Origin: Phycicoccus sp. Root101
Lineage (GTDB): Bacteria > Actinomycetota > Actinomycetes > Actinomycetales > Dermatophilaceae
Reading direction: 5' to 3'
Assembly (NCBI RefSeq): GCF_001426245.1
Contig: NZ_LMCM01000009.1
Span: 372,001-436,000, forward strand
Length of the DNA: 64,000 nt
The notes beneath the pieces were generated by a model. It was not told the origin of the DNA, made no database searches, and was given only the letters and a program-made list of their open reading frames with translations. Each line of letters starts with the position of its first letter. Position 1 is the first letter of the stretch. Made by a program: the position numbers and the translations under genes. Shown piece by piece: positions 1 through 64,000 of the stretch.

Positions 1-1355
1 GACTCGGTGTCGGCGTGCGCCTCGGGGAGGCGGCCACCGCGGGCGAGCTGGGCGATCGTGCTCAGGCTGAGCTGGTCGGGCCCGGCGATCACTGCCATGG
101 CGCGCGACTCGGCGGCGTTGAGGACGGCGGCCTGGCTCGGGTCGGCCTCGCTGCCGCCGACGTACGCGCGGTAGCGGTCCATGGCGACGAGGAGCTCACC
201 CAGTGCGCGCTTCAGCGAGGCCTGGTCGTGCCACGGCAGCACCTGCTCGACCAGCCGCATCAACCGGTTGACCTCCGCGGCCTGCACCTCACGCACGACC
301 TGCCGCTTGGCGTCGACGACCATGGCGTCGAGGTCCTCCTGGTGCCCGACGACCTGGTTCAGCAGGTCGGTGAGCGGTCCCTTGCCCGCGGGGTCGACGA
401 AGACGCCGCCGACCCGGAGGAGGGTGTCGTACCCCGTCGTCCCGGCACAGCGCCAGGTGTCGGGGAGCTCCTCGTGCCCCTCGAGGATCTTCTCCGCCAC
501 CACCCACGCGTCGTCCGTGGCCTCGGCCAGCCGGTCGAGGTAGCCACCGGGGTCGGCGAGGCCGTCCGGGTGGTCGATCCGGAACCCGTCGACGAACCCG
601 GACCGGTAGAAGTACAGGAGCAGCCGGTGGGTGGCGTCGAAGACCTCGGGGTCCTCGACCCGCACGGCGGCCAGGGTCGTCACGTCGAAGAAGCGTCGGT
701 AGTTGAGCCGCTGCGCGCCTTCGCGCCAGTCGCACAGCAGGTACCACTGCGCCTCGACGAGCTCGGCCACCGGGAGGTGCTCGGTTCCCGGGCGGACCGG
801 GAACTCGTGGTCGAAGTACCGCAGCACCGCCTCGTCGCCGCGCGGACCGCCGTCCCGGTGGACCGCCAGCTCGCCGGCCGACAGGGCCGAGGAGAGGGGC
901 CCACCGAGGACCGGCACCAGGACCCGGTCGTCCTCGGCCGCCCAGTCCACGTCGAACCAGTGCGCGTACTCCGAGTTGCGCCCCTCGCGCAGCAGCGACC
1001 ACCACTGGCGGTTCAGGTGCGCAGGGGTGGGCGTCGTCATGTGGTTCGGGACCACGTCGACGATCACGCCGAGGCCGTAGAGCGACAGGGTGCGCGACAG
1101 CCTGGCCAGCTCGGTGCCGCCCCCCGCCTCCTCGTTGATGAGGTCGTGGTTGACGACGTCGTAGCCGTGCGTCGAACCGGGCGCCGGCTGCAGGACCGGC
1201 GACAGGTAGGCGTGCGACACCCCGAGGGCGTCGAGGTAGCTCGCCTGCTCCGCCGCGTTGTCGAAGGTGAACCCGCCGTGGACCTGCAGGCGGTACGTCG
1301 CGGTGGGCACCACTCGCCCCTCCGCCGGCCGGTGCGGTGGCGTCCCGCGCTGCAT
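1..1355 (-). CDS. treY: Malto-oligosyltrehalose synthase TreY (N-terminal part, runs off the window)
   Basis: TreY turns the reducing end of a malto-oligosaccharide into an alpha,alpha-1,1 linkage, and TreZ then releases trehalose. About 450 N-terminal residues are visible; the C-terminus lies beyond base 1. The protein opens with PTATYRLQVHGGFTFD, followed by YLSPVLQPAPGSTHGYDVV and VDVVPNHM, the early conserved blocks of this GH13 subfamily. Three in-frame ATGs occur (1376, 1370, 1355). I chose 1355 because AGGAG lies 6 nt upstream of it. The gene sits 75 bp downstream of glgX on the same strand, so the two probably form a glycogen-to-trehalose operon. Identity is firm; the 3' end is not seen. 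Confidence 0.93.
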   Translation of the reverse strand, partial: MQRGTPPHRPAEGRVVPTATYRLQVHGGFTFDNAAEQASYLDALGVSHAYLSPVLQPAPGSTHGYDVVNHDLINEEAGGGTELARLSRTLSLYGLGVIVDVVPNHMTTPTPAHLNRQWWSLLREGRNSEYAHWFDVDWAAEDDRVLVPVLGGPLSSALSAGELAVHRDGGPRGDEAVLRYFDHEFPVRPGTEHLPVAELVEAQWYLLCDWREGAQRLNYRRFFDVTTLAAVRVEDPEVFDATHRLLLYFYRSGFVDGFRIDHPDGLADPGGYLDRLAEATDDAWVVAEKILEGHEELPDTWRCAGTTGYDTLLRVGGVFVDPAGKGPLTDLLNQVVGHQEDLDAMVVDAKRQVVREVQAAEVNRLMRLVEQVLPWHDQASLKRALGELLVAMDRYRAYVGGSEADPSQAAVLNAAESRAMAVIAGPDQLSLSTIAQLARGGRLPEAHADTE

Positions 1356-1430
1356 ACCCGTCTCCTGCATCGTCATCGAACGGTCACTGTGGTCGTCGTC
1401 GGTCGGTCCTCGACACCCCTGACAGGGAGA

Positions 1431-3596
<2,166 letters not shown>

Positions 3597-3794
3597 GAAT
3601 CGCCTTCGTGTTCTTGTCGTGTCCCGGGCCACGAGGTGGTCGGGGACAGGATCTGCTGGTGAGGGCGGCATTGGCCTCGCGTGGAGCCCATTGTGCCGGA
3701 GGTGGGGGTCACGCGCTGACGAGCAGCGACGCCGTGCCGCCGTGACCGGCCGCGGACCGACCTCGGACGGACCGTCGCGACCGGCCGCGGACCA

Positions 3795-3814
3795 CGGTAA
3801 GCGCTCGCTCAGTA
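3795..3814. promoter_or_regulatory. Imperfect TetR-type operator upstream of fabG
   Basis: TAAGCGCTCGCTCAGT in this stretch matches the operator at 11035-11054 at most positions (core TAAGCGCT, then GCT, then AGT) but is a less perfect palindrome. It lies 57-76 bp before the fabG start. The likely ligand is the TetR regulator encoded at 11082-11690 or a relative. The resemblance is seen in sequence; regulation is inference. Confidence 0.5.
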
Positions 3815-3870
3815 GAGTGCAGGGCATAGCACGACCCCACCCGACCCGTCCCACCCCTTGGAGGACCTCC

Positions 3871-4626
3871 ATGACCACCCAGCGCGTCGCGATCGTCACC
3901 GGAGCAGCCCGCGGCATCGGTGCCGCCACCGCCAAGCGACTGGCGGCCGAGGGGCACGCCGTCGGGGTGCTCGACCTCGACGAGGGGTCCTGCGCCGAGA
4001 CCGTCGCCGCGATCACGGGTGCCGGCGGCCGCGCCGTCGCCGTGGGCGTCGACGTCGCGAAGGCCGACCAGGTCGAGGCAGCGGTGCAGCGGGTGGCCGA
4101 CGAGCTGGGCGCGCCGACGATCCTGGTCAACAACGCCGGGATCACGCGCGACAACCTGCTGTTCAAGATGACCGAGCAGGACTGGGACTCGGTCATGGAC
4201 GTGCACCTGCGGGGCTCGTTCCTCATGACCCGCGCCGTCCAGAAGCACATGACCGAGGCGAAGTACGGCCGCATCGTCAACCTCTCCTCGACGTCCGCCC
4301 AGGGCAACCGTGGCCAGGTCAACTACTCGGCGGCGAAGGCGGGCCTGCAGGGCTTCACCAAGACCCTGGCCATCGAGCTCGGGAAGTTCGGTGTCACGGC
4401 GAACGCCGTGGCGCCCGGTTTCATCCAGACCGAGATGACCAAGATGACCGCCGAGCGGATCGGGGTCTCCTTCGAGGACTTCATCGCCCACTCGGCCAAG
4501 GAGATCCCCGTGGCACGCGTCGGCCAGCCGGAGGACATCGCCGCGACCATCGCGTTCCTCACCTCCGAGGAGGCCGGCTTCGTCTCCGGCCAGGTCATCT
4601 ACGTCGCCGGCGGACCACAGGACTGA
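3871..4626 (+). CDS. fabG: 3-oxoacyl-ACP reductase family SDR (FabG)
   Basis: A short-chain dehydrogenase, probably reducing 3-oxoacyl-ACP or -CoA with NADPH in fatty acid metabolism. The 251 residues show the cofactor motif TGAARGIGA near residue 12, NNAG near residue 89, and the catalytic triad in SSTSAQGNRGQVNYSAAKAG (Ser, Tyr, Lys). The C-terminus FVSGQVIYVAGGPQD is typical of FabG. The ATG at 3871 was chosen because GGAGGA lies 5 nt upstream and the Rossmann motif begins right after it; the frame is open further upstream. Its stop overlaps the next start (TGATG), implying translational coupling. A TetR-like operator lies upstream. The exact substrate is unknown. Confidence 0.9.
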   Translation: MTTQRVAIVTGAARGIGAATAKRLAAEGHAVGVLDLDEGSCAETVAAITGAGGRAVAVGVDVAKADQVEAAVQRVADELGAPTILVNNAGITRDNLLFKMTEQDWDSVMDVHLRGSFLMTRAVQKHMTEAKYGRIVNLSSTSAQGNRGQVNYSAAKAGLQGFTKTLAIELGKFGVTANAVAPGFIQTEMTKMTAERIGVSFEDFIAHSAKEIPVARVGQPEDIAATIAFLTSEEAGFVSGQVIYVAGGPQD

Positions 4627-5609
4627 TGCCGCCGACCGAGTTCGTCGACACCCCCCGCCCCGCTCGGACGATCACCTGCGACGGCAGCCTGGTGCGGCCG
4701 ATGGCTGCCGAGGCGTGGAAGGCCACCTTCCCGCCCGCCAACATCGCCCTCCGGTATGCCGTGACGGCCGTGCTCGGCGTGGTGGTCTGGTTGTCGACGC
4801 ACTCGGCGTTCCTCACGGCCGCGATCGCCGTCCTCGCGCCGACGGTGGTTCTGCTCGTGTCCCGCCTGCGCCTGCACCAGTCGATCCGGGCGGTCGTGGG
4901 GGCGGGCCGGGTGCTCACCTCCGGCTACGACGCGCAGGGGCGGTTCGTCGTCGACCGGGCGACCGGTTCGCTGGACTTCGCCGCAGGGGCGGCCAGGGCC
5001 GTCACGCGCGTCGGAGAGGTCACGGTGGTCCGATCCCGGTCCCGCCAGCCGGCGTTCGTCACCGCCTCGGAGCTGCTGACGGCCGACGACGCGGACTTCC
5101 TCACCTCGACGTCCGCGAACGGTGACCTGGTCGAAGGCTTCCGGGCCGCTCACCCCGAGGTCACGTCGCCGCTGCTGGTCACCCCGGCTGTGCAGCAGGC
5201 CACCGTGCGCCTCATGCGTCGCGCGCTGGTCCGTCACCCGTTCCTCCAGGTGGCCGTGGCCGCCTCCGTGCTCACCGTCGCCATCTCCGACCACCGCCTG
5301 CTGGCCGCCGCGGTCGTGGCCACCCTCGGGCTCGCCGTGGTGGTCATCCTCGAGTTCGGGCTCGTCCGCACCGGGACGAAAGCGCTGTTCTCCGAGGGAA
5401 CGGTCGTCGGCGCCGCGCTCCTCGACGACGGCCTGGTGCTGCACGTCCCGGGTTATCCGTCCCACCTCGGCACCGACGAGCTGCGCACCGTGCGCGCCGA
5501 CGACGACGGGGTCGTGATCCGCACGCGTCGCCAACGCGTCCACCTCCTGCCGCTCGGCACCCTGGACGCCGACGGCACCGCCCGCCTGCTCGGGCTCGTC
5601 GCGCGCTGA
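4626..5609 (+). CDS. Membrane protein with internally duplicated two-TM plus soluble-domain unit
   Basis: No function recognised. The 327 residues fall into two similar halves. Each has a short lead-in, a hydrophobic hairpin of two membrane segments (about residues 40-80 and 205-245), and a roughly 70-residue hydrophilic beta-rich stretch. The second half ends in VVIRTRRQRVHLLPLG, whose pattern is like the C-terminal part of YcxB-like domains. The start overlaps the fabG stop by one base. The gene at 5777-6817 has the same duplicated architecture and recognisably similar segments, so the two look like a local gene duplication. A role at the membrane is inferred only from the hydrophobic segments. 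Confidence 0.75.
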   Translation: MPPTEFVDTPRPARTITCDGSLVRPMAAEAWKATFPPANIALRYAVTAVLGVVVWLSTHSAFLTAAIAVLAPTVVLLVSRLRLHQSIRAVVGAGRVLTSGYDAQGRFVVDRATGSLDFAAGAARAVTRVGEVTVVRSRSRQPAFVTASELLTADDADFLTSTSANGDLVEGFRAAHPEVTSPLLVTPAVQQATVRLMRRALVRHPFLQVAVAASVLTVAISDHRLLAAAVVATLGLAVVVILEFGLVRTGTKALFSEGTVVGAALLDDGLVLHVPGYPSHLGTDELRTVRADDDGVVIRTRRQRVHLLPLGTLDADGTARLLGLVAR

Positions 5610-5653
5610 CGCCGCACTGCCCCGTCCCCTCAAGGGCGACCTGAGCCCGTTCC

Positions 5654-5698
5654 TGCACGAATCGCCCCCACCCACCCGGATCGAGGGCGATCCGTGCA
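5654..5698. terminator. Long hairpin after the duplicated membrane protein
   Basis: TGCACGAATCGCCC and GGGCGATCCGTGCA form a 14-bp stem with one mismatch around a 17-nt loop, 44 bp after the stop of the upstream gene. There is no U-tract, which is usual for actinobacterial terminators. It lies before the paralogous gene starting at 5777, so the two paralogues may be transcribed separately. Confidence 0.6.
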
Positions 5699-5776
5699 CG
5701 AAGCGGCACGACTCGTCCGAACGTCCACGAGCCGCGCCAACCACCCGTCGGCCTCCTGTCCTCGCACCTACACTCC

Positions 5777-6817
5777 GTGGCCGTGGGGGACGAACGACAG
5801 ACCGAGCCCGTGGCAGCCGACTGGGCGGGCGTGCTGCCCACGACGGCTGCTCTGCCGAGGCCCCCGGTCGAGGTGTCCTGCGACGAGGCCCTGGTACGTC
5901 GGGCGACGCGCTCCGCGGTCGTGCTCACCGTGGTGGGGCCGCGCAGCCTGTGGGCCGTCGTGGTCGCCGTCGTCGCGAGCGCCTGCGTCCTGGCCCAGTT
6001 CGACGCGATCCCGTGGTGGGTCTTCGGTGTCGTCACGGCGGGGTACTACGCCCTCCAGGTCGTGGCCACCTCGGCGCGGCTCACGCGCGCGTTCCGCCAG
6101 ATGCTCCCCCTCGGGACGACCGTGCGGTCCTGGTATGCCGCTCCGGAGGTGCTCGTCATGGAGACCGGCAACGGGCGCACGGAGTTCCGGGCCGGATCCC
6201 TGGCCTCGGCGCGCCGACGCGGCTCCGTCCTGCAGCTGCGGCTGCGCCGCAACCGGCGCCGGGGCTTCGTGCTCGGCGCCATGCTGACCGACGCCGACCT
6301 CGGGTTCCTCCTCACCCCGGCGCCCCCCGGCCACCACCCCCTTCCCGCCATGAACGGAGCCGAGCTTCCCATCGTGGTCGTCGTGACCGCCCCCGTGCGG
6401 CAGGCCATCCGACGAGCGGTCCTCGTCTTCCTGTGGCGCCGACCCAGCGTCGTGGTCCTCCTCGCCCTCTCCGCCCTCCTGCTCGCTGCCGCGGTCCTGC
6501 TGGACCCTGCCTATGCCGCCGCGCCGGCCTTCATCCTCGGCATGCTCGGTCTGAGCACGGTGGTGACCCTGAGAGGGGTCCAGCGGACCTACCCGCCCGG
6601 ACTGGTCATCCAGGCAGCGATCACCGACGGCGGCCTGCGGTTGCGCACCGGCGACGACCTGGAGGACACCTTCGTGCTGAGGTCTGCCCGTCGGGGCGTG
6701 GTCGGTCGGCGGGTCGTCCGCATCGACCGGCAGCAGGGTCAGCCCTCGATCTTCCTGCCGCGCGACCTGTTCCCCCCGGCGGAGCTGGCCCGGTTGCAGC
6801 GCGCGATCGGCGCCTGA
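5777..6817 (+). CDS. Paralogue of the duplicated two-TM membrane protein
   Basis: A 346-residue unrecognised membrane protein with the same plan as the gene at 4626-5609: two repeats, each with a pair of membrane segments (about residues 50-90 and 215-260) and a hydrophilic domain. Segment LTDADLGFLL in repeat one corresponds to LTADDADFLT in the neighbour, supporting common descent. The C-terminus VVRIDRQQGQPSIFLPRDLF parallels the neighbour's terminal strand. The GTG at 5777 has no strong Shine-Dalgarno; a second GTG six bases on is equally possible. Function unknown; a YcxB-like fold is only a guess from the TM-TM-beta pattern. Confidence 0.7.
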   Translation: MAVGDERQTEPVAADWAGVLPTTAALPRPPVEVSCDEALVRRATRSAVVLTVVGPRSLWAVVVAVVASACVLAQFDAIPWWVFGVVTAGYYALQVVATSARLTRAFRQMLPLGTTVRSWYAAPEVLVMETGNGRTEFRAGSLASARRRGSVLQLRLRRNRRRGFVLGAMLTDADLGFLLTPAPPGHHPLPAMNGAELPIVVVVTAPVRQAIRRAVLVFLWRRPSVVVLLALSALLLAAAVLLDPAYAAAPAFILGMLGLSTVVTLRGVQRTYPPGLVIQAAITDGGLRLRTGDDLEDTFVLRSARRGVVGRRVVRIDRQQGQPSIFLPRDLFPPAELARLQRAIGA

Positions 6818-6851
6818 AGCGCAACGCAGGTTCGGCCGGTCGGCTGGTCCG

Positions 6852-7235
6852 TTGGTCGCCCAGCCCTGCGCCGGCTGCCTCGAATCCCGGGACACCCGCC
6901 TGCCCCGGATGGCACTGGTCGGGCCGTCCGGGTCGGTGGAGCGGCTGTCGGGCTCCGACCGCTACGCGACCGCCGTGACGGTGAGCCGCAGCCGGTGGCC
7001 CGACGGGGCGAGTGCGGCCCTCGCCTCCGGTGCGAACTTCCCCGACGCCCTCTCGCTCGGCCCGTCGACCCGAGGCTACGAGCCCCTGCTCCTCACCGGA
7101 CCCACCCGGCTGCCGGACCCGACCCGGCGTGAGCTGCAACGGCTGCGCCCGTCGGGGGTGACCATCGCCGGCGGCACCTCGGTCGTCGGCACCTCAATCG
7201 AGCGAGAGATCCGCGATCTGCCCGACCTGCCCTGA
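6852..7235 (+). CDS. Single cell-wall-binding repeat 2 (CWB2) fragment
   Basis: The protein carries one clear CWB2-type repeat: RLSGSDRYATAVTVSR, then ASGANFPDALSLGPSTRG, then GVTIAGGTSVVG. Proteins of this family normally carry three such repeats plus a secretion signal; here there is one repeat in about 127 residues and no signal peptide. The start is uncertain: TTG at 6852 or ATG at 6909, neither with a good ribosome-binding site. It may be a decayed remnant or a truncated domain. It converges on the quinone reductase gene across a shared hairpin terminator. Family assignment is solid; whether it makes a functional protein is doubtful. Confidence 0.55.
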   Translation: MVAQPCAGCLESRDTRLPRMALVGPSGSVERLSGSDRYATAVTVSRSRWPDGASAALASGANFPDALSLGPSTRGYEPLLLTGPTRLPDPTRRELQRLRPSGVTIAGGTSVVGTSIEREIRDLPDLP

Positions 7236-7244
7236 ACCGCTCTG

Positions 7245-7270
7245 GCTGACGCCCCCGGCGGGGCGTCAGC
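7245..7270. terminator. Bidirectional hairpin terminator
   Basis: GCTGACGCCCC, a CGGC loop and GGGGCGTCAGC form a perfect 11-bp stem between convergent genes; the right arm covers the stop codon of the quinone reductase gene. Confidence 0.75.
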
Positions 7271-8270
7271 GGGCCATGACGACGAGGCGTCCGGTGGTCC
7301 GACCGGCGCCGAGGCTGGTCAGGGCGGTCGGTGCGTCCCCGAACGCGACCCGCTCGGAGACGACCGGCCTGATCTGGCCGGCATCGGCCATCGCGGTCAG
7401 CGCCGCGTGTGCCTCCCGCGCCACGGCGGGGTCCCGCTGGAGGTACAGCCCCCAGTGCAGGCCCAGGATCGAGTAGTTCTTGACCAGCGCGTGGCCGAGC
7501 GCGGGTGCCGGGATGGTGCCACTGGTGAAACCCACCACCACGATGCGTCCCTCGAACGCGACCACCTTGGTCGAGGCGTCGTAGGACGCCCCACCGACGG
7601 GGTCGAACACCACGTCCGCTCCGGAGCGACCGAGCGCGTCCTTCAGCCCCGCGACCAGGTCGCCGGCGGTCCGGTCGACGACGACGTCCGCACCAGCCTC
7701 GCGGGCCACCGCAGCCTTCGCCTCGCCGCCGACGACCGCGACGACGCGCGCCCCGAGGGCCTTCCCGACCTGGACGGCGGCGCTGCCCACTCCTCCGGCT
7801 GCGGCATGGACGAGCAGCGTCTCGCCCCGGCGCAGGCCGGCCCGCCGGACGAGCCCCACGTATGCCGTCTGGTAGCCGATGGTGAGGCAGCTCGCCGCCG
7901 CGTCGTCGAGGGAGGACGGTGCGGCGAAGGTGCCACCGAGTGGCAGGAGGGCCTCCTGCGCGAGGCCGCCGTGCGGCATCGCGGTCGTGCCGACGACCCG
8001 GTCGCCCACCGACACGTGCGGGTCGGTCGTGACACCACCGTCACCCGGCCCGACCTCCAGCACCTCACCGCAGACCTCGACCCCTGGCACGAACGGCAGC
8101 TCCGGCCGGACCTGGTAGTGGCCGCGCGCCATCAGCACGTCGGGGAAGTTCAGCGCCGTCGCCAGCACCCTGACCCGGACGTGCCCGGCCGGCACCTGCG
8201 GGCTGGGCACCTCTGCGAGGGCGAGGACGTCAGCGGGCTCGCCCAGCGCGGTGACCTGCCATGCGTGCAC
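7266..8270 (-). CDS. NADPH:quinone oxidoreductase family protein (zinc-free MDR)
   Basis: A medium-chain dehydrogenase/reductase of the quinone reductase class, 334 residues, presumably reducing quinones or enones with NADPH in the cytoplasm. ALNFPDVLMARGHYQ and PFVPGVEVCGEVLEVG are the family's N-terminal signatures. AAAGGVGSAAVQVGKALGA is the nucleotide-binding glycine motif. The structural-zinc cysteines of true alcohol dehydrogenases are absent. The GTG start at 8270 has AGGAG 6 nt upstream. It is the last gene of the minus-strand run acyl-CoA dehydrogenase/SDR/SDR/quinone reductase, so it may act in the same acyl-CoA or ketone pathway under TetR control. Confidence 0.87.
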   Translation of the reverse strand: MHAWQVTALGEPADVLALAEVPSPQVPAGHVRVRVLATALNFPDVLMARGHYQVRPELPFVPGVEVCGEVLEVGPGDGGVTTDPHVSVGDRVVGTTAMPHGGLAQEALLPLGGTFAAPSSLDDAAASCLTIGYQTAYVGLVRRAGLRRGETLLVHAAAGGVGSAAVQVGKALGARVVAVVGGEAKAAVAREAGADVVVDRTAGDLVAGLKDALGRSGADVVFDPVGGASYDASTKVVAFEGRIVVVGFTSGTIPAPALGHALVKNYSILGLHWGLYLQRDPAVAREAHAALTAMADAGQIRPVVSERVAFGDAPTALTSLGAGRTTGRLVVMAR

Positions 8271-8306
8271 GCGGTTCTCCTGAGGTCGGACGGGGTGGAG
8301 CGAAGG

Positions 8307-9104
8307 TCAGTCGGTGCCCATGGTGACGGCCGGCAGCGCACCGGCCATCCGCCGCATACCGGCGAGCCAGCGATCGGGATCGCTCGCGCGGCGGGCGTAC
8401 ATCGTGGCCACCTCGGGGTGCGGCAGGACGAGGAAGCGCTCCTCCTCCATCGCAGTGAAGAGGTCGCGCGCCACGTCGTCCGGGTCGACGGCGTCCGGCT
8501 CCATGAGGGCCCGCCCAGCGGTGCCGGAGCTCCACAGCATGTCCGTGCGGACGCCCTGGGGACACACTGCATGGACGCGGATTCCCTTGTCGCCGTAGGT
8601 CATCGAAAGCCACTCGGCAAACGCGTATGCCGCGTGCTTGGTGACGGCATAGGGCGCGGCTCCGGGGATGGAGAGCAGGCCGGCGGCCGAGACGGTCGCG
8701 ACGAACGTGCCACTCCCCCGCTCGAGCCACCCGGGCACGAGCAGTTTGGCGGCGCGCACGTGCGCCATCACGTTGACGTTCCACGAGACGTCCCACGCCT
8801 TCTGGGCCACGGCCTCGGTCCCTCCACGGGCGACGCCCGCGTTCGCGCAGTAGACGTCGATCTCGCCGAGGTGCTGACGGGCCGACTGGACGAGCGCCGC
8901 CACGCCGTCCTCGCTGGAGGCGTCGCCGGCGACCGCGAAGGTGTTGTCCCCCAACGACTCCGCCACGGCGGTGGCGGCCCCGGCGTCGAGGTCATTGACG
9001 ACGACCCGCGCACCGGCAGCGACGAACGCCTTCGCGTACGCGGCCCCGATCCCCCGACCGGCGCCCGTGACGACGACGCCCCGGCCCGCCAGGTCGAGCG
9101 TCAC
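8307..9104 (-). CDS. SDR family oxidoreductase
   Basis: A 265-residue classical short-chain dehydrogenase. TGAGRGIGAAYAKAF is the nucleotide-binding motif, CANAG the structural motif near residue 85, and the triad lies in VSAAGLLSIPGAAPYAVTKH (Ser, Tyr, Lys). The long C-terminal tail after the SDR core (residues about 190-265) resembles the substrate-binding lid of SDRs acting on bulky hydrophobic substrates. The GTG start overlaps the stop of the preceding SDR gene (GTGA), so the pair is probably translationally coupled. Substrate unknown; the acyl-CoA dehydrogenase operon suggests an acyl or ring-derived alcohol. Confidence 0.87.
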   Translation of the reverse strand: MTLDLAGRGVVVTGAGRGIGAAYAKAFVAAGARVVVNDLDAGAATAVAESLGDNTFAVAGDASSEDGVAALVQSARQHLGEIDVYCANAGVARGGTEAVAQKAWDVSWNVNVMAHVRAAKLLVPGWLERGSGTFVATVSAAGLLSIPGAAPYAVTKHAAYAFAEWLSMTYGDKGIRVHAVCPQGVRTDMLWSSGTAGRALMEPDAVDPDDVARDLFTAMEEERFLVLPHPEVATMYARRASDPDRWLAGMRRMAGALPAVTMGTD

Positions 9105-9868
9105 AGGTTGCCGCCGAGGGTGACGCCGCCGTCGACGACGAGCGTCTGCCCCGTCACCCAGCCTGCATCCCTGGACAGCAGGAACGACACGGCTCCCGCG
9201 ATGTCCTCCGGCAGCCCGAGCCGCTTGAGCGGGTAGGCCGAGGCGACCTTCTCCTCACGACCCTCGTAGAGCGCCTCGGCGAACCTGGTCTTCACGACGG
9301 CCGGGGCCACGGCGTTCACGCGGAGGGCCGGTCCGAGCTGGTAGGCCAGCTCCACGGTGAGGTGGATCAGCGCGGCCTTGCTCACGGCGTACCAGCCGAT
9401 CGAACCGGTCGCTCCGAGGCCGGCGATGGAGGCGACGTTGACGATCGCACCGGGGTTGCCCTCGCTGCCGAGTCCGGCAGCGACGGCCTTCTGGGTCCAG
9501 GAGAACGCCGACAGGACGTTGACCTCCATGATCTTGCGCGCCACGTCGAGCGGGGCGTCGAGCATCGGCCCGTACACGGGGTTGATGCCCGTGTTGTTCA
9601 CGAGGTAGTCGAGGCCACCGAAGGTCTCGCGGGCAGCCGCGAGGACCTCGTCCTGGTGCGCCTCGTCGGCGGCGTTCCCGGCGATGCCGAGGGCCTTGGA
9701 CGGTCCGCCGAGGTGGGCGACCGCCTCGGCGAGGGCCTCGGGCTTGCGGGCCGTGATGACCACTCGGGCACCCTCGGCGACCAGCTTCTCGGCGATGCCG
9801 AGGCCGATCCCGCGAGAGGCGCCCGTGACGATCGCGACGGCGTTGTCGTGCGTCGGGTGGGTAGCCAT
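9101..9868 (-). CDS. SDR family oxidoreductase (FabG-like)
   Basis: 255 residues. TGASRGIGLGIAEKL binds the cofactor, NNTGINPVYG replaces the usual NNAG, and IAGLGATGSIGWYAVSKAAL contains the catalytic Tyr and Lys. The C-terminus WVTGQTLVVDGGVTLGG is standard for FabG-like SDRs. The ATG at 9868 was chosen because MATHPTHDNAVAIVTG runs directly into the Rossmann motif, 5 bp after the acyl-CoA dehydrogenase stop. It is the second gene of the TetR-linked operon and probably performs a 3-hydroxyacyl or secondary-alcohol oxidation beside the dehydrogenase. Specificity cannot be told from sequence. Confidence 0.87.
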   Translation of the reverse strand: MATHPTHDNAVAIVTGASRGIGLGIAEKLVAEGARVVITARKPEALAEAVAHLGGPSKALGIAGNAADEAHQDEVLAAARETFGGLDYLVNNTGINPVYGPMLDAPLDVARKIMEVNVLSAFSWTQKAVAAGLGSEGNPGAIVNVASIAGLGATGSIGWYAVSKAALIHLTVELAYQLGPALRVNAVAPAVVKTRFAEALYEGREEKVASAYPLKRLGLPEDIAGAVSFLLSRDAGWVTGQTLVVDGGVTLGGNL

Positions 9869-9873
9869 GGGTG

Positions 9874-11019
9874 TCAGAGGCCGAGGTCGCGGCCGATGAG
9901 CTCCTTCATGATCTCGTTCGAGCCGGCCCAGATCTTCGAGACGCGGGCGTCGCGCCAGGCGCGGGCCACGCGGTACTCGTTCATGAACCCGTAGCCGCCG
10001 TAGAGCTGGACGCACTCGTCCAGGACGTCGTTCTGCACCTGTGCGGACCACCACTTCGCCTTGGCGGCGTCGACGGCGGTGAGGGTGCCGTCGGCGTGCG
10101 CGGCGATGCAGTCGTCGATGTATGCCTGGGTGACCTCGAGCTTGGTCTGCAGCTCGGCCATCTTGAACTTGTTGTGCTGGAAGGACCCGATGGCCTGCCC
10201 GAACGCCTTGCGCTCCTTGGTGTACTCCACGGTCTCGCGGAAGATCTGGAACGCGTGCGCGGTGTTGGCCACGGCGGCGCCGATCCGCTCCTGCGGAAGG
10301 CGCTGCATCATCGAGATGAAGCCCAGGCCCTCCTCGCCGAGCCGGTTCGCGTCGGGGACGCGGACGTTCTCGAAGAACAGCTCGGAGGTGTCGGCCTCCT
10401 CCTGGCCCACCTTGTCGAGCTTGCGCCCGCGGTTGAAGCCCTCCATGCCGGCCTCGACCATGAGCAGGCTGATGCCCTTGGCGCCCTTGGAGGGGTCGGT
10501 GCGCGCCGCGACGATCACGAGGTCGGCCTGGTAGCCGTTGGTGATGAAGGTCTTGGAACCGTTGAGGATCCAGTCGTCACCGTCACGCACCGCGGTCGTC
10601 TTGAGGGCTGCGAGGTCCGAACCTCCGGAGGGCTCGGTCATCGCGATCGCGGCGATGAGGTCGCCACTCGCCATGCCCGGCAGCCAGCGCTGCTTCTGCT
10701 CCTCGGTGCCCAGGTCCACGATGTAGGGCGGGCAGACGTCGGAGTGGATGCCGAAGCACGAGGACACCGCGAAGTTGAAGCCGGCGATCTCCTCGGCCGC
10801 CACCGCGTTGAAGCGGTAGTCGTCGGCGCCCATGCCGCCGAACTCCTCGGGGATGTCGAGGCCGAACAGGCCCTGCTTCCCGGCTTCCTTCCAGATGTCG
10901 CGGTCGACCGACTTCACCTCGAGCATCTGCTCGGCCCGTGGCTTGAGGTTGCGGTCGATGAACTCGCGGACGGAGCTGCGGAAGGCCTCGTGGTCGGGGC
11001 CGTAGATGTTCCGGGGCAT
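9874..11019 (-). CDS. Acyl-CoA dehydrogenase
   Basis: A flavoprotein that introduces the alpha,beta double bond into an acyl-CoA. At 381 residues it is full length. AIAMTEPSGGSDLAALKT and KTFITNG are the FAD/substrate signatures, and GGYGFMNEYRVARAWRDAR plus IWAGSNEIMKELIGRDLGL are the C-terminal ones. Alanine stands where short- and medium-chain enzymes have the catalytic Glu (IYEGT), as in long-chain and isovaleryl types that carry the base elsewhere. The ATG at 11019 has GGAGG 9 nt upstream. It is the first gene of a four-gene run and is divergent from a TetR gene across the operator at 11035-11054, the usual arrangement for TetR-controlled acyl-CoA catabolism. Confidence 0.93.
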   Translation of the reverse strand: MPRNIYGPDHEAFRSSVREFIDRNLKPRAEQMLEVKSVDRDIWKEAGKQGLFGLDIPEEFGGMGADDYRFNAVAAEEIAGFNFAVSSCFGIHSDVCPPYIVDLGTEEQKQRWLPGMASGDLIAAIAMTEPSGGSDLAALKTTAVRDGDDWILNGSKTFITNGYQADLVIVAARTDPSKGAKGISLLMVEAGMEGFNRGRKLDKVGQEEADTSELFFENVRVPDANRLGEEGLGFISMMQRLPQERIGAAVANTAHAFQIFRETVEYTKERKAFGQAIGSFQHNKFKMAELQTKLEVTQAYIDDCIAAHADGTLTAVDAAKAKWWSAQVQNDVLDECVQLYGGYGFMNEYRVARAWRDARVSKIWAGSNEIMKELIGRDLGL

Positions 11020-11034
11020 TGCGATCCTCCAAGT

Positions 11035-11054
11035 GACTAAGCGCTTGCTTAGTC
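11035..11054. promoter_or_regulatory. TetR operator between acyl-CoA dehydrogenase and tetR
   Basis: GACTAAGC-GCTT-GCTTAGTC is a perfect 8-bp inverted repeat with a 4-bp spacer, centred between the two divergent genes. It is AT-richer than its surroundings and lies 16 bp from the acyl-CoA dehydrogenase start, so binding would block both transcripts. The local TetR protein is the obvious ligand. Confidence 0.82.
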
Positions 11055-11081
11055 TGCGATGGCTGCGGCATGCTGTCAACC

Positions 11082-11690
11082 ATGTCGACCCCCGTGCGTG
11101 CCGCTGCCGCGAGCGAGCCCGGCACCGACACCGCGCACCGCCTCCTCGAGGCTGCCGCGGAGGCCTTCGCCGACCGCGGCTTCCATGCGACGACGACACG
11201 CGACATCGCCTCACGCGCCGGCCTGTCACCCGCCGGGGTCTACGTGCACTTCGCCTCCAAGGAGGAGCTGCTCTACCAGCTCAGCCGCGAGGGGCACGAG
11301 GCCGCGCGCGACATGCTCGTCGAGGCGTCCGAGGCGGCGGGGTCCCCCACCGAGGCGTTGCGCGCCATCATGGGCACCTTCTCGCGCTGGCACGCCGAGC
11401 ACTTCCGCGTCGCGCGCATCGTCCAGTACGAGTTCGGCAACCTCACCCCCGCCCACCGGGACGCCGTCCTGGGACTGCGCAAGCAGATCGACGCCGTGGT
11501 CCGCGACGTCGTCACCGCGGGGGTCGCCTCGGGCGAGTTCAGCGTCGAGGACGTCCCCGACACGACACTGGCCCTGATGTCGATGGCCGTCGACGTCGCG
11601 CGCTGGTACGACCCGGAGATCAAGCGCACCCCCGCCGCGATCGGCGAGGCCTACGCCGACCTCGGCATCCGCCTCGTCACCGCCCGCTGA
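11082..11690 (+). CDS. TetR family transcriptional regulator
   Basis: About 202 residues. The N-terminal helix-turn-helix (residues about 15-62) reads AAAEAFADRGFHATTTRDIA then AGLSPAGVYVHFASKEELL, a textbook TetR DNA-binding domain. The C-terminal ligand domain resembles the TetR_C of regulators of fatty-acid or sterol catabolism. It is divergent from the acyl-CoA dehydrogenase operon with a palindromic operator between them, so it most likely represses both and responds to an acyl-CoA. Two in-frame ATGs (11070, 11082) are possible; 11082 gives the usual N-terminal length. A weaker copy of the operator precedes fabG at 3871. Confidence 0.9.
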   Translation: MSTPVRAAAASEPGTDTAHRLLEAAAEAFADRGFHATTTRDIASRAGLSPAGVYVHFASKEELLYQLSREGHEAARDMLVEASEAAGSPTEALRAIMGTFSRWHAEHFRVARIVQYEFGNLTPAHRDAVLGLRKQIDAVVRDVVTAGVASGEFSVEDVPDTTLALMSMAVDVARWYDPEIKRTPAAIGEAYADLGIRLVTAR

Positions 11691-11706
11691 CCGACCCCAC
11701 CGCGCC

Positions 11707-11747
11707 CGTATGGCGCAGGCTCCCCCGAAGGGGGCCCGCGCCATACG
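11707..11747. terminator. Bidirectional hairpin terminator
   Basis: CGTATGGCGC and GCGCCATACG form a perfect 10-bp outer stem around an inner CCCCC-GAA-GGGGG hairpin, placed between the convergent tetR gene and the ABC permease gene. Confidence 0.8.
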
Positions 11748-11759
11748 TCGTTGGTCGGA

Positions 11760-12626
11760 CTACTTCACCTCGGACCGGCGCACGCGCCAGAAGCCGATGG
11801 CGAGCGGGAGAACCACCCACACCAGGCTCGACGTGCCGACCTGCGCCCAGTCCCGTGCCGACATGGCTGCCCCCTCGAGCAGGGGTTCGGTGGCGGCGCC
11901 GATGTCGAGCCATTGGCCGACGCTCCTCATCTGCTCCACCAGACCGGTGACGATCGACCAGACCGTCGGGAGGACGAGGTAGCCGACGATGGCCGCCGGG
12001 GTGTTGAGCAGGGACAGTCCGAACCCGACACCCTGGGCCAGGCTCAGGACGAGCACGAGCGCCACGCCCCACAGCATCCCGGCGGAGAGGGTCCACGGGC
12101 TGTCCGCGCCGCGCCCCTGGACGGCGACGAGGTTGGCCACCGCCGCGAGGGCCAGGGCGGCGACCAAGCAGCCCACCGCCGCGACCGTCGACGCGACCAC
12201 CTTGGCCAGCACCACCCGGTGGCGCCGCGGCTCGAGCGCGAACGTCGTCAGTCCCGTGCGCTGGGACCACTCGGCGGTCGCGGCGAGGATGCCGACGATC
12301 GGCACGAGGAGCATCAGGGGCAGCGCGGTGGCCCCGAAGTACCCCTCGTAGCCGTGCGCACCTCCCCCGACGAACAGCATGATGGTGACGATGCCCGCGA
12401 CGACCAGGCCGATGGTGACGAGCAGCCAGCGGCCGGCGCGTGTGTCGAGCTGCTTGCGCAGCTCCACGAGGGCGAGCCGCCCGAACGGGATCCCCGCCGT
12501 GGGACGCGCTCCGTCGATCCGCGGCAGCGAGACCTGGGAGCCGGGGCGCGTGACCGGGTGCGCGGGGTTGCCCGTCGCACCCGGCGCGGTCGCCGACGTG
12601 GGCTGGGTGCCGACCGGGGCGCTCAT
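11760..12626 (-). CDS. ABC transporter permease (ABC-2 type)
   Basis: A 288-residue membrane protein with about six hydrophobic segments: WLLVTIGLVVAGIVTIMLFV, LPLMLLVPIVGILAAT, VASTVAAVGCLVAALALAAV, a segment near residue 180, IVGYLVLPTVWSIVTGLV, and TSSLVWVVLPLAIGFW. This layout, with a long hydrophilic N-terminus and LALVELRKQLDTRAGRW, is typical of ABC-2 export permeases. Its start overlaps the ATPase stop by 4 bp (ATGA), so the two form one exporter. The adjacent divergent histidine kinase/response regulator pair is the common partner of such exporters in actinobacteria. The exported substrate is unknown. Confidence 0.82.
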   Translation of the reverse strand: MSAPVGTQPTSATAPGATGNPAHPVTRPGSQVSLPRIDGARPTAGIPFGRLALVELRKQLDTRAGRWLLVTIGLVVAGIVTIMLFVGGGAHGYEGYFGATALPLMLLVPIVGILAATAEWSQRTGLTTFALEPRRHRVVLAKVVASTVAAVGCLVAALALAAVANLVAVQGRGADSPWTLSAGMLWGVALVLVLSLAQGVGFGLSLLNTPAAIVGYLVLPTVWSIVTGLVEQMRSVGQWLDIGAATEPLLEGAAMSARDWAQVGTSSLVWVVLPLAIGFWRVRRSEVK

Positions 12627-13522
12627 GCCGCCACCTCCTCACGGGCGGTGCTGGCGGTGAGCTCGAGGAACATGTCCTCGAGTCCGCGACCGTCCGCCTG
12701 CCGCAGCTCGACCAGGACGATCCCGTGCCGGGCAGCCGCGGCGCCGACACCGGCAGGTTCTGCCTCGGCGACGAGCCCGCCACCGGGGGCCCGGGTGCTG
12801 GCGATCCCCTCCGCTCGCAGCGCCCCCTCCAGGGCTGCGTCGTCGGTGGACCGGACCGTCGTGCCGGCCCCTCGCAGCAGCTCCGCCTTCGTGCCGGAGG
12901 CGACGATCCGGCCGTTCCCGATGACGACGATCTCGTCCGCGACGAGCTCGATCTCGTTCAACAGGTGCGACGAGAGGAGCACCGTGCCCCCGTCGTCGGC
13001 GAAACCGCGCAGCAGCGAACGCATCCACCGGATGCCGGCCGGGTCGAGCCCGTTCGCGGGCTCGTCGAGCACGAGGACCTCCGGGTCGCCCAGGAGGGCG
13101 TGCGCGAGGCCGAGCCGCTGCCGCATGCCGAGGGAGTAGTTGCGCACCCGTCGGTGGCTCTCGCGCTCGGTGAGCCCGACGACGTCGATCACCTCGTCGA
13201 CCCGGCGGCGATCGACCCCCATGACCAGGGCCGAGAGGGCGAGGACCTCGCGCCCGGTCCGCCCCGCGTGCTGGTCGCTGGCGTCGAGGAGGACGCCCAC
13301 GTGGCGCCCGGGGTTCGGCAGGGCGGCATACGGGCGACCGAGGACGGTCGCGGTGCCGGAGGTGGCGGGCGTCAGGCCGCACAGGATGCGCATCGTGGTG
13401 GACTTCCCGGCACCGTTCGGGCCGAGGAAACCGGTGACGAGCCCCGGCTTGGCGTCGAAGGTGACGTCGTCGACGGCCACCACGGGTCCGTAGCGTCTGG
13501 TCAGGCTGTTCACTGAGATCAT
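12623..13522 (-). CDS. ABC transporter ATP-binding protein (ABC-2 exporter)
   Basis: 299 residues. Walker A is GPNGAGKSTTM (about residue 39), the signature is YSLGMRQRLGLAHALL, Walker B is VLVLDEPANGLDP, and the switch His is in LLSSHLLNEIEL. The C-terminal extension after residue 220 is typical of DrrA/NatA-like exporter ATPases. The ATG at 13522 was chosen because MISVNSLTRRYGPVVAVDDV is the usual beginning. It drives export through the permease encoded immediately downstream. It is divergent from the histidine kinase at 13651, with 128 bp between them holding both promoters. Confidence 0.9.
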   Translation of the reverse strand: MISVNSLTRRYGPVVAVDDVTFDAKPGLVTGFLGPNGAGKSTTMRILCGLTPATSGTATVLGRPYAALPNPGRHVGVLLDASDQHAGRTGREVLALSALVMGVDRRRVDEVIDVVGLTERESHRRVRNYSLGMRQRLGLAHALLGDPEVLVLDEPANGLDPAGIRWMRSLLRGFADDGGTVLLSSHLLNEIELVADEIVVIGNGRIVASGTKAELLRGAGTTVRSTDDAALEGALRAEGIASTRAPGGGLVAEAEPAGVGAAAARHGIVLVELRQADGRGLEDMFLELTASTAREEVAA

Positions 13523-13638
13523 GGAGCCAGCCTGCGGGCGCAGCGGTGGTCGCCACATCGGTCCGGGGCACCTGTGGGGTCATCCTTTGGTCTCGGGTCG
13601 CGGCCCGGAGGATGACGACCGGTCCCGGCTCGGCGGCA

Positions 13639-13644
13639 TACGCT
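13639..13644 (+). promoter_or_regulatory. -10 element TACGCT for leaderless histidine kinase mRNA
   Basis: TACGCT fits TANNNT and lies 6 nt before the GTG at 13651, so transcription would start at the codon itself. It decides the start over an upstream in-frame ATG at 13612. Confidence 0.5.
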
Positions 13645-13650
13645 CGTCGC

Positions 13651-14847
13651 GTGCTGCTGCGAAACGCGTCCCCGCTCCCCCGCACCGTCTGGGGCGAGAC
13701 GTGGCGCCTGCTGCTCGCACTCGCCGTGGGGCTCGTGCTGTTCGGCATCGTCCTCACGGACGCCGAGCAGCCCGGCGCGCCCCAGGTCCCCGAGGTGCTG
13801 CCGTTCCTCGAGGTGGTGTTCGGGGTCGTCGGGCTGGCGCTGCTGCCGTTCCGCCGCCGGTTCCCCCTTCCCGTGGCCCTGGCCACGGCCGCCCTCAGCG
13901 GGGTCTCGTCGCTGGCCGTCGGTGCAGGACTCATCGCCATGGTGTCCCTGGCCAGCCACCGTCGCTGGCGCCCGGTCGCCCTCGCCGCCCTGGTGTCCGT
14001 CGCCGGCGGCCTCACGTACGAGGCGCTGCGTCCGACCCGGGACGGCCTGTGGTTCAGCCTCCTCAACGTCGTCATCGGCGCCCTGCTCGTGTCGCTGACG
14101 ATCTCGATCGGCTACTACATCGGCGCCCGCCGCGACCTGATGGCGTCGCTGCGCGACCGGGCCGACACGGCCGAGCGCGAGCAGGCCAGCCGGGTCGCCG
14201 AGGCGAGGGCGAACGAGCGCGCGCAGATCGCCCGTGAGATGCACGACGTCCTCGCGCACCGGATCTCGTTGGTGGCCATGCACTCCGGCGCCCTGGCCTA
14301 CCGCAGCGACCTCACACCGGACGAGACGACGAGGACCGCAGCGGTCATCCGCGACAACGCCCACCTCGCCCTCACCGAGCTGAGGGAGGTCCTCGGCGTG
14401 CTTCGCGACCCGACCAAGGGAGACCTCGACGCCTCCGGCGTCGAACCACCCCAACCGAGCCTGGAGTCCGTGCAGGCGCTCGTCGACGAGGAGCGCGCGG
14501 CGGGTCGTGAAGTGGCTTCCTCGATCGAGGTCTCCCACCTCGAGGATGCCCCGAATGCTCTGTCCCGCAACGCCTTCCGCATCATCCAGGAGTGCCTGAC
14601 CAACGCACGGAAGCACGCGCCGGGGGCGCCGGTCTCGCTCGCCGTGACCGGCGCACCGGGGGTCGGGCTGGACATCAGGGTGAGCAACGCCGTCGCGGTG
14701 CCTGCGCTGGCGCACCCCCTCCCCCAGTCAGGGATGGGCCTGGCCGGAGTGACCGAGAGGGCGGTGCTCTCGGGTGGTGAGCTGACCTTCGGCACCGACC
14801 GGCGCGGCCAGTTCGTCGTGCGCGCCCGGCTACCGTGGCGCGCATGA
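13651..14847 (+). CDS. Two-component sensor histidine kinase (HisKA_3 type)
   Basis: 398 residues. Five or so N-terminal membrane segments span about residues 15-160. The dimerisation/phosphoacceptor domain follows, with the phosphorylated His in ERAQIAREMHDVLAHRISLV. The ATPase domain shows the N box in RIIQECLTNARKHAPGAP and the G box in GMGLAGVTERA. This is the NarL-partner class of kinases. The GTG at 13651 is preferred because of the -10 hexamer 6 nt upstream. The stop overlaps the response regulator start (ATGA). Located beside an ABC-2 exporter, it probably senses envelope stress or a toxic compound that the exporter removes; that link is inference. Confidence 0.9.
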   Translation: MLLRNASPLPRTVWGETWRLLLALAVGLVLFGIVLTDAEQPGAPQVPEVLPFLEVVFGVVGLALLPFRRRFPLPVALATAALSGVSSLAVGAGLIAMVSLASHRRWRPVALAALVSVAGGLTYEALRPTRDGLWFSLLNVVIGALLVSLTISIGYYIGARRDLMASLRDRADTAEREQASRVAEARANERAQIAREMHDVLAHRISLVAMHSGALAYRSDLTPDETTRTAAVIRDNAHLALTELREVLGVLRDPTKGDLDASGVEPPQPSLESVQALVDEERAAGREVASSIEVSHLEDAPNALSRNAFRIIQECLTNARKHAPGAPVSLAVTGAPGVGLDIRVSNAVAVPALAHPLPQSGMGLAGVTERAVLSGGELTFGTDRRGQFVVRARLPWRA

Positions 14848-15518
14848 GCGAGACCATCCGCGTCGTCCTCGTGGACGACGACCCGCTCGTCCGCGCGGGC
14901 CTCGGCATGATCCTCGGCGGCGCGCCTGACATCGAGGTCGTCGGGGAGGCCGGTGACGGGGTCGAGGCGGTCGCCACGGTCGGCACCACGCAGCCCGACG
15001 TCGTGCTGATGGACCTGCGGATGCCCCGCCGCGACGGGCTCGAGGCCACCCGGCTCGTCGTCGCGGGACAGGCCGGGTCCGCGCGCCTGACGCCGACCCG
15101 GGTCATCGTCCTCACCACCTTCGACACCGATGACATGGTGGTGTCGGCACTGCGCGTGGGGGCCAGCGGCTTCCTCCTCAAGGACACCCCTCCCCAGCGC
15201 ATCGTCGACGCGATCCGGTCGGTGGCGGCGGGTGAGCCGACCCTCTCGCCGACCGTCACGGCGCAGCTGATCGCCTCGGTGACGGCGGGCGACACCGACC
15301 GCTCGACGTCTGCGAGGTCGCTGCTGGACACCCTCACCGAGCGCGAGCGCGAGGTCGCCGTGGCCATCGGCCGCGGACGGTCCAACGCCGAGATCGCGGC
15401 CGAGCTCTACCTCGGTGTCCCCACCGTCAAGACCCATGTCTCCCGGCTGCTCACCAAGCTGGACGCCGACAACCGCGTGCAGATCGCGCTGATCGTCCAC
15501 GACGCCGGGCTCACCTGA
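14844..15518 (+). CDS. NarL/LuxR-type response regulator
   Basis: 224 residues with a receiver domain (acidic pocket VDDDP, phosphoacceptor Asp in VVLMDLRMPRRDG, conserved Thr in VLTTF, Lys in FLLKD) and a C-terminal LuxR helix-turn-helix (LTEREREVAVAIGRG, then NAEIAAELYLGVPTVKTHVS). The ATG at 14844 overlaps the kinase stop, so the pair is coupled. It probably activates the divergent ABC exporter operon upstream of the kinase. A hairpin terminator follows at 15539. Confidence 0.93.
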   Translation: MSETIRVVLVDDDPLVRAGLGMILGGAPDIEVVGEAGDGVEAVATVGTTQPDVVLMDLRMPRRDGLEATRLVVAGQAGSARLTPTRVIVLTTFDTDDMVVSALRVGASGFLLKDTPPQRIVDAIRSVAAGEPTLSPTVTAQLIASVTAGDTDRSTSARSLLDTLTEREREVAVAIGRGRSNAEIAAELYLGVPTVKTHVSRLLTKLDADNRVQIALIVHDAGLT

Positions 15519-15538
15519 GGCCCCGCTCCCCGGCGACC

Positions 15539-15560
15539 CGGCCGGCGTTCGGTCCGGCCG
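15539..15560. terminator. Bidirectional hairpin terminator
   Basis: CGGCCGG, an 8-nt loop and CCGGCCG lie in the 48-bp gap between the convergent response regulator and acetyltransferase genes. Confidence 0.6.
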
Positions 15561-15566
15561 TTGCCA

Positions 15567-16133
15567 TCAGCGTCGGTCCCACTGCTCCTTGGTGATCTCG
15601 AACCGGTAGCCGCCACGCTCCGCGCCCTCGACGCCCTGCATGTCCTCGGGCGTCGGGATCTGTGCGACGACGGACATGCCGAGCTTCGACATCACCTTCT
15701 GGGAGGAGACGTTGGACGCCATGGTCTCGCCCCAGACCATGGTGACTCCGAGCTCCGCGAAACCCTTGTCCACCAGCGCCCGCGAACCCTCCGTGGCGTA
15801 CCCCTTGCCCCACGCGTCCTGTCGCAGCCGGTACCCGACCTCGACCTCGTCCAGGGGCCCCGTCCGCAGCGGGCGCAGGAGGAACCAGCCGATGAAGTCC
15901 CCGGTCTCCTTCTCGTGGGCGGCGAACAGCCCGAACCGGCTGTCCCACCGCTCGTACGCGTTGAGCAGGCTCGGGATGACCTCGTCCCGCACGGCGTCCG
16001 GCGTCAGGTCCGGCTCGCCGCCGGTGAGGTACCGCATCACCGCCGGGTCGCTGTCGAGCTCGATCAGCAGGTCCGCGTCGTGCGCGGTGAACTGGCGCAG
16101 CAGCAGGCGATCGGTCTCGGCGTAGTCGGTCAT
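15567..16133 (-). CDS. GNAT family N-acetyltransferase (RimJ/RimL-like)
   Basis: 188 residues, cytoplasmic. The N-terminus TDRLLLRQFTAHDADLLIEL is characteristic of the RimJ/RimL subgroup that acetylates protein N-termini or small amines. The acetyl-CoA-binding motif is in VEVGYRLRQDAWGKGYATEG, and the core strand FIGWFLLRP precedes it. The start ATG at 16133 opens the family motif directly. It stands alone between the response regulator and the LLM oxidoreductase. The substrate cannot be predicted. Confidence 0.87.
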   Translation of the reverse strand: MTDYAETDRLLLRQFTAHDADLLIELDSDPAVMRYLTGGEPDLTPDAVRDEVIPSLLNAYERWDSRFGLFAAHEKETGDFIGWFLLRPLRTGPLDEVEVGYRLRQDAWGKGYATEGSRALVDKGFAELGVTMVWGETMASNVSSQKVMSKLGMSVVAQIPTPEDMQGVEGAERGGYRFEITKEQWDRR

Positions 16134-16203
16134 GGCGCAAGCATGCCGATGGCGGTGCGCGCCGCCAACCGAGTTTCCTGCAGACCAGCGCGCGGCAGGT
16201 CGG

Positions 16204-17124
16204 TCAGCGGGCGCTCAGCGGCTCGACCTGCCGCACGAGCTCGGCGACCAGCCCGTAGGTCGCGTCCTCGGTGTTGTCGGCCAGTCCCATGATCACCGTG
16301 TCGATCCCGGCCTCGGAGAGCTTCCCGAACCGCTCCACCGTCTCGTCGACGGTGGCATACGGCATCCCGCCGGGGCCGCTGCCCGAACCGTCGCTGCTGA
16401 CGGCCACCCGCGCCAGGACCGTCTTGTCGATCTCGTCGTAGTCGCGCCCGACGTCGTCACAGTGAGCGCGCAGGATGTCGAGCTTGCGCGGGATCCCCTC
16501 CGGGCCCAGACCGTTGTCGAACAGGTTGCACGCGTCGGCGTACTGGGCCACCAGTCGCAGCGTCTTCTTCTCGCCGCCTCCCCCGATGAGGATCGGCGGG
16601 TGGGGCCGGCTCAGGCTCTGGGGGACGTTGAGGGGCCGGTCGAGCCGGTAGTGCCGCCCGGCATACGGGGACTGGTCCCCGGCCCACATCTGCCGGCAGA
16701 TCTGCAGCGTCTCCTCGAGCCGCTCGAAGCGCTCCTTGGTGGAGGGGTAGGGCACCCCCAAGCCACGGTGCTCCTCCTCGTTCCAGGCGGCACCGATCCC
16801 CAGCCAGGCCCGCCCACCGGAGAGGACGTCGAGACTGGTGACGGTCTTGGCCAGGAGTCCGGGGTGCCGGTAGGTGACACCGGTGACGAGCGTGCCCAGC
16901 CCGATCCGGCTGGTCTGTCCAGCAGCGAATGCGAGCGCGGTGTACCCCTCGACCATGTCGAGCTCCGGCGGCCCGATCATCGAGATCTGGAAGAAGTGGT
17001 CCATCACCCACAGGCTCGACAGACCCGCCCCCTCGCTGTTGCGGGCGATCCGGCCGAAGGTGGGCCCGATCGTGGCCGGCGCCCCCGGCCAGGAGAAGTA
17101 GGAGACCTGGTGTCCGAGTCGCAT
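16204..17124 (-). CDS. LLM class F420-dependent oxidoreductase
   Basis: A luciferase-like TIM-barrel oxidoreductase of 306 residues, expected to use coenzyme F420 (or FMN) for hydride transfer. Signatures include SLWVMDHFFQI, the strand TSRIGLGTLVTGVTYRHPG, SLDVLSGGRAWLGIGAAWNE and HPPILIGGGGEKKTLRLVAQYADACN. The ATG at 17124 was chosen because MRLGHQVSYFSWPG is the family's beginning and GGATGGAG lies just upstream. F420-type LLM proteins are expanded in actinobacteria, which supports the host assignment. The substrate is unknown and the neighbours give no clue. Confidence 0.88.
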   Translation of the reverse strand: MRLGHQVSYFSWPGAPATIGPTFGRIARNSEGAGLSSLWVMDHFFQISMIGPPELDMVEGYTALAFAAGQTSRIGLGTLVTGVTYRHPGLLAKTVTSLDVLSGGRAWLGIGAAWNEEEHRGLGVPYPSTKERFERLEETLQICRQMWAGDQSPYAGRHYRLDRPLNVPQSLSRPHPPILIGGGGEKKTLRLVAQYADACNLFDNGLGPEGIPRKLDILRAHCDDVGRDYDEIDKTVLARVAVSSDGSGSGPGGMPYATVDETVERFGKLSEAGIDTVIMGLADNTEDATYGLVAELVRQVEPLSAR

Positions 17125-17170
17125 GCTCCATCCTGCGCACAGCCCCGCACCGACCACAACGGCGGGTGTG

Positions 17171-17209
17171 CCGCAGCCCGCGCCACCGGGTGGGTGGAGC
17201 GGGCTGCGG
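17171..17209 (-). terminator. Hairpin terminator of ettA
   Basis: CCGCAGCCCGC and GCGGGCTGCGG form a perfect 11-bp stem 64 bp downstream of the ettA stop. GGCTGCGGTGGTGCG occurs twice next to it, at 17202-17216 and 17221-17235, as a 15-bp direct repeat with a 19-bp period. Confidence 0.6.
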
Positions 17210-17272
17210 TGGTGCGCTACGGCTGCGGTGGTGCGTTGCGGCTGCGGCTGCGTCGGTGCGCTGGCGCGTCGG

Positions 17273-18955
<1,683 letters not shown>

Positions 18956-18962
18956 GGGGGCA

Positions 18963-18968
18963 AGGCTA
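18963..18968 (-). promoter_or_regulatory. -10 element TAGCCT for leaderless ettA mRNA
   Basis: Read on the minus strand, TAGCCT lies 7 nt before the ettA ATG. It matches TANNNT and leaves no room for a ribosome-binding site. Confidence 0.55.
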
Positions 18969-19008
18969 ACGGCCACCGCCCCCACGCCCGAATCCGCGTG
19001 CCGCCGTC

Positions 19009-19569
19009 TCAGACGGCGGTGAGCTCGCGACCGGAGTCCTCGCGCTCCGGGTCCTCCCGGTCGGCTTCGCGCGGCACCAGTCCCGTGGGCTGGGGCACGA
19101 CGTCGTACTCGTCGTTCGCCGCGTCGAGCCCGCTCCCGGCCTCGAGCTCGGCGTGCACGGACTGGATCGCCTCGTCGGAGAGCCGGTCCGTCTGGTCCAT
19201 CTGGGCCCGGCTCACCCTGACCAGCTCGGTGGTGCCCCACGTGAGGTCGTGCCCCACCGTGTAGGCGTCGATCTCGACCGAGGTGGCCGGGATGTTGTCG
19301 CTGCGCATCCACTGGTTCACCCGCATCCGGCCGTAGACGACCACGGGGTCGCCCTTCTTCAGCGAGTTGGCGACGTTGGCCCCGAGGGTCCGGAACGCCG
19401 TCACGTTGAAGAAGTTGGTCGGGCCGTCCTCGTACTCGCGGGTCTGCGGGTTGGGCCGGCGCACCGTCGACGCCAGCCGGAACGCCGTGAAGGGCACTCC
19501 CCCGCGTGTCGTCCGCGACTCCGGGTTGGCCACCAGTCGTCCCTGGACCGTCGTGTAGATCTCGTTCAT
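19009..19569 (-). CDS. ssb: Single-stranded DNA-binding protein paralogue
   Basis: 186 residues with an N-terminal OB fold: YTTVQGRLVANPESRTTRGG, FRLASTVRRPNPQTREYEDG, FFNVTAFRTLGANVANSLKK, DPVVVYGRMRVNQWMRSDN. The C-terminus ends in GRELTAV and lacks the acidic DDDIPF-like tip that recruits replication partners, so this is probably an SsbB-type accessory protein for recombination or uptake rather than the essential SSB. The ATG at 19569 has AGGTGG upstream and opens the OB fold. It is downstream of, and on the same strand as, the dynamin-like GTPases but separated by 150 bp. Confidence 0.85.
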   Translation of the reverse strand: MNEIYTTVQGRLVANPESRTTRGGVPFTAFRLASTVRRPNPQTREYEDGPTNFFNVTAFRTLGANVANSLKKGDPVVVYGRMRVNQWMRSDNIPATSVEIDAYTVGHDLTWGTTELVRVSRAQMDQTDRLSDEAIQSVHAELEAGSGLDAANDEYDVVPQPTGLVPREADREDPEREDSGRELTAV

Positions 19570-19719
19570 GTCGTCCACCTCATCCTCTTCGTCCGTCCCC
19601 ATCAGCGGGGTTGGACGCAAGGGTGGCGAGCGACGAGGGGCCGCGGGAGGGTGGACGCCGGCACCTGTGGACAGCCGGTGACAGGACGACGAGGTGTGGA
19701 CGGGCTACGGGTCGGGCCC

Positions 19720-21432
19720 TCAGGCAGAGGCGCGGTCGAGGCCTTCGCGGGCCGCCCGGTGCCTGGCCAGCACGGCACGCACCGGCCCCACGATCCGCTC
19801 CGCGGCCACCGCTGCGACCGCGTCGGTGAGGCGGCCACGGATGACCTGCCCTCGCCGGCGCGCACCGAGGCGGGCCAACCACCGCGCCAGCGCGGCGAGC
19901 GCCAGGCCCAGCAGCAACCCGCCGGCGAACATCAGCAGCGGGTACGGCACCGGCCCGAGGCTCGGCGTGCTGACGTCATGGATGGCCAGCCACCCCAGGA
20001 CGACGAGGACCACCAGCCACACCAGGCCGAGCACGGCCACGAGGGAGAGCAGCAGCTGGGCGATCCCGAACACCCGCCACCACAAGGGTGCCCGCATCCT
20101 CAAGGAGGTGCCGACGACGGCCTGGTCGAGGGCGTCGGAGAGCTCGGGACCGGGCGGCGTCGCCGCGTCGGACACGGCTTCCGCCCACCGGTGCGGCAAA
20201 CCCTCGGCGGCACCGTCGCCCACACCCCGGGTCGCGAGGTCGACGGCGGCCCTGGCCGCCGGGGTGGGCGGGGGAAGGGAGGAGCGGCCCAGGACCGAGC
20301 GGACGTCCCCCGCGGTGACGGCGAGCTTCTCCTCCACGGAGTCACGGGTGTTGAGCCGCAACCGCTTCATCGGGTCGGGGCGCAGCGCACGGACCCAGCG
20401 CGTGAACGGCCAACCGGTCCTGCTCCAGGCCTGGTTGCGGTAGTCGCGCTCCACGGCCGCGACGACCGTCGGGATCCCCGCGGCACGGGACAACGCCTCG
20501 ACGAGGGCGGCGTCCACGGTGTCGGGCAGGGTGGGCTCGGTGTCGGCGACGTCGACCCGGAGGCGGCCGGACGTCGCACGGATGTCGGCCGCCAGCCGGG
20601 CCTGCGCGGCGTTCCGGGCGGCCACGGCGGTGCCCAGCCGCATCGCCAGCTCGTCGAGACCCGTGCGGGTCGTCGCGGACGTCGCGAGGACCTGCACCCC
20701 GGCGATGCCGTCCTCGGCGGTGAGGCGCGCGAGATCCCCTCGGATCTGCGTGACGGCGTCCGCCGACAGGCGGTCTGCCTGGTTGAGGACCACCACGGTG
20801 ACGGCGTCGTGCGTCGACAGCACCTTGAGGAAGTCGTCGTGCAGCCGGGCGTCGGCGTACTTCTGGGGGTCGGTCACCCACACGAACACGTCGACGAGCT
20901 CGAGCACGCGCTCGGACTCGAGCCGGTGGGCCTCGACGCGGGAGTCGAAGTCGGGCAGGTCGAGGAGCACGAGGCCGTCGAGGTTCCAGGTCACCGCAGG
21001 GGCACCCTTCGACGGCTTCCCCCCGCCGGTCGCGGGAGCACCTGTGGGAGCTGCCTGCACGTGGTGCCGCTGCGCCACCTCGAGCCAGTCGAGCAGGTCG
21101 CTCGCGTCGTCGTCGCCCCAGACCGCGGCGATGGGGCGCGAGGTCGTCGGGCGCCGAGCGCCCACGGTTGCCACGCCATCACCGACGATCGCGTTGAACA
21201 GGCTGGACTTCCCCGAGCCCGTGGCGCCCGCGAGCGCGACCACGGTGTGGTTGCCGGACCTGGACGTGCGGGCCGTGACCTTCTCGATGACGGCTCGGGC
21301 GTCGACGACGCGGCCGGGGTCGAGCTGGCTCCCCCCGGCCTCGAGGGCGTCACCGAGGGCGGCGGAACGCTCGCCCAGCTCCTCGGCGCTCATCCCCTTG
21401 ACCTTGCTCCGGCCCATGATCAACGGGCTCAT
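19720..21432 (-). CDS. Dynamin-like GTPase with C-terminal membrane segments (first of a tandem pair in sequence order)
   Basis: 570 residues. The GTPase domain has the P-loop GATGSGKSS (about residue 70), RRPTTSRP as switch I, the G3 motif DLPDFDS and the G4 motif NQADRLS. Two or three membrane segments near residues 450-515 (LLLSLVAVLGLVWLVVLVV and LLMFAGGLLLGLALAALA) anchor it. Its start overlaps the stop of the neighbouring GTPase gene by 4 bp, so the two are co-translated and probably work as a heteromeric pair, as DynA/DynB in Streptomyces septation or IniA/IniC in mycobacteria. Membrane remodelling or repair is the likely role. The match to a particular pair is inference. Confidence 0.82.
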   Translation of the reverse strand: MSPLIMGRSKVKGMSAEELGERSAALGDALEAGGSQLDPGRVVDARAVIEKVTARTSRSGNHTVVALAGATGSGKSSLFNAIVGDGVATVGARRPTTSRPIAAVWGDDDASDLLDWLEVAQRHHVQAAPTGAPATGGGKPSKGAPAVTWNLDGLVLLDLPDFDSRVEAHRLESERVLELVDVFVWVTDPQKYADARLHDDFLKVLSTHDAVTVVVLNQADRLSADAVTQIRGDLARLTAEDGIAGVQVLATSATTRTGLDELAMRLGTAVAARNAAQARLAADIRATSGRLRVDVADTEPTLPDTVDAALVEALSRAAGIPTVVAAVERDYRNQAWSRTGWPFTRWVRALRPDPMKRLRLNTRDSVEEKLAVTAGDVRSVLGRSSLPPPTPAARAAVDLATRGVGDGAAEGLPHRWAEAVSDAATPPGPELSDALDQAVVGTSLRMRAPLWWRVFGIAQLLLSLVAVLGLVWLVVLVVLGWLAIHDVSTPSLGPVPYPLLMFAGGLLLGLALAALARWLARLGARRRGQVIRGRLTDAVAAVAAERIVGPVRAVLARHRAAREGLDRASA

Positions 21433-23138
21433 CGAACCGCCTTCACCGCTGCTGCGGCATCTGCCAGGCGCTCGGCCCGGTCTTCCCTGGTGGCCACGCC
21501 CTCGAGGGCGTGGTCGTAGCGGAGCTGCTCCGCGGCATACAGCTCACGCACCCGCTCGAGGAGGCGGTTGCGGGCGCGGATGGCCATGTCGCGCACGGCC
21601 TGGTCGCCGAAGATGGCCTCGAGCACCTTCTGCGCGAGCACCGCGGTCCCGCCGGCGATGCCGACCTCGGCGCCGGCGAGGAGCCCGCCGGTGTGCGCGA
21701 ACACCACCAGCATGAGGATCACACCGATCCCGTTGAGTCCGTATGCCGCGATGCGGGCCGTCGTGCGCCGGTCCTTGCCCTCGCTGCGCACCATGTCGAG
21801 CAGCTCGCCCTGCCAGTCGCGCACGAGGCGCTCGACGGAGGCGGTGAACTCGGGCGAGGCCTTGGCCATGCCCGGGTGCGCCTGGAGCACGGAGTCGCCG
21901 CCCGGCAGCTGACGCCACTGGCGGACCACGGTGGCGGCCGCTCCCTGGCCCTGCGACTGGATGAGGGCGGCGACACCGGTCTGCAGTGCCTCGCCGAGGT
22001 CGCCGGACGGGGGTGGGGTGCCCTTGATCGCGGCGGTGATGCGGTCGCGGACCTTGGAGATGGTCGACTCGACCTGCTTGAAGAACTCGCCGGTCCCGAC
22101 GTACTCCTGCCAGCGGGCGAGCACCTCGCCACGCAGGAGGGTCCCGTCGGTCATGCCCTGCTCGACGTGGAGGACGGCGTCGCGGTAGGACAGCTCGGCC
22201 GCCTCGTGGAGCGCGGTCACGGCCGTCACCTGGTCGCGGGTCGAGCCGACGAGGGAGACGGTGCGCTCCTCGAGGGAGCCCAGCGCCCCGTCGAGGGTCT
22301 GCTTGACGATCACCGCGCGGGCCCGGGCGTCGCTCGCGAGCGCCGACAGCCACGACCGCAGTCGGGCGACGTCGGCCTCGGGGAGGCGACCCTCGGAGGT
22401 GAGGGTGGCCTCCGGGATGCCGAAGATGGGCGCGGTCGACAGTCCCTGGTCGCGCAGCATCGACGCGAGGTGGCTGCGGATGTCGGCCATCGCCTCGGGG
22501 GGCACCCGGTCGAGGACGATCGCCACGGCGGTGCCGCGCTCGGAGGCCTGGCGCAGCAGGTCCCACGGGACGGCGTCGGCGTAGCGCGCGGCCGTGGTGA
22601 CGAACAGCCACAGGTCGGCCGCCGCGAGGAGCTGCCCGGCCAGGGCACGGTTGGCACTGACCACCGAGTCGATGTCGGGGGCGTCGAGCAGGGCCATGCC
22701 CGGCGGCAGGGAGCTGGACGCCACCATCCGCAGCGAGGCCTCGCCGTCGTCCTCGGTCGCGGCGCCGGTGACCCGGCTCAGACCGGGCAGGATCCGGTCG
22801 TCGAGGAACCAGCGCTCGTCCTTGGGGTGGTGCACGAGGACCGGGGTGGTGGTCGTCGGCCGCAGCACTCCCGACCGGCTCACCTGGGCGTCGACGATGG
22901 AGTTGACCAGCGTCGACTTGCCCGCGCCCGTCGAACCACCTACGACCGCGAGCAGCGGGGCGTCCAGCGACCGCAGCCGCGGGATGACGTAGTCGTCGAG
23001 CTGTTTGAGCAGCGAGTCACGGGTCGCACGACCCGTGGCCACGCCGGGGATGTCGAGCGGCAGCTCTGCGTCTGCCACCTGGTCTCGGAGGGTCGTCACG
23101 GCGCCCAACATGGACATGGCGTCGTCCCGGGAAATCAC
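21429..23138 (-). CDS. Dynamin-like GTPase (upstream partner of tandem pair)
   Basis: 569 residues. The P-loop is GGSTGAGKSTLVNS (about residue 67), switch I RPTTTTPVLVHHP, and G3 DAPDIDS. The G4 motif is degenerate: AIVLDRVPPE appears where NKxD is expected. A hydrophobic paddle-like region NGIGVILMLVVFAHTGGLLA and GIAGGTAVLAQKVLEAIFG lies around residues 465-510. The GTG at 23138 is favoured by a TAGGCT hexamer 6 nt upstream; an internal ATG at 23117 is possible. It is the first gene of the two-GTPase operon. A degenerate specificity motif suggests altered nucleotide selectivity or a mainly structural role for this subunit. Confidence 0.82.
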   Translation of the reverse strand: MISRDDAMSMLGAVTTLRDQVADAELPLDIPGVATGRATRDSLLKQLDDYVIPRLRSLDAPLLAVVGGSTGAGKSTLVNSIVDAQVSRSGVLRPTTTTPVLVHHPKDERWFLDDRILPGLSRVTGAATEDDGEASLRMVASSSLPPGMALLDAPDIDSVVSANRALAGQLLAAADLWLFVTTAARYADAVPWDLLRQASERGTAVAIVLDRVPPEAMADIRSHLASMLRDQGLSTAPIFGIPEATLTSEGRLPEADVARLRSWLSALASDARARAVIVKQTLDGALGSLEERTVSLVGSTRDQVTAVTALHEAAELSYRDAVLHVEQGMTDGTLLRGEVLARWQEYVGTGEFFKQVESTISKVRDRITAAIKGTPPPSGDLGEALQTGVAALIQSQGQGAAATVVRQWRQLPGGDSVLQAHPGMAKASPEFTASVERLVRDWQGELLDMVRSEGKDRRTTARIAAYGLNGIGVILMLVVFAHTGGLLAGAEVGIAGGTAVLAQKVLEAIFGDQAVRDMAIRARNRLLERVRELYAAEQLRYDHALEGVATREDRAERLADAAAAVKAVR

Positions 23139-23144
23139 ACCGCA

Positions 23145-23150
23145 AGCCTA
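23145..23150 (-). promoter_or_regulatory. -10 element TAGGCT for the GTPase operon
   Basis: On the minus strand TAGGCT lies 6 nt before the GTG at 23138, the leaderless arrangement repeated elsewhere in the window. Confidence 0.5.
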
Positions 23151-23306
23151 ACGAACCGGACCGCATGCAACCTGCCACGACAGACCGTTGCGGACCCCTC
23201 ATCGGTAACGATCGGGTCGTGCGCCCCCTCCGGAGGACCCAGAGGCCCCTCCGCGGCGGGTTCACGAGGGTGGTCCGGTGCCGCCGAGGCAGTGACGGGA
23301 GGCCGG

Positions 23307-24197
23307 CTACCGCCGGAAGTACCCGTCGTACCCGCTCGCCGTGGACCCGTCCCCCGAGTCGCTCTCGCGCGGCTGGAGGCGCTCGACCGGCTCGATCTGC
23401 TCCACCTCGTCGACGAAGATCGAGTCCCCGTCACCGCCCCGCACAGGGCGGGCGGACCGAGACGCGCGCGGAACCTTCAGGTTCGGGAACCGACCGGTTC
23501 GGACCGTCGGGATGACCGGACCGGCAGGTCGCCCGACCTCACCGTGCTCGGTCACCGCCACGGTCCTGGGTGTGCCGACGTCCGACGCACTCCCCTCCGG
23601 CACCCCGGCCACGAGCCCGGCCAGGGAGTCCTCGAGGTCGTCCATGTCGGGCAGCCGGGCCCACCACAGTCCGAGGGGGGCCAGCAGCAGGAGCGCACCC
23701 AGGGGCCAGGACAGGTTGCCGATCACCTGCTCGTGGTACCCCGGGCCGATGCTGCCCGAGATGACCCCGGGGTCGGTGGAGGCGTACGGGTTGTCGCCGA
23801 ACAGGGCGATGATGCAGATGGCGCTCGCCACGAGGGAGAGCAGGGCCGCGACCGCCCACAGGACGAGCCACTCCCACCGCAGGTACCGCGTGTGGCTGAC
23901 GGGCTGGCACCGGTGCAGGACCACCAGCAGGCCGGCGAGGGACACGGCGACGACCAGCACGCTGACGGGCGCGCGGTACCCGCCGAAGAGGGCCATGCCG
24001 ATGATCCGCTGCATCAGCGAGACCGTGGGCACCCCCGACCCGAGGCCGGACTGGCCGGTGTACTGCGCGCCGAGGGCCCATGCGGATCGCGCCTCGATCA
24101 ACGCACCCACGAGAAGGGCCGCCACCCCGACCTCGGCCACGCGCACGGTGAGGAACCACACCTGCGCCCCAGACAGCTCCCTCGCCTTCTGCAGCAT
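23307..24197 (-). CDS. Unrecognised four-TM membrane protein
   Basis: 296 residues with about four membrane segments in the first 180 residues (WFLTVRVAEVGVAALLVGAL, APVSVLVVAVSLAGLLVVLH, LWAVAALLSLVASAICIIAL, PLGALLLLAPLGLWWARLP), then a long acidic/basic cytoplasmic tail rich in Pro, Arg and Glu. No catalytic motif was found. The ATG at 24197 was preferred over a GTG two codons earlier because AAGGGGTGGGG immediately precedes it. It follows no clear operon partner; thpR is divergent. I do not recognise the family. Confidence 0.65.
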   Translation of the reverse strand: MLQKARELSGAQVWFLTVRVAEVGVAALLVGALIEARSAWALGAQYTGQSGLGSGVPTVSLMQRIIGMALFGGYRAPVSVLVVAVSLAGLLVVLHRCQPVSHTRYLRWEWLVLWAVAALLSLVASAICIIALFGDNPYASTDPGVISGSIGPGYHEQVIGNLSWPLGALLLLAPLGLWWARLPDMDDLEDSLAGLVAGVPEGSASDVGTPRTVAVTEHGEVGRPAGPVIPTVRTGRFPNLKVPRASRSARPVRGGDGDSIFVDEVEQIEPVERLQPRESDSGDGSTASGYDGYFRR

Positions 24198-24256
24198 CCC
24201 CACCCCTTCGTCGGTCCGACAAATCTATCCCGGTCGGAGGCGTCCACAATGGTGCG

Positions 24257-24829
24257 ATGCGCATCTTTGCCGCGGTCGTGCCCCCGGAGGACGCCCTCGA
24301 GGACCTGGCGGACTTCCTCGACCCCCGACGGGACACCGACCGCGAGCTCCGCTGGACCGATCCCTCGCTGTGGCACATCACCCTCGCCTTCATGGCCGAC
24401 GTCCCCGAGGGTCGCCTCGACGAGGTCGCGCTCGCCGTGGCCGAGGCCGCCGCCCACCGCGAACCGTTCGCCTCCCGGCTGCACTCGGGTGGGGCCTTCC
24501 CGCACGCGGCGGACGCCAGGGTCCTGTGGATCGGGGTCGACGGCGACGACGAGGCCAGGGGCTCCCTGGCCGCGCTGGCGCGCAACGTTCGGTCGTCCTG
24601 TGCCCACGTCGGCGCCACACCCGAGGGCGGTGGCTTCCAGCCGCACCTCACCGTGGCCCGGGCGCGGCACTCCTTCGAGGCGACCCGCTGGCTGCGGGTG
24701 CTCGACGCGTACTCCGGTCCGCGGTGGAACGCCGACGAGGTGACGCTGTTCGCCTCGCACGCGCCGTCGGGTGGCCGCCCGCGCCAGTACCGCCCTGTCG
24801 CGACGATGCCACTCGGTGGCGAGGAGTGA
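24257..24829 (+). CDS. thpR: RNA 2',3'-cyclic phosphodiesterase ThpR (2'-5' RNA ligase family)
   Basis: A 2H phosphoesterase of 190 residues that opens 2',3'-cyclic phosphate RNA ends (and can ligate 2'-5'). The N-terminus MRIFAAVVPPEDALEDLADF is the family's opening strand. The two catalytic HxT motifs are present: WHITLAFMADV (about residue 39) and PHLTVARAR (about residue 130). The full length fits. Its stop overlaps the alkA start as GTGA, so the two form a small nucleic-acid repair operon, divergent from the membrane protein at 23307-24197. Confidence 0.92.
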   Translation: MRIFAAVVPPEDALEDLADFLDPRRDTDRELRWTDPSLWHITLAFMADVPEGRLDEVALAVAEAAAHREPFASRLHSGGAFPHAADARVLWIGVDGDDEARGSLAALARNVRSSCAHVGATPEGGGFQPHLTVARARHSFEATRWLRVLDAYSGPRWNADEVTLFASHAPSGGRPRQYRPVATMPLGGEE

Positions 24830-25713
24830 GCCCAGCCGCCGCTGCCCTCGCCCCGGTCGTCGACGTCCACCCGTATGCCGCCCGCGAGGCCTTCGCCGCG
24901 CTCCTCGCCCACGCGGTGCCCGGGCTCGAGCGGGTCGAGGCATCGACCGGGACGTACGAGCGGCTGGTGCCGACGCCGGCGGGACCGCGCCTCGTGCAGG
25001 CGCACTTCGCCGGGGACCAGGTCACCGTCAGCGCCCGGATCAGGCCAGGGTCCGTCGACCAGCTCGGCGCCGTCGGCCACCGGGTACGACAGTGGCTCGA
25101 CCTCGACACCGACCTCGCGGCAGCTGCCAGGCACCTGGGCGGCGACCCCGTCCTGGGGCCGCTCGTCGCCGCGAACCCGACGCTGCGGATCCTGGGCGCC
25201 TTCGACGGTTTCGAGGCCACCGTCATGACGGTGCTCGGCCAGCACGTCTCGCTCCAGGCCGCCCAGACCTTCGCCGCACGACTCGTCCAGCGCTGGGGAG
25301 TCCTCGATGCAGACTCCACGCTGCGCGAGTTCCCATCCCCTGCAACACTTTCCGTCGCCGACGCCACGCAGCTTCAGTCGGTTGTCGGCGTGACCGGGGC
25401 ACGGGCTCGCACCGTCGTGGCCCTGGCGCAGGCCTGTGCGCAAGGGCTGGTCATCGCACCCGACTCGGACCACAGCGAGGTCCGGCGCCGCCTCCTCGCG
25501 CTGCCCGGCATCGGGCCGTGGACCGTCGACTACGTCGCCATGCGGGCACTCAGGGACGCTGACGCGTTCCCCCACGGCGACCTCGTCCTGCGCAAGGCCC
25601 TCGACCTCCCGACCCAGCACGAGGTGCTCACCCGGTCAGCGGGCTGGGCCCCGTGGCGGGCCTATGCGGCCATCCACCTGTGGCACCACGCGGCATACGC
25701 GAAGCACCTCTGA
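24826..25713 (+). CDS. alkA: DNA-3-methyladenine glycosylase AlkA family
   Basis: A 295-residue HhH-GPD DNA glycosylase that excises alkylated purines. The N-terminal AlkA-type domain covers about residues 10-110 (LVQAHFAGDQVTVSARIR). The helix-hairpin-helix is LLALPGIGPWTVDYVAMRAL, and the catalytic Asp lies in FPHGDLVLRKAL. The earlier conserved helix FEATVMTVLGQHVSLQAAQT is also seen. The frame is open far upstream, but the GTG at 24826 overlaps the thpR stop and begins just before the family homology. Methyltransferase activity (Ada) is not encoded nearby. Confidence 0.9.
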   Translation: MSPAAAALAPVVDVHPYAAREAFAALLAHAVPGLERVEASTGTYERLVPTPAGPRLVQAHFAGDQVTVSARIRPGSVDQLGAVGHRVRQWLDLDTDLAAAARHLGGDPVLGPLVAANPTLRILGAFDGFEATVMTVLGQHVSLQAAQTFAARLVQRWGVLDADSTLREFPSPATLSVADATQLQSVVGVTGARARTVVALAQACAQGLVIAPDSDHSEVRRRLLALPGIGPWTVDYVAMRALRDADAFPHGDLVLRKALDLPTQHEVLTRSAGWAPWRAYAAIHLWHHAAYAKHL

Positions 25714-25767
25714 CCACGCCGGAGCGGCGAGCCGGCACGTCCGCGCCCCAGGCTCATCGGCATGGGA

Positions 25768-25843
25768 TGGCGCCCCCGGCAGGACTCGAACCTGCGACCC
25801 AGTCATTAGAAGTGACTCGCTCTATCCGCTGAGCTACGGGGGC
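25768..25843 (-). tRNA. tRNA-Arg (TCT anticodon)
   Basis: On the minus strand the sequence begins GCCCCCGTAGCTCAGC, has the anticodon loop CTTCTAA (anticodon TCT) and the T arm GGTTCGAGTCC. The 3' acceptor CGGGGGC pairs with GCCCCCG, followed by discriminator G and an encoded CCA. All four arms are intact. Confidence 0.97.
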
Positions 25844-25920
25844 CAGTGGGCCAGAGACTAACCGATCGCGAAACATCCTCCTGGCGGACGCCTTCCGCAT
25901 CCTTCCCGCGATCTGAGGTC

Positions 25921-27174
25921 TCAGTCAGAGCTCGCTGCCGCCTGCGGCGCGCGGGCCGACAGCTGGGCCGTGCGGCGCAGGGCGAGCTCGGCGAGCAGGG
26001 CCGCCCCGTCCGGCACGACCGAGTCGTCGAAGTCAGCCCGCGGCGAGTGGTTGTCGGGTGCAGAGTCGTGGTCGGCCGCGGGACAGGCGCTGAGGTTGAC
26101 GTACGCGCTGGGCACGAGCTGACCGACGAACGAGAAGTCCTCGGACCCCATCTCCGGATCGCGCTGGTGGCTGTAGCGGTCGGCGCCGAACAGGTCGACG
26201 ATGGTGTCCTTGGCGAAGGCGTACTCGGCCTCGTCGTTGACCGTCACGGGGTAGCCGGGGAGGTGCTCGACGACGGCGGTGAGGCCGTGGGCGGCGGCGA
26301 GCTGGGTGCAGAGCCGTTCGATCTTCGCGCTGACCTCGGCTCGGGCCTCCTCCGAGAGGCTGCGCACGGTCGCCTCGAACACCGCCTCGTCGGGGATGAT
26401 GTTGTCCTTGGTGCCGCCGACGAACTTCCCCACGGTGATGACGACCGGGTCGAACACGTCGAACTGACGGGTGACGAGGGTCTGCAGGGCCACGACGATC
26501 TCGCAGGCCACGGGGATCGGGTCCTTGGCCCGGAACGGCTGCGACCCGTGTCCACCCTCGCCGACGATGGTCACCCTGACCTCGTCCGCCGCAGCCATGA
26601 GCGGACCGGGACGGCCGAACCAGACCCCCTTCGCGTACTCGGACGAGTAGACGTGCAGGGCGTAGGCGGCGTCGACACGACGGCCGGCAGCCTCGAGCAG
26701 GCCCTCGCGAATCATCGGCTCCGCTCCCCCGGGTCCCTCCTCCCCGGGCTGGAACATGAGCACGACGTCACCCTCGAGCTCGTCGCGCAGCTCGTGCAGG
26801 ATCCGCGCCGCACCGACCAGGCCCGCGACGTGGAGGTCGTGGCCGCAGGCGTGCATCCGGCCGACGTGGCGTGAGACGTGGTCGAGGTCGAGGTCCTCGG
26901 TGACCGGCAGGGCGTCCATGTCGCCGCGCAGCAGGACGACCGGGCGGTCCGTCCCGGTGCGCGAGCCGCCACGGCCGCGCAGGACCGCGACGACCGACGA
27001 CAGCTCGCGACCCAGCGTGACCTCGAGGTCGAGGCCGTCCAGCGCGTCGAGGACGGCCCGCTGCGTGAGCGGCAGGTCCATGCCGACCTCCGGCACCTGG
27101 TGCAGCTCGCGCCGGAGTCGGATGAGGTCGGGGCCGATGGTCGAGGCGATGTCGAGGGTGCGCACGACCTGCAC
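25921..27174 (-). CDS. M20 family amidohydrolase
   Basis: A zinc-type amidohydrolase of 417 residues (M20D; hippurate or indoleacetyl-amino-acid hydrolase-like) cleaving an N-acyl amino acid or related amide. Metal-ligand motifs include LLRGDMDALP, MHACGHDLH and MFQPGEEGPGGA; the dimerisation domain begins near VRVTIVGEGGHGSQPF, and DPEMGSEDFSFV is the C-terminal metal motif. The GTG at 27174 sits 1 bp beyond the prsW stop, so the two are co-transcribed. Whether it acts in peptide, biotin-amide or siderophore-amide turnover cannot be told. Confidence 0.9.
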   Translation of the reverse strand: MQVVRTLDIASTIGPDLIRLRRELHQVPEVGMDLPLTQRAVLDALDGLDLEVTLGRELSSVVAVLRGRGGSRTGTDRPVVLLRGDMDALPVTEDLDLDHVSRHVGRMHACGHDLHVAGLVGAARILHELRDELEGDVVLMFQPGEEGPGGAEPMIREGLLEAAGRRVDAAYALHVYSSEYAKGVWFGRPGPLMAAADEVRVTIVGEGGHGSQPFRAKDPIPVACEIVVALQTLVTRQFDVFDPVVITVGKFVGGTKDNIIPDEAVFEATVRSLSEEARAEVSAKIERLCTQLAAAHGLTAVVEHLPGYPVTVNDEAEYAFAKDTIVDLFGADRYSHQRDPEMGSEDFSFVGQLVPSAYVNLSACPAADHDSAPDNHSPRADFDDSVVPDGAALLAELALRRTAQLSARAPQAAASSD

Positions 27175-27175
27175 G

Positions 27176-28351
27176 CTAGTACGCGCCGAGGAACTCCCGG
27201 CGTCGCGCCGTCAGCGCGTCGAGCAGCTCGCGCTCGGTCTGCAGGGCCTGGTCGTCGGCTGCGCTGTGGTGCATGCGCGCACGGAGGAGGGCGAGCTCGC
27301 TGGCGGAGTCCTGGAAGCTGCGCATCGACGCCAGCGACGCACGCCCGGCCGACCGCGCCCACACCCGTGCGCTGCGCCGACCCGCCATGGTCGACAGCAT
27401 CTGCACCTCGCTGGGCGAGAGCCAGCCGGCGTCGGCGTACGCGCTGAGGTAGCGGCCGATGAGCCGCCCCTCGCGTCGACGGGCCCACACCACGAGCGCG
27501 CCGAACGCCACGAAGATCGGCACCTCGACGAACAGGTAGACGGTGACCAGCCCGGCGCCTCCGGTGACGGCAGCCAGGTTCCAGATCGCGTGCAGCAGGG
27601 CGGCGAGGACGTACCCCGCCACCGGTGCGGCGACCTTGAGGACCCGGCTGCGGGTGGTGGCCGCGATCCCGATCCCGATGCCCGTCATCACCGTGAAGAT
27701 CGGGTGGGCGAACGGCGTGAACAGGCACCGGGCGATGAACGTCCCGGTGAGGGCCGCGTCCCCGCCGTCGGCGTAGGCCAGGCCGAGGTACTGGATGTTC
27801 TCGGTGAAGGCGAAGCCGGCGGCGACGATCCCGGCATAGACCATCCCGTCGATGATCCCGTCGAACTCGCGTCGACGCAGGCGCCAGACCAGGAGCACCA
27901 GCAGCCCCTTGACCGCCTCCTCCACCAGCGGCGCGGAGAAGATCGCCGTGGCCAGGCCTGCAGTCTCGGTCCCGCCGGTGGCGGCCTGGAACGCGATGTT
28001 GGCGCCGGTGTTGAAGATCCCGGCCAGCAGTGCCGCGACGAGGGCGCCCCACCCGAACGCCACGAGCAGGTACCGGGTCGGCTCGGCCTCGAACCGGTCG
28101 AGCCACAGGAAGGTCGGGATGACGACGCCGAGCGGGATCGCTGCGAGCAGGATGGCGAGCAAGCTCGTCACGACGCCGAGCGTGGCCCCGTAGTAGACGG
28201 CGAGGACGACCGCGGCCAGGGCGAAACCGATGACGATGACGCCCGCGAGCAGCCACCGCCGCAACGTCCCACGACCGCTGCGCCGCACCGGACCGGAGGG
28301 GGCCGCCCCGGGCGCGCCGGCGGCATGCCCCGCCTCTTGTCCCCACGTCAT
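27176..28351 (-). CDS. PrsW family glutamic-type intramembrane protease
   Basis: 391 residues with about eight membrane segments. Catalytic motifs of the PrsW family are present: EEAVKGLLVLL (EExxK), FTENIQYLG, RCLFTPFAHPIFTVMTG and LLHAIWNL. PrsW of Bacillus cleaves an anti-sigma factor; in actinobacteria the substrate is usually unknown. The C-terminal hydrophilic tail of about 120 residues (STMAGRRSARVWARSAGR onward) is an actinobacterial extension. The ATG at 28351 is preceded by TAGCCT at 7 nt; the frame is open upstream but without support. It forms an operon with the M20 hydrolase and is divergent from orn. Confidence 0.88.
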   Translation of the reverse strand: MTWGQEAGHAAGAPGAAPSGPVRRSGRGTLRRWLLAGVIVIGFALAAVVLAVYYGATLGVVTSLLAILLAAIPLGVVIPTFLWLDRFEAEPTRYLLVAFGWGALVAALLAGIFNTGANIAFQAATGGTETAGLATAIFSAPLVEEAVKGLLVLLVWRLRRREFDGIIDGMVYAGIVAAGFAFTENIQYLGLAYADGGDAALTGTFIARCLFTPFAHPIFTVMTGIGIGIAATTRSRVLKVAAPVAGYVLAALLHAIWNLAAVTGGAGLVTVYLFVEVPIFVAFGALVVWARRREGRLIGRYLSAYADAGWLSPSEVQMLSTMAGRRSARVWARSAGRASLASMRSFQDSASELALLRARMHHSAADDQALQTERELLDALTARRREFLGAY

Positions 28352-28358
28352 GACGGGC

Positions 28359-28364
28359 AGGCTA
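28359..28364 (-). promoter_or_regulatory. -10 element TAGCCT for leaderless prsW mRNA
   Basis: Read on the minus strand, TAGCCT is 7 nt before the ATG at 28351. It decides the start codon because no ribosome-binding site is present. Confidence 0.55.
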
Positions 28365-28409
28365 GTGCAGCGGGCCCCGCGACGCGGGGCACGTGTCCGG
28401 GGGTGGCCA

Positions 28410-28415
28410 TAGGGT
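28410..28415 (+). promoter_or_regulatory. -10 element TAGGGT for leaderless orn mRNA
   Basis: TAGGGT lies 6 nt before the GTG at 28422, favouring that codon over the GTG at 28416. Confidence 0.5.
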
Positions 28416-28421
28416 GTGCGG

Positions 28422-29087
28422 GTGACGCAGAACCCCACCGACCGCTCCGTCAACGACCGCATCGTCTGGATCGACTGCGAGATGACCGGGCTGTCCCTCG
28501 AGAACGACGCCCTCATCGAGGTCGCGGCGCTCGTGACCGACTTCGAGCTCAACCAGCTCGGCGACGGTGTCGACGTCGTGATCGCACCGCCCGCCGAGGC
28601 GCTCGAGCAGATGGACGACTTCGTGCGCAACATGCACACGTCATCCGGCCTGCTGGACGAGCTGGCCGGCGGCACCACGATGGAGGCCGCGGAGAAGCTG
28701 GTGCTCGACTACGTCCGCGAGTGGGTGCCAGAGCCGCGCAAGGCCCCCCTGGGCGGCAACACCGTCGGCACCGACCGCAACTTCCTCCTGCGCGACATGG
28801 CCGAGCTCGAGGCCCACCTGCACTACCGCATCATCGACGTGTCCTCGATCAAGGAGCTGTCGCGGCGCTGGTACCCCCGCGCCTACTTCAGCTCCCCCAA
28901 GAAGTCCGGTGGCCACCGCGCGCTCGCGGACATCCGCGAGTCCATCGCCGAGCTGCGCTACTACCGCGAGGCCGTGTTCGTGGCCCAGCCCGGTCCGGAC
29001 AGCGTCACCGCCAAGTCCATCGCGGCCCGTCACGTCGTCGACCACGGCACCGAGCCCGTCGCGGACGCCGGCGGCTCCCCCGGCTGA
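28422..29087 (+). CDS. orn: Oligoribonuclease
   Basis: A DEDDh 3'-5' exonuclease that degrades two- to five-nucleotide RNAs, including pGpG from cyclic-di-GMP. The motifs are in order: WIDCEMTGLSLENDALIEVA (Exo I), NTVGTDRNFLLRDMAELE (Exo II) and KKSGGHRALADIRESIAELR (Exo III, with the catalytic His and Asp). The 221-residue length includes a 20-residue actinobacterial tail. Single-copy orn without nrnA is typical of actinobacteria. The start was set from the -10 hexamer. A hairpin terminator follows. Confidence 0.95.
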   Translation: MTQNPTDRSVNDRIVWIDCEMTGLSLENDALIEVAALVTDFELNQLGDGVDVVIAPPAEALEQMDDFVRNMHTSSGLLDELAGGTTMEAAEKLVLDYVREWVPEPRKAPLGGNTVGTDRNFLLRDMAELEAHLHYRIIDVSSIKELSRRWYPRAYFSSPKKSGGHRALADIRESIAELRYYREAVFVAQPGPDSVTAKSIAARHVVDHGTEPVADAGGSPG

Positions 29088-29101
29088 TCGCGAGCACGTA
29101 T

Positions 29102-29123
29102 GGCGCGGACCACGGTCCGCGCC
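29102..29123 (+). terminator. Hairpin terminator of orn
   Basis: GGCGCGGACC and GGTCCGCGCC form a tight stem 15 bp after the orn stop. Confidence 0.7.
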
Positions 29124-29220
29124 GCAGGGACCCACCCGGGGTGGTCACGAGCACTGCCCCGGAGCAGGTACGATGGTCCACGCTTACGCGGCCGGCTCCT
29201 TTGTCCGGTCGTGTCGCATG

Positions 29221-29296
29221 GTGGGCGTAGCTCAGCTGGTAGAGCACCGCGTTGTGGTCGCGGGGGTCGCGGGTTCAAGCCCCGTCGCTCACCCCA
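29221..29296 (+). tRNA. tRNA-His (GTG anticodon)
   Basis: GTGGGCGTAGCTCAGCTGG opens the tRNA. The anticodon loop TTGTGGT gives GTG, and the T arm is GGGTTCAAGCC. The acceptor arm closes with CGCTCAC and discriminator C, and CCA is encoded. The base before (29220) is G, the expected G-1 of tRNA-His. Confidence 0.97.
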
Positions 29297-29299
29297 TAC

Positions 29300-29343
29300 C
29301 GAACGGCCCCGGGTCTGCAGAGATGCAGACCCGGGGCCGTTCG
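29300..29343 (+). terminator. Very strong intrinsic terminator of tRNA-His
   Basis: A perfect 20-bp stem (CGAACGGCCCCGGGTCTGCA and its complement) closes a GAGA loop, followed by GCGTTTT. It begins 4 bp after the tRNA CCA. Confidence 0.92.
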
Positions 29344-29472
29344 GCGTTTTCCGTGCGACTTTGCGCAAGTTCGAGCATTTGCTTGCCGTGGCTGCGCTCG
29401 CGGCGTCAGGATGTGCAGCGGCCGGGGGGACCGCACACGGGTGGTCGTACGGCACGACGAAGGGGGAAGATC

Positions 29473-31272
29473 ATGTCGGTTCGACGTCTGCTGGGGGGCG
29501 CGCTCGCGTTCCTCGTCGCCGGGGCGGTGGTGGTGCCGGCCACGACCACCGCGGCCTCCGGAGCCACACCGGCACCCGACCGCACGAGTGCGGTCGAGGC
29601 CCGCCGGGTCGACTCCCTGCCGGTCCCCAAGATCACCTGGTTCGACTGCAGCGTGATCACGCCGCGCGGCGCCTGCGGCACCGTGCGCCTGCCCGTCGAC
29701 TACGACCAGCCCAAGGGCGCCACCACCGAGGTGGCCCTGTTCCGGGTCAAGGTCGCCGACCCGAAGAAGAAGATCGGGACGCTCTTCCTCAACCCCGGCG
29801 GACCCGGCGGCTCGGGCGTGCAGTTCGCCGCCGCGGCCCCGTTCTTCCTCGCGCCGGACGTCCTGGCGAAGTTCGACATCGTCGGGGTCGACCCCCGCGG
29901 CACCAACTTCAGCGACAACGTCCGGTGCTTCAAGGACCTCGGGGCGCAGGCGAAGGCCCTGTCGGGGCTCAACACGCCGTTCCCCACGACGGCGACGCAG
30001 CGCGAGGCCTACATCAAGTCGGCCATGGCCTTCGGCAAGACCTGCTCGACCGCGGGGCAGCCCCTCGTGTCGTCGATGTCGACCGCAGAGGTCGCCCGCG
30101 ACATGGACGTGCTGCGGCGCACCTTCGGCGACACCAAGCTCTCCTACCTCGGGTTCTCCTACGGCACCTACCTCGGCCAGGTCTACGCGAACATGTTCCC
30201 GGACCGCGTCCGTGCGGTGGCCATCGACGGTGTGCTCGACCCCGTCGCGTGGTCGGGCAGCCAGGGTGCGACCCCCGAGCCGCAGACCCAGCGCCTCAAG
30301 TCGGGCGAGGGTGCCTACCGCGCCCTGGTGAAGATCCTCGACCTCTGCAAGACGTCCGGGCCCGACTTCTGCAACCTGGCCGCCATGGGTGACCCGCGGA
30401 CGCTGTTCAACCAGGCGATGGCCGACCTGAGGGCCAATCCGATCGTCATCTCCGACCCCGAGACCGGTGAGGTCTTCTTCACCCTCGACTACGCCACCGC
30501 CACCGCGATGCTGCTGGGTGACCTCTACAGCCCCGACGGTTCCATGTTCGTCGACTGGGACCTCAGCAGCATCGTCTCGATCACGCAGGACCCGATGGCT
30601 CGCAAGGCGGCCACCCGACGGGCCGCTGCTGCCCTCCAGGCCCGTGCCGAGACGAAGGCTGCCGCTGACCGAGCCGCCAAGGTCAAGCTCGCCAAGGCCG
30701 GTGCGAGGGCCGGATGGGGCTTCCCGTACGACAACTCCCCCGAGGCGTTCCAGTCGGTGCTGTGCAGCGACGGGACCAACCCCAGCTCAGCACGCCTGTG
30801 GCCCTACTTCACGGCGACCGCGCAGCGCAACGCCCCCGGTTTCGGACCGCTCTGGTCCTGGGCGTCGGCCCCGTGCGCGTCCTCGACGTGGACGGCGACC
30901 GACGAGGACGCCTACCGTGGGCCGTTCACCAAGCGGACCGCCAACCCCGTGCTCGTCGTGGGCAACTACTGGGACCCCGCCACCAACTACGCCGGCGCGG
31001 TCAAGGCGTCCACGCTGCTGCCGAACAGCCGGCTGGTGTCCAGCAACAGCTGGGGCCACACGGCATACGGCACGTCCGAGTGCGTCACCAAGGCCGTGGA
31101 CACGTACCTGCTGACTGCCGCGGTGCCGCCGGTGGGCACCCGGTGCGTCGGTGACCAGCAGCCGTTCACCGACCCGATCGAGCAGCCGCAGGAGCAGCTG
31201 CGCCAGAGCGGTACGAGTCGCATCCTGCCGCCGGTGGTGGCACCGGTCCAGGGGGCTCTCCCCCGCCTCTGA
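29473..31272 (+). CDS. Secreted alpha/beta hydrolase, S33 tripeptidyl aminopeptidase type
   Basis: 599 residues with a Sec signal peptide (MSVRRLLGGALAFLVAGAVV, Ala-rich cleavage region near residue 35). The fold is the Streptomyces TAP/SlpD type: the oxyanion region LFLNPGGPGGSGVQF, nucleophile elbow GFSYGTYLGQVYANMFPDRV, catalytic Asp in VVGNYWDPATNY and His in NSWGHTAYG within the TAP-like C-terminal domain. It would release N-terminal di- or tripeptides outside the cell. The ATG has AGGGGGAAGA 3 nt upstream. It stands alone, with a hairpin terminator after it. Confidence 0.92.
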   Translation: MSVRRLLGGALAFLVAGAVVVPATTTAASGATPAPDRTSAVEARRVDSLPVPKITWFDCSVITPRGACGTVRLPVDYDQPKGATTEVALFRVKVADPKKKIGTLFLNPGGPGGSGVQFAAAAPFFLAPDVLAKFDIVGVDPRGTNFSDNVRCFKDLGAQAKALSGLNTPFPTTATQREAYIKSAMAFGKTCSTAGQPLVSSMSTAEVARDMDVLRRTFGDTKLSYLGFSYGTYLGQVYANMFPDRVRAVAIDGVLDPVAWSGSQGATPEPQTQRLKSGEGAYRALVKILDLCKTSGPDFCNLAAMGDPRTLFNQAMADLRANPIVISDPETGEVFFTLDYATATAMLLGDLYSPDGSMFVDWDLSSIVSITQDPMARKAATRRAAAALQARAETKAAADRAAKVKLAKAGARAGWGFPYDNSPEAFQSVLCSDGTNPSSARLWPYFTATAQRNAPGFGPLWSWASAPCASSTWTATDEDAYRGPFTKRTANPVLVVGNYWDPATNYAGAVKASTLLPNSRLVSSNSWGHTAYGTSECVTKAVDTYLLTAAVPPVGTRCVGDQQPFTDPIEQPQEQLRQSGTSRILPPVVAPVQGALPRL

Positions 31273-31320
31273 CCGGAGCACTCCGCAAGGACTCCGCAGC
31301 ACCGCACCACCCGCACCACC

Positions 31321-31352
31321 CGACAGGGCGTCTCGCACGAGGCGCCCTGTCG
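31321..31352 (+). terminator. Hairpin terminator of the S33 peptidase gene
   Basis: CGACAGGGCG and CGCCCTGTCG form a 10-bp stem with an inner CTCG/CGAG pairing, 49 bp after the stop. Confidence 0.72.
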
Positions 31353-31449
31353 GCGTCCCGGTGCGGTGCGAAACCTCGTCAGCGGCCAAAGATTTCCCCA
31401 AGGCGCCCCTCCTAGCCTCGCCGCACATCGCAGGAGGGGGAACACATCC

Positions 31450-33057
31450 ATGTCCGCACCACAGTCCGCACCACTGTCCCGTCGGGACCTGCTCAAGGCC
31501 GGCGTGCTCGGTAGCGCAGCGCTCGCGTTCCCGTTGGAGCGCTCGGTGAACGCCGGCTCGGTCCTCGACGCGAGGATGCCCGCGAGCAAGCTGCCCGTGC
31601 CGTTCACCGTCCCGTTCGCCACGCCACCCGTGCTCGCGCCCTACCGCAGCTACGGGACGACCGACCACTACCGCGTCGAGATGAAGCCCTTGATGGCGGA
31701 CGTGCTCCCCGGGTTCAAGACGCCCTTGTGGGGCTACAACGGGCTGGTCCCGGGCCCGACCATCTCGGTCGAGCAGGGGCGACAGGCCGTGGTCCGCCAC
31801 GTCAACAACCTCCCGGCGCGGCACCCGGTGCTCAAGTACGCGCCGTGGACGTCCGTCCACCTGCACGGGTCGGCCTCCAAGCCGCAGTACGACGGCTACG
31901 CCAGCGACGTCACCAACCCCGGTCAGTACAAGGACTACCAGTACCCGAACTTCCAGGCCGCACGGACGCTCTGGTACCACGACCACGGCGTCCACCACAC
32001 CGCCGAGAACGTGCTCATGGGGCTCGCCGCGCAGTACCACCTGCACGATCCCCTCGAGCGCTCGCTGCCCATCCCGCACGGGGAGTTCGACGTGCCACTC
32101 ATCGTCAGCGACGCGATGTTCCGGAACGACGGCTCCCTGCTGTGGAACAACAACGACGAGTCAGGGATGTACGGCGACGTCATCCTCGTCAACGGGCGCC
32201 CGTGGCCGGTCATGAAGGTCAAGCGCCGCAAGTACCGTTTCCGGCTGCTGAACGCCTCGATCTCCCGGTCCTACGCCTGGTCCCTGGACTCGGGCGAGCC
32301 GTTCACCGTCATCGCCACGGATGGCGGCTTCATGCCGTCACCGCAGGTGGTCAAGTCGTTCCGGCACGGGATGGCCGAGCGGTACGAGGTCGTCATCGAC
32401 TTCAGCAAGTACCCCGTCGGACGACGGGTGGTGCTCAAGAACACGAGCCCGAAGAACAACATCAACTACACCAACACCGACAAGGTGATGGCCTTCACCG
32501 TCGTCGGGGACGACTTCGACCCGACCGACAACTCCGTGCCCGACCAGCTCAACCCCACCAACCCGGTCATGGCCCTGCAGGTCTCGGACGCCGTGGCCAC
32601 CCGCCGCATCGACCTCGTCCGGTCGAACAGCAAGTTCACCATCAACGGCCACACGTGGGACGACGTGGTCGCCAGCGGCCACTCCCTCGTCGAGGCCAGC
32701 CCGCACGACGGCGACGTCGAGCTGTGGGAGATCCGCAACCTGTCGGGCGGCTGGTTCCACCCCACGCACATCCACCTCATCGACTTCAAGGTCGTCGACC
32801 GCAACGGCAAGCCGCCGATGCCGCACGAGCTCGGCCCCAAGGACGTGGTCTACGTGGGCGAGAACGAGACGGTCCGGGTGCTCGCCCGGTTCGAGGGGCG
32901 GGGCAAGTACATGATCCACTGCCACAACCTCGTGCACGAGGACCACGACATGATGAGCCAGTTCGAGGTGCTCGGCCCCGAGGCCGGTGACGATCCGCTC
33001 GGCGACCCGTGCCAGTCGCTGCCGGAGCCGCCCGACGACGACCCGGTGGCCGGCTGA
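31450..33057 (+). CDS. Multicopper oxidase, Tat-exported
   Basis: 535 residues with a twin-arginine signal (SRRDLLKAGVLGSAALAF), so it folds and loads copper before export. The four copper motifs are VHLHGSASKPQYDGYASD, WYHDHGVHHTAENVLMGLA, FHPTHIHLIDFKV and IHCHNLVHEDHDMMSQF; the last includes the type 1 Cys, His and Met axial ligand. The overall layout is CotA/bilirubin-oxidase-like with three cupredoxin domains, hence a laccase or metallo-oxidase. Its stop overlaps the next start (TGATG). The neighbours (membrane protein, signal peptidase, PKD-like secreted protein, CopC-like protein) suggest copper-dependent chemistry at the cell surface. Confidence 0.93.
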   Translation: MSAPQSAPLSRRDLLKAGVLGSAALAFPLERSVNAGSVLDARMPASKLPVPFTVPFATPPVLAPYRSYGTTDHYRVEMKPLMADVLPGFKTPLWGYNGLVPGPTISVEQGRQAVVRHVNNLPARHPVLKYAPWTSVHLHGSASKPQYDGYASDVTNPGQYKDYQYPNFQAARTLWYHDHGVHHTAENVLMGLAAQYHLHDPLERSLPIPHGEFDVPLIVSDAMFRNDGSLLWNNNDESGMYGDVILVNGRPWPVMKVKRRKYRFRLLNASISRSYAWSLDSGEPFTVIATDGGFMPSPQVVKSFRHGMAERYEVVIDFSKYPVGRRVVLKNTSPKNNINYTNTDKVMAFTVVGDDFDPTDNSVPDQLNPTNPVMALQVSDAVATRRIDLVRSNSKFTINGHTWDDVVASGHSLVEASPHDGDVELWEIRNLSGGWFHPTHIHLIDFKVVDRNGKPPMPHELGPKDVVYVGENETVRVLARFEGRGKYMIHCHNLVHEDHDMMSQFEVLGPEAGDDPLGDPCQSLPEPPDDDPVAG

Positions 33058-33656
33058 TGTCGGCCGAGACCTACGTCGGCGACGTCCGCACCGACAGCGC
33101 CGACACCCGGCTCGCCACGGGGACCACCGCCGCGTGGGCTGCAGCGGCCGCCGCGGCGGTGGCGGCTGCCGTCCACCTCGGCGTCGCCCCCGAGCACCTC
33201 CGCGACTCCGTGCTGCACGGCGGGTTCTTCGTGCTGCTGGCGCTCGGCCAGGCGGGGTTGGCATGGGGCCTCCTGCACGCCCCGACCGTGCGGCTCGCGC
33301 ACCTCGGCCTGGTCGGCACCGTGGGGGTCGTCCTGCTCTACGTCGCCAGTCGCACGATCGGGCTCCCGGCGTTCGCGGGCAGCGCCTCCGGGCACGCCGG
33401 CCACGGCAGTGCCGCCCTGGTGCACCAACCCATCCCTGGGACCATCGGGCCCGGCATGCCGGTGATGCCGGGGCTCGAGGGCCGGGTGGGGGTCGAGGCC
33501 GTGGGAGCCCTGGACCTGCTGGCCCTCGGCGCCGAGCTGGCACTCGTCGTGGCCCTGCTCGCCGTGCTCCCCGCACGCCAGCGCGCTGTCGCGACCAACC
33601 TCGTCCTCGGGGTCGGGGTGAGCCTGTGGGCGGCCGCCCTGCTCCTTCGCGCCTGA
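33057..33656 (+). CDS. Five- or six-TM membrane protein with His/Met-rich loop
   Basis: 199 residues, unrecognised. Membrane segments occur at about residues 25-45, 55-75, 85-105, 155-175 and 180-198. Between the third and fourth is an extracytoplasmic-looking loop with GHAGHGSAALVHQP followed by GPGMPVMPG, a His- and Met-bearing stretch that could bind copper. Its start overlaps the multicopper oxidase stop and its stop overlaps the signal peptidase start, both as TGATG, so all three are translationally coupled. A role in copper delivery to the oxidase is a context-based guess. Confidence 0.7.
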   Translation: MSAETYVGDVRTDSADTRLATGTTAAWAAAAAAAVAAAVHLGVAPEHLRDSVLHGGFFVLLALGQAGLAWGLLHAPTVRLAHLGLVGTVGVVLLYVASRTIGLPAFAGSASGHAGHGSAALVHQPIPGTIGPGMPVMPGLEGRVGVEAVGALDLLALGAELALVVALLAVLPARQRAVATNLVLGVGVSLWAAALLLRA

Positions 33657-34228
33657 TGACGCAGGTCCCGCCTGCCGCGGTCCTGGGCGCGGACCCGGAC
33701 GCCTCCCGGACACCGTCCGGGCGCCCTGGTCGATGGGCCACGACCACGCTGGTCGTCCTCCTCGCCCTGGTCGTCGTCCTGACGTGCGTGGCCCGTCCGG
33801 TCCGGGTGCAGGCCCACAGCATGGAACCGACCTACCGCCCCGGCGACCACCTCCTGCTGCGGACGTGGCGCTCCGGCGCCGAGCTGCCCCGACGCGGGAC
33901 CGTCGTCGTCGTCCGTGCGCCCGACGGTGAGGACCTCGTCAAGCGGGTCGCGGCGACCGCAGGCGACGAGGTGGGCATCGCCGACGGCCGGCTGGTCGTC
34001 GACGGCGCGCTCGTCGACGAACCCTGGCTCGACCAGCCCTCCGTGGACGGCACCTGGTTCGGACCGGTAACGGTCCCCCCTGGACAGCTCTTCGTCCTCG
34101 GCGACAACCGGGCCGACTCGGTGGACTCCCGCCGACTCGGACCGTTGCCGTTGTCCGCCCTCGAAGGCGTCGTGGTCGCGCGGCTCTGGCCACCGGACCC
34201 CAAGGTTTTCCGAAGGGCTCGTTCCTAG
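33656..34228 (+). CDS. lepB: Signal peptidase I (S26A, Ser/Lys type)
   Basis: 190 residues with one N-terminal membrane anchor (WATTTLVVLLALVVVLTCV). The catalytic Ser is in HSMEPTYRPGDHLLL and the general-base Lys in DLVKRVAATAGDEVG; FVLGDNRADSVDSRRLG is box E. This is the bacterial-type (P-type) leader peptidase, unlike the SipW-type enzyme at 50952-52580. Start overlap with the preceding gene ties it to the oxidase operon. It may be a dedicated peptidase for the PKD-like secreted protein just downstream rather than the housekeeping enzyme. The symbol is family-level. Confidence 0.88.
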   Translation: MTQVPPAAVLGADPDASRTPSGRPGRWATTTLVVLLALVVVLTCVARPVRVQAHSMEPTYRPGDHLLLRTWRSGAELPRRGTVVVVRAPDGEDLVKRVAATAGDEVGIADGRLVVDGALVDEPWLDQPSVDGTWFGPVTVPPGQLFVLGDNRADSVDSRRLGPLPLSALEGVVVARLWPPDPKVFRRARS

Positions 34229-34280
34229 CGTCACCATTTGTCCGCCGATCTGCGGACATAGCCTCATGAGGGAGACAACC

Positions 34281-36380
34281 ATGACTCAGCGGAGACTTCT
34301 GCGCGGCCTGGTGGCCGTGGCCCTGGCGGTCCCACTCGCCGCGACCCTGGCTTCGGCCGACACCATCTCGACCCGGGTGCCCCTGGACCACCTCACCCAG
34401 GTGGGACCGGTCAGCAGCGAGAACGGCTTCCCGGTCTGGTACCGGGACAGCAGCACGCCGAGCGTCCGGCTCGACGCGTGCCTGGACGCCCAGGACCCGC
34501 TGTGCGGGTTCCTTCCCGGGGACCTCCCCGACGACACCCAGCCGATCAGCTTCCCGGACAACTTCCCGGAGGAGTTCTTCTACCAGCGGGCCAACGCCAC
34601 GACCACCATGCCCAACGGTGGCAAGGTGATCGCCGACCTCGCCCTGGAGGGCGCGTTCGGCGGCGGCCCCGTCCTCGACGGCGACCAGATGGTCTTCAGC
34701 CGGGTCCGCATCAAGATCACGAACGTGCCGGCCGGCACGACATACACCGTCATCCACCCGTATGGCGTCGAGCGCGTCACCGCGAGCGACAAGAACCTCG
34801 TCTTCGTCACCGACGACGTGGGGCTCACGCCGGGCGACTTCACCGGCGCCCTCAAGGGTCGCCACTCGCCCTTCCTGCGGTGGACCGCCGGCGCCCCGGC
34901 CGGGTACCTCGGCGACCCCGCCATCGAGCACGCGATCACCGGGAGTCCGTACCGCGACGCGGCGGGCCAGCCGCAGAACTACCTGTCCGTGGTCGACAGC
35001 CGCGGGGTCGAGGTCGCCCGCACGTCCCTGTTCACCGTCTCGGGCAAGCTGGCGACGAACTCCGGCGTGACCATCGACTCGGCGACCTACGAACCCGACT
35101 CCCCCGGCTCCGACGCCGGGATCCTGTCGGTCTTCGCCAGCTCCGAGCCGGGCCAGTCCCTCCAGGTCGCCACCGACCCGGCGGCGGGAATCGTCAACAC
35201 CACCCTCACCGCGGACGACGGCCGCTACTTCGGCCGCATCCACTACGCCCACAAGCCCGCGACGGTGAAGGTGCTCAACGCCGGTGACGTCCCGGTGTCG
35301 TCCAAGACGGCGGCGCTCAAGGACGTCGTCACGGTCACCGACGCCAGCTTCGACGGCACCAAGCTGTCCGTGTCTGCGAGGTCGTCCGACCCGGACGCCG
35401 TCCTCACCGTCCCCGGCTTCGGGGTGCTCTCGGGGGGCACGACCACGTTCCCGGACGTCACCGCCGTGCCCCCGACGATCACCGTCACGTCCGACCGTGG
35501 CGGCTCGTCGACCGAGTCGACGGTGCCCGACGGCGGGGTGCTCGAGCCCACGCCGGTCATCGCCTCGGCAGGAGCCGACCAGCGGGTCCAGCAGGGCGCC
35601 GCGGTGACGCTCGACGCCGGTGCGACGAGCGGGGAGATCGCGAGCTACGCCTGGAGCCAGACACCGGCCGATGGCGAGCCCGTCGTGCAGCTGACCGGCG
35701 CCGCCACCGCCCGTGCCTCGTTCACCGCCCCCACGACGGAGACGGTGCTGCACTTCACGGTCACGACGACCGGTGTGTCGGGCCAGGTCGACACCTCGAC
35801 GTCGACGGTGACGGTGCTGCCCGTGCCGCTCGACCCGCCGACGGCCAGCGCCGGACCCAACCAGTCCGTGGCCCGCGGCACGAAGGTGACCCTCTCGGGC
35901 TCAGCCACCGGCGCCAGCACCTACCGCTGGACCCAGACGGCCGGTGACCCGGTCGGCCCGCTCGCCGACGTCGTGTCCCCGAGCTTCACCTACCCGACGT
36001 TCAGCGCAGCCCGCGGCAGCACCAACACGCCGCTGGCGTTCACCCTGACGGTCACGGGACCGACCGGTACGGCGACGTCCAGCGTCCAGGTCACGCCGGT
36101 GCTCGACACCACCTCGGTGACGACCCGCTTCCGCACCCGCGGCCAGTGGATCATCACCGGCACCGCCTCGCCGTTCGCGGCAGGGCAGACCATCACCATC
36201 CACGCCGGGCCGACCCTCGCCAGCCCGGTCCTCGGGACGGCGGTCGTCAGCACCGCCGACGGGACGTGGTCGTTCAAGCGGGACGTCCCCGCGCAGAACA
36301 CGGCACCCACTCCCACGGTCTCGGTGGAGTCGACGCTGGGCTTCACCCGACTCGCGATACCGGTCTCCGTCACCAGCTGA
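34281..36380 (+). CDS. Large secreted protein with PKD/Ig-like domains
   Basis: 699 residues with a Sec signal (RRLLRGLVAVALAVPLAATL, cleavage near ASA). The N-terminal 300 residues contain an unrecognised region conserved in outline (FPEEFFYQRANATTTMPNGG, then GTTYTVIHPYGVERV). The C-terminal half holds repeats of PKD/REJ type: SAGADQRVQQGAAVTLDAG with YAWSQTP, then SAGPNQSVARGTKVTLSGSA with YRWTQTAGDP. No sortase motif or C-terminal anchor is seen. The ATG at 34281 has GAGGGAGA upstream. It follows the signal peptidase by 52 bp and may be a surface adhesin or matrix component. Confidence 0.8.
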   Translation: MTQRRLLRGLVAVALAVPLAATLASADTISTRVPLDHLTQVGPVSSENGFPVWYRDSSTPSVRLDACLDAQDPLCGFLPGDLPDDTQPISFPDNFPEEFFYQRANATTTMPNGGKVIADLALEGAFGGGPVLDGDQMVFSRVRIKITNVPAGTTYTVIHPYGVERVTASDKNLVFVTDDVGLTPGDFTGALKGRHSPFLRWTAGAPAGYLGDPAIEHAITGSPYRDAAGQPQNYLSVVDSRGVEVARTSLFTVSGKLATNSGVTIDSATYEPDSPGSDAGILSVFASSEPGQSLQVATDPAAGIVNTTLTADDGRYFGRIHYAHKPATVKVLNAGDVPVSSKTAALKDVVTVTDASFDGTKLSVSARSSDPDAVLTVPGFGVLSGGTTTFPDVTAVPPTITVTSDRGGSSTESTVPDGGVLEPTPVIASAGADQRVQQGAAVTLDAGATSGEIASYAWSQTPADGEPVVQLTGAATARASFTAPTTETVLHFTVTTTGVSGQVDTSTSTVTVLPVPLDPPTASAGPNQSVARGTKVTLSGSATGASTYRWTQTAGDPVGPLADVVSPSFTYPTFSAARGSTNTPLAFTLTVTGPTGTATSSVQVTPVLDTTSVTTRFRTRGQWIITGTASPFAAGQTITIHAGPTLASPVLGTAVVSTADGTWSFKRDVPAQNTAPTPTVSVESTLGFTRLAIPVSVTS

Positions 36381-36391
36381 CCGATCGCGCG

Positions 36392-36433
36392 GCCCGCCCG
36401 CGGGGAGCAGTCACAGGCTCCCCGCGGGCGGGC
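36392..36433 (+). terminator. Strong hairpin terminator after the PKD-like protein
   Basis: A perfect 16-bp GC-rich stem (GCCCGCCCGCGGGGAG and its complement) with a 10-nt loop, 11 bp after the stop. Confidence 0.85.
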
Positions 36434-36506
36434 GCTGCACCTCCGCACGGCTCGCAGGCCCGACGCGCGGTCACCCCTTCCATGCGCCTCGGGCAGGATG
36501 GGTGAC

Positions 36507-37145
36507 GTGTTCCTCGAATCAGACCGCAAGCGCAGGACCGTCAAGATCACCGTGTGGGTGGCCGTGCTGGGGCTGCTCCTCGGGGTGCTCTCCTCGATCA
36601 TCACCGCCGTCGCCGCGGACGCCCACGCGGCGCTGAAGTCGGTCGCCCCGGCCGACGGCGCCCAGGTGGCCACGGCCCCGAGCCAGGTCGTCCTGGAGTT
36701 CAACGAGCCGATCAGCACCAGCTTCGCCACCGTGACGGTCACCGGCCCGTCGGGCGCCGCGAGCAGCGGCCGCCCCAGGGTGGACGGCACGACCGTCACC
36801 CAGGCGCTCACGGACGGACTCCCGGCCGGGAAGTACACGGTGGCGTTCCGCGTCGTCAGCGAGGACGGTCACCCCGTCTCGGACACCACCAGGTTCACCG
36901 TCAAGGGCGCGTCCGCCACCTCGTCGACCAGCACCTCGCCCGAACCGACCATGACCCCCGGCGGCGACACCCCGACGTCCACGACCAGCTCCACCAGCAC
37001 CGACGAAAGCCCCACCACCGCAACGCCTTCCGCAGAGGGTGACGGCCGGACGGTGCGCATCGGACTCGCGGTCGGCGTCGGCGCGCTGGCCGTCGCGGCA
37101 GGTACCGCGTTGGTCGCCGCAGCGCGTCGACGCGGGTCGGCCTGA
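36507..37145 (+). CDS. CopC domain-containing copper-binding protein
   Basis: About 212 residues: an N-terminal signal anchor (VWVAVLGLLLGVLSSIITAV), then the CopC beta-barrel beginning AHAALKSVAPADGAQ, whose first His would be the Cu(II) ligand after cleavage. FNEPISTSF and VVSEDGHPVSDTTRFTV are family signatures. A Ser/Thr/Pro-rich linker and a C-terminal membrane segment (VGVGALAVAAGTALVAAARR) follow, as in CopC-type proteins tethered to actinobacterial membranes. GTG 36507 is favoured by CAGGAT 7 nt upstream; ATG at 36498 is possible. It is the third copper-linked element after the multicopper oxidase. Confidence 0.87.
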   Translation: MFLESDRKRRTVKITVWVAVLGLLLGVLSSIITAVAADAHAALKSVAPADGAQVATAPSQVVLEFNEPISTSFATVTVTGPSGAASSGRPRVDGTTVTQALTDGLPAGKYTVAFRVVSEDGHPVSDTTRFTVKGASATSSTSTSPEPTMTPGGDTPTSTTSSTSTDESPTTATPSAEGDGRTVRIGLAVGVGALAVAAGTALVAAARRRGSA

Positions 37146-37202
37146 TGCGCCGCGGAGCCGATTTCACGTCCCCGGCATCGTCCTGCTAATGTCTCTCCTC
37201 GC

Positions 37203-37278
<76 letters not shown>

Positions 37279-37282
37279 TCTA

Positions 37283-37317
37283 CGAGGCCAGGCGGATCAC
37301 GGATCTGCCTGGCCTCG
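37283..37317 (+). terminator. Hairpin terminator of tRNA-Lys
   Basis: CGAGGCCAGGC and GCCTGGCCTCG form an outer 11-bp stem extended inwards with one G-T wobble to an ACG loop; it starts 5 bp after the tRNA. Confidence 0.85.
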
Positions 37318-37670
37318 ACTCTTGTCCGGGAAGGGTCCACCTCGTCCGTCGGAGTTCTTCTCGATGGGGTCCCGATGGTCACCCCGGATGCGGCCACGGC
37401 GTCGGTGTTCTCGGCGCGCCGGGCCACGGGGACGTCCTCGGTCATCCACGCTCCGGCGCGGCCGAGCCGCCCGGCGACCTGCTGGGTGGACGTGCCGCCG
37501 TCGTCGAGGATCGTCGTCGTCCCGCACCCCCTGCGGCAGACTGGCCGACCTCCTTGCCTGGACGCCGACGGTCTGAGGGCCGCCCTCAGAGCGGGACCGA
37601 ACTCCTTTCTCCAGAGCGCTTCATCGAACCTGGCGAGACCGCCAACAACCACTTGTCACGAGAGCGTCGG
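37318..37670. other. 353-bp gap after tRNA-Lys, no gene seen
   Basis: Open frames here either cross the tRNA or have no recognisable content. The stretch separates the conserved tRNA from the minus-strand accessory block and would be where an attachment site or the 3' end of the LuxR-type gene lies. I found no second copy of the tRNA 3' end in the window. Confidence 0.4.
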
Positions 37671-38540
37671 TCAGTCGGGTGGTGTCCGGTGCTGCATGGT
37701 GAGCACCGTCAGCTCGACCCGGGAGTGGATGCCGAGCTTGCTGAACATGTGCTTCAGGTGAGCATCGACTGTGTGCGATGACACGAAGAGCTGGTGGGCG
37801 ATGTCCTTGTTCTTCAGACCCCTGGCGACGAATCCCGCGATCCGCAGCTCGCTCGGGGTCAGGGAGGGCCACGGGTCCTGGACGCGACCGGCTGCTGGTG
37901 CAGCGCCGAGGGAACGCCTGTGCGTCGGGTCAGCCACCTCAGCGTCGTACTCAGCCCGGGTCAGGAAGTGGGGGTTGTCGAGGACGGCTCGGTCCAGGAG
38001 TACGACCGGGTGGGTCTTGAGCACGGCGACGAGCATCTCGAGCCCGAAGCGCTGAAGGTCGTACATGCACATGAAGATCGCTGGTTTTCGGTCCACGACG
38101 TCGTTGAGGGCCGCCTCGTACTCGAAGAAGTCATCGGCACCATGAGGCTGCAGCAGCACACCCGGCCACGGCATCTCTCCGGTCGCCCTCAGCAGGCCTG
38201 AGCCCTCAGAGACCACCTGGTCGAGGTTGTCCGACAGCACCGACGTCATGTGCTCGACCGAGAACCTTCCGGACTGCAGGTAGACCTCCGACGCCGGGCG
38301 CACGTCGAACCGATCCGTCTGTGGGTCCGCGACGCCCGCCTCGCCGACCGTCCGCGCACGCACGGCGCCGTGGTCGAGGCCGTCGATGTAGCACACGCAG
38401 GTGTCGCCGTCACGGAGACCCTTGCTGAGGAAAGGGAACAGGAGGTCGTCTCGCTCACCCGAGCCGGAGTAGAGAGCGCAGAGGTGTGTTCCTGGCGGGA
38501 TCTGGTCCACGCCCGGGATCCCGCTGTCAACGACAGTCAT
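37671..38540 (-). CDS. MEDS-domain LuxR-type regulator (first copy)
   Basis: 289 residues. The N-terminal MEDS (methanogen/methylotroph DcmR sensory) domain covers residues about 8-190, with PGTHLCALYSGSGERDDLL at the start and FEYEAALNDVVDRKPAIFMCMYD in the second half. The C-terminal LuxR helix-turn-helix is LTPSELRIAGFVARGLKNKD then IAHQLFVSSHTVDAHLKHMF. The protein at 49873-50727 has the same layout and close HTH wording. MEDS domains are thought to sense small volatile or hydrocarbon-like molecules. It is the last gene of the minus-strand accessory block and is a candidate regulator of it. Confidence 0.87.
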   Translation of the reverse strand: MTVVDSGIPGVDQIPPGTHLCALYSGSGERDDLLFPFLSKGLRDGDTCVCYIDGLDHGAVRARTVGEAGVADPQTDRFDVRPASEVYLQSGRFSVEHMTSVLSDNLDQVVSEGSGLLRATGEMPWPGVLLQPHGADDFFEYEAALNDVVDRKPAIFMCMYDLQRFGLEMLVAVLKTHPVVLLDRAVLDNPHFLTRAEYDAEVADPTHRRSLGAAPAAGRVQDPWPSLTPSELRIAGFVARGLKNKDIAHQLFVSSHTVDAHLKHMFSKLGIHSRVELTVLTMQHRTPPD

Positions 38541-38714
38541 GTTGCCCCTCTGGTCACCGCGAGCGTACGCGCGTTGGTCGGCGGAGCACAGCGAGTCAGG
38601 GGTCCGATGTGGCCACGCGTCCGCGCTGGCTCGGACTACGACACTGCTGGTCGACTGAGATCGCTCGCCGCGCGGGCGCTCGGCCTGGCGACTCCAGCCG
38701 GCAGGCGTCCTGCG

Positions 38715-39713
38715 CTAGGTCCGCTCCCCAGCGAGCCGGTTACGGCGTTCCTCCTCGCGCTTGGAGTACGCAGCCGCGGTGATCGCTTCGTCTGACTCCA
38801 GGCTGCTCCCGAGCGCACCGCCGACGGTCGCAGCCGACGCGACGAACCAGGTCAGCACGAACAGGTCGCCGTAGGTGAAGGACCTGCGCGTGTCTCCGCC
38901 CATCACACCGAGATCGAGGACGAACAGCGCCCACGCCAGGTTCAGGATGTAGAGGGCGGCGTAGCAGATCAGCACGCCTGCGGTCAGCGTCATCAGCGTC
39001 GAGGTGTTGTACAGCTTCGACCTCTCCCGAGCCCGGGGGGAGTCGCTGTCCGCACGGTCCCAGAGCTCACCGTCGATCACGAGCCAACCGACGACGAGTG
39101 CGATGGAGACGACCATGGCAACCACCAGGCGCCACCAGGACATCGACCCGGCCAACAGCCACACCGTGGAGTTGATGGTGGCGATGACGCCGGTCGTGAG
39201 TGCCGCGACGAGTGCCGACTTGAGCCCGGGCACGAGCATCCAGGGCCGGTTGGCGACCACCATGCCCCGGAGCAGCCGCCAGCGGCCGCCCCGGCGCGGC
39301 AGCAGCACCCGACAGCTTCCCTCTCCGGGGGAGTCCGCCATGGTGCTGAGGAGCTGCCGCACGGCGTGCCGACTGCGTTGGTGCACGTGAGTCCCGCCGA
39401 GAGCCGGCAGGGACAGCACCGCCGTGCGTTGCCCTGGGTCGGTCTCGACGAGCAGGTAGCGGCCGTCGCCGCCGCGAAGGGGCAGCTCGGTGATGCCGAT
39501 GACGAGGTCCCAGTGGTGATCCTGGGCCTGGTCCGTCAGACGGGCGAGCGCAGTTCCCACGTCCTCGGTGGCGACCGTGAACGGCTCGCTGACGACCTCG
39601 ATGTCCCACGCGTGCCCAGGATCGCCGTCCTGTGGTCTGAGATCCCGAATCCGACGCGCGATCTCGCTGGGTTTGGCCGGGTCAGCCACAAGACCGACGC
39701 GAACTCGTTGCAT
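38715..39713 (-). CDS. Four-TM membrane protein with N-terminal soluble domain
   Basis: 332 residues, unrecognised family. Residues 1-150 form a soluble alpha/beta-looking domain (MQRVRVGLVADPAKPSEIAR, then WDLVIGITELPLR and TAVLSLPALGGTHV). Four membrane segments follow: LKSALVAALTTGVIATINST, WWRLVVAMVVSIALVVGWLV, TAGVLICYAALYILNLAWAL and LFVLTWFVASAATVGGAL, then a charged tail. Start ATG 39713 is set by TACGTT 6 nt upstream; the frame is open upstream without homology. It is in the accessory block, upstream of the MEDS-LuxR gene. Function unknown. Confidence 0.72.
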   Translation of the reverse strand: MQRVRVGLVADPAKPSEIARRIRDLRPQDGDPGHAWDIEVVSEPFTVATEDVGTALARLTDQAQDHHWDLVIGITELPLRGGDGRYLLVETDPGQRTAVLSLPALGGTHVHQRSRHAVRQLLSTMADSPGEGSCRVLLPRRGGRWRLLRGMVVANRPWMLVPGLKSALVAALTTGVIATINSTVWLLAGSMSWWRLVVAMVVSIALVVGWLVIDGELWDRADSDSPRARERSKLYNTSTLMTLTAGVLICYAALYILNLAWALFVLDLGVMGGDTRRSFTYGDLFVLTWFVASAATVGGALGSSLESDEAITAAAYSKREEERRNRLAGERT

Positions 39714-39719
39714 CTCCAC

Positions 39720-39725
39720 AACGTA
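39720..39725 (-). promoter_or_regulatory. -10 element TACGTT before the membrane protein
   Basis: On the minus strand TACGTT lies 6 nt before the ATG at 39713, suggesting a leaderless transcript and its own promoter inside the accessory block. Confidence 0.5.
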
Positions 39726-39877
39726 GTCGCAGACCGGCCTCAACGGGCCCCACGATGACCCACAAGGCAGCGCTGCGGCAGGCGCGGGCCCGGGCGGTCG
39801 CTCGGTCCCAGTGCCCAGCGCCGCCGTCAACGGACCTCGGGTTCCACCTGTGCCCGGGTGGCAGGCCGATCTGCTGA

Positions 39878-40177
39878 CTACTCGGGGACTTTGTCGGCGA
39901 TGATGTCGATCTTCTCGATCTGCGGTTCGTGAAAGAGGACGCCGGTGTTCGGTCCGAGTGCCTGGCCCACACCGCCCGCGAGGTGGGCATCTCGGGCTTC
40001 GTCGTCGGGGAAGACGTCGTACACGCCGAACGTCGACGGGCCGAACTGGATGGCGAACCAGGCGATGGTTCCCGGCTCCTCCATCACGATCGACCGCGCC
40101 TTGGTCAGGAAGTCCGAGAGTTCCGTCTCCTTGCCCGGCAGGGCCTCGAGACGTACGAGGAGAGCTTTGGTCAGCAT
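39878..40177 (-). CDS. Antibiotic biosynthesis monooxygenase (ABM) family protein
   Basis: A 99-residue dimeric ferredoxin-like fold protein. KALLVRLEALPGKETELSDF at the start, EEPGTIAWFAIQFGPSTFGV in the middle and FPDDEARDAHLAGGVGQAL are typical ABM features. Such proteins oxidise quinol-like small molecules without a cofactor, or act as stress proteins. The ATG at 40177 has AAAGGA upstream. It follows the NAD(P)H-dependent FMN reductase gene on the same strand, a common pairing for quinone or aromatic detoxification. Biochemical role unassigned. Confidence 0.85.
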   Translation of the reverse strand: MLTKALLVRLEALPGKETELSDFLTKARSIVMEEPGTIAWFAIQFGPSTFGVYDVFPDDEARDAHLAGGVGQALGPNTGVLFHEPQIEKIDIIADKVPE

Positions 40178-40344
40178 GAGTCCGATTCCTTTCACTGGTG
40201 GTTCGAATGGCTGCGGCCGTGCGGTCGCAACGTTTGGACCCGGGGCCTTGGGTAGGCCGCCGCATCCCTTCGGGGAACCCCCGGATCCACTGCCGGTCAG
40301 GCGCGACGGAGACGGCGCCGCGGGAGCCACGGGCCACCGGGACG

Positions 40345-40914
40345 TCAGGTCCGCGGGATCACGGTGAGCACCCGTTCGGTGTGGATGCGGAACTCGTTGA
40401 TGAACTCGGTGAGGAAGGCGCGAGTCGACTCGTCGGTCACCTCCCCGGACTCCGGGAAGACCTCCGGCGTGAACTGCACGTAGCACTCGGGTGCGGTCAT
40501 CTGGCGGGCGTTGCAGAAGCTCAGCACTCCTCGCAGGCTCTGTTGCGCGACCGCGGTCCCGATCTGCCCGATGGAGGCGCCGCAGACCGCGGCCGGCATG
40601 TGGTCGAAGGAGTTCTGGCCCCAGGGGCGAGAGGCCCAGTCGATGGCGTTCTTGAGGGCGCCGGGGATGGAGCGGTTGTACTCGGGGGTCACGAACAGGA
40701 CCGCGTCGGAGGCTGCAATGGCTTCCTTGAGCGCGACGGCTTCAGGTGGGTAGTTGCTGTCGTAGTCGGGGCTGTACAGGGGGAGGTTGCCGATCGGGAT
40801 CTCGGTGAACTGCAGGTCCGAGGGCGCCAGGTTGATGAGTGCCTTGCTGAGGGTCCGGTTGATGGAGGTGGATGAGAGGCTTCCGACGAAATAGCCGACC
40901 TGGTAGGAGCCCAT
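40345..40914 (-). CDS. NAD(P)H-dependent FMN reductase (flavodoxin-like)
   Basis: 189 residues. GSLSSTSINRTLSKAL is the phosphate-binding loop for FMN. LPLYSPDYDS and TPEYNRSIPGALKNAIDWAS are the signatures of the azoreductase/chromate-reductase branch. It likely performs two-electron reduction of quinones, azo dyes or metals, protecting against redox cycling. The ATG at 40914 has GGAAAGGA upstream. It sits between the TrxR-like gene and the ABM gene in the accessory block, consistent with an oxidative or quinone stress module. Confidence 0.88.
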   Translation of the reverse strand: MGSYQVGYFVGSLSSTSINRTLSKALINLAPSDLQFTEIPIGNLPLYSPDYDSNYPPEAVALKEAIAASDAVLFVTPEYNRSIPGALKNAIDWASRPWGQNSFDHMPAAVCGASIGQIGTAVAQQSLRGVLSFCNARQMTAPECYVQFTPEVFPESGEVTDESTRAFLTEFINEFRIHTERVLTVIPRT

Positions 40915-41003
40915 GACGTGTCCTTTCCGTTCTTCGACGTCGCTGACTTGTCCAGCATCGTCTGGTGGGGGATTGCCAACTGCTCGATCTGACAGCGGCG
41001 CCG

Positions 41004-42671
41004 TCACCGCCGACCGGCCCTGACGAGGTGCTCGTAGACCAAGCGCACGGCGACCGCGCCCTCGCCGACTGCGGACGCCACGCGTTTCACCGACCCGCTG
41101 CGCACGTCCCCGACGGCGAAGACGCCCGCTCTCGCGGTCGCGAACATGTCAGCACCTCCGACGTCGGCGCCGGTCAGCACGAAGCCCCTGTCGTCGAGCG
41201 GGATCGCGCCATCGAGCCAGCGGGTGTGTGGCTCCGCCCCGATCAGCACGAACAGAGCCGTTGCACTGAGAGTCCGGCGCTCGTCGGTCCTCAGGTCGTG
41301 CACGACGACCTTCTCGAGGCTGAGGTCGCCTTCCAGCTCGCAGACCTCGCTGTTGCGCCAGACGTGCACACGGGGAGCCGAGACCACCCGTTCCGCGAGG
41401 TAGCGGGACATGTCGCGGTTCAGGTCGTCGTGGCGGATCACCAGGTTGACCTCAGTGGTGTTCCGGGCCAAGAACAGCGCCGCCTGCCCGGCGGAGTTGC
41501 CGCCGCCGACCACGGTCACCGGGTCGCCGCGGCACAGCCGCGCCTCGAACTCGGTGGCGGCGTAGTAGACGCTGGGACCCTCGAGGCGGTCCATGCCGGG
41601 GACGTCGAGTCGGCGATAGCGGACGCCAGTCGCGAGCACCACCGTGTGGGCCTCCACCTGGGCTCCGTCGCCCAGTCGCACCACGATGTGGTCCTCGATC
41701 GTGTCGAGCGACCGGGCCTCGCCCGGCACCACGAAGGCGGCACCGAACTTCCGAGCCTGGACCACTGCGCGGTCGGCAAGCTCGGCGCCCGAGATACCTG
41801 CCGGGAAGCCGAGGTAGTTCTCGATCTGGGACGAGGTCGCCGCCTGACCTCCCGTCGCGATCGAGTCCAGCACGACGGTGGAGAGCCCTTCGGAGGCTGC
41901 AGCCACCGCAGCGGCGAGCCCAGCCGGGCCGGCTCCGACCACCAGCACGTCGTACGCATCTCGACGCGGCGCATCCTCTCGCAGGCCGAGTAGCTCGGCC
42001 AGCTCGGTGTTGCTGGGGTTTCGCAGCACCGTCTGCCCCTTCCAGATCACGACGGGGATCTGGTCGGGTGGAACGGCGAACGCCCGTAGGGCTACCTCTG
42101 CTTCGGGATCCTCCTCCAGGTCCTCCCAGCGGTACGGGATGCGGTTACGGCTCACGAAGTCCCTCAGCCGGCGCGTGTCGCCTGAGTAGCGGGACCCGAT
42201 GATCCGTAGGCCGGCGCCGACGTTGGCATGGATGCTGCGTCGCACGATGAAGGCCCGCAAGATCAGGTCCCCGAGCACCTGGTCCTGGGTCACGGCCTCC
42301 TTGAGCCGTTCGAAGGGGACTTCGAGGACCTCCACGTCGGTCACGGCGACGGCCGTGACGTAGACCGCTTGGCCTGTCAGCATCGACAGGTCACCCACGA
42401 AGCGACCCGGCCCGTGGACCGCGATCACCCGCGGCTCTCCCACGGGGCTGCTCTCCTGGACCACCGCTGCCCGGCCGTCCAGCACGACGAACACCCCGCA
42501 GTCGCGGTCCCCCTCGCAGAACAGCTTGGACGCCTTGGTCAGCTGCTTCCGCTCCCCATATCGCGACAGCAGCATGATCTGCTCTGCGGTGAGCCGTGGG
42601 TAGACGCCAGAGGTGTCCGGGGTCTCGGGCAGGTCAGGGAGCTCGAGCTCAGACGAACTGCTCGTCGGCAT
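41004..42671 (-). CDS. cNMP-binding domain fused to thioredoxin-reductase-like flavoprotein lacking the CxxC
   Basis: 555 residues. Residues about 25-145 form a cyclic-nucleotide-binding domain (LFCEGDRDCGVFVVLDGRA, then GPGRFVGDLSMLTGQ); residues 155-225 look glutaredoxin-like without active cysteines (PVVIWKGQTVLRNPSNTELA); residues 230-555 are the TrxR fold with VVGAGPAGLAAAVAAASEG, GGQAATSSQIENYLGFP, VVGGGNSAGQAALFLA and FAVGDVRSGSVKRVA. Where TrxR has CATCDG the sequence is VYYAATEFEARLC, so thioredoxin reduction by the normal route is not possible. Its start overlaps the UBP zinc-finger gene. It may be a ligand-gated flavin oxidoreductase working with those partners. Confidence 0.87.
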   Translation of the reverse strand: MPTSSSSELELPDLPETPDTSGVYPRLTAEQIMLLSRYGERKQLTKASKLFCEGDRDCGVFVVLDGRAAVVQESSPVGEPRVIAVHGPGRFVGDLSMLTGQAVYVTAVAVTDVEVLEVPFERLKEAVTQDQVLGDLILRAFIVRRSIHANVGAGLRIIGSRYSGDTRRLRDFVSRNRIPYRWEDLEEDPEAEVALRAFAVPPDQIPVVIWKGQTVLRNPSNTELAELLGLREDAPRRDAYDVLVVGAGPAGLAAAVAAASEGLSTVVLDSIATGGQAATSSQIENYLGFPAGISGAELADRAVVQARKFGAAFVVPGEARSLDTIEDHIVVRLGDGAQVEAHTVVLATGVRYRRLDVPGMDRLEGPSVYYAATEFEARLCRGDPVTVVGGGNSAGQAALFLARNTTEVNLVIRHDDLNRDMSRYLAERVVSAPRVHVWRNSEVCELEGDLSLEKVVVHDLRTDERRTLSATALFVLIGAEPHTRWLDGAIPLDDRGFVLTGADVGGADMFATARAGVFAVGDVRSGSVKRVASAVGEGAVAVRLVYEHLVRAGRR

Positions 42672-42927
42672 AGCACCACCTCCAGTTCTCCCCCGGCTCG
42701 ATCGACCGGACGATCACGTGGCTCGTCGTGGCGGCGTGGGCGCGTGCGTGGCGCATCGGGGAGGAGTCGCAGCAGCCGACCTCGCCGCAGGTGAGGCATT
42801 GCCGCAGGTGCACCCAGGGCGTCCCGAGGCGCAGGCACTCCTCGCAGCCCGGCGTTCTGGGCGGCCCCACCGGCCGGACCAGCGCCAGGTGCGGCTCGGG
42901 CGACAGCCGCTCGAAGGGCGTGCTCAT
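42649..42927 (-). CDS. UBP-type zinc-finger protein
   Basis: 92 residues consisting almost only of a UBP-type (ubiquitin-protease zinc finger) fold: CEECLRLGTPWVHLRQCLTC then GCCDSSPMRHARAHA and HVIVRSIEPGENWRWCYADE supply the Cys/His ligands and the Trp/Tyr pocket that in eukaryotes binds the ubiquitin C-terminal GG. Actinobacteria lack canonical ubiquitin, so the ligand is unknown; Pup or another diglycine tail is a speculation. It overlaps the TrxR-like gene by 23 bp and the thioredoxin gene by 4 bp (ATGA), and so is tightly co-translated with both. Confidence 0.88.
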   Translation of the reverse strand: MSTPFERLSPEPHLALVRPVGPPRTPGCEECLRLGTPWVHLRQCLTCGEVGCCDSSPMRHARAHAATTSHVIVRSIEPGENWRWCYADEQFV

Positions 42928-43420
42928 GGCCCCACGCTCCGAGTGGACGAGTCGTCCTCCTGGGCGGATTCCGCCTCATGCGGTGGCAGGTGGTCCGTGA
43001 GCCAGGAACGAAGAGCCGGGATGGGCGCGGCCCCGACCTGCTTGACGATCGTCTGGCCGTGGTTCAGGAGAACCAGTGTCGGGATCGCCTGAACCTCGAA
43101 ACGGCGACTCACCGCCGGCGCCTCGTCCGCGTTGACCTTGACCAGCTTCAGCTTCCCTGCCAGCTCGGTCGCCAGCTGCTCCAGCGCCGGGCTCACCATG
43201 CGGCAGGGGCCGCACCAGGGCGCCCACACGTCGACGAGCACCGGGATGGTCGACTTGTCCGCCACTGCGGCGAAGTCCGCGTCCGAGGTGTCGACCACCC
43301 ATGGAAGTGGGTTCTGGCAGTTTCCACACCGGGGGACACCCGCCGCGACGGCTGGCACTCGGTTCTTCGTGCTGCAGCTCGGGCACATCACGACCCTGGA
43401 CGGGGTCTTCACCGTCGCGC

Positions 43421-43424
<4 letters not shown>
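42924..43424 (-). CDS. Thioredoxin 2-like protein with N-terminal zinc ribbon
   Basis: 166 residues. The first 40 hold a CPSC...CGNC zinc ribbon ([27 protein letters not shown]) as in TrxC. The thioredoxin domain has the active site [20 protein letters not shown] and the cis-Pro strand [15 protein letters not shown]. The zinc ribbon makes such proteins redox-sensitive holdases or reductases under oxidative stress. It overlaps clpB and the UBP gene by 4 bp each. It is the redox arm of the chaperone operon. Confidence 0.92.
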
Positions 43425-46047
<2,623 letters not shown>

Positions 46048-46057
<10 letters not shown>

Positions 46058-46389
46058 GGGGCTCCCCTGTCTGAAAGCGAACGCCGATGTGACTCTTCGA
46101 GGGCAGAGATCCGGTCGAGCAGGTCCATCACCAGGCCGAGCGACGAGTAGGTGAGGTTCAGCCGCAGGTGCAGCCGCTGGACGGTGGCCATCTCCCGGAC
46201 CTGGGACGGGTCGAACCAGAGGTTGCCCTCGACATCCCTGGTGATGTCGAGCAGCCCGAGCGTCACGAGCCGGCGGATCAGCTCGGGGTGGACGCCGGTG
46301 ACCCGGGCATAGCTGTCCAGACTGAGGCGGTAGGGACGGGCCAGTGGCCATCTCGTCCCGGTGGGGATCCCGGCGACCGGCTCGTTCAT
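46048..46389 (-). CDS. cbpM: Chaperone modulator CbpM (MerR-like HTH)
   Basis: 113 residues. [27 protein letters not shown] is a MerR-type helix-turn-helix reduced to the CbpM form, followed by a C-terminal helix [19 protein letters not shown]. CbpM binds the J domain of CbpA and inhibits it. It lies between the DnaJ/CbpA gene and clpB, overlapping both (4 and 10 bp). The N-terminal 20 residues are Pro-rich. In other actinobacteria this position may hold HspR, which this protein resembles only in the HTH; a repressor role for the operon is possible. Confidence 0.85.
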
Positions 46390-47345
46390 CGTGAGCTCCT
46401 CGGGTCGAAGGCCGAGACCTTGCCGAGCTGCTCGAACAGCTCGCGTTCCTCGGCCGACGGCGACGTGGCCACCTTGATCTGCGCCTCGGCATACAGGTCC
46501 CCCGGCTTGCCCCGTTTGTTCGGCAGTCCGCGCCCCTTCAGCCGCAACCGGCGGTGGCTGGAGGTGCCAGCAGGGACCTTGACCGTGGCGGGGCCGCCTG
46601 GCGTGTCGATCCCGACTGACGAACCGAGCGCCGCCTCCCAGGAAGCCAGGGGCAGCAACACGTGCAGGTCTCGCCCCTCGAGCCGGTAGCGAGGATGGGC
46701 GGCGATGCGGACGATGAGGTAGAGGTCGCCAGCAGCACCCCCGCTGGACCCCTGGCCACCCTGGCCGCGCAGCCGGATCCGCTGGCCGTCCACGACGCCT
46801 GCGGGGATGTTCACGTCGATGGTGCGAGGACCGTCGGGACCACTGATCGACAGGGTGCGCTCAGACCCGTTGTAGGCGTCCTCGACGGTCACCTCCACCT
46901 CGATCTCGTGGTCGGATCCGGCCACCGGTCCCCGTCCGCCCCGGCCGTTGGCGCGGCCACCGAAGATGCCGCCGAGCAGGTCCTCGAGGTCCACGTCGCC
47001 GCCTGAGCCCGAGTACCGGAATCCTCCTCCCGAAGGATCACCGCCACCCCAGCCACCCGTCCGCGCGCCCGCGCCGGCATAGCCGCGCGACCGGCGGTAG
47101 ACGTCCGGGTCGAGGTCGGGTCCGACCCGCCGAAAGTCCTCACCGAACGCGTCATAGCGTTTGCGCTGGTCGGGATCGGAGAGCACGTCATAGGCCTCTG
47201 AGAGCTCCTTGAATCGTTCCTCCGCGCCGGGATCCTTGTTGACGTCGGGGTGGAGCGCGCGGGCAAGCTTGCGGTAGGCGCGCTGGATCTGCGACCCGTC
47301 GGCATCGCGCGAGAGCCCGAGGACCTCGTAGAAGTCCCGGGCCAT
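46386..47345 (-). CDS. cbpA: DnaJ C-terminal domain co-chaperone (CbpA-like)
   Basis: 319 residues. The J domain has [20 protein letters not shown] with the invariant HPD and [21 protein letters not shown] Gly-rich linker ([20 protein letters not shown]) follows, then two beta-sandwich substrate-binding domains. There is no CXXCXGXG zinc-finger domain, so it is CbpA-type rather than DnaJ. It delivers substrates to DnaK and stimulates its ATPase. ATG 47345 begins [10 protein letters not shown]; a GTG one codon earlier exists. It is 16 bp downstream of grpE and overlaps cbpM. Confidence 0.92.
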
Positions 47346-47361
47346 CACGCGCTCCCGACCA

Positions 47362-47865
47362 TCACGCGCTCCGGGTCGCCACGACGACCGATGCCGGCCG
47401 AAGAACTGCGTCGTCGGGTCCGTAACCGGGTCTGACGACGTGGACGACGGTGCCGGGAACGAAGTTCTCGTCGGCCGCGGTGCTGACGGCTTCGTGATGG
47501 GCCGGGTCGAACGGCTTGCCGGTCTCGTCGTCGCGCCGGGGGTAGCCCAGGTCGGCGAGGATCGAGAGTGCCTGCTGGTGCACGGCGCGAACGCCCTCGA
47601 CGATCGGGTCCGTTGGCGGCGAGGCGTGCTCGAGGGCGCGCTCGAGGTTGTCGAGGACGGGCAGCCATCGAGTGGCCACGGAGGCCCGCTCCTGGTCGCG
47701 GGCGCGGACCACGTCCTTGGCGTACCGCTTGCGCAGGTTGTCCAGCTCCGCAGCGGTCCGCCGCCAGGAGTCCTCGAGGTCGGCGATCTGCTTGTCGGTC
47801 GCAGGGGTGCTGTCGACCACGCGCTCGTCGGCTGGGCCCGGTTCGGGAGCTTCGTGTTCGGTCAT
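47362..47865 (-). CDS. grpE: Nucleotide exchange factor GrpE
   Basis: 167 residues. The N-terminal coiled coil (ATDKQIADLEDSWRRTAAEL, DNLRKRYAKDVV) and C-terminal beta domain (FDPAHHEAVSTAADENFVPG, then VVHVVRPGYGPDDAVLRPAS) are typical, though the protein is at the short end because the coiled-coil lead is reduced. GrpE releases ADP from the DnaK encoded upstream. It is 11 bp downstream of dnaK, in the same operon. Confidence 0.92.
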   Translation of the reverse strand: MTEHEAPEPGPADERVVDSTPATDKQIADLEDSWRRTAAELDNLRKRYAKDVVRARDQERASVATRWLPVLDNLERALEHASPPTDPIVEGVRAVHQQALSILADLGYPRRDDETGKPFDPAHHEAVSTAADENFVPGTVVHVVRPGYGPDDAVLRPASVVVATRSA

Positions 47866-47876
47866 GGTGAAGGCGT

Positions 47877-49775
47877 TCAGCGCGTCGTGAACTCGGCGTC
47901 GATGACGTCGTCCGCGTCCTCGGCCGGTCCAGTCCGGCCCGAGCCGGCCGACTGACCGTCGGCGCCTGCGCCGGACCGAACCTGGGCAGATGCGCTCAGG
48001 GCCTGGGCCATCTGGTGCAGCTCACCGGTGAGCGACCGCAGGCGGTCGATCGATGCTTGCTCGTCCAGGGCCACTCGCGCGTCGCTGACCAACATCTCGG
48101 CCCGGGCGCGGTCGTGCTCGGGGACCGCATCCCCCAGCTCCTCGAGCTTGCGCTGCACCTGGTAGGTCACGGAGTCCAGCTCGTTACGGGCGTCGACGAG
48201 CTGACGCAGCTGGGCGTCCTCGCTGCGGTGTGCCTCGGCGTCCGAGACCATGCGGTCGACCTCCTCCGCGCTCAGGGTCGATGTCTCGCTGATGGTGACG
48301 TCCTGCTCGGCGCCCGTGTCCTTGTCCTTCGCGGAGACATGCAGGATGCCGTTGGCGTCGATGTCGAAGGTGACCTCGACCTGGGGTAGCCCTCGAGGCG
48401 CCGGCCGGATGTTCTCCAGCCGGAACCGCGCCAGCGCCCGATTGTCGCTGGCACGTTCGCGCTCGCCCTGGAGGACCACCACGTCCACCGCCTGCTGGTT
48501 GTCCTCGGCGGTACTGAAGACCTCGGTGCGACGGGCCGGGATCGTGGTGTTGCGCTCGATCACCTTGGTCATCACCCCGCCCTGCGTCTCCAACCCCAGC
48601 GAGAGAGGCGTGACGTCCAGGAGCAGTACATCCTTCACGTCACCCTTGATGATCGCCGCCTGCACCGCCGCGCCGAGTGCGACGACCTCGTCGGGGTTGA
48701 CGGTCATGTTCGGTTCCTTGCCACCGGTCATCCGGCGAACCAGGTTCTGCACGGCCGGAATTCGCGTGGAACCGCCGACGAGGATGACTTCGTCGATGTC
48801 GTCCGCGGTGACCTTGGCGTCCCCCATGGCCTGCTTGACCGGGCCCATGCATCGTTCGACCAGGTCCGCCGTGAGCTGCTCGAACCTTGAACGCATCAGG
48901 TTGACGTTCAGGTGCTTGGGGCCGGAAGCGTCCGCGGTCACGAACGGGAGGTTCACCGCCGTCTGGGTGACGGACGACAGCTCCACCTTGGCCTTCTCCG
49001 CCGCCTCGAACAGGCGCTGCAGCGCTTGCGGGTCCTGCCGCAGGTCGACTCCGTTCTCCTTCTTGAACTCCTCCGCGAGGTAGTCGACGACGAGCCGGTC
49101 GAAGTCGTCTCCCCCGAGGTGCGTGTCGCCTGCTGTGGACCGCACCTCGACCACCCCGTCACCGACGGTCAGGACGCTGACATCGAACGTTCCGCCGCCG
49201 AGGTCGAACACCAGGATGGTCTCGTTCTCGAGCTTGTCCATCCCATACGCGAGGGCCGCCGCAGTGGGCTCGTTGATGATCCGGAGCACCTCCAGCCCCG
49301 CGATCTTTCCCGCGTCCTTGGTGGCCTGCCGCTGTGCGTCGTTGAAGTGGGCTGGCACGGTGATGACCGCTTCGGTGACTCGCTCCCCGAGGGCCTTCCC
49401 GGCGTCATCCACCAGCTTTCGCAGGATCTGCGCAGAGATCTCTTCCGGCGCGTAGAGCTTGCCGTGCACCGAGAAGCGCGCGGCGCCGTCCGGTCCGGAC
49501 ACGACGTCGTAGGAGACCGTGTGGATCTCGCTCTGCACCTCGTCATACTTGCGGCCAACGAAGCGCTTCGCCGAGTAGATCGTCCCCTTCGGGTTCAGGA
49601 TCGCCTGCCGTCGGGCCATCTGGCCCACGAGTCGTTCAGTGCTCTCGAGGAACGCGACGACGGAGGGAGTGGTGCGGTTTCCCTCGGCATTGGGGATGAC
49701 CTGGGGCTGGCTACCCTCCATCGCCGCAATCACCGAGTTCGTCGTTCCCAGATCGATACCCACAGACCTACCCAT
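47877..49775 (-). CDS. dnaK: Chaperone DnaK (Hsp70), probably a second paralogue
   Basis: 632 residues. The ATPase domain has [16 protein letters not shown], the phosphate-2 loop [13 protein letters not shown] and the adenosine motif [16 protein letters not shown]; the substrate-binding domain has [19 protein letters not shown], and the protein ends in a lid with the tail [15 protein letters not shown]. Linker [16 protein letters not shown] is intact. Operon order dnaK-grpE-cbpA-cbpM-clpB-trx differs from the housekeeping dnaK-grpE-dnaJ-hspR arrangement, so I read this as an extra stress operon. No HAIR or CIRCE operator is visible upstream. A MEDS-LuxR gene lies 97 bp upstream on the same strand. 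Confidence 0.95.
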
Positions 49776-49846
49776 GACGTGCTCCGTTCGCTCGATGCCG
49801 GATCACGCCATGCTGTCGAGGTGGCAGACGAGCGGCATCCCTTGAA

Positions 49847-49858
49847 CAGGTACACCTG
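49847..49858. promoter_or_regulatory. Short palindrome between MEDS-LuxR gene and dnaK
   Basis: CAGGTACACCTG is a 5-bp inverted repeat with an AC centre in the 97-bp gap upstream of dnaK. It is a possible LuxR-type site. Support is weak. Confidence 0.3.
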
Positions 49859-49872
49859 AGTCCCGGGTCAGG

Positions 49873-50727
49873 TCATGGACGGCTGTGCTGGAGCGCGAGG
49901 ACGGTGAGCTCGACCCGCGAGTGGATACCGAGCTTGACGTACATGTGCTTGAGGTGTGCGTCCACGGTGTGGGGTGACACGACCAGCTCCTGGGCCGTCG
50001 CGCGGTTCGACAACCCGCACGCCACGAGCTCGGCGACCCGGACCTCGGCGCCCGTGAGGGACAACCATTGGTCCTCTGTGTCATGGTGGCCGGTCCGAAC
50101 CCTCGCCAGGGGATACTGCCGAACAAGATCGGGCGTGGACTCCGGACAGGTGGTCGGTGCCCTCCAGAGCTGGTTGTGGAGCACGGTCCCGCCGAGCAGC
50201 ACGGTGGAGTGGATCTGCAGGACCTCGACGAGCATCCCCGTCTCGACGGACTGCAGGTCGTACATGCACAGGAACAGGGCGGGCAACGCGGCAAGGACCC
50301 GGATGACGGCGATCTCGTAAAGGGACATCCTCCTGACAGCTGGCTCATGCGAGTCCGAGGACATCTCTCCGGCCGCACGCAGCAGGGCGCCTCCGCTCTC
50401 TGCTGGGGTCGGGCACGTGACGCGGAGCGAGATCATCTGCTCGACGGAGGACTCGCCGACCCCGAGGTACGCGTCGGGCGAGGGGTACGCGCCGAGGTGC
50501 CACCGACGCGGGTCGGCGGGGGTGGCCGCCCGACAGGTGCGCTGGCCCTCTTCCACAGGCTCCAGGTCGTCGATCAGGGAGACGCACCGGTCGCCGTGGC
50601 GCAGCCCCTCCTGCATGAAGGCGGCCACGAGCCGGTCTCTCTCGTCCGGTCCCGAGCAGAGCGCGCAGATGTGAGCTCCCGGCAGGATCTCCCCCACCCC
50701 GGCGATTCCCAACCTCAGCTGGTTCAC
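49873..50727 (-). CDS. MEDS-domain LuxR-type regulator (second copy), upstream of dnaK
   Basis: 284 residues. MEDS domain: ILPGAHICALCSGPDERDRL and YEIAVIRVLAALPALFLCMY, then the LuxR HTH LTGAEVRVAELVACGLSNRA plus ELVVSPHTVDAHLKHMYVKL. The HTH is very close to that of 37671-38540 (both contain SSHTVDAHLKHM or SPHTVDAHLKHM and end LGIHSRVELTVL), so the two likely bind similar DNA. GTG start at 50727 has GGAGG 5 nt upstream. Immediately upstream of the chaperone operon, it is the best candidate for its activator. Confidence 0.87.
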   Translation of the reverse strand: MNQLRLGIAGVGEILPGAHICALCSGPDERDRLVAAFMQEGLRHGDRCVSLIDDLEPVEEGQRTCRAATPADPRRWHLGAYPSPDAYLGVGESSVEQMISLRVTCPTPAESGGALLRAAGEMSSDSHEPAVRRMSLYEIAVIRVLAALPALFLCMYDLQSVETGMLVEVLQIHSTVLLGGTVLHNQLWRAPTTCPESTPDLVRQYPLARVRTGHHDTEDQWLSLTGAEVRVAELVACGLSNRATAQELVVSPHTVDAHLKHMYVKLGIHSRVELTVLALQHSRP

Positions 50728-50951
50728 AGGACCTCCGACTGCGCGAGACCAGGCCCCGATGCTACGCCCACGGCAACGCCGCGTGGGGAGAGCAGGCCCC
50801 TGCGCACGTGCCGTCCCGAACTGCCCCTCCGCCCAACTTCAGGCGCTGGGTGGGCTTGGCCCCACACCGGGCGCGGACAGCGCCTGGCACCGTCGGAGCC
50901 CGTACCGAGATCTGTCGGCCCCGTCGTCCAACGCAGGCTGCGCAGACCGAG

Positions 50952-52580
50952 TCAGTAGTCGACTCCGCGCACGGGCACCAGCAGTGGACGCACCGAGACG
51001 CGGCGTGCCGCGTCTTCCAGCAGTGACTTCGGGTCGCCGTTGTACAGGTCCACGCCCTCGGCGATGCCGATCATCATCGAGTCGAGCGTTCTGATGGGGC
51101 ATGTCCATTTCAGCCTGACCTCGTCGGGGAGAGCCGCTCTCATGAGCTGAAGTCGGGACAGGCCGGTGCGGCTGCCCAGCCAGGAACCTCCTTGCACGAG
51201 CCACGCGCCCGTGGCACCCAACAGCTCGCATGCCTCCGTGGTGGCGGCCGGCGACTGCCCGTCGGTGTCCAGGACCACTCGCACGCGCGCTCCGCGTGCC
51301 TGCATCACCTCCACCAGTGCGGTGACCTCCACGGCGAACTGTCGTCCGCGGTCCGCCGCCAGCCGTTCGACGTTGGCCAGCACTCCCACGTCGGTCGCGC
51401 CTTCGGCGACGAGCCGGCACGCCTCCGCGCGCAGGGCTGAAGCGGCGAGCGGTTCAACCTCGCCGTTGCGCCAGCCCAGGAGTGTCACCAGACCGACTGA
51501 GGTGCCGGTCAGGCGAGGCCCGACCTGGGGCACCATCTCAGGCGGGACAATCACGCTGGACAGCCCGTGGCGGATGGCCAGTTCGCATTCGTCGTGGACC
51601 ACCTTCCGGGTCGGCTCCGAGAGGGCGAGATGCTGCTCGAGCCTGGCCGCGACCCCACCGACGGTCATGGCCTGCCGCTGTTTCCTCAGGGGCGTCCCGC
51701 CACCGTGCGTCGTCGAGTCACGAGCAGCGCACGTGTTGCCCCATCGACGAGAGTCCTGGCGCGGATCGTCCTTCCCCAAGCCCCCCATGACCGGCCCTCG
51801 GTCGCGCACGAGGGTGGGTGGTCGCTCAGGAGCGACGACCCGGGACGTCCTGCTCAGCGGTGGGGCTGGACCCGGTGCCGCAGGGACCGGGGAGGGAGCC
51901 CATGTGAGCATGAGCGGCGGGTGCCGGGAGCTGCGCCGACCAGCCCCAACCTTGAGGCCTCCCCCACTCGGCGTGAGTCCACTGAGTCCGAGCAGGATTC
52001 TGAGCGACCCGACCCCGATGAGCGCGTATGCCGCCCACCGGGTGAATTTCGCGCCCGCGCCGACATTGAGCCGCGTGGCAACCCATCCGACGTACGGCAC
52101 GGCGTAGACCACTGACCCCTTGACCTGTTCGGGACTGACGGGGCGCGGGTCCGGAGCGCTGTTGGCGTCACCCTGAAGAGCGAGGCTGACCACGCCGTGG
52201 GCGTCCTTGGAGACCGCGACGACACGGTGGGTCACGAGTGTCGGGTCGTCGGGCTCGGGTTGGTAGCTGAGGACGTCCCCGACCCGGGCTCGGGTCGCGT
52301 CGAGGGGACGGACGACGGCAAGGGCCCCCGGTGGCATCATCGGGGCCATCGAGCCCGACAGGATGGTGAGGGGGACGGCGCCGAGCATCTTGGGGAGCAC
52401 CAGACAGACGGTTGACAGCAGCAGAGCGGTTCCCAGGAGAGCCACCGAGATGGCACCACCCAGCAACGTCCCTGTACTCGTGAGGCGGCTCACCCTGCCA
52501 CGTCGCGCCGCCGCCGGCGACGAGCGACGAGCAGGGGCGGCCGAGATCCGCCGGCCGCCCCTGCCCTCAGTTCTGTCCAT
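50952..52580 (-). CDS. SipW-type signal peptidase reading in frame into a DeoC-like domain
   Basis: One uninterrupted 542-residue frame. Residues about 35-220 are an ER/SipW-type signal peptidase: membrane anchor ISVALLGTALLLSTVCLVL, catalytic Ser in LTILSGSMAPMMPPGALAVV, His (not Lys) in TLVTHRVVAVSKD, Asp in LQGDANSAPDPRP, and a second anchor. A Pro/Arg-rich linker of about 80 residues follows. Residues about 305-542 resemble the DeoC TIM barrel (GATDVGVLANVERL, LVQGGSWLGSRTG, LKWTCPIRTLDSM) but lack the Schiff-base Lys. An internal ATG at 51668 could start the second part as a separate 238-residue protein. It follows the TasA-like gene by 18 bp. Confidence 0.72.
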   Translation of the reverse strand: MDRTEGRGGRRISAAPARRSSPAAARRGRVSRLTSTGTLLGGAISVALLGTALLLSTVCLVLPKMLGAVPLTILSGSMAPMMPPGALAVVRPLDATRARVGDVLSYQPEPDDPTLVTHRVVAVSKDAHGVVSLALQGDANSAPDPRPVSPEQVKGSVVYAVPYVGWVATRLNVGAGAKFTRWAAYALIGVGSLRILLGLSGLTPSGGGLKVGAGRRSSRHPPLMLTWAPSPVPAAPGPAPPLSRTSRVVAPERPPTLVRDRGPVMGGLGKDDPRQDSRRWGNTCAARDSTTHGGGTPLRKQRQAMTVGGVAARLEQHLALSEPTRKVVHDECELAIRHGLSSVIVPPEMVPQVGPRLTGTSVGLVTLLGWRNGEVEPLAASALRAEACRLVAEGATDVGVLANVERLAADRGRQFAVEVTALVEVMQARGARVRVVLDTDGQSPAATTEACELLGATGAWLVQGGSWLGSRTGLSRLQLMRAALPDEVRLKWTCPIRTLDSMMIGIAEGVDLYNGDPKSLLEDAARRVSVRPLLVPVRGVDY

Positions 52581-52598
52581 GCGGCCGAGGTCCTGAGG

Positions 52599-53177
52599 TC
52601 ACGGCTGCACCGGAGGTCGAACCTGGGTGGTCACGAACTTCACGTCGGACAACACCGCGTTCGCGTTCTCGGCCTCATTCAGGGATGCGTCCGAGGAGAG
52701 GACGAACGTGACCGTTCCCACTGCCTGGATGGTGTCGTCGCCCATGGCGTCGCGCAGGAAGGACACACTTCCGTCTCCCTCGTGGACAACCCCGGCCTCC
52801 GGGACCGGCGCCACGTCGTAGGTCACGGTGAAGTGTGGTCCGAAGCCTGCGGTGTCGAGTGCGTCGCCGTTGAGCTGGATCGTGCCGGCGAGGTTCTTCC
52901 CGGCCGCGGTCACGGTCAGTGGCACAGTGAGCTTGACCGTGTCACCCGGTACGAGCTGGTCGGTCGCGGGGTTCCAGGCCGTCGTCGCCGAATCGGGGGA
53001 CTCGTCCGCCCACGACTCCGTCTGGGCCTGCAGGGAGAGCTCGCCCGCGGCGATGGGGGCGCTCGGGAGGGGATCCTGTTCGGACCAGAGGGCGAACGAC
53101 CCGAACCCGCCGATGAGCAGTGCCGTACCGATGGCCACCGTGAGCGCCCCCTTGAGGACGGTCTTGTTGCTGGGCAT
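52599..53177 (-). CDS. TasA/camelysin-like protein with SipW-dependent signal peptide
   Basis: 192 residues. The N-terminus KGALTVAIGTALLIGGFGSF then ALWSEQ is the alternate-type (SipW-dependent) signal peptide, and the mature part has the TasA/CalY beta-sandwich pattern (LVPGDTVKLTVPLTVTAAGK, TFVLSSDASLNEAENANAVL). Such proteins form extracellular fibres. The signal peptidase that should cut it is encoded 18 bp downstream, the same linkage as tapA-sipW-tasA in Bacillus. It could thus build a surface fibre or pilus-like layer. No sortase motif. The fibre role is inferred from family. Confidence 0.83.
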   Translation of the reverse strand: MPSNKTVLKGALTVAIGTALLIGGFGSFALWSEQDPLPSAPIAAGELSLQAQTESWADESPDSATTAWNPATDQLVPGDTVKLTVPLTVTAAGKNLAGTIQLNGDALDTAGFGPHFTVTYDVAPVPEAGVVHEGDGSVSFLRDAMGDDTIQAVGTVTFVLSSDASLNEAENANAVLSDVKFVTTQVRPPVQP

Positions 53178-53360
53178 TGCGTTCCTTTCCTGTGTGCGGT
53201 CTCCAGGCGGAGAACCTCGGCCCGGAATGAGGAGGACGTTCGTTGTCCGGGACCTACGGCTAGGTTGCGGGCGGCCACGCGTCGAAGGGGCAGAACCAGG
53301 AGTGGGGCGCGCATCGGGGATGGTGGACTGCGCTCAACGGCCATCGTCGGACCGCACGTG

Positions 53361-54380
53361 TCAGCTCAGACGGCTGAGCGTGTCCGAGGGGGCCTCCCCG
53401 AAGGCGTCGCGGTAGGCCGCAGCAAACCGACCCATGTGCAGCAGGCCCAAGCTGGTGGCGATCCCGCACACCGTGGCCACCTGGCGGTCGGCAGCCAGGA
53501 GTGCCGCTCGTGCCCGGTGCAGCCGGACCCGGCGCAGGTAGGCCATCGGGGTGGTGGCAAGGTCTCGCCGGAAGCCGTCCTGGAGGGCCCGGACGCCCAG
53601 GTGCACCTCGGTGGCCAGACGCACCGTCGTCCACGGCTCCGACGGTCGCTCTTCCAGGAGCTCCACGGCTTGCTTGATCACAGGTGTCAGCCGCACCTGC
53701 CCACCGTGGTCCACGGCGTCAATCTGGTTGCCCGGCTGGCCGAGCAGGAGGCCGTCGAGCACCAGACCCTCGACGTGACGGCCCAGGACGGTGCTGCGCC
53801 CCAGGTCCGTCGGGTGCTCGAGCTCGTCCACGAGCAGGTCCAGCACCGTCCGTAGGCGTCGCCCCAACGGACTCTGCAAGTCGGCGACGAAGTCGAAGGT
53901 CAGCCGACCCCTGAGGGACCGGCCGAGCAGCTGCTCGAGCTCGGCCTCCAAACAGGCGCGAGGAACCATGAGACAGAGCTGCTCTGCGCCGGGCGACCAA
54001 GCCATGTCGGCCGGAGCGCCCGGTGAGAAGACCAGGCCATCCCCCGGGCCGGTCGTCACCGACTCACCCGCCCCGCTCTTCGAGACCACCCGTCCCCGAA
54101 GGGGGACGTTCACGTGGAAGTTCTCGGCGTCAGCCGTACGAAGGCGCACGCGGCGTCCGTAGGTCAGCCTGCCGACGGTCAGTGCCCCAACACGCATGCC
54201 GACCACGTTCATGCTCAGGTGCGCGGACCCTACGGAGAGGTCGAGCCGGTTGGGCAGGTAGAGATCGCCGACGATCCGCTCGGCCTCGTCGCGGTCATCC
54301 GTCGCGTGACGTGTGTAGTGCGGCGGCGGAGGTGCGGCTGGCGGACCGAGTCCGAGAGCCGCTCCGGGAACGGGCTTCAT
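53361..54380 (-). CDS. AraC family regulator (first paralogue)
   Basis: 339 residues. An N-terminal AraC-binding-like cupin domain (VGRLTYGRRVRLRTADAENF, FHVNVPLRGRVVSKSGAG) precedes the double helix-turn-helix HTH_18 domain: TVRLATEVHLGVRALQDGFR and AYLRRVRLHRARAALL plus GLLHMGRFAAAYRDAFGEAP. The regulator at 56968-57999 is a clear paralogue with the same LHMGRF/VHMGRF ending. ATG 54380 has GGGGAGAG just upstream; a longer frame is open. It is immediately upstream of the TasA-SipW pair on the same strand. Confidence 0.87.
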   Translation of the reverse strand: MKPVPGAALGLGPPAAPPPPHYTRHATDDRDEAERIVGDLYLPNRLDLSVGSAHLSMNVVGMRVGALTVGRLTYGRRVRLRTADAENFHVNVPLRGRVVSKSGAGESVTTGPGDGLVFSPGAPADMAWSPGAEQLCLMVPRACLEAELEQLLGRSLRGRLTFDFVADLQSPLGRRLRTVLDLLVDELEHPTDLGRSTVLGRHVEGLVLDGLLLGQPGNQIDAVDHGGQVRLTPVIKQAVELLEERPSEPWTTVRLATEVHLGVRALQDGFRRDLATTPMAYLRRVRLHRARAALLAADRQVATVCGIATSLGLLHMGRFAAAYRDAFGEAPSDTLSRLS

Positions 54381-54498
54381 TGCTCTCCCCCACGCGGCAC
54401 AGAGCTGGGCTGCTGCGCCATCCGGGCGCGTCGTCCCCTGTCGTATTCGCTTTCGTTCCGACAACGGAGGTCAGCCTGACCACCGTTGCCCTGGGGGC

Positions 54499-55266
54499 TC
54501 AGAAGTCCACCCCGGCTTGCGGGATGGTCAACGGTCCGAGCCATTCGGCCCGCACCGCCGTCTGCATGAGGTCCTCGACGTCGCCGTTGAAGCGGTCGAT
54601 GCCCAAGGCGATGCACAAGAGCAGGGTCTCCAATCGTCGAACCGGTTCAGTCCACTTGAGCAGCACGCTGCGCGGCAACCCCTCCCTCATGAGCTGTACC
54701 TCGGTCAGGTCGGCTCGCCTGCCGCGCCAGGACCCGCCTTGCGCCATCCACACCGATCCCGCGGCTGCCGCCAGGTCGCAGGCATCGCGCACTTCGGAGG
54801 ACGTCAGGGATTCCGTGTCAAGAATGAGGCGCACGCGAACGCCCATGGGCGTCAAGGTGTCGACGAGTCCTGTGAGCGTCTCCTTGAACAGGGCGCCGGC
54901 GTTCACACGGAGCCGGGGGGCGGTGGCGAGCAGGCCCACCTCAGTGGCCCCCGCAGCCACCAGCAGGCAGGCTTCGTCGCGGGACGCCTCGAGATGCATG
55001 GGCTCGGAGTCGTCGGCGTTCCAGCCCACCACGGTCGTACACCCGACCATGGACCCGGTCAGCTCGGCGGCCGCCAGCGGGACGTCTTCGGGTCGGACGA
55101 TGACGCTGGCGAGCCCCCAGTGACGGGCCCGGTCACAACCGGTTGCGACGTCGCGGTCAGAGAGGTGCTCGTCGTAGAGCCTGCTGTCCAGGCGCGACGC
55201 AAGCTGGGCCGACGTGATCTCCCGACGGACAGGTGTCCGGAGCGCCCTATCCGGTGAATCCCGCAC
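54499..55266 (-). CDS. DeoC-like TIM-barrel protein lacking the Schiff-base lysine
   Basis: About 255 residues. It aligns along its whole length with the second half of 50952-52580: LASVIVRPEDVPLAAAELTG, GATEVGLLATAPRL, VRVRLILDTESLTSSEVRDA, WMAQGGSW, LLKWTEPVRRLETLLLCIAL and the C-terminal GVDF. In deoxyribose-phosphate aldolase the WMAQGGSW position is VKTSTGF with the catalytic Lys; here Gln stands instead. The second conserved Lys (LKW) remains. It is thus a sugar-phosphate-binding or altered-chemistry relative. GTG 55266 has AAAGGG upstream; 55365 is an alternative start. It lies between the MEDS anti-sigma-type gene and the first AraC gene. Confidence 0.7.
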   Translation of the reverse strand: MRDSPDRALRTPVRREITSAQLASRLDSRLYDEHLSDRDVATGCDRARHWGLASVIVRPEDVPLAAAELTGSMVGCTTVVGWNADDSEPMHLEASRDEACLLVAAGATEVGLLATAPRLRVNAGALFKETLTGLVDTLTPMGVRVRLILDTESLTSSEVRDACDLAAAAGSVWMAQGGSWRGRRADLTEVQLMREGLPRSVLLKWTEPVRRLETLLLCIALGIDRFNGDVEDLMQTAVRAEWLGPLTIPQAGVDF

Positions 55267-55617
55267 GACGCACCGCCCTTTCGGACTCGCGCGGGGCTTG
55301 CCCTCGCCAGACTGCTTGGTGCTTGCACACCCGCCGGCCGAGCTGCCCGCCGGCCGCGGGCGCACCTTTCACACTGCCCATCCGCAGCGCTCCTCCTTGA
55401 AGTCAGACTCATGCGTTCACGTCGGCGCGCACCGAGACTCGGGTCGCGCTCCGCTCCGTCACGGAAAATCATCACAGCCGACCATGCGGCGACCAGGGTC
55501 CGTTGAACATGTGTGCGCAAATCGGACAGAAGGAGTCGCAGAACGGTCATCGCACCGGCCTCGCCCCGCGCGGAGGGACCGATGTGGTGCGATTCGACCC
55601 GCAACCCGGCGCTGCTG
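55267..55617. other. 351-bp gap upstream of the DeoC-like gene
   Basis: No convincing gene. It holds the upstream region of the DeoC-like gene (possibly its longer N-terminus from 55365) and a CCGCCGGC-rich stretch near 55335-55360 that can form stems. Confidence 0.35.
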
Positions 55618-56622
55618 CTAGAGCCACGTGTGGATGCGGACGGCGGTGCCATCCGGGCCGGAGCGGACCTGCACGAGGTCGCAGAGCTGGTGGGCCATCC
55701 ACAGTCCACGGCCGTTCTCGTCGTCCGCCGGAGGGGGGAGGCGCCCCACCATGGGGTCGACGATCCGGCCGGTGCTGCGTAGCTCGCAGACCAGGGCATC
55801 GCGGGTGGTCCAGATCCGCAGCTCGCCCGTTCCACGACCGTACGTGACACTGTTCACGGCAACCTCGTGCACGGCGAGAGCGAGGTCGGCAGCCCGCTCG
55901 TCGTCCACGCCTGCAGACAAGGCGTGTGCCCTCGTGTCCGCACGGATCGCGACGTAGTCCTGAGCTCCGAAGGCTCGTCGCGAGACCACCACCGCCGCGA
56001 GTGGCAGGTCGCGGCCGAAGAGCGCCTCGACGTGGTGGGCACCGCCGAAGGCCGTGCTCTCACGGTGCTGCTCGACATCGATGACGACCGGATGCGATCG
56101 CTGTGCCTCGGCCAGCACCTCCGAGGACAACGTCCCCGTGTCGTACGGGCACATCAACCACAGACGGGTGTCTGAGTGGATCGCCATGTTGAGCAAGGCT
56201 TCGTGCATCTGGCATTCGGCGACTTCATCGCGTCGGCGGCCGGCCCAGATCGGTTCACCGATCCCACGCACGGCCTGTCCGGGGTGCAGATCGGTGAAGG
56301 CGCGCCATCGCGGGATCATCCTGGCCGGGTTGGCAGTCAGCTCAGCCGGATCGACGAACTCAACCTTGGTCGCGGTCGACCCCAGACCACGGCGCAGCAG
56401 CTCTGCGCGGGCTGGGCCGACCGCGACCAGTACGGGTTGCCCAGCGGCAGTCCCGTTCGTGATGAACGGGAGTGTCCCGGCAAGGAACTGGTCGTCGTCC
56501 TTGCAGAAGAACGCCTCATGGCGAAAGCCGTCATGCGTCCGGGGACGACGATGGCCGCCCTCGAGAGCCTCGCCACCAGCCCACGAGGGCGAGACGCCTT
56601 GGTCCGGACGGTTCACGAACAT
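55618..56622 (-). CDS. MEDS domain fused to HATPase_c_2 anti-sigma-type domain
   Basis: 334 residues. The MEDS domain is residues about 35-205 (HEAFFCKDDDQFLAGTLPFI, AECQMHEALLNMAIHSDTRL). The C-terminal domain is an RsbW/SpoIIAB-like ATPase: AADLALAVHEVAVNSVTYGR contains the N box and DENGRGLWMAHQLCDLVQV the G box. No phosphoacceptor His is present, so it is probably an anti-sigma or switch kinase, not a histidine kinase. ATG 56622 has GAGGA upstream at 6 nt. It is the third MEDS protein in 20 kb but with a different output domain. A strong hairpin lies 40 bp before its start. Confidence 0.83.
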   Translation of the reverse strand: MFVNRPDQGVSPSWAGGEALEGGHRRPRTHDGFRHEAFFCKDDDQFLAGTLPFITNGTAAGQPVLVAVGPARAELLRRGLGSTATKVEFVDPAELTANPARMIPRWRAFTDLHPGQAVRGIGEPIWAGRRRDEVAECQMHEALLNMAIHSDTRLWLMCPYDTGTLSSEVLAEAQRSHPVVIDVEQHRESTAFGGAHHVEALFGRDLPLAAVVVSRRAFGAQDYVAIRADTRAHALSAGVDDERAADLALAVHEVAVNSVTYGRGTGELRIWTTRDALVCELRSTGRIVDPMVGRLPPPADDENGRGLWMAHQLCDLVQVRSGPDGTAVRIHTWL

Positions 56623-56661
56623 CCGTATCCTCGTTCGTCGGGGCGGCACGATCTGGAGGGG

Positions 56662-56699
56662 GAGCGGTCCCGGGGGCTGGTGGTGTCCCGGGACCGCTC
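56662..56699 (-). terminator. Strong hairpin between araC-type gene and MEDS-HATPase gene
   Basis: GAGCGGTCCCGGG and CCCGGGACCGCTC form a perfect 13-bp stem with a 12-nt loop. It is about 270 bp past the upstream AraC stop and 40 bp before the next start on the same strand, so it may be a terminator or a leader structure. The rest of 56623-56967 holds no gene. Confidence 0.6.
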
Positions 56700-56967
56700 A
56701 CCGAGCTGTCTGGGTGGTGGTTCAGGGGGCCAGACAACCCTGTGGTGGCTTCGTTCGAGTCCGTTCTCCCTCGGCCACGACCTCGGATGTCCGGACCACT
56801 GCCTTGCAGCACGCTCCGTCCGCATCTCGCGCGAACCGCTGGAACCAGGGCTCCGTCCGAACACCCGTCACCATGTAATCGCCTCCACCTCTGCTCGACT
56901 AGCCGCAGTGCGCAGGACGGTGGCCAGATCACGCCGAGTTGTCGCCGGCGTCCTCGCCGGAGCGTTC

Positions 56968-57999
56968 CTAGGCCGGCAGTCGCTTCAAGGTCTGCGATGG
57001 CAGCTCACCGAACGCCTGTCGGTACGCGGCGGCAAACCGGCCCATGTGCACCATCCCCCATGCGTAGGCCACGCTCTCCACGGTCGTGGTCATGACGCTC
57101 GCCTCCTCCAGGTCCTGCCGGATCCGGGTGAGCCTCAGCTCGCGCAGGTACGTCATCGGTGGCTTGCCGAGGTGGCGGATGAAGCCGTTCTGCAGGGAAC
57201 GCAGGCTCACGTGGACTGCCCGAGCCAGGGTCGTCGTCGACCATGCCTCTTCCGGGTGATCGTTGAGGAGTTCGACCGCACGAGCGATGGTGGACGGGAG
57301 AACGGGGCTGGCAGAGCGGTCGAGCGCTTCGGTGTGGCTCTGCACGTGTCCCAGCAGCAAGGCGTCGATCAACGTCCTCTCCACCTGGCGTTCGGCGGCA
57401 GGGTGGGACAACATCCGTCCCCGTGTTGAAAGCTCTTCTGAGAGCAGGTTCACCATGCTGCGCCACACGCGGCCCTGGGACGTGTCGAGGCTCATGTGGA
57501 ACGGCAGCCTGAACGGCTCCTTGACCTCCCGGTCCACGAGCGCCTCGAGTTCGTCCTGGAGGGTCGAATGGGGCACCATGACGCACAGCTGCGCGGCATC
57601 CGCGCTCCACTCGATCTCGGCTGGCGCACCGGGGGCGAAGACCGCCGCCGACCTGTTCGTCGTGGTCAGGGGCTCGGAGCCACCAGCGCGGGAGACGACG
57701 GAACCGCTCACAGGTGTGTTGACGTGGAGGTGCGTGGCCTCGTCCGTGAGCAGACGAAGGTGGCGCCCGTAGGCAAGCTGGCCAACCGTCGTCGCACCCA
57801 CACGCATCGCGACCAGGCTCATGTTCACCGGGCCCGGCTCGAGGGCGCGCACCTGGTTGGGCAGGAAGATCCTGCTCACGACGTCCTCCGCCTCATCGGA
57901 CGAGACCGCCCTCAGAACCGTCACCCCCACGGGCTCGGGTGTGGCGTTCTCTTCACCCTGCGCCCAAGCCAGGTGGTTATCGCGTGCTGCACTGGACAC
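56968..57999 (-). CDS. AraC family regulator (second paralogue)
   Basis: 343 residues with the same plan as 53361-54380: cupin-like AraC-binding domain (VGQLAYGRHLRLLTDEATHL, HVNTPVSGSVVSRAGG), helical middle, and HTH_18 domain (LARAVHVSLRSLQNGFIRHL, TYLRELRLTRIRQDLEEA, WGMVHMGRFAAAYRQAFGEL). The shared motif FAPGAPAEIEWSADAAQLCV versus FSPGAPADMAWSPGAEQLCL shows the paralogy is close. GTG 57999 has GGGGAG at 9 nt. It is the first minus-strand gene of the accessory block, divergent from the zinc-finger gene at 58407. Confidence 0.85.
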   Translation of the reverse strand: MSSAARDNHLAWAQGEENATPEPVGVTVLRAVSSDEAEDVVSRIFLPNQVRALEPGPVNMSLVAMRVGATTVGQLAYGRHLRLLTDEATHLHVNTPVSGSVVSRAGGSEPLTTTNRSAAVFAPGAPAEIEWSADAAQLCVMVPHSTLQDELEALVDREVKEPFRLPFHMSLDTSQGRVWRSMVNLLSEELSTRGRMLSHPAAERQVERTLIDALLLGHVQSHTEALDRSASPVLPSTIARAVELLNDHPEEAWSTTTLARAVHVSLRSLQNGFIRHLGKPPMTYLRELRLTRIRQDLEEASVMTTTVESVAYAWGMVHMGRFAAAYRQAFGELPSQTLKRLPA

Positions 58000-58406
58000 C
58001 TCGTGCGCTCCCCTCTTCAGACGGCACGCGCTCGTCGCGTGACGTGACGACCAACACCAGTGACCTGGCGCCCCCTGCAGGGCCGGTCGTGCGAGCAGGA
58101 GCACGGAAGGACGCCATCGGGTCCGCGGTCTGCTGGAGCTGTCGCCGACGGATCGCGGGTGGAGGTCGTCCCTGTGCGTGCCCACCTACCTGATGCGCGC
58201 CCAGCAAGGGCTCGCGTTCGCATCAGTCCGTCAGCTCGTTCCCCTCGATTAGTTCGTGCACTAACTATAAGGGATCTCTGTTTCAATCAGAAATCGAGGC
58301 GTGGCTGCCGGTCCGCGAAGCCGACGCCATGAGGAGCGCACGGGCCCCGTGCAGCGGGACGGTGCCAACGCGTGGGATGGTAGGAGTCCACCAAGGAGAC
58401 GAACAC
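58000..58406. other. 407-bp divergent intergenic region
   Basis: No gene was found. It separates the minus-strand AraC gene from the plus-strand zinc-finger gene. The stretch 58245-58290 is AT-rich against a GC-rich background and carries the inverted repeat at 58249-58264 and a TATAAG hexamer at 58266-58271, making it the likely promoter region. Confidence 0.45.
58249..58264. promoter_or_regulatory. TTAGT-N6-ACTAA operator-like inverted repeat
   Basis: TTAGT and ACTAA flank TCGTGC, directly before a -10-like TATAAG (58266-58271) on the plus strand. A regulator bound here would control the downstream zinc-finger gene or both directions. The binding protein is unknown. Confidence 0.5.
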
Positions 58407-58550
58407 GTGCCGGACCTGCCCCAGACCACGCTCTGCGAGAGCTGCAACGAACCCATCGGCGCGGAACGGCTGGAGGCACTCCCCAACGCCACCACCTGCT
58501 TCGCCTGTGCGAACCTCCGGCGCCCGCCGTCGCGGGGCCGCTCGCACTGA
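58407..58550 (+). CDS. Small DksA/TraR-type C4 zinc-finger protein
   Basis: A 47-residue protein with one C4 zinc finger: TLCESCNEPIGAERLEALPN then ATTCFACANLRR. The wording EPIG.ERLEALP is the DksA/TraR zinc-finger consensus, but the coiled coil that reaches into RNA polymerase is missing. GTG 58407 has AAGGAGA 8 nt upstream. It lies behind the 58249-58271 promoter-like region. It could be a minimal RNA polymerase-binding or metal-storage peptide; only the finger is certain. Confidence 0.75.
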   Translation: MPDLPQTTLCESCNEPIGAERLEALPNATTCFACANLRRPPSRGRSH

Positions 58551-58690
58551 CCCTGCCGCCGACCGGCTGGCGGTGACCAGCTGGCGCCGGTCGGGTGAGG
58601 GGACGACCAGCACGGGTGGTTCGTCCCGTCACGCGAGACACACCCCGAACACCGTGGACGGGTTCCACCGACCCGTGCTCCACTGGTGGC

Positions 58691-58771
58691 ATGTCTTCGA
58701 CCACCGCAGTGATGCGCACGCACATGGGCTCCATGTGCTGCAGCGTCATGCGGTGTTGCTGCTGCGCCTGA
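58691..58771 (+). CDS. Poly-cysteine leader peptide (putative Cys attenuator)
   Basis: A 26-codon open frame encoding a peptide that starts MSSTTAVMRTHMGSM and ends CCSVMRCCCCA: six cysteines, four of them consecutive just before the stop. It lies 234 bp upstream of a cysteine dioxygenase gene. Mycobacteria use short poly-Cys ORFs as cysteine-responsive attenuators of sulfur operons; ribosomes stall on the Cys codons when cysteine is scarce. Repeated TGC codons next to GCAGC allow alternative pairing, and a stem follows at 58791. No strong ribosome-binding site is seen, and internal ATGs at codons 8, 12 and 15 are possible starts. Confidence 0.6.
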   Translation: MSSTTAVMRTHMGSMCCSVMRCCCCA

Positions 58772-58790
58772 CCCCGGCCCGCACCAGCCC

Positions 58791-58812
58791 CGACGCCCTC
58801 TTCGCGGCGTCG
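58791..58812 (+). promoter_or_regulatory. Hairpin after the poly-Cys leader (possible attenuator stem)
   Basis: CGACGCC and GGCGTCG form a 7-bp stem with an 8-nt loop, 19 bp after the leader stop codon and before the second leader ORF. Its position fits a structure that depends on ribosome position on the Cys codons. Confidence 0.45.
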
Positions 58813-58835
58813 CCCGAACCCACCGGAGACGTTCC

Positions 58836-59057
58836 ATGGCCGCCAGCCACACGGCATACCGCCGCATCCACCTCGACCTGCTCCTGATCCAGGGATCGGT
58901 CTGTCGTCGCACGAACACGGCCCGAATGTGTTGCCACCGCACGCATCTCGCCGCGATCCCCGCGACCTCCCAGACCATGAAGACCCACCCGCAGGAGAAG
59001 GACCATGACCGCCATCACCACCGCCGGGACCCCCGGCATCAACCGCTTCACCCGTAG
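58836..59057 (+). CDS. Second leader-like ORF overlapping the cysteine dioxygenase start
   Basis: A 73-codon frame with GGAGAC 5 nt before its ATG. Its N-terminus MAASHTAYRRIHLDLLLIQG then SVCRR resembles the short leader peptides of Streptomyces sulfur operons (pattern RR-HVDL-x-SA-CR), and it continues through ARMCCHRTH before running 53 bp into the dioxygenase gene in another frame. The overlap means that translation of this frame would affect initiation at 59005. The C-terminal His/Arg-rich part is probably not a protein domain. The leader role is an inference from position and Cys codons. Confidence 0.45.
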   Translation: MAASHTAYRRIHLDLLLIQGSVCRRTNTARMCCHRTHLAAIPATSQTMKTHPQEKDHDRHHHRRDPRHQPLHP

Positions 59058-59490
59058 CCAGCTGCTCCGCACCGCCGCCCTGTTCGCCACCGACCCGGAC
59101 CTCGAGCGGCTGGTCGACCTCGACGCGCCCGAGCGCACCTGGAAGCGCCTCGACGCCACCGACCACCTCGAGATCTGGCTGATCGGCTGGCCCGTCGGGA
59201 CGTCCACCGGGTGGCACGACCACCTCGACTCGGAGGGCGCGTTCCTGACCGTCAAGGGGACCCTGGCCGAGCACTCCTGGTCGCAGCGCACCGCCCACGA
59301 ACGGCTGCTGACCGAGGGCGAGGGCCGCTCGTTCGGGAGCCACCACGTCCACGACGTCCACAACCTCGGCGACACGCCAGCCCTGTCGGTGCACGTGTAC
59401 TCCCCCGCTCTGCGGGGGATGACCCGCTACGCGCTGCTCGACGGCACCCTGCACGCCACCGGCGTCGAGAAGGCCGGTGAGCAGTGGTGA
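59005..59490 (+). CDS. Cysteine dioxygenase family protein
   Basis: A 161-residue cupin. The 3-His iron site is in STGWHDHLDSEGAFLTV and GSHHVHDVHNLGDTPALSVH, and VYSPALRGMTRYALL follows. The enzyme oxidises the thiol of cysteine (or 3-mercaptopropionate) to the sulfinate with O2. The ATG at 59005 has AGGAGAAGG about 8 nt upstream. Its stop overlaps the rhodanese start. The upstream leader ORFs rich in Cys codons suggest that its expression follows cysteine supply. Confidence 0.9.
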   Translation: MTAITTAGTPGINRFTRSQLLRTAALFATDPDLERLVDLDAPERTWKRLDATDHLEIWLIGWPVGTSTGWHDHLDSEGAFLTVKGTLAEHSWSQRTAHERLLTEGEGRSFGSHHVHDVHNLGDTPALSVHVYSPALRGMTRYALLDGTLHATGVEKAGEQW

Positions 59491-59987
59491 CGATCACGAC
59501 CGAGGCTCCCCGCACGTCCGACGTCCACTGGGAGACCCGCCTGTTCAGCGACCCCGCGGCCACGTCCCGCGCCCGCGGCTGGGAGGCGCCGGCCTATGCA
59601 GGGATCGACGACCAGCTCACCGACGCGCGCAGCCGGCTGCGCCGCATCAGCGTCCGAGCGGCCTTCCAGGAGGTCCTGCACGGCAGGGCCCTCCTCGTCG
59701 ACATCCGGCCTGCCGCGCAGCGGGCCGCCGAGGGCGAGGTCGCCGCACACCTCGGGCCGCTGGTCGTCGAACGCAACGTCCTCGAGTGGCGCTTCGACCC
59801 CCGTCACGAGGCGCGGCTGCCGCAGGCCGGCTGGGAGACCCGGGTGCTCGTGCTGTGCCAGGAGGGGTTCACCTCGTCGCTGGCGGCGGACGCGCTGCTG
59901 CGGCTCGGGGTGCACCGCTCCACCGACGTGGTCGGCGGGTTCAGGGCCTGGCGCGAAGCCGGCCTGCCCGTCGAGCCTCAGAGGTAG
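59487..59987 (+). CDS. Rhodanese-like sulfurtransferase
   Basis: 166 residues. The single rhodanese domain spans residues about 55-160 (EVLHGRALLVDIRPAAQRAA, then VLVLCQEGFTSSLAADALLR with the active-site Cys, then DVVGGFRAWREAGLPVE). The extra N-terminal 50 residues are unrecognised. GTG 59487 overlaps the dioxygenase stop (GTGA). Together they handle sulfur: the dioxygenase makes cysteine sulfinate and the sulfurtransferase moves sulfane sulfur. It converges on the GroES-like gene with a 10-bp overlap. Confidence 0.88.
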   Translation: MTITTEAPRTSDVHWETRLFSDPAATSRARGWEAPAYAGIDDQLTDARSRLRRISVRAAFQEVLHGRALLVDIRPAAQRAAEGEVAAHLGPLVVERNVLEWRFDPRHEARLPQAGWETRVLVLCQEGFTSSLAADALLRLGVHRSTDVVGGFRAWREAGLPVEPQR

Positions 59988-60349
59988 AGGCCGGTCTGGC
60001 CGTCCTCGCTGACGCGGGCCGCGGCCACGGCGTGCAGGTCCTTCTCACGGAGCAGCACGTAGTCCTTGGAGTGCAGCTCGACCTCGGCCCGGTCCTCGGG
60101 GTCGAACAGCACCCGATCGCCCACCTCGACCTGGCGGACGTTCTGGCCGGTGGCGACGACGGTCGCCCAGGCCAGCCGCCTGCCCACGGACGCCGTGGCG
60201 GGGATGACGATGCCGCCGCCGGACCGCCGTTCGCCGCCCTCCCCCTCCAGGGAGACCAGCACGCGGTCGTGCAGCATGCGGATGGGCAACCTGTCGGCCG
60301 CCGCACGGGAGGAGGCGGACAGGCCGCCGGATGGGCTGGGTTCAGCCAC
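59978..60349 (-). CDS. GroES-like (Cpn10) co-chaperonin paralogue
   Basis: 123 residues. The Cpn10 fold is seen from residue about 20 on: LPIRMLHDRVLVSLEGEGGE, the mobile-loop region RRSGGGIVIPATASVGRRLA, then ATVVATGQNVRQVEVGDRVL and HSKDYVLLREKDLHAV. It has a 20-residue Ser/Pro-rich N-terminus and C-terminal tail ARVSEDGQTGLYL absent from standard GroES. The mobile loop lacks the canonical GGIVL-type hydrophobic tripeptide spacing seen in GroES, though GGGIVIP is close. No groEL is nearby. Overlaps the DUF3618 gene by 8 bp. A specialised partner for an orphan GroEL is a possibility. Confidence 0.83.
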   Translation of the reverse strand: MAEPSPSGGLSASSRAAADRLPIRMLHDRVLVSLEGEGGERRSGGGIVIPATASVGRRLAWATVVATGQNVRQVEVGDRVLFDPEDRAEVELHSKDYVLLREKDLHAVAAARVSEDGQTGLYL

Positions 60350-60611
60350 GACGACGGCGGGCGGCCCCGAGGCCGATGAGCGCGACGGCCGCCGCCGCGA
60401 GCGCAGCCACCCGCTCGGTGCGCAGCTCGCCGGTGGACGTCCGCGTGGCCTCGGTGAACTTCTCCCTGGCGGACGCCACCTGGCGGCGGGCGATCTCCTG
60501 CGGGGCGGTACGGGTGTGGAGCTCGTCGACGGTGCCGGCGAGGCGGTCGCGGGCCGCGGCGATCTCGGCCTCGATCTGCTCCACGGACTTGCTGGCGTGG
60601 TGGTCGCTCAT
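60342..60611 (-). CDS. DUF3618 domain-containing protein
   Basis: 89 residues. SVEQIEAEIAAARDRLAGTV then DELHTRTAPQEIARRQVASA is the DUF3618 signature: a helical amphipathic region followed by a membrane segment (RVAALAAAAVALIGLGAARR). These small actinobacterial proteins often sit with phage-shock-like or YtxH-type membrane stress proteins. ATG 60611 has GAGGAG upstream at 9 nt. It overlaps the GroES-like gene. Function unknown. Confidence 0.85.
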   Translation of the reverse strand: MSDHHASKSVEQIEAEIAAARDRLAGTVDELHTRTAPQEIARRQVASAREKFTEATRTSTGELRTERVAALAAAAVALIGLGAARRRRG

Positions 60612-60629
60612 GGCGATGGCTCCTCGGGT

Positions 60630-60663
60630 GGTGATCGGGTCAGGCACGGTGATCGGGTCAGGC
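60630..60663. repeat. 16-bp tandem repeat upstream of the DUF3618 gene
   Basis: GGTGATCGGGTCAGGC occurs at 60630-60645 and again at 60648-60663, an 18-bp period, just upstream of the ribosome-binding site of the DUF3618 gene (minus strand). It may be a tandem binding site. Confidence 0.7.
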
Positions 60664-60695
60664 GGGCGCCCGGGGGATGCGCAGCGGTATGGCGC

Positions 60696-61166
60696 TCAGT
60701 CGAGCCCGAGGTCGCGCCGCAGCTTGGCCACGTGGCCGGTGGCCTTGACGTTGTAGAAGGCGTGCGAGACGACGCCCTCCTCGTCGACGACGACCGTGCT
60801 CCGGATGACGCCCTCGACGGTCTTGCCGTAGAGCTTCTTCTCGCCGAACGCGGCGTACGCGTCCATGACGGCGCGGTCCGCGTCGGACAGGAGGGTGATG
60901 GACAGGCCGTCCTTCTCGCGGAACTTCGCGAGCTTGGCCGGGCTGTCGGGTGAGATGCCGAGCACCTCGTAGCCCTCGCCGCGGAGGGTGTTGATGTTGT
61001 CGCTGAAGTCGCAGGCCTGCGTCGTGCAGCCGGGCGTCATCGCGGCCGGGTAGAAGTAGACGATGACCTTGCGTCCGCGCAGGCCGGACAGCGAGACCTC
61101 GCCGCCCTGGTCGTCGGGCAGGGTGAAGTCGGGGGCGGCGTCGCCGGGGCTCAGTCGTGCGCTCAC
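60696..61166 (-). CDS. bcp: Thioredoxin-dependent thiol peroxidase (BCP/PrxQ)
   Basis: 156 residues. The peroxidatic and resolving cysteines lie in TPGCTTQACDFSDN (C-X4-C), the atypical 2-Cys layout of BCP. DAAPDFTLPDDQGGEVSLSG and VIVYFYPAAM precede, and VVDEEGVVSHAFYNVKATGH closes the fold. It reduces H2O2 and alkyl peroxides with thioredoxin. The GTG at 61166 has GAGGAG 10 nt upstream; the frame is open far upstream through the cbiM region but without homology. Divergent from the nickel/cobalt importer. Confidence 0.93.
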   Translation of the reverse strand: MSARLSPGDAAPDFTLPDDQGGEVSLSGLRGRKVIVYFYPAAMTPGCTTQACDFSDNINTLRGEGYEVLGISPDSPAKLAKFREKDGLSITLLSDADRAVMDAYAAFGEKKLYGKTVEGVIRSTVVVDEEGVVSHAFYNVKATGHVAKLRRDLGLD

Positions 61167-61240
61167 GGTCGCGGTGCTCCTCACGGGGTCGGTGGTGCGA
61201 GGTCGGCTTCGGGTGGAAGCGACCCGGACCGATCCGGTAA

Positions 61241-61257
61241 TTGCGAACTGTTTGCAA
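61241..61257 (+). promoter_or_regulatory. Nur (nickel Fur) box
   Basis: TTGCGA-N5-TTGCAA matches the Streptomyces Nur box (tTGCaa-N5-ttGCAA) with one change. It is in the gap between bcp (minus) and cbiM (plus), 73 bp before the cbiM start, in a local AT-rich patch. It predicts repression of the importer by nickel. Confidence 0.75.
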
Positions 61258-61329
61258 TAGAGTGATGATCGGTCTGCGGCAAACCTATCCCAGCAGCGGC
61301 CGCAGCACCCCCGGCAGGCAGGAGCACCC

Positions 61330-62019
61330 GTGCACGTCCCCGATGGTTTCCTCGACGCACCGACCTCGGTCGGGACCGCGGTCGTGGCGGTGGCCGCCGT
61401 GGGCGTCGCCCTGCGCGGCGCGCGGCGGGAGCTCGACGACCGCACCGCCCCCCTCGCCGGCCTCGTGGCCCTGTTCGTCTTCGCCACCCAGATGATCAAC
61501 TTCCCCATCGCCGCAGGCACCTCCGGGCACCTGCTGGGAGGGGCCCTGGCAGCGGTGCTGGTGGGTCCCTTCACCGCCACCCTCGCGATCACCGTGGTCC
61601 TCATCGTCCAGGCGATCCTCATGGCCGACGGCGGCATCACGGCCCTCGGCACCAACATCACGCTCATGGGCGTCGTCGGCGTCTGGGTCGGCTGGGGCGT
61701 CTTCACGCTCGTCCGGGCCGTGCTTCCCAAGCGCACCGCGATGGTGGTGCCGGCCGCGGCCCTCGGTGCGCTCGTCTCCGTCCCCACCGCTGCCCTGGGC
61801 TTCTCCGTCCTGTTCGCCCTCGGCGGCAACGCCGACGTGCCCTTCTCCACGGTCGCCACCGCGATGGTCGGCGTGCACGTCGTCATCGGCATCGGGGAGG
61901 CCCTCATCACGGCCCTGGCCGTCGCGAGCATCGTCCTCACGCGCCCCGACCTGGTCCACGGCGCGAAACCCCTTCTCGCACAACGCGAGCTGACCATCCG
62001 GACGGCGGTGTCGGCATGA
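61330..62019 (+). CDS. cbiM: CbiM/NikM-type S component of ECF nickel/cobalt importer
   Basis: 229 residues, six to seven membrane segments. The N-terminus MHVPDGFLDAPTSVG carries the invariant MHxPDG, where His2 with the N-terminal amine forms the Ni/Co site. FVFATQMINFPIAAGTSGHL and the later NITLMGVVGVWVG are family features. The GTG at 61330 is the only start that gives a free MH N-terminus. Stop overlaps the PDGLE gene (ATGA). The upstream Nur box argues for nickel over cobalt. Confidence 0.93.
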   Translation: MHVPDGFLDAPTSVGTAVVAVAAVGVALRGARRELDDRTAPLAGLVALFVFATQMINFPIAAGTSGHLLGGALAAVLVGPFTATLAITVVLIVQAILMADGGITALGTNITLMGVVGVWVGWGVFTLVRAVLPKRTAMVVPAAALGALVSVPTAALGFSVLFALGGNADVPFSTVATAMVGVHVVIGIGEALITALAVASIVLTRPDLVHGAKPLLAQRELTIRTAVSA

Positions 62020-62354
62020 CGTCGCCCCGCTCGTCCCACCGCCGCCTCTCCACCCGCACGCTCGTCGTGGTCGGCGTCCTGGTCTCGCTGTTCCTGGCCG
62101 GCGTGGTCTCCTACTACGCCTCCAGCCACCCCGACGGACTCATGTTCGTCGCGGGCGAGAAGGGGTTCCTGGCCAGCGAGAAGGGCCACGCGACCAGCGG
62201 CTCGCCGTTCGCGGGGTACGCCACCCACGGGATCGGTAACGCCCGCCTCTCGGGCGGCATCGCCGGTGTCGTCGGGGTCGCCGTCGTGGGCGCCCTCGCC
62301 TTCGGACTGTTCACGGTGCTCCGCCGCCGCGGGCACGACCAGCACGGCGACTGA
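62016..62354 (+). CDS. PDGLE domain protein (CbiN/NikN-like)
   Basis: 112 residues with two membrane segments (LVVVGVLVSLFLAGVVSYYA and VVGVAVVGALAFGLFTVLRR). Between them is SSHPDGLMFVAGEKGFLAS, the PDGL(E)-type motif with Met in place of Glu, and SGSPFAGYATHGIGNARLSG. In ECF nickel/cobalt importers the N subunit aids metal uptake with CbiM. It is translationally coupled to cbiM and followed at 1 bp by cbiQ. Confidence 0.88.
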   Translation: MTSPRSSHRRLSTRTLVVVGVLVSLFLAGVVSYYASSHPDGLMFVAGEKGFLASEKGHATSGSPFAGYATHGIGNARLSGGIAGVVGVAVVGALAFGLFTVLRRRGHDQHGD

Positions 62355-62355
62355 G

Positions 62356-63117
62356 GTGGGCGCCGGCCACGGTCACCACCTGCACTTCCACGGGCACTCC
62401 CGCGTCCACCACCTCCCCGCGCACGTTAAGCTCGTCACGCTGCTCACCTTCGTCGTGGCGGTGGTCCTCACCCCGCGCACCGCCTACTGGGCGTATGGCG
62501 TCCACCTCCTGCTCGTGCTCGTCGCCCAGCGCGCGAGCAGGGTGCCCTTCGGCTACTTCGCCAAGCGGATGGTGGTCGAGACGCCGTTCGTGGTGTTCGC
62601 CCTGCTCGTGCCGTTCGTGGCCACCGGCCCGACGGTCTCGGTCGGGCCGCTCGACCTGTCGCGGCCCGGGCTGGAGTCAGCGTGGGCCCTGCTCGCGAAG
62701 GGCACCCTCGGGGTGATGGCGTCCCTCGTGGTCGCGACGACCACCGAGCCCCGCCACGTCGTCGCAGGGCTGGAGAAGCTGCGGCTGCCCAACCTGCTCG
62801 TGCAGATCATGGGTTTCATGGTCCGCTACCTCGAGGTCGTCACCGGCGAGCTCGCCCGCATGCGGATCGCGCGCGAGTCCCGGGGATTCCGGGCCCGGTC
62901 CTTCCGTGCCTGGCCCTCCCTGGCCTCGACTGCCGGCGCGTTGTTCATCCGGTCCTACGAGAGAGGCGAACGCGTGCACCTGGCCATGCTGGCCCGCGGC
63001 TACCAGGGGCAGCTCCCCGTCACGCACCCCCTGACGGCGACGCCCGCGCAGTGGCGGGTCGCAGGCGCCATACCGGGCATCGCGGTCCTCACCCTCCTCG
63101 CGGCGGTGGCGCTGTGA
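62356..63117 (+). CDS. cbiQ: CbiQ/NikQ-type transmembrane (T) component
   Basis: 253 residues. It opens with the His-rich stretch GHGHHLHFHGHSRVHHLPAH, likely a metal-collecting segment or a start region. Membrane segments follow (LVTLLTFVVAVVLTPRTAYW, PFVVFALLVPFVATGPTVSV, VMASLVVATTTEPRHVVAGL), and coupling helices with ARESRGFRAR and AMLARGYQG carry the Ala-Arg-Gly signatures that contact the ATPase. GTG 62356 is 1 bp after the PDGLE stop. Its stop overlaps the ATPase start (GTGA). It is the energy-coupling transmembrane subunit of the importer. Confidence 0.92.
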   Translation: MGAGHGHHLHFHGHSRVHHLPAHVKLVTLLTFVVAVVLTPRTAYWAYGVHLLLVLVAQRASRVPFGYFAKRMVVETPFVVFALLVPFVATGPTVSVGPLDLSRPGLESAWALLAKGTLGVMASLVVATTTEPRHVVAGLEKLRLPNLLVQIMGFMVRYLEVVTGELARMRIARESRGFRARSFRAWPSLASTAGALFIRSYERGERVHLAMLARGYQGQLPVTHPLTATPAQWRVAGAIPGIAVLTLLAAVAL

Positions 63118-63863
63118 GCACACCCGTTCTCGACGTCAAGGGGCTGGCGTTCGCCTACCCCGACGGGCACCAGGCGTTGTTCGGTGTGGACCTGCACGTC
63201 CACCGCGGGGAGCGGGTCGCGCTCCTCGGCCCCAACGGCGCGGGCAAGACGACGCTGGTCCTGCACCTGAACGGGATCCTCACCGCCGGAGCGGGATCGG
63301 TCGCCGTGTCAGGGCTCCCGGTCACGCGTGACAACCTCATGGAGATCCGCAGGCGCGTCGGGGTGGTGTTCCAGGACCCCGACGACCAGCTCTTCATGCC
63401 GACGGTGCGGGCTGACGTGGAGTTCGGCCCGGCGAACCTCGGCCTGCGCGGGCAGGCGTTGGAGCGCCGGGTGCTCGACGCCCTCGACCGCGTCGGCATG
63501 GTCGACTTCATCGACCGGCCACCGCACCACCTGTCGTTCGGCCAGCGCAGACGCGTCGCCGTCGCCACGGTCCTCGCGATGGAGCCCGAGGTGCTCGTCC
63601 TGGACGAGCCGTCGTCGAACCTCGACCCGGCCTCCCGCCGCGAGCTCGCCGACATCATCCGGACCCTCGACGTGACGGTGCTGATGGTCACGCACGACCT
63701 CCCGTACGCCTACGAGCTCTGCCCGCGGTCCGTCGTCCTGTCGGACGGAGTCATCGTCGCCGACGACGCGACCCGCGAGGTGCTCACCGACGACGCGCTC
63801 ATGGCAGCGCACCGGCTCGAGCTGCCGTTCGGGTTCGACCCCCGGACGATCCCTGCCCCCTAG
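63114..63863 (+). CDS. cbiO: CbiO/NikO-type ATPase of ECF importer
   Basis: 249 residues. Walker A GPNGAGKTTLVLHLNGIL, Q loop VFQDPDDQLFMPTV (the QDPDDQLF wording is typical of ECF ATPases), signature LSFGQRRRVAVATVLAMEPE, Walker B VLVLDEPSSNLDP and the switch His in VTHDLPYAYELCP. GTG 63114 overlaps the cbiQ stop. It powers the CbiM-CbiQ importer. The stop overlaps the end of the convergent partial gene by 4 bp. Confidence 0.93.
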   Translation: MSTPVLDVKGLAFAYPDGHQALFGVDLHVHRGERVALLGPNGAGKTTLVLHLNGILTAGAGSVAVSGLPVTRDNLMEIRRRVGVVFQDPDDQLFMPTVRADVEFGPANLGLRGQALERRVLDALDRVGMVDFIDRPPHHLSFGQRRRVAVATVLAMEPEVLVLDEPSSNLDPASRRELADIIRTLDVTVLMVTHDLPYAYELCPRSVVLSDGVIVADDATREVLTDDALMAAHRLELPFGFDPRTIPAP

Positions 63864-64000
63864 GCGCTGCCGTCCAACCAGGTGGCGTCGTCGGTCCCCC
63901 ACCGGTGCGCGGGGTACGTGAACTCGGTCGGTCCATCACCGAGCCGGAACGCCGGCCTCGGCTGCAGCACGGTCCCGTCGGGGGTCGAGGTCGCCACGGT
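63860..64000 (-). CDS. Partial gene, C-terminal end only
   Basis: The minus-strand frame runs from the window edge to a TAG at 63860, giving 46 residues that end FTYPAHRWGTDDATWLDGSA. The composition is protein-like and the frame is uninterrupted. I do not recognise the family from this fragment. It converges on cbiO with a 4-bp overlap. Confidence 0.5.
   Translation of the reverse strand, partial: TVATSTPDGTVLQPRPAFRLGDGPTEFTYPAHRWGTDDATWLDGSA

Follow-up and report, generated by a model that had tools for sequence, protein, structure and literature searches.

Two cysteine-containing leader reading frames, putatively coupled by a conserved RNA fold, upstream of a cysteine dioxygenase-rhodanese operon in Phycicoccus and its relatives

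Poly-cysteine sORF attenuators of mycobacteria (the Ms4533A type) were reportedly described by Canestrari et al. in 2020 and, by the title of that work, are said to be leaderless. The mycobacterial biosynthetic operons are switched on when cysteine is short. TnaC is the model for ligand-inducible arrest of a nascent peptide. Leaders of cys operons without terminators occur in Mycobacterium, P. acnes and B. longum, and their mode of regulation was termed unknown in 2005 (Seliverstov 2005, PMC1262725, excerpts). Work on the poly-Cys leader of M. smegmatis is cited in the available parts of PMC9094748 and PMC13236596, the latter of which mentions translation attenuation in this species. The Salmonella mgtCBR leader carries the tandem attenuators mgtM and mgtP, which sense ATP and proline and act on transcription (PMC3641672, excerpts), and ermB is subject to an antibiotic-sensing translational attenuation with two leaders, ermBL and ermBL2 (PMC8274638, excerpts).

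The window analyzed here, a stretch of 64,000 nucleotides from Phycicoccus sp. Root101, contains two short leader frames ahead of the genes for a cysteine dioxygenase (CDO) and a rhodanese-like protein. A preliminary description had listed a poly-Cys frame (ORF1), a 7-bp stem and a second frame (ORF2) overlapping the CDO start, and these coordinates and features were confirmed. ORF1 has 26 codons, six of them Cys, and ends in CCCCA; the stem CGACGCC/GGCGTCG joins 58791-58797 with 58806-58812; ORF2, which begins MAASHTAYRRIHLDLLLIQGSVCRR, follows a GGAG at 58825-58828 and overlaps the CDO start (59005) by 53 nt. The reading frames are as follows.

58691-58771, + strand: ORF1, MSSTTAVMRTHMGSMCCSVMRCCCCA and stop, a probably leaderless poly-Cys leader kept in 15 tandem loci
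58836-59057, + strand: ORF2, a leader of the RRIHLDL type that overlaps the start of CDO in the +1 frame and has a conserved Cys codon 23
59005-59490, + strand: CDO (Pfam CDO_I, 80 bits)
59484-59987, + strand: rhodanese-like protein (Pfam Rhodanese, 26.7 bits against a cut-off of 22.2), its start overlapping the CDO end

Residue R44, which we take to be the mark of cysteine-specific ('Arg-type') thiol dioxygenases, was invariant among 20 aligned CDO sequences. The leader region is directly preceded, on its own strand, by a small ORF at 58329-58550 that encodes a DksA/TraR-type C4 zinc finger (Pfam zf-dskA_traR, 38.5 bits).

Like the mycobacterial poly-Cys attenuators, ORF1 is short, places a run of Cys codons beside its stop and precedes genes of cysteine metabolism. 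Here, however, the target degrades cysteine, a second leader comes next, and that leader's Shine-Dalgarno sequence is predicted to pair with the 5' end of the mRNA itself. ORF2 shares R-x-H-x-D-L followed by Cys with the leader family NF042934, but its frame runs into the structural gene and is preceded by another leader. As far as the excerpts go, mgtCBR likewise has two short ORFs in one leader, one of them read via codon supply, whereas here Cys codons occur in both leaders, ORF1 looks leaderless and the control looks translational; ermB also has two leader peptides before one gene, with other sequences. Among the literature matches listed, which covered few subscription papers, no CDO leader and no combination of poly-Cys with RR-HVDL leaders was described. 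Each of the three kinds, poly-Cys attenuator, RR-HVDL leader and tandem attenuator, is known by itself. The cysteine leaders of the cited papers, in the parts available, precede biosynthetic operons, whereas in several actinobacterial families the same kinds of parts stand before the gene of an enzyme that degrades cysteine.

The CDO gene was found in 29 of 58 genomes (the strain's own and relatives, E <= 0.001) and in 74 of 186 genomes of the family (E <= 1e-15), in 28 of 53 genera. The upstream DNA of 86 CDO loci, 30 from the first set and 56 from the family set, was read by script with a loose leader filter; long or chance Cys frames were removed by eye, and this reading covered just part of the loci lacking a flagged leader. 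Both leaders in series were detected at 15 of the 86 loci (the tandem loci), belonging to all 11 genomes examined of the genus (Pedococcus/Phycicoccus) and to three further genera (L042, L043, L044 and L045). Since all 11 genus genomes hold both ORFs at homologous places, the pair is more than chance, and the earlier claim of two leaders of different kinds in series before CDO-rhodanese is supported. A rhodanese, searched with the window's own protein only, follows CDO in 14 of the 15 tandem loci and was undetected in L045.

Single leaders were also found. A Cys-run leader alone precedes CDO at eight of the 86 loci, every one in genus g18 (MSSTAA..PVMPAAVMCCRCCR type), and flagged Cys frames in L020 and L077 (genus g26) may be of this type. 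An RR-HxDL leader alone was present at 12 loci (L012, L013, L017, L026, L046, L055, L057, L060, L061, L082, L085, L087). A third type, MSSxAT...WHxCR(Y/V/L) and stop, was recognized with close variants at 11 loci, with no rhodanese detected beside CDO. Eight of these sister leaders (L015, L016, L018, L065, L069, L074, L075, L076) have one Cys in the tail and the same RNA platform; the WHxC is mostly followed by R, then Y, V or L, and the stop, and these leaders precede CDO genes with no rhodanese detected beside them. The CDO leader of L013 unites both features, its sequence RRLHLDLHLTQGQVCCC having an HLDL motif and ending in three Cys codons before the stop. Among 60 further CDO loci, 59 of them in other families, an RR-HxDL leader was present at eight, three of which belong to genus g164 (L122, L128, L138), and at one locus (L111, family f45) both leaders occur one after the other, the second overlapping CDO. 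Poly-Cys and RR-HVDL leaders are joined in one device, of which one-stage and two-stage versions can be compared in nature.

ORF1 contains four to seven Cys codons in all 15 tandem loci, and its third-last codon is Cys in 14 (the exception being L011). Its start is GTG in L008. Codon 2 is TCT in 14 of the 15 loci; this codon accounts for 0 of 191 Ser codons in CDO plus rhodanese and for 17 of 699 in the long genes of the window. Loss of the Cys tract or frame in close relatives had been named in the preliminary description as a refutation; on checking, the Cys codons and the overlap frame of ORF2 were found to be kept. Upstream of ORF1 lies a promoter-like block.

58623-58639, + strand: imperfect palindrome GTCCCG-N5-CGAGAC, centred about -60 from the putative transcription start
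58655-58660, + strand: -35-like TGGACG (TGGAC in 13 of 15 tandem loci), with an 18-nt spacer to the -10-like motif
58679-58684, + strand: -10-like TCCACT (T..ACT in 15 of 15 tandem loci), 6 nt 5' of the ATG

Because the conserved -35- and -10-like motifs stand at a near-fixed distance from the ORF1 start, with one extra base in L007, transcription probably starts at or beside the ORF1 ATG, which would make ORF1 leaderless. We infer this from conservation, since a sigma-70 consensus scanner called no promoter at the -35/-10-like block. The GAGAC half of the palindrome is kept in 14 of 16 aligned loci (absent in L044 and L046), and the palindrome is a possible candidate site for an activator of the CDO operon. 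A GTCC...GCGAGAC box is partly visible in genus g18.

The distance from the ORF2 start to the CDO frame takes eight distinct values in 16 loci, and every one equals 1 modulo 3. The frame stays open past the CDO start in 15 of these; in L044 it stops earlier, so the overlap is not universal. All 16 retain a Cys behind HLDL, at codon 23-26. The window's ORF2 matched no NCBIfam family, either whole (E <= 1) or as its first 25 residues (E <= 10). Against the curated cut-off of 27 bits of NF042934 ('putative leader peptide', RR-HVDL), the leaders of L044 (its ORF2, 28.3 bits), L017 (28.6) and L138 (37.1) scored above and those of L026 (23.1), L111 (22.8) and L042 (12.6) below, while the leaders of L013 and L045 had no NCBIfam match. 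The 45-bit cut-offs of NF042936 (Ms4527A) and NF042933 (Ms5788A) were reached by none of the leaders searched. A profile-profile comparison of ORF2 with the RR-HxDL set, both alignments being hand-chosen and the second including L044, gave a probability of 96.1 and E 3.4e-9, and R, H, D, L and C are invariant across 12 hand-chosen RR-HxDL leaders. By this sequence evidence, ORF2 is a diverged relative of the NF042934 family, linked through same-locus intermediates; the proposed tie to RR-HVDL leaders is thus made through relatives, with the profile comparison.

The transcript from the ORF1 ATG to the ORF2 ATG is predicted to fold into four helices, P1, H1, H2 and H3.

58691-58699, + strand: P1, 5' strand AUGUCUUCG, the ORF1 start codon and codons 2-3
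58702-58755, + strand: H1, within ORF1, CACCGC/GCGGUG with inner GCACAUGG/CCAUGUGC
58758-58788, + strand: H2, the Cys-codon run paired with a segment 3' of the ORF1 stop
58791-58812, + strand: H3, the 7-bp stem of the preliminary description, with both-side changes in 7 of 7 pairs and 71% of cells paired
58824-58832, + strand: P1, 3' strand CGGAGACGU, including the ORF2 Shine-Dalgarno GGAG (58825-58828)

This fold was, with small variations, the minimum-energy structure in all 12 tandem loci tested of the 15, with z-scores of -1.86 to -5.90 against dinucleotide shuffles. None of 200 shuffles was as stable in 11 of these loci, and eight were in L010. Among the three remaining tandem loci, L043 folds alike, P1 is interrupted in L011 (as it is in L008) and L045 has P1 without the inner helices. 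ORF1 is also coding, and for this reason its codons were redrawn with the peptide fixed in 15 loci. The real leaders were more stable than these synonymous recodings (mean z -2.66, n=15); at most 1% of recodings were as good in 9 of the 15 loci, and 4 of the 15 were not significant at 5%. P1 itself was rare among recodings (<=2%) in seven loci and unexceptional (0.09-0.49) in eight.

Covariation was counted over 15 loci in a model-fitted alignment, which is biased towards structure and was used because MAFFT misaligns H3; antisense rows were excluded by an E-value limit of 1e-8, and L046, with no recognisable ORF1, was left out. There were 33 double-change cells against 15.1 +/- 2.7 in shuffles, and 14 pairs with double changes against 8.2, a level reached by 0 of 500 shuffles; slid controls were lower throughout. 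In this fitted alignment 86.3% of cells were paired, against 82.4% after shuffling. Double changes fell on 3 of 9 pairs in P1, 4 of 24 in H1, 0 of 11 in H2 and 7 of 7 in H3, so that H3 holds most of them. H2 combined 97-98% paired cells with zero double changes, and H1 is rebuilt with other letters in L044. Taken together, covariation, shuffles and synonymous recoding support the modelled four-helix fold. An alternative pairing of ORF1 AUGCGGUG with ORF2 CRCCGCAU is visible but was discarded, being no better than in shuffles (fractions 0.115-0.835).

By joining the mRNA 5' end to the Shine-Dalgarno sequence of ORF2, the conserved RNA would make the two leaders one coupled device, not two independent controls. 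The dual control proposed in the preliminary description is supported as to the two leaders; its 7-bp stem is an arm of the four-helix RNA that would couple both. A helix from the 5' end to a Shine-Dalgarno sequence offers a concrete, testable route by which a leaderless ORF could control the one behind it. In Rfam, a search of 58200-59300 with E up to 5 found no family; the sole match was sub-threshold, antisense and outside the element (17.4 bits against 70).

The fold extends beyond the tandem loci. A covariance model built from 12 loci scored three held-out tandem loci at 99, 105.9 and 53.6 bits and six WHxCR loci at 25.9-28.1 bits (E 1.9e-4 to 6.8e-4); these six matches end at or near the CDO start, and P1 there covers the CDO Shine-Dalgarno itself. 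P1 was predicted with near certainty in all eight MSS-type WHxCR members; the leaders L067, L072 and L073 had a weak P1 or none. In g18, P1 has been remade, its 5' end AUGUCGUCGA and partner UCGACGACAU representing a compensatory change; in 7 of 8 loci this partner does not cover the Shine-Dalgarno but is found a few nt 5' of it. Own pairs of g18 and tandem loci gave -10.8 and -11.4 kcal/mol and swapped pairs -8.25 and -8.64, and 0 of 20000 permutations matched the own-versus-swapped difference, a count that weighs less than independent loci would since the loci are related. For L111 the same fold is predicted from an entirely different sequence (CCUCGG/CCGAGG); it is partly present in L113, and the Cys leader of L106 shows no P1. 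By these models, other genera have comparable devices, with leaders of the Cys-run or WHxCR type, at the CDO ribosome site or next to it. Model R1, run on the 186 family genomes with strict filters, gave forward matches in 15 genomes, all at CDO, a setting that missed the g18 and WHxCR versions, so diverged copies elsewhere could escape it. Two extra R1 matches were the palindromic H1 in antisense. On the 60 further CDO loci R1 found nothing convincing and missed L111.

A second pairing, P2, is predicted in 13 of 13 folds and involves the following site.

58993-58997, + strand: CDO Shine-Dalgarno AGGAG, predicted to pair as P2 with the ORF2 Leu codons right after HLDL

Against synonymous recoding P2 had a mean z of -0.97, with values below 0.05 in 3 of 13. 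Because recodings of the Leu codons mostly pair as well, P2 is kept as a suggestion from the folding model.

The best explanation of the locus, to which we give a probability of about 0.6, is a two-stage translational attenuator acting in cis. Ribosomes would load at the bare 5' end and read the leaderless ORF1. With P1 closed, the ORF1 start and ORF2 would be shut together, H1-H3 filling the loop and the Cys codons lying in H2. A ribosome or a ribosome queue at the 5' end would break P1 and make ORF2 readable, and ORF2 would take ribosomes through the HLDL...Cys segment and over the CDO start, and CDO would then probably be translated through coupled initiation or because its own ribosome site is unfolded. 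The sensed quantity would most likely be charged tRNA-Cys, through how fast ribosomes read the Cys codons of both leaders.

Masking calculations, which ignore ribosome bulk in the loop, locate the switch. The mean free fraction of the ORF2 Shine-Dalgarno rose from 0.14 in bare RNA to 0.44 with nt 1-16 masked (15 loci). With a lone ribosome stalled on the Cys codons it was 0.09, with one queued behind 0.11, and with two queued, reaching the start, 0.42. Of the states modelled, only masks covering nt 1-16 open the ORF2 Shine-Dalgarno, and therefore the switch would lie at the 5' end; a lone stall leaves P1 closed, so stalling would open it only through a queue reaching the start codon. In this model either frequent loading, when cysteine is plentiful, or a long queue, when it is short, would open the switch. 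Catabolic physiology favours frequent loading and mycobacterial precedent favours the queue. We put even odds on the operon being on when cysteine is plentiful; that it is on when cysteine is short is credible at somewhat lower odds, and a weak or other response to cysteine would be rather surprising.

The sign bears on the rival that comes closest, a classic low-cysteine attenuator, in which a stall on the ORF1 Cys run blocks H1/H2, weakens P1 and turns the operon on, CDO-rhodanese serving sulfur re-use. The Cys run adjoins the stop as in mycobacterial cys leaders (PMC1262725, PMC9094748 and PMC13236596, excerpts), the main run begins at codon 22, by estimate about two ribosome lengths from the start, and a queue of two could hold P1 open at the value of 0.42. 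Nevertheless P1 stays closed on a single stall (0.09), the Cys codons of ORF2 would stall ribosomes too, and induction by shortage is odd because CDO consumes cysteine. We regard this reading as possible but doubtful.

An unlikely rival is arrest of the TnaC kind, in which cysteine or a related thiol would arrest the nascent peptide, at HLDL...C of ORF2 or at an ORF1-type MRCCCCA or WHxCR tail, and open the operon in excess. It has catabolic logic on its side, and the strict conservation of non-Cys residues (in RR-HxDL leaders and in the one-Cys WHxCR tail) fits peptide-specific arrest better than codon starvation, although RNA pairing partly explains the conserved letters. Somewhat less probable still is Rho-dependent attenuation, in which reading of ORF1 and ORF2 would shield the transcript and slow reading would lead to early termination. 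No intrinsic terminator was found in 58500-59100, and Rho has been proposed for actinobacterial cys leaders (PMC1262725, excerpts), but that a Shine-Dalgarno sequence is masked by the conserved structure speaks for control of translation. That ORF1 and ORF2 go unread and the region is solely a structured 5' UTR or protein-binding RNA would account for the strong RNA fold in the members tested and is very improbable, since the Cys codons, the tail near the stop and the frame of ORF2 survive indels and the same-place leaders of relatives match a curated leader-peptide family.

Extending the two-stage attenuator, we tentatively picture a leaderless-mRNA relay, in which the start-codon region would block the next ribosome site and 5'-end loading would be the switch. 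Its tails (CCCCA, CCRCCR, WHxCR) would be interchangeable, and it could be chained to a gene-overlapping RR-HVDL leader, giving a two-checkpoint reading of cysteine for catabolism with a sign opposite to that of biosynthetic attenuators.

In the strain's own genome, the pattern TGYx4 had 31 matches; among the 30 examined, ORF1 was the only start-bearing short Cys leader. One match (L166, C4:3467-3478, minus strand) is a short frame, PGAGRLRRHCCCC and stop, which ends in CCCC, has no ATG or GTG and lies upstream of TlpA- and CcdA-like frames (named by eye). The RRxHxDL pattern had nine matches in this genome, with ORF2 as the only clear leader; the short frame L035, another match, precedes no recognised sulfur gene. 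A search of the genome with NF042934 returned just one weak match, located in a long frame; ORF2 was missed.

A CGT Arg codon occurs at 59053-59058 (CDO codons 17-18) in 10 of the 11 genus genomes, CGT being 8-9% of Arg codons, and CGT-A(G/A)C forms the ORF2 stop in nine of those ten; the ORF2 stop inside CDO may be selected. In S. lividans, the leaderless metL leader MSTTSDRTPATEATTTPGARCMCRRMCAF before metNIQ is Cys-rich and has Cys third from its end like ORF1 (PMC8079986, Table 4). It was published as methionine-dependent (PMC8079986), and by its composition it may read cysteine rather than methionine.
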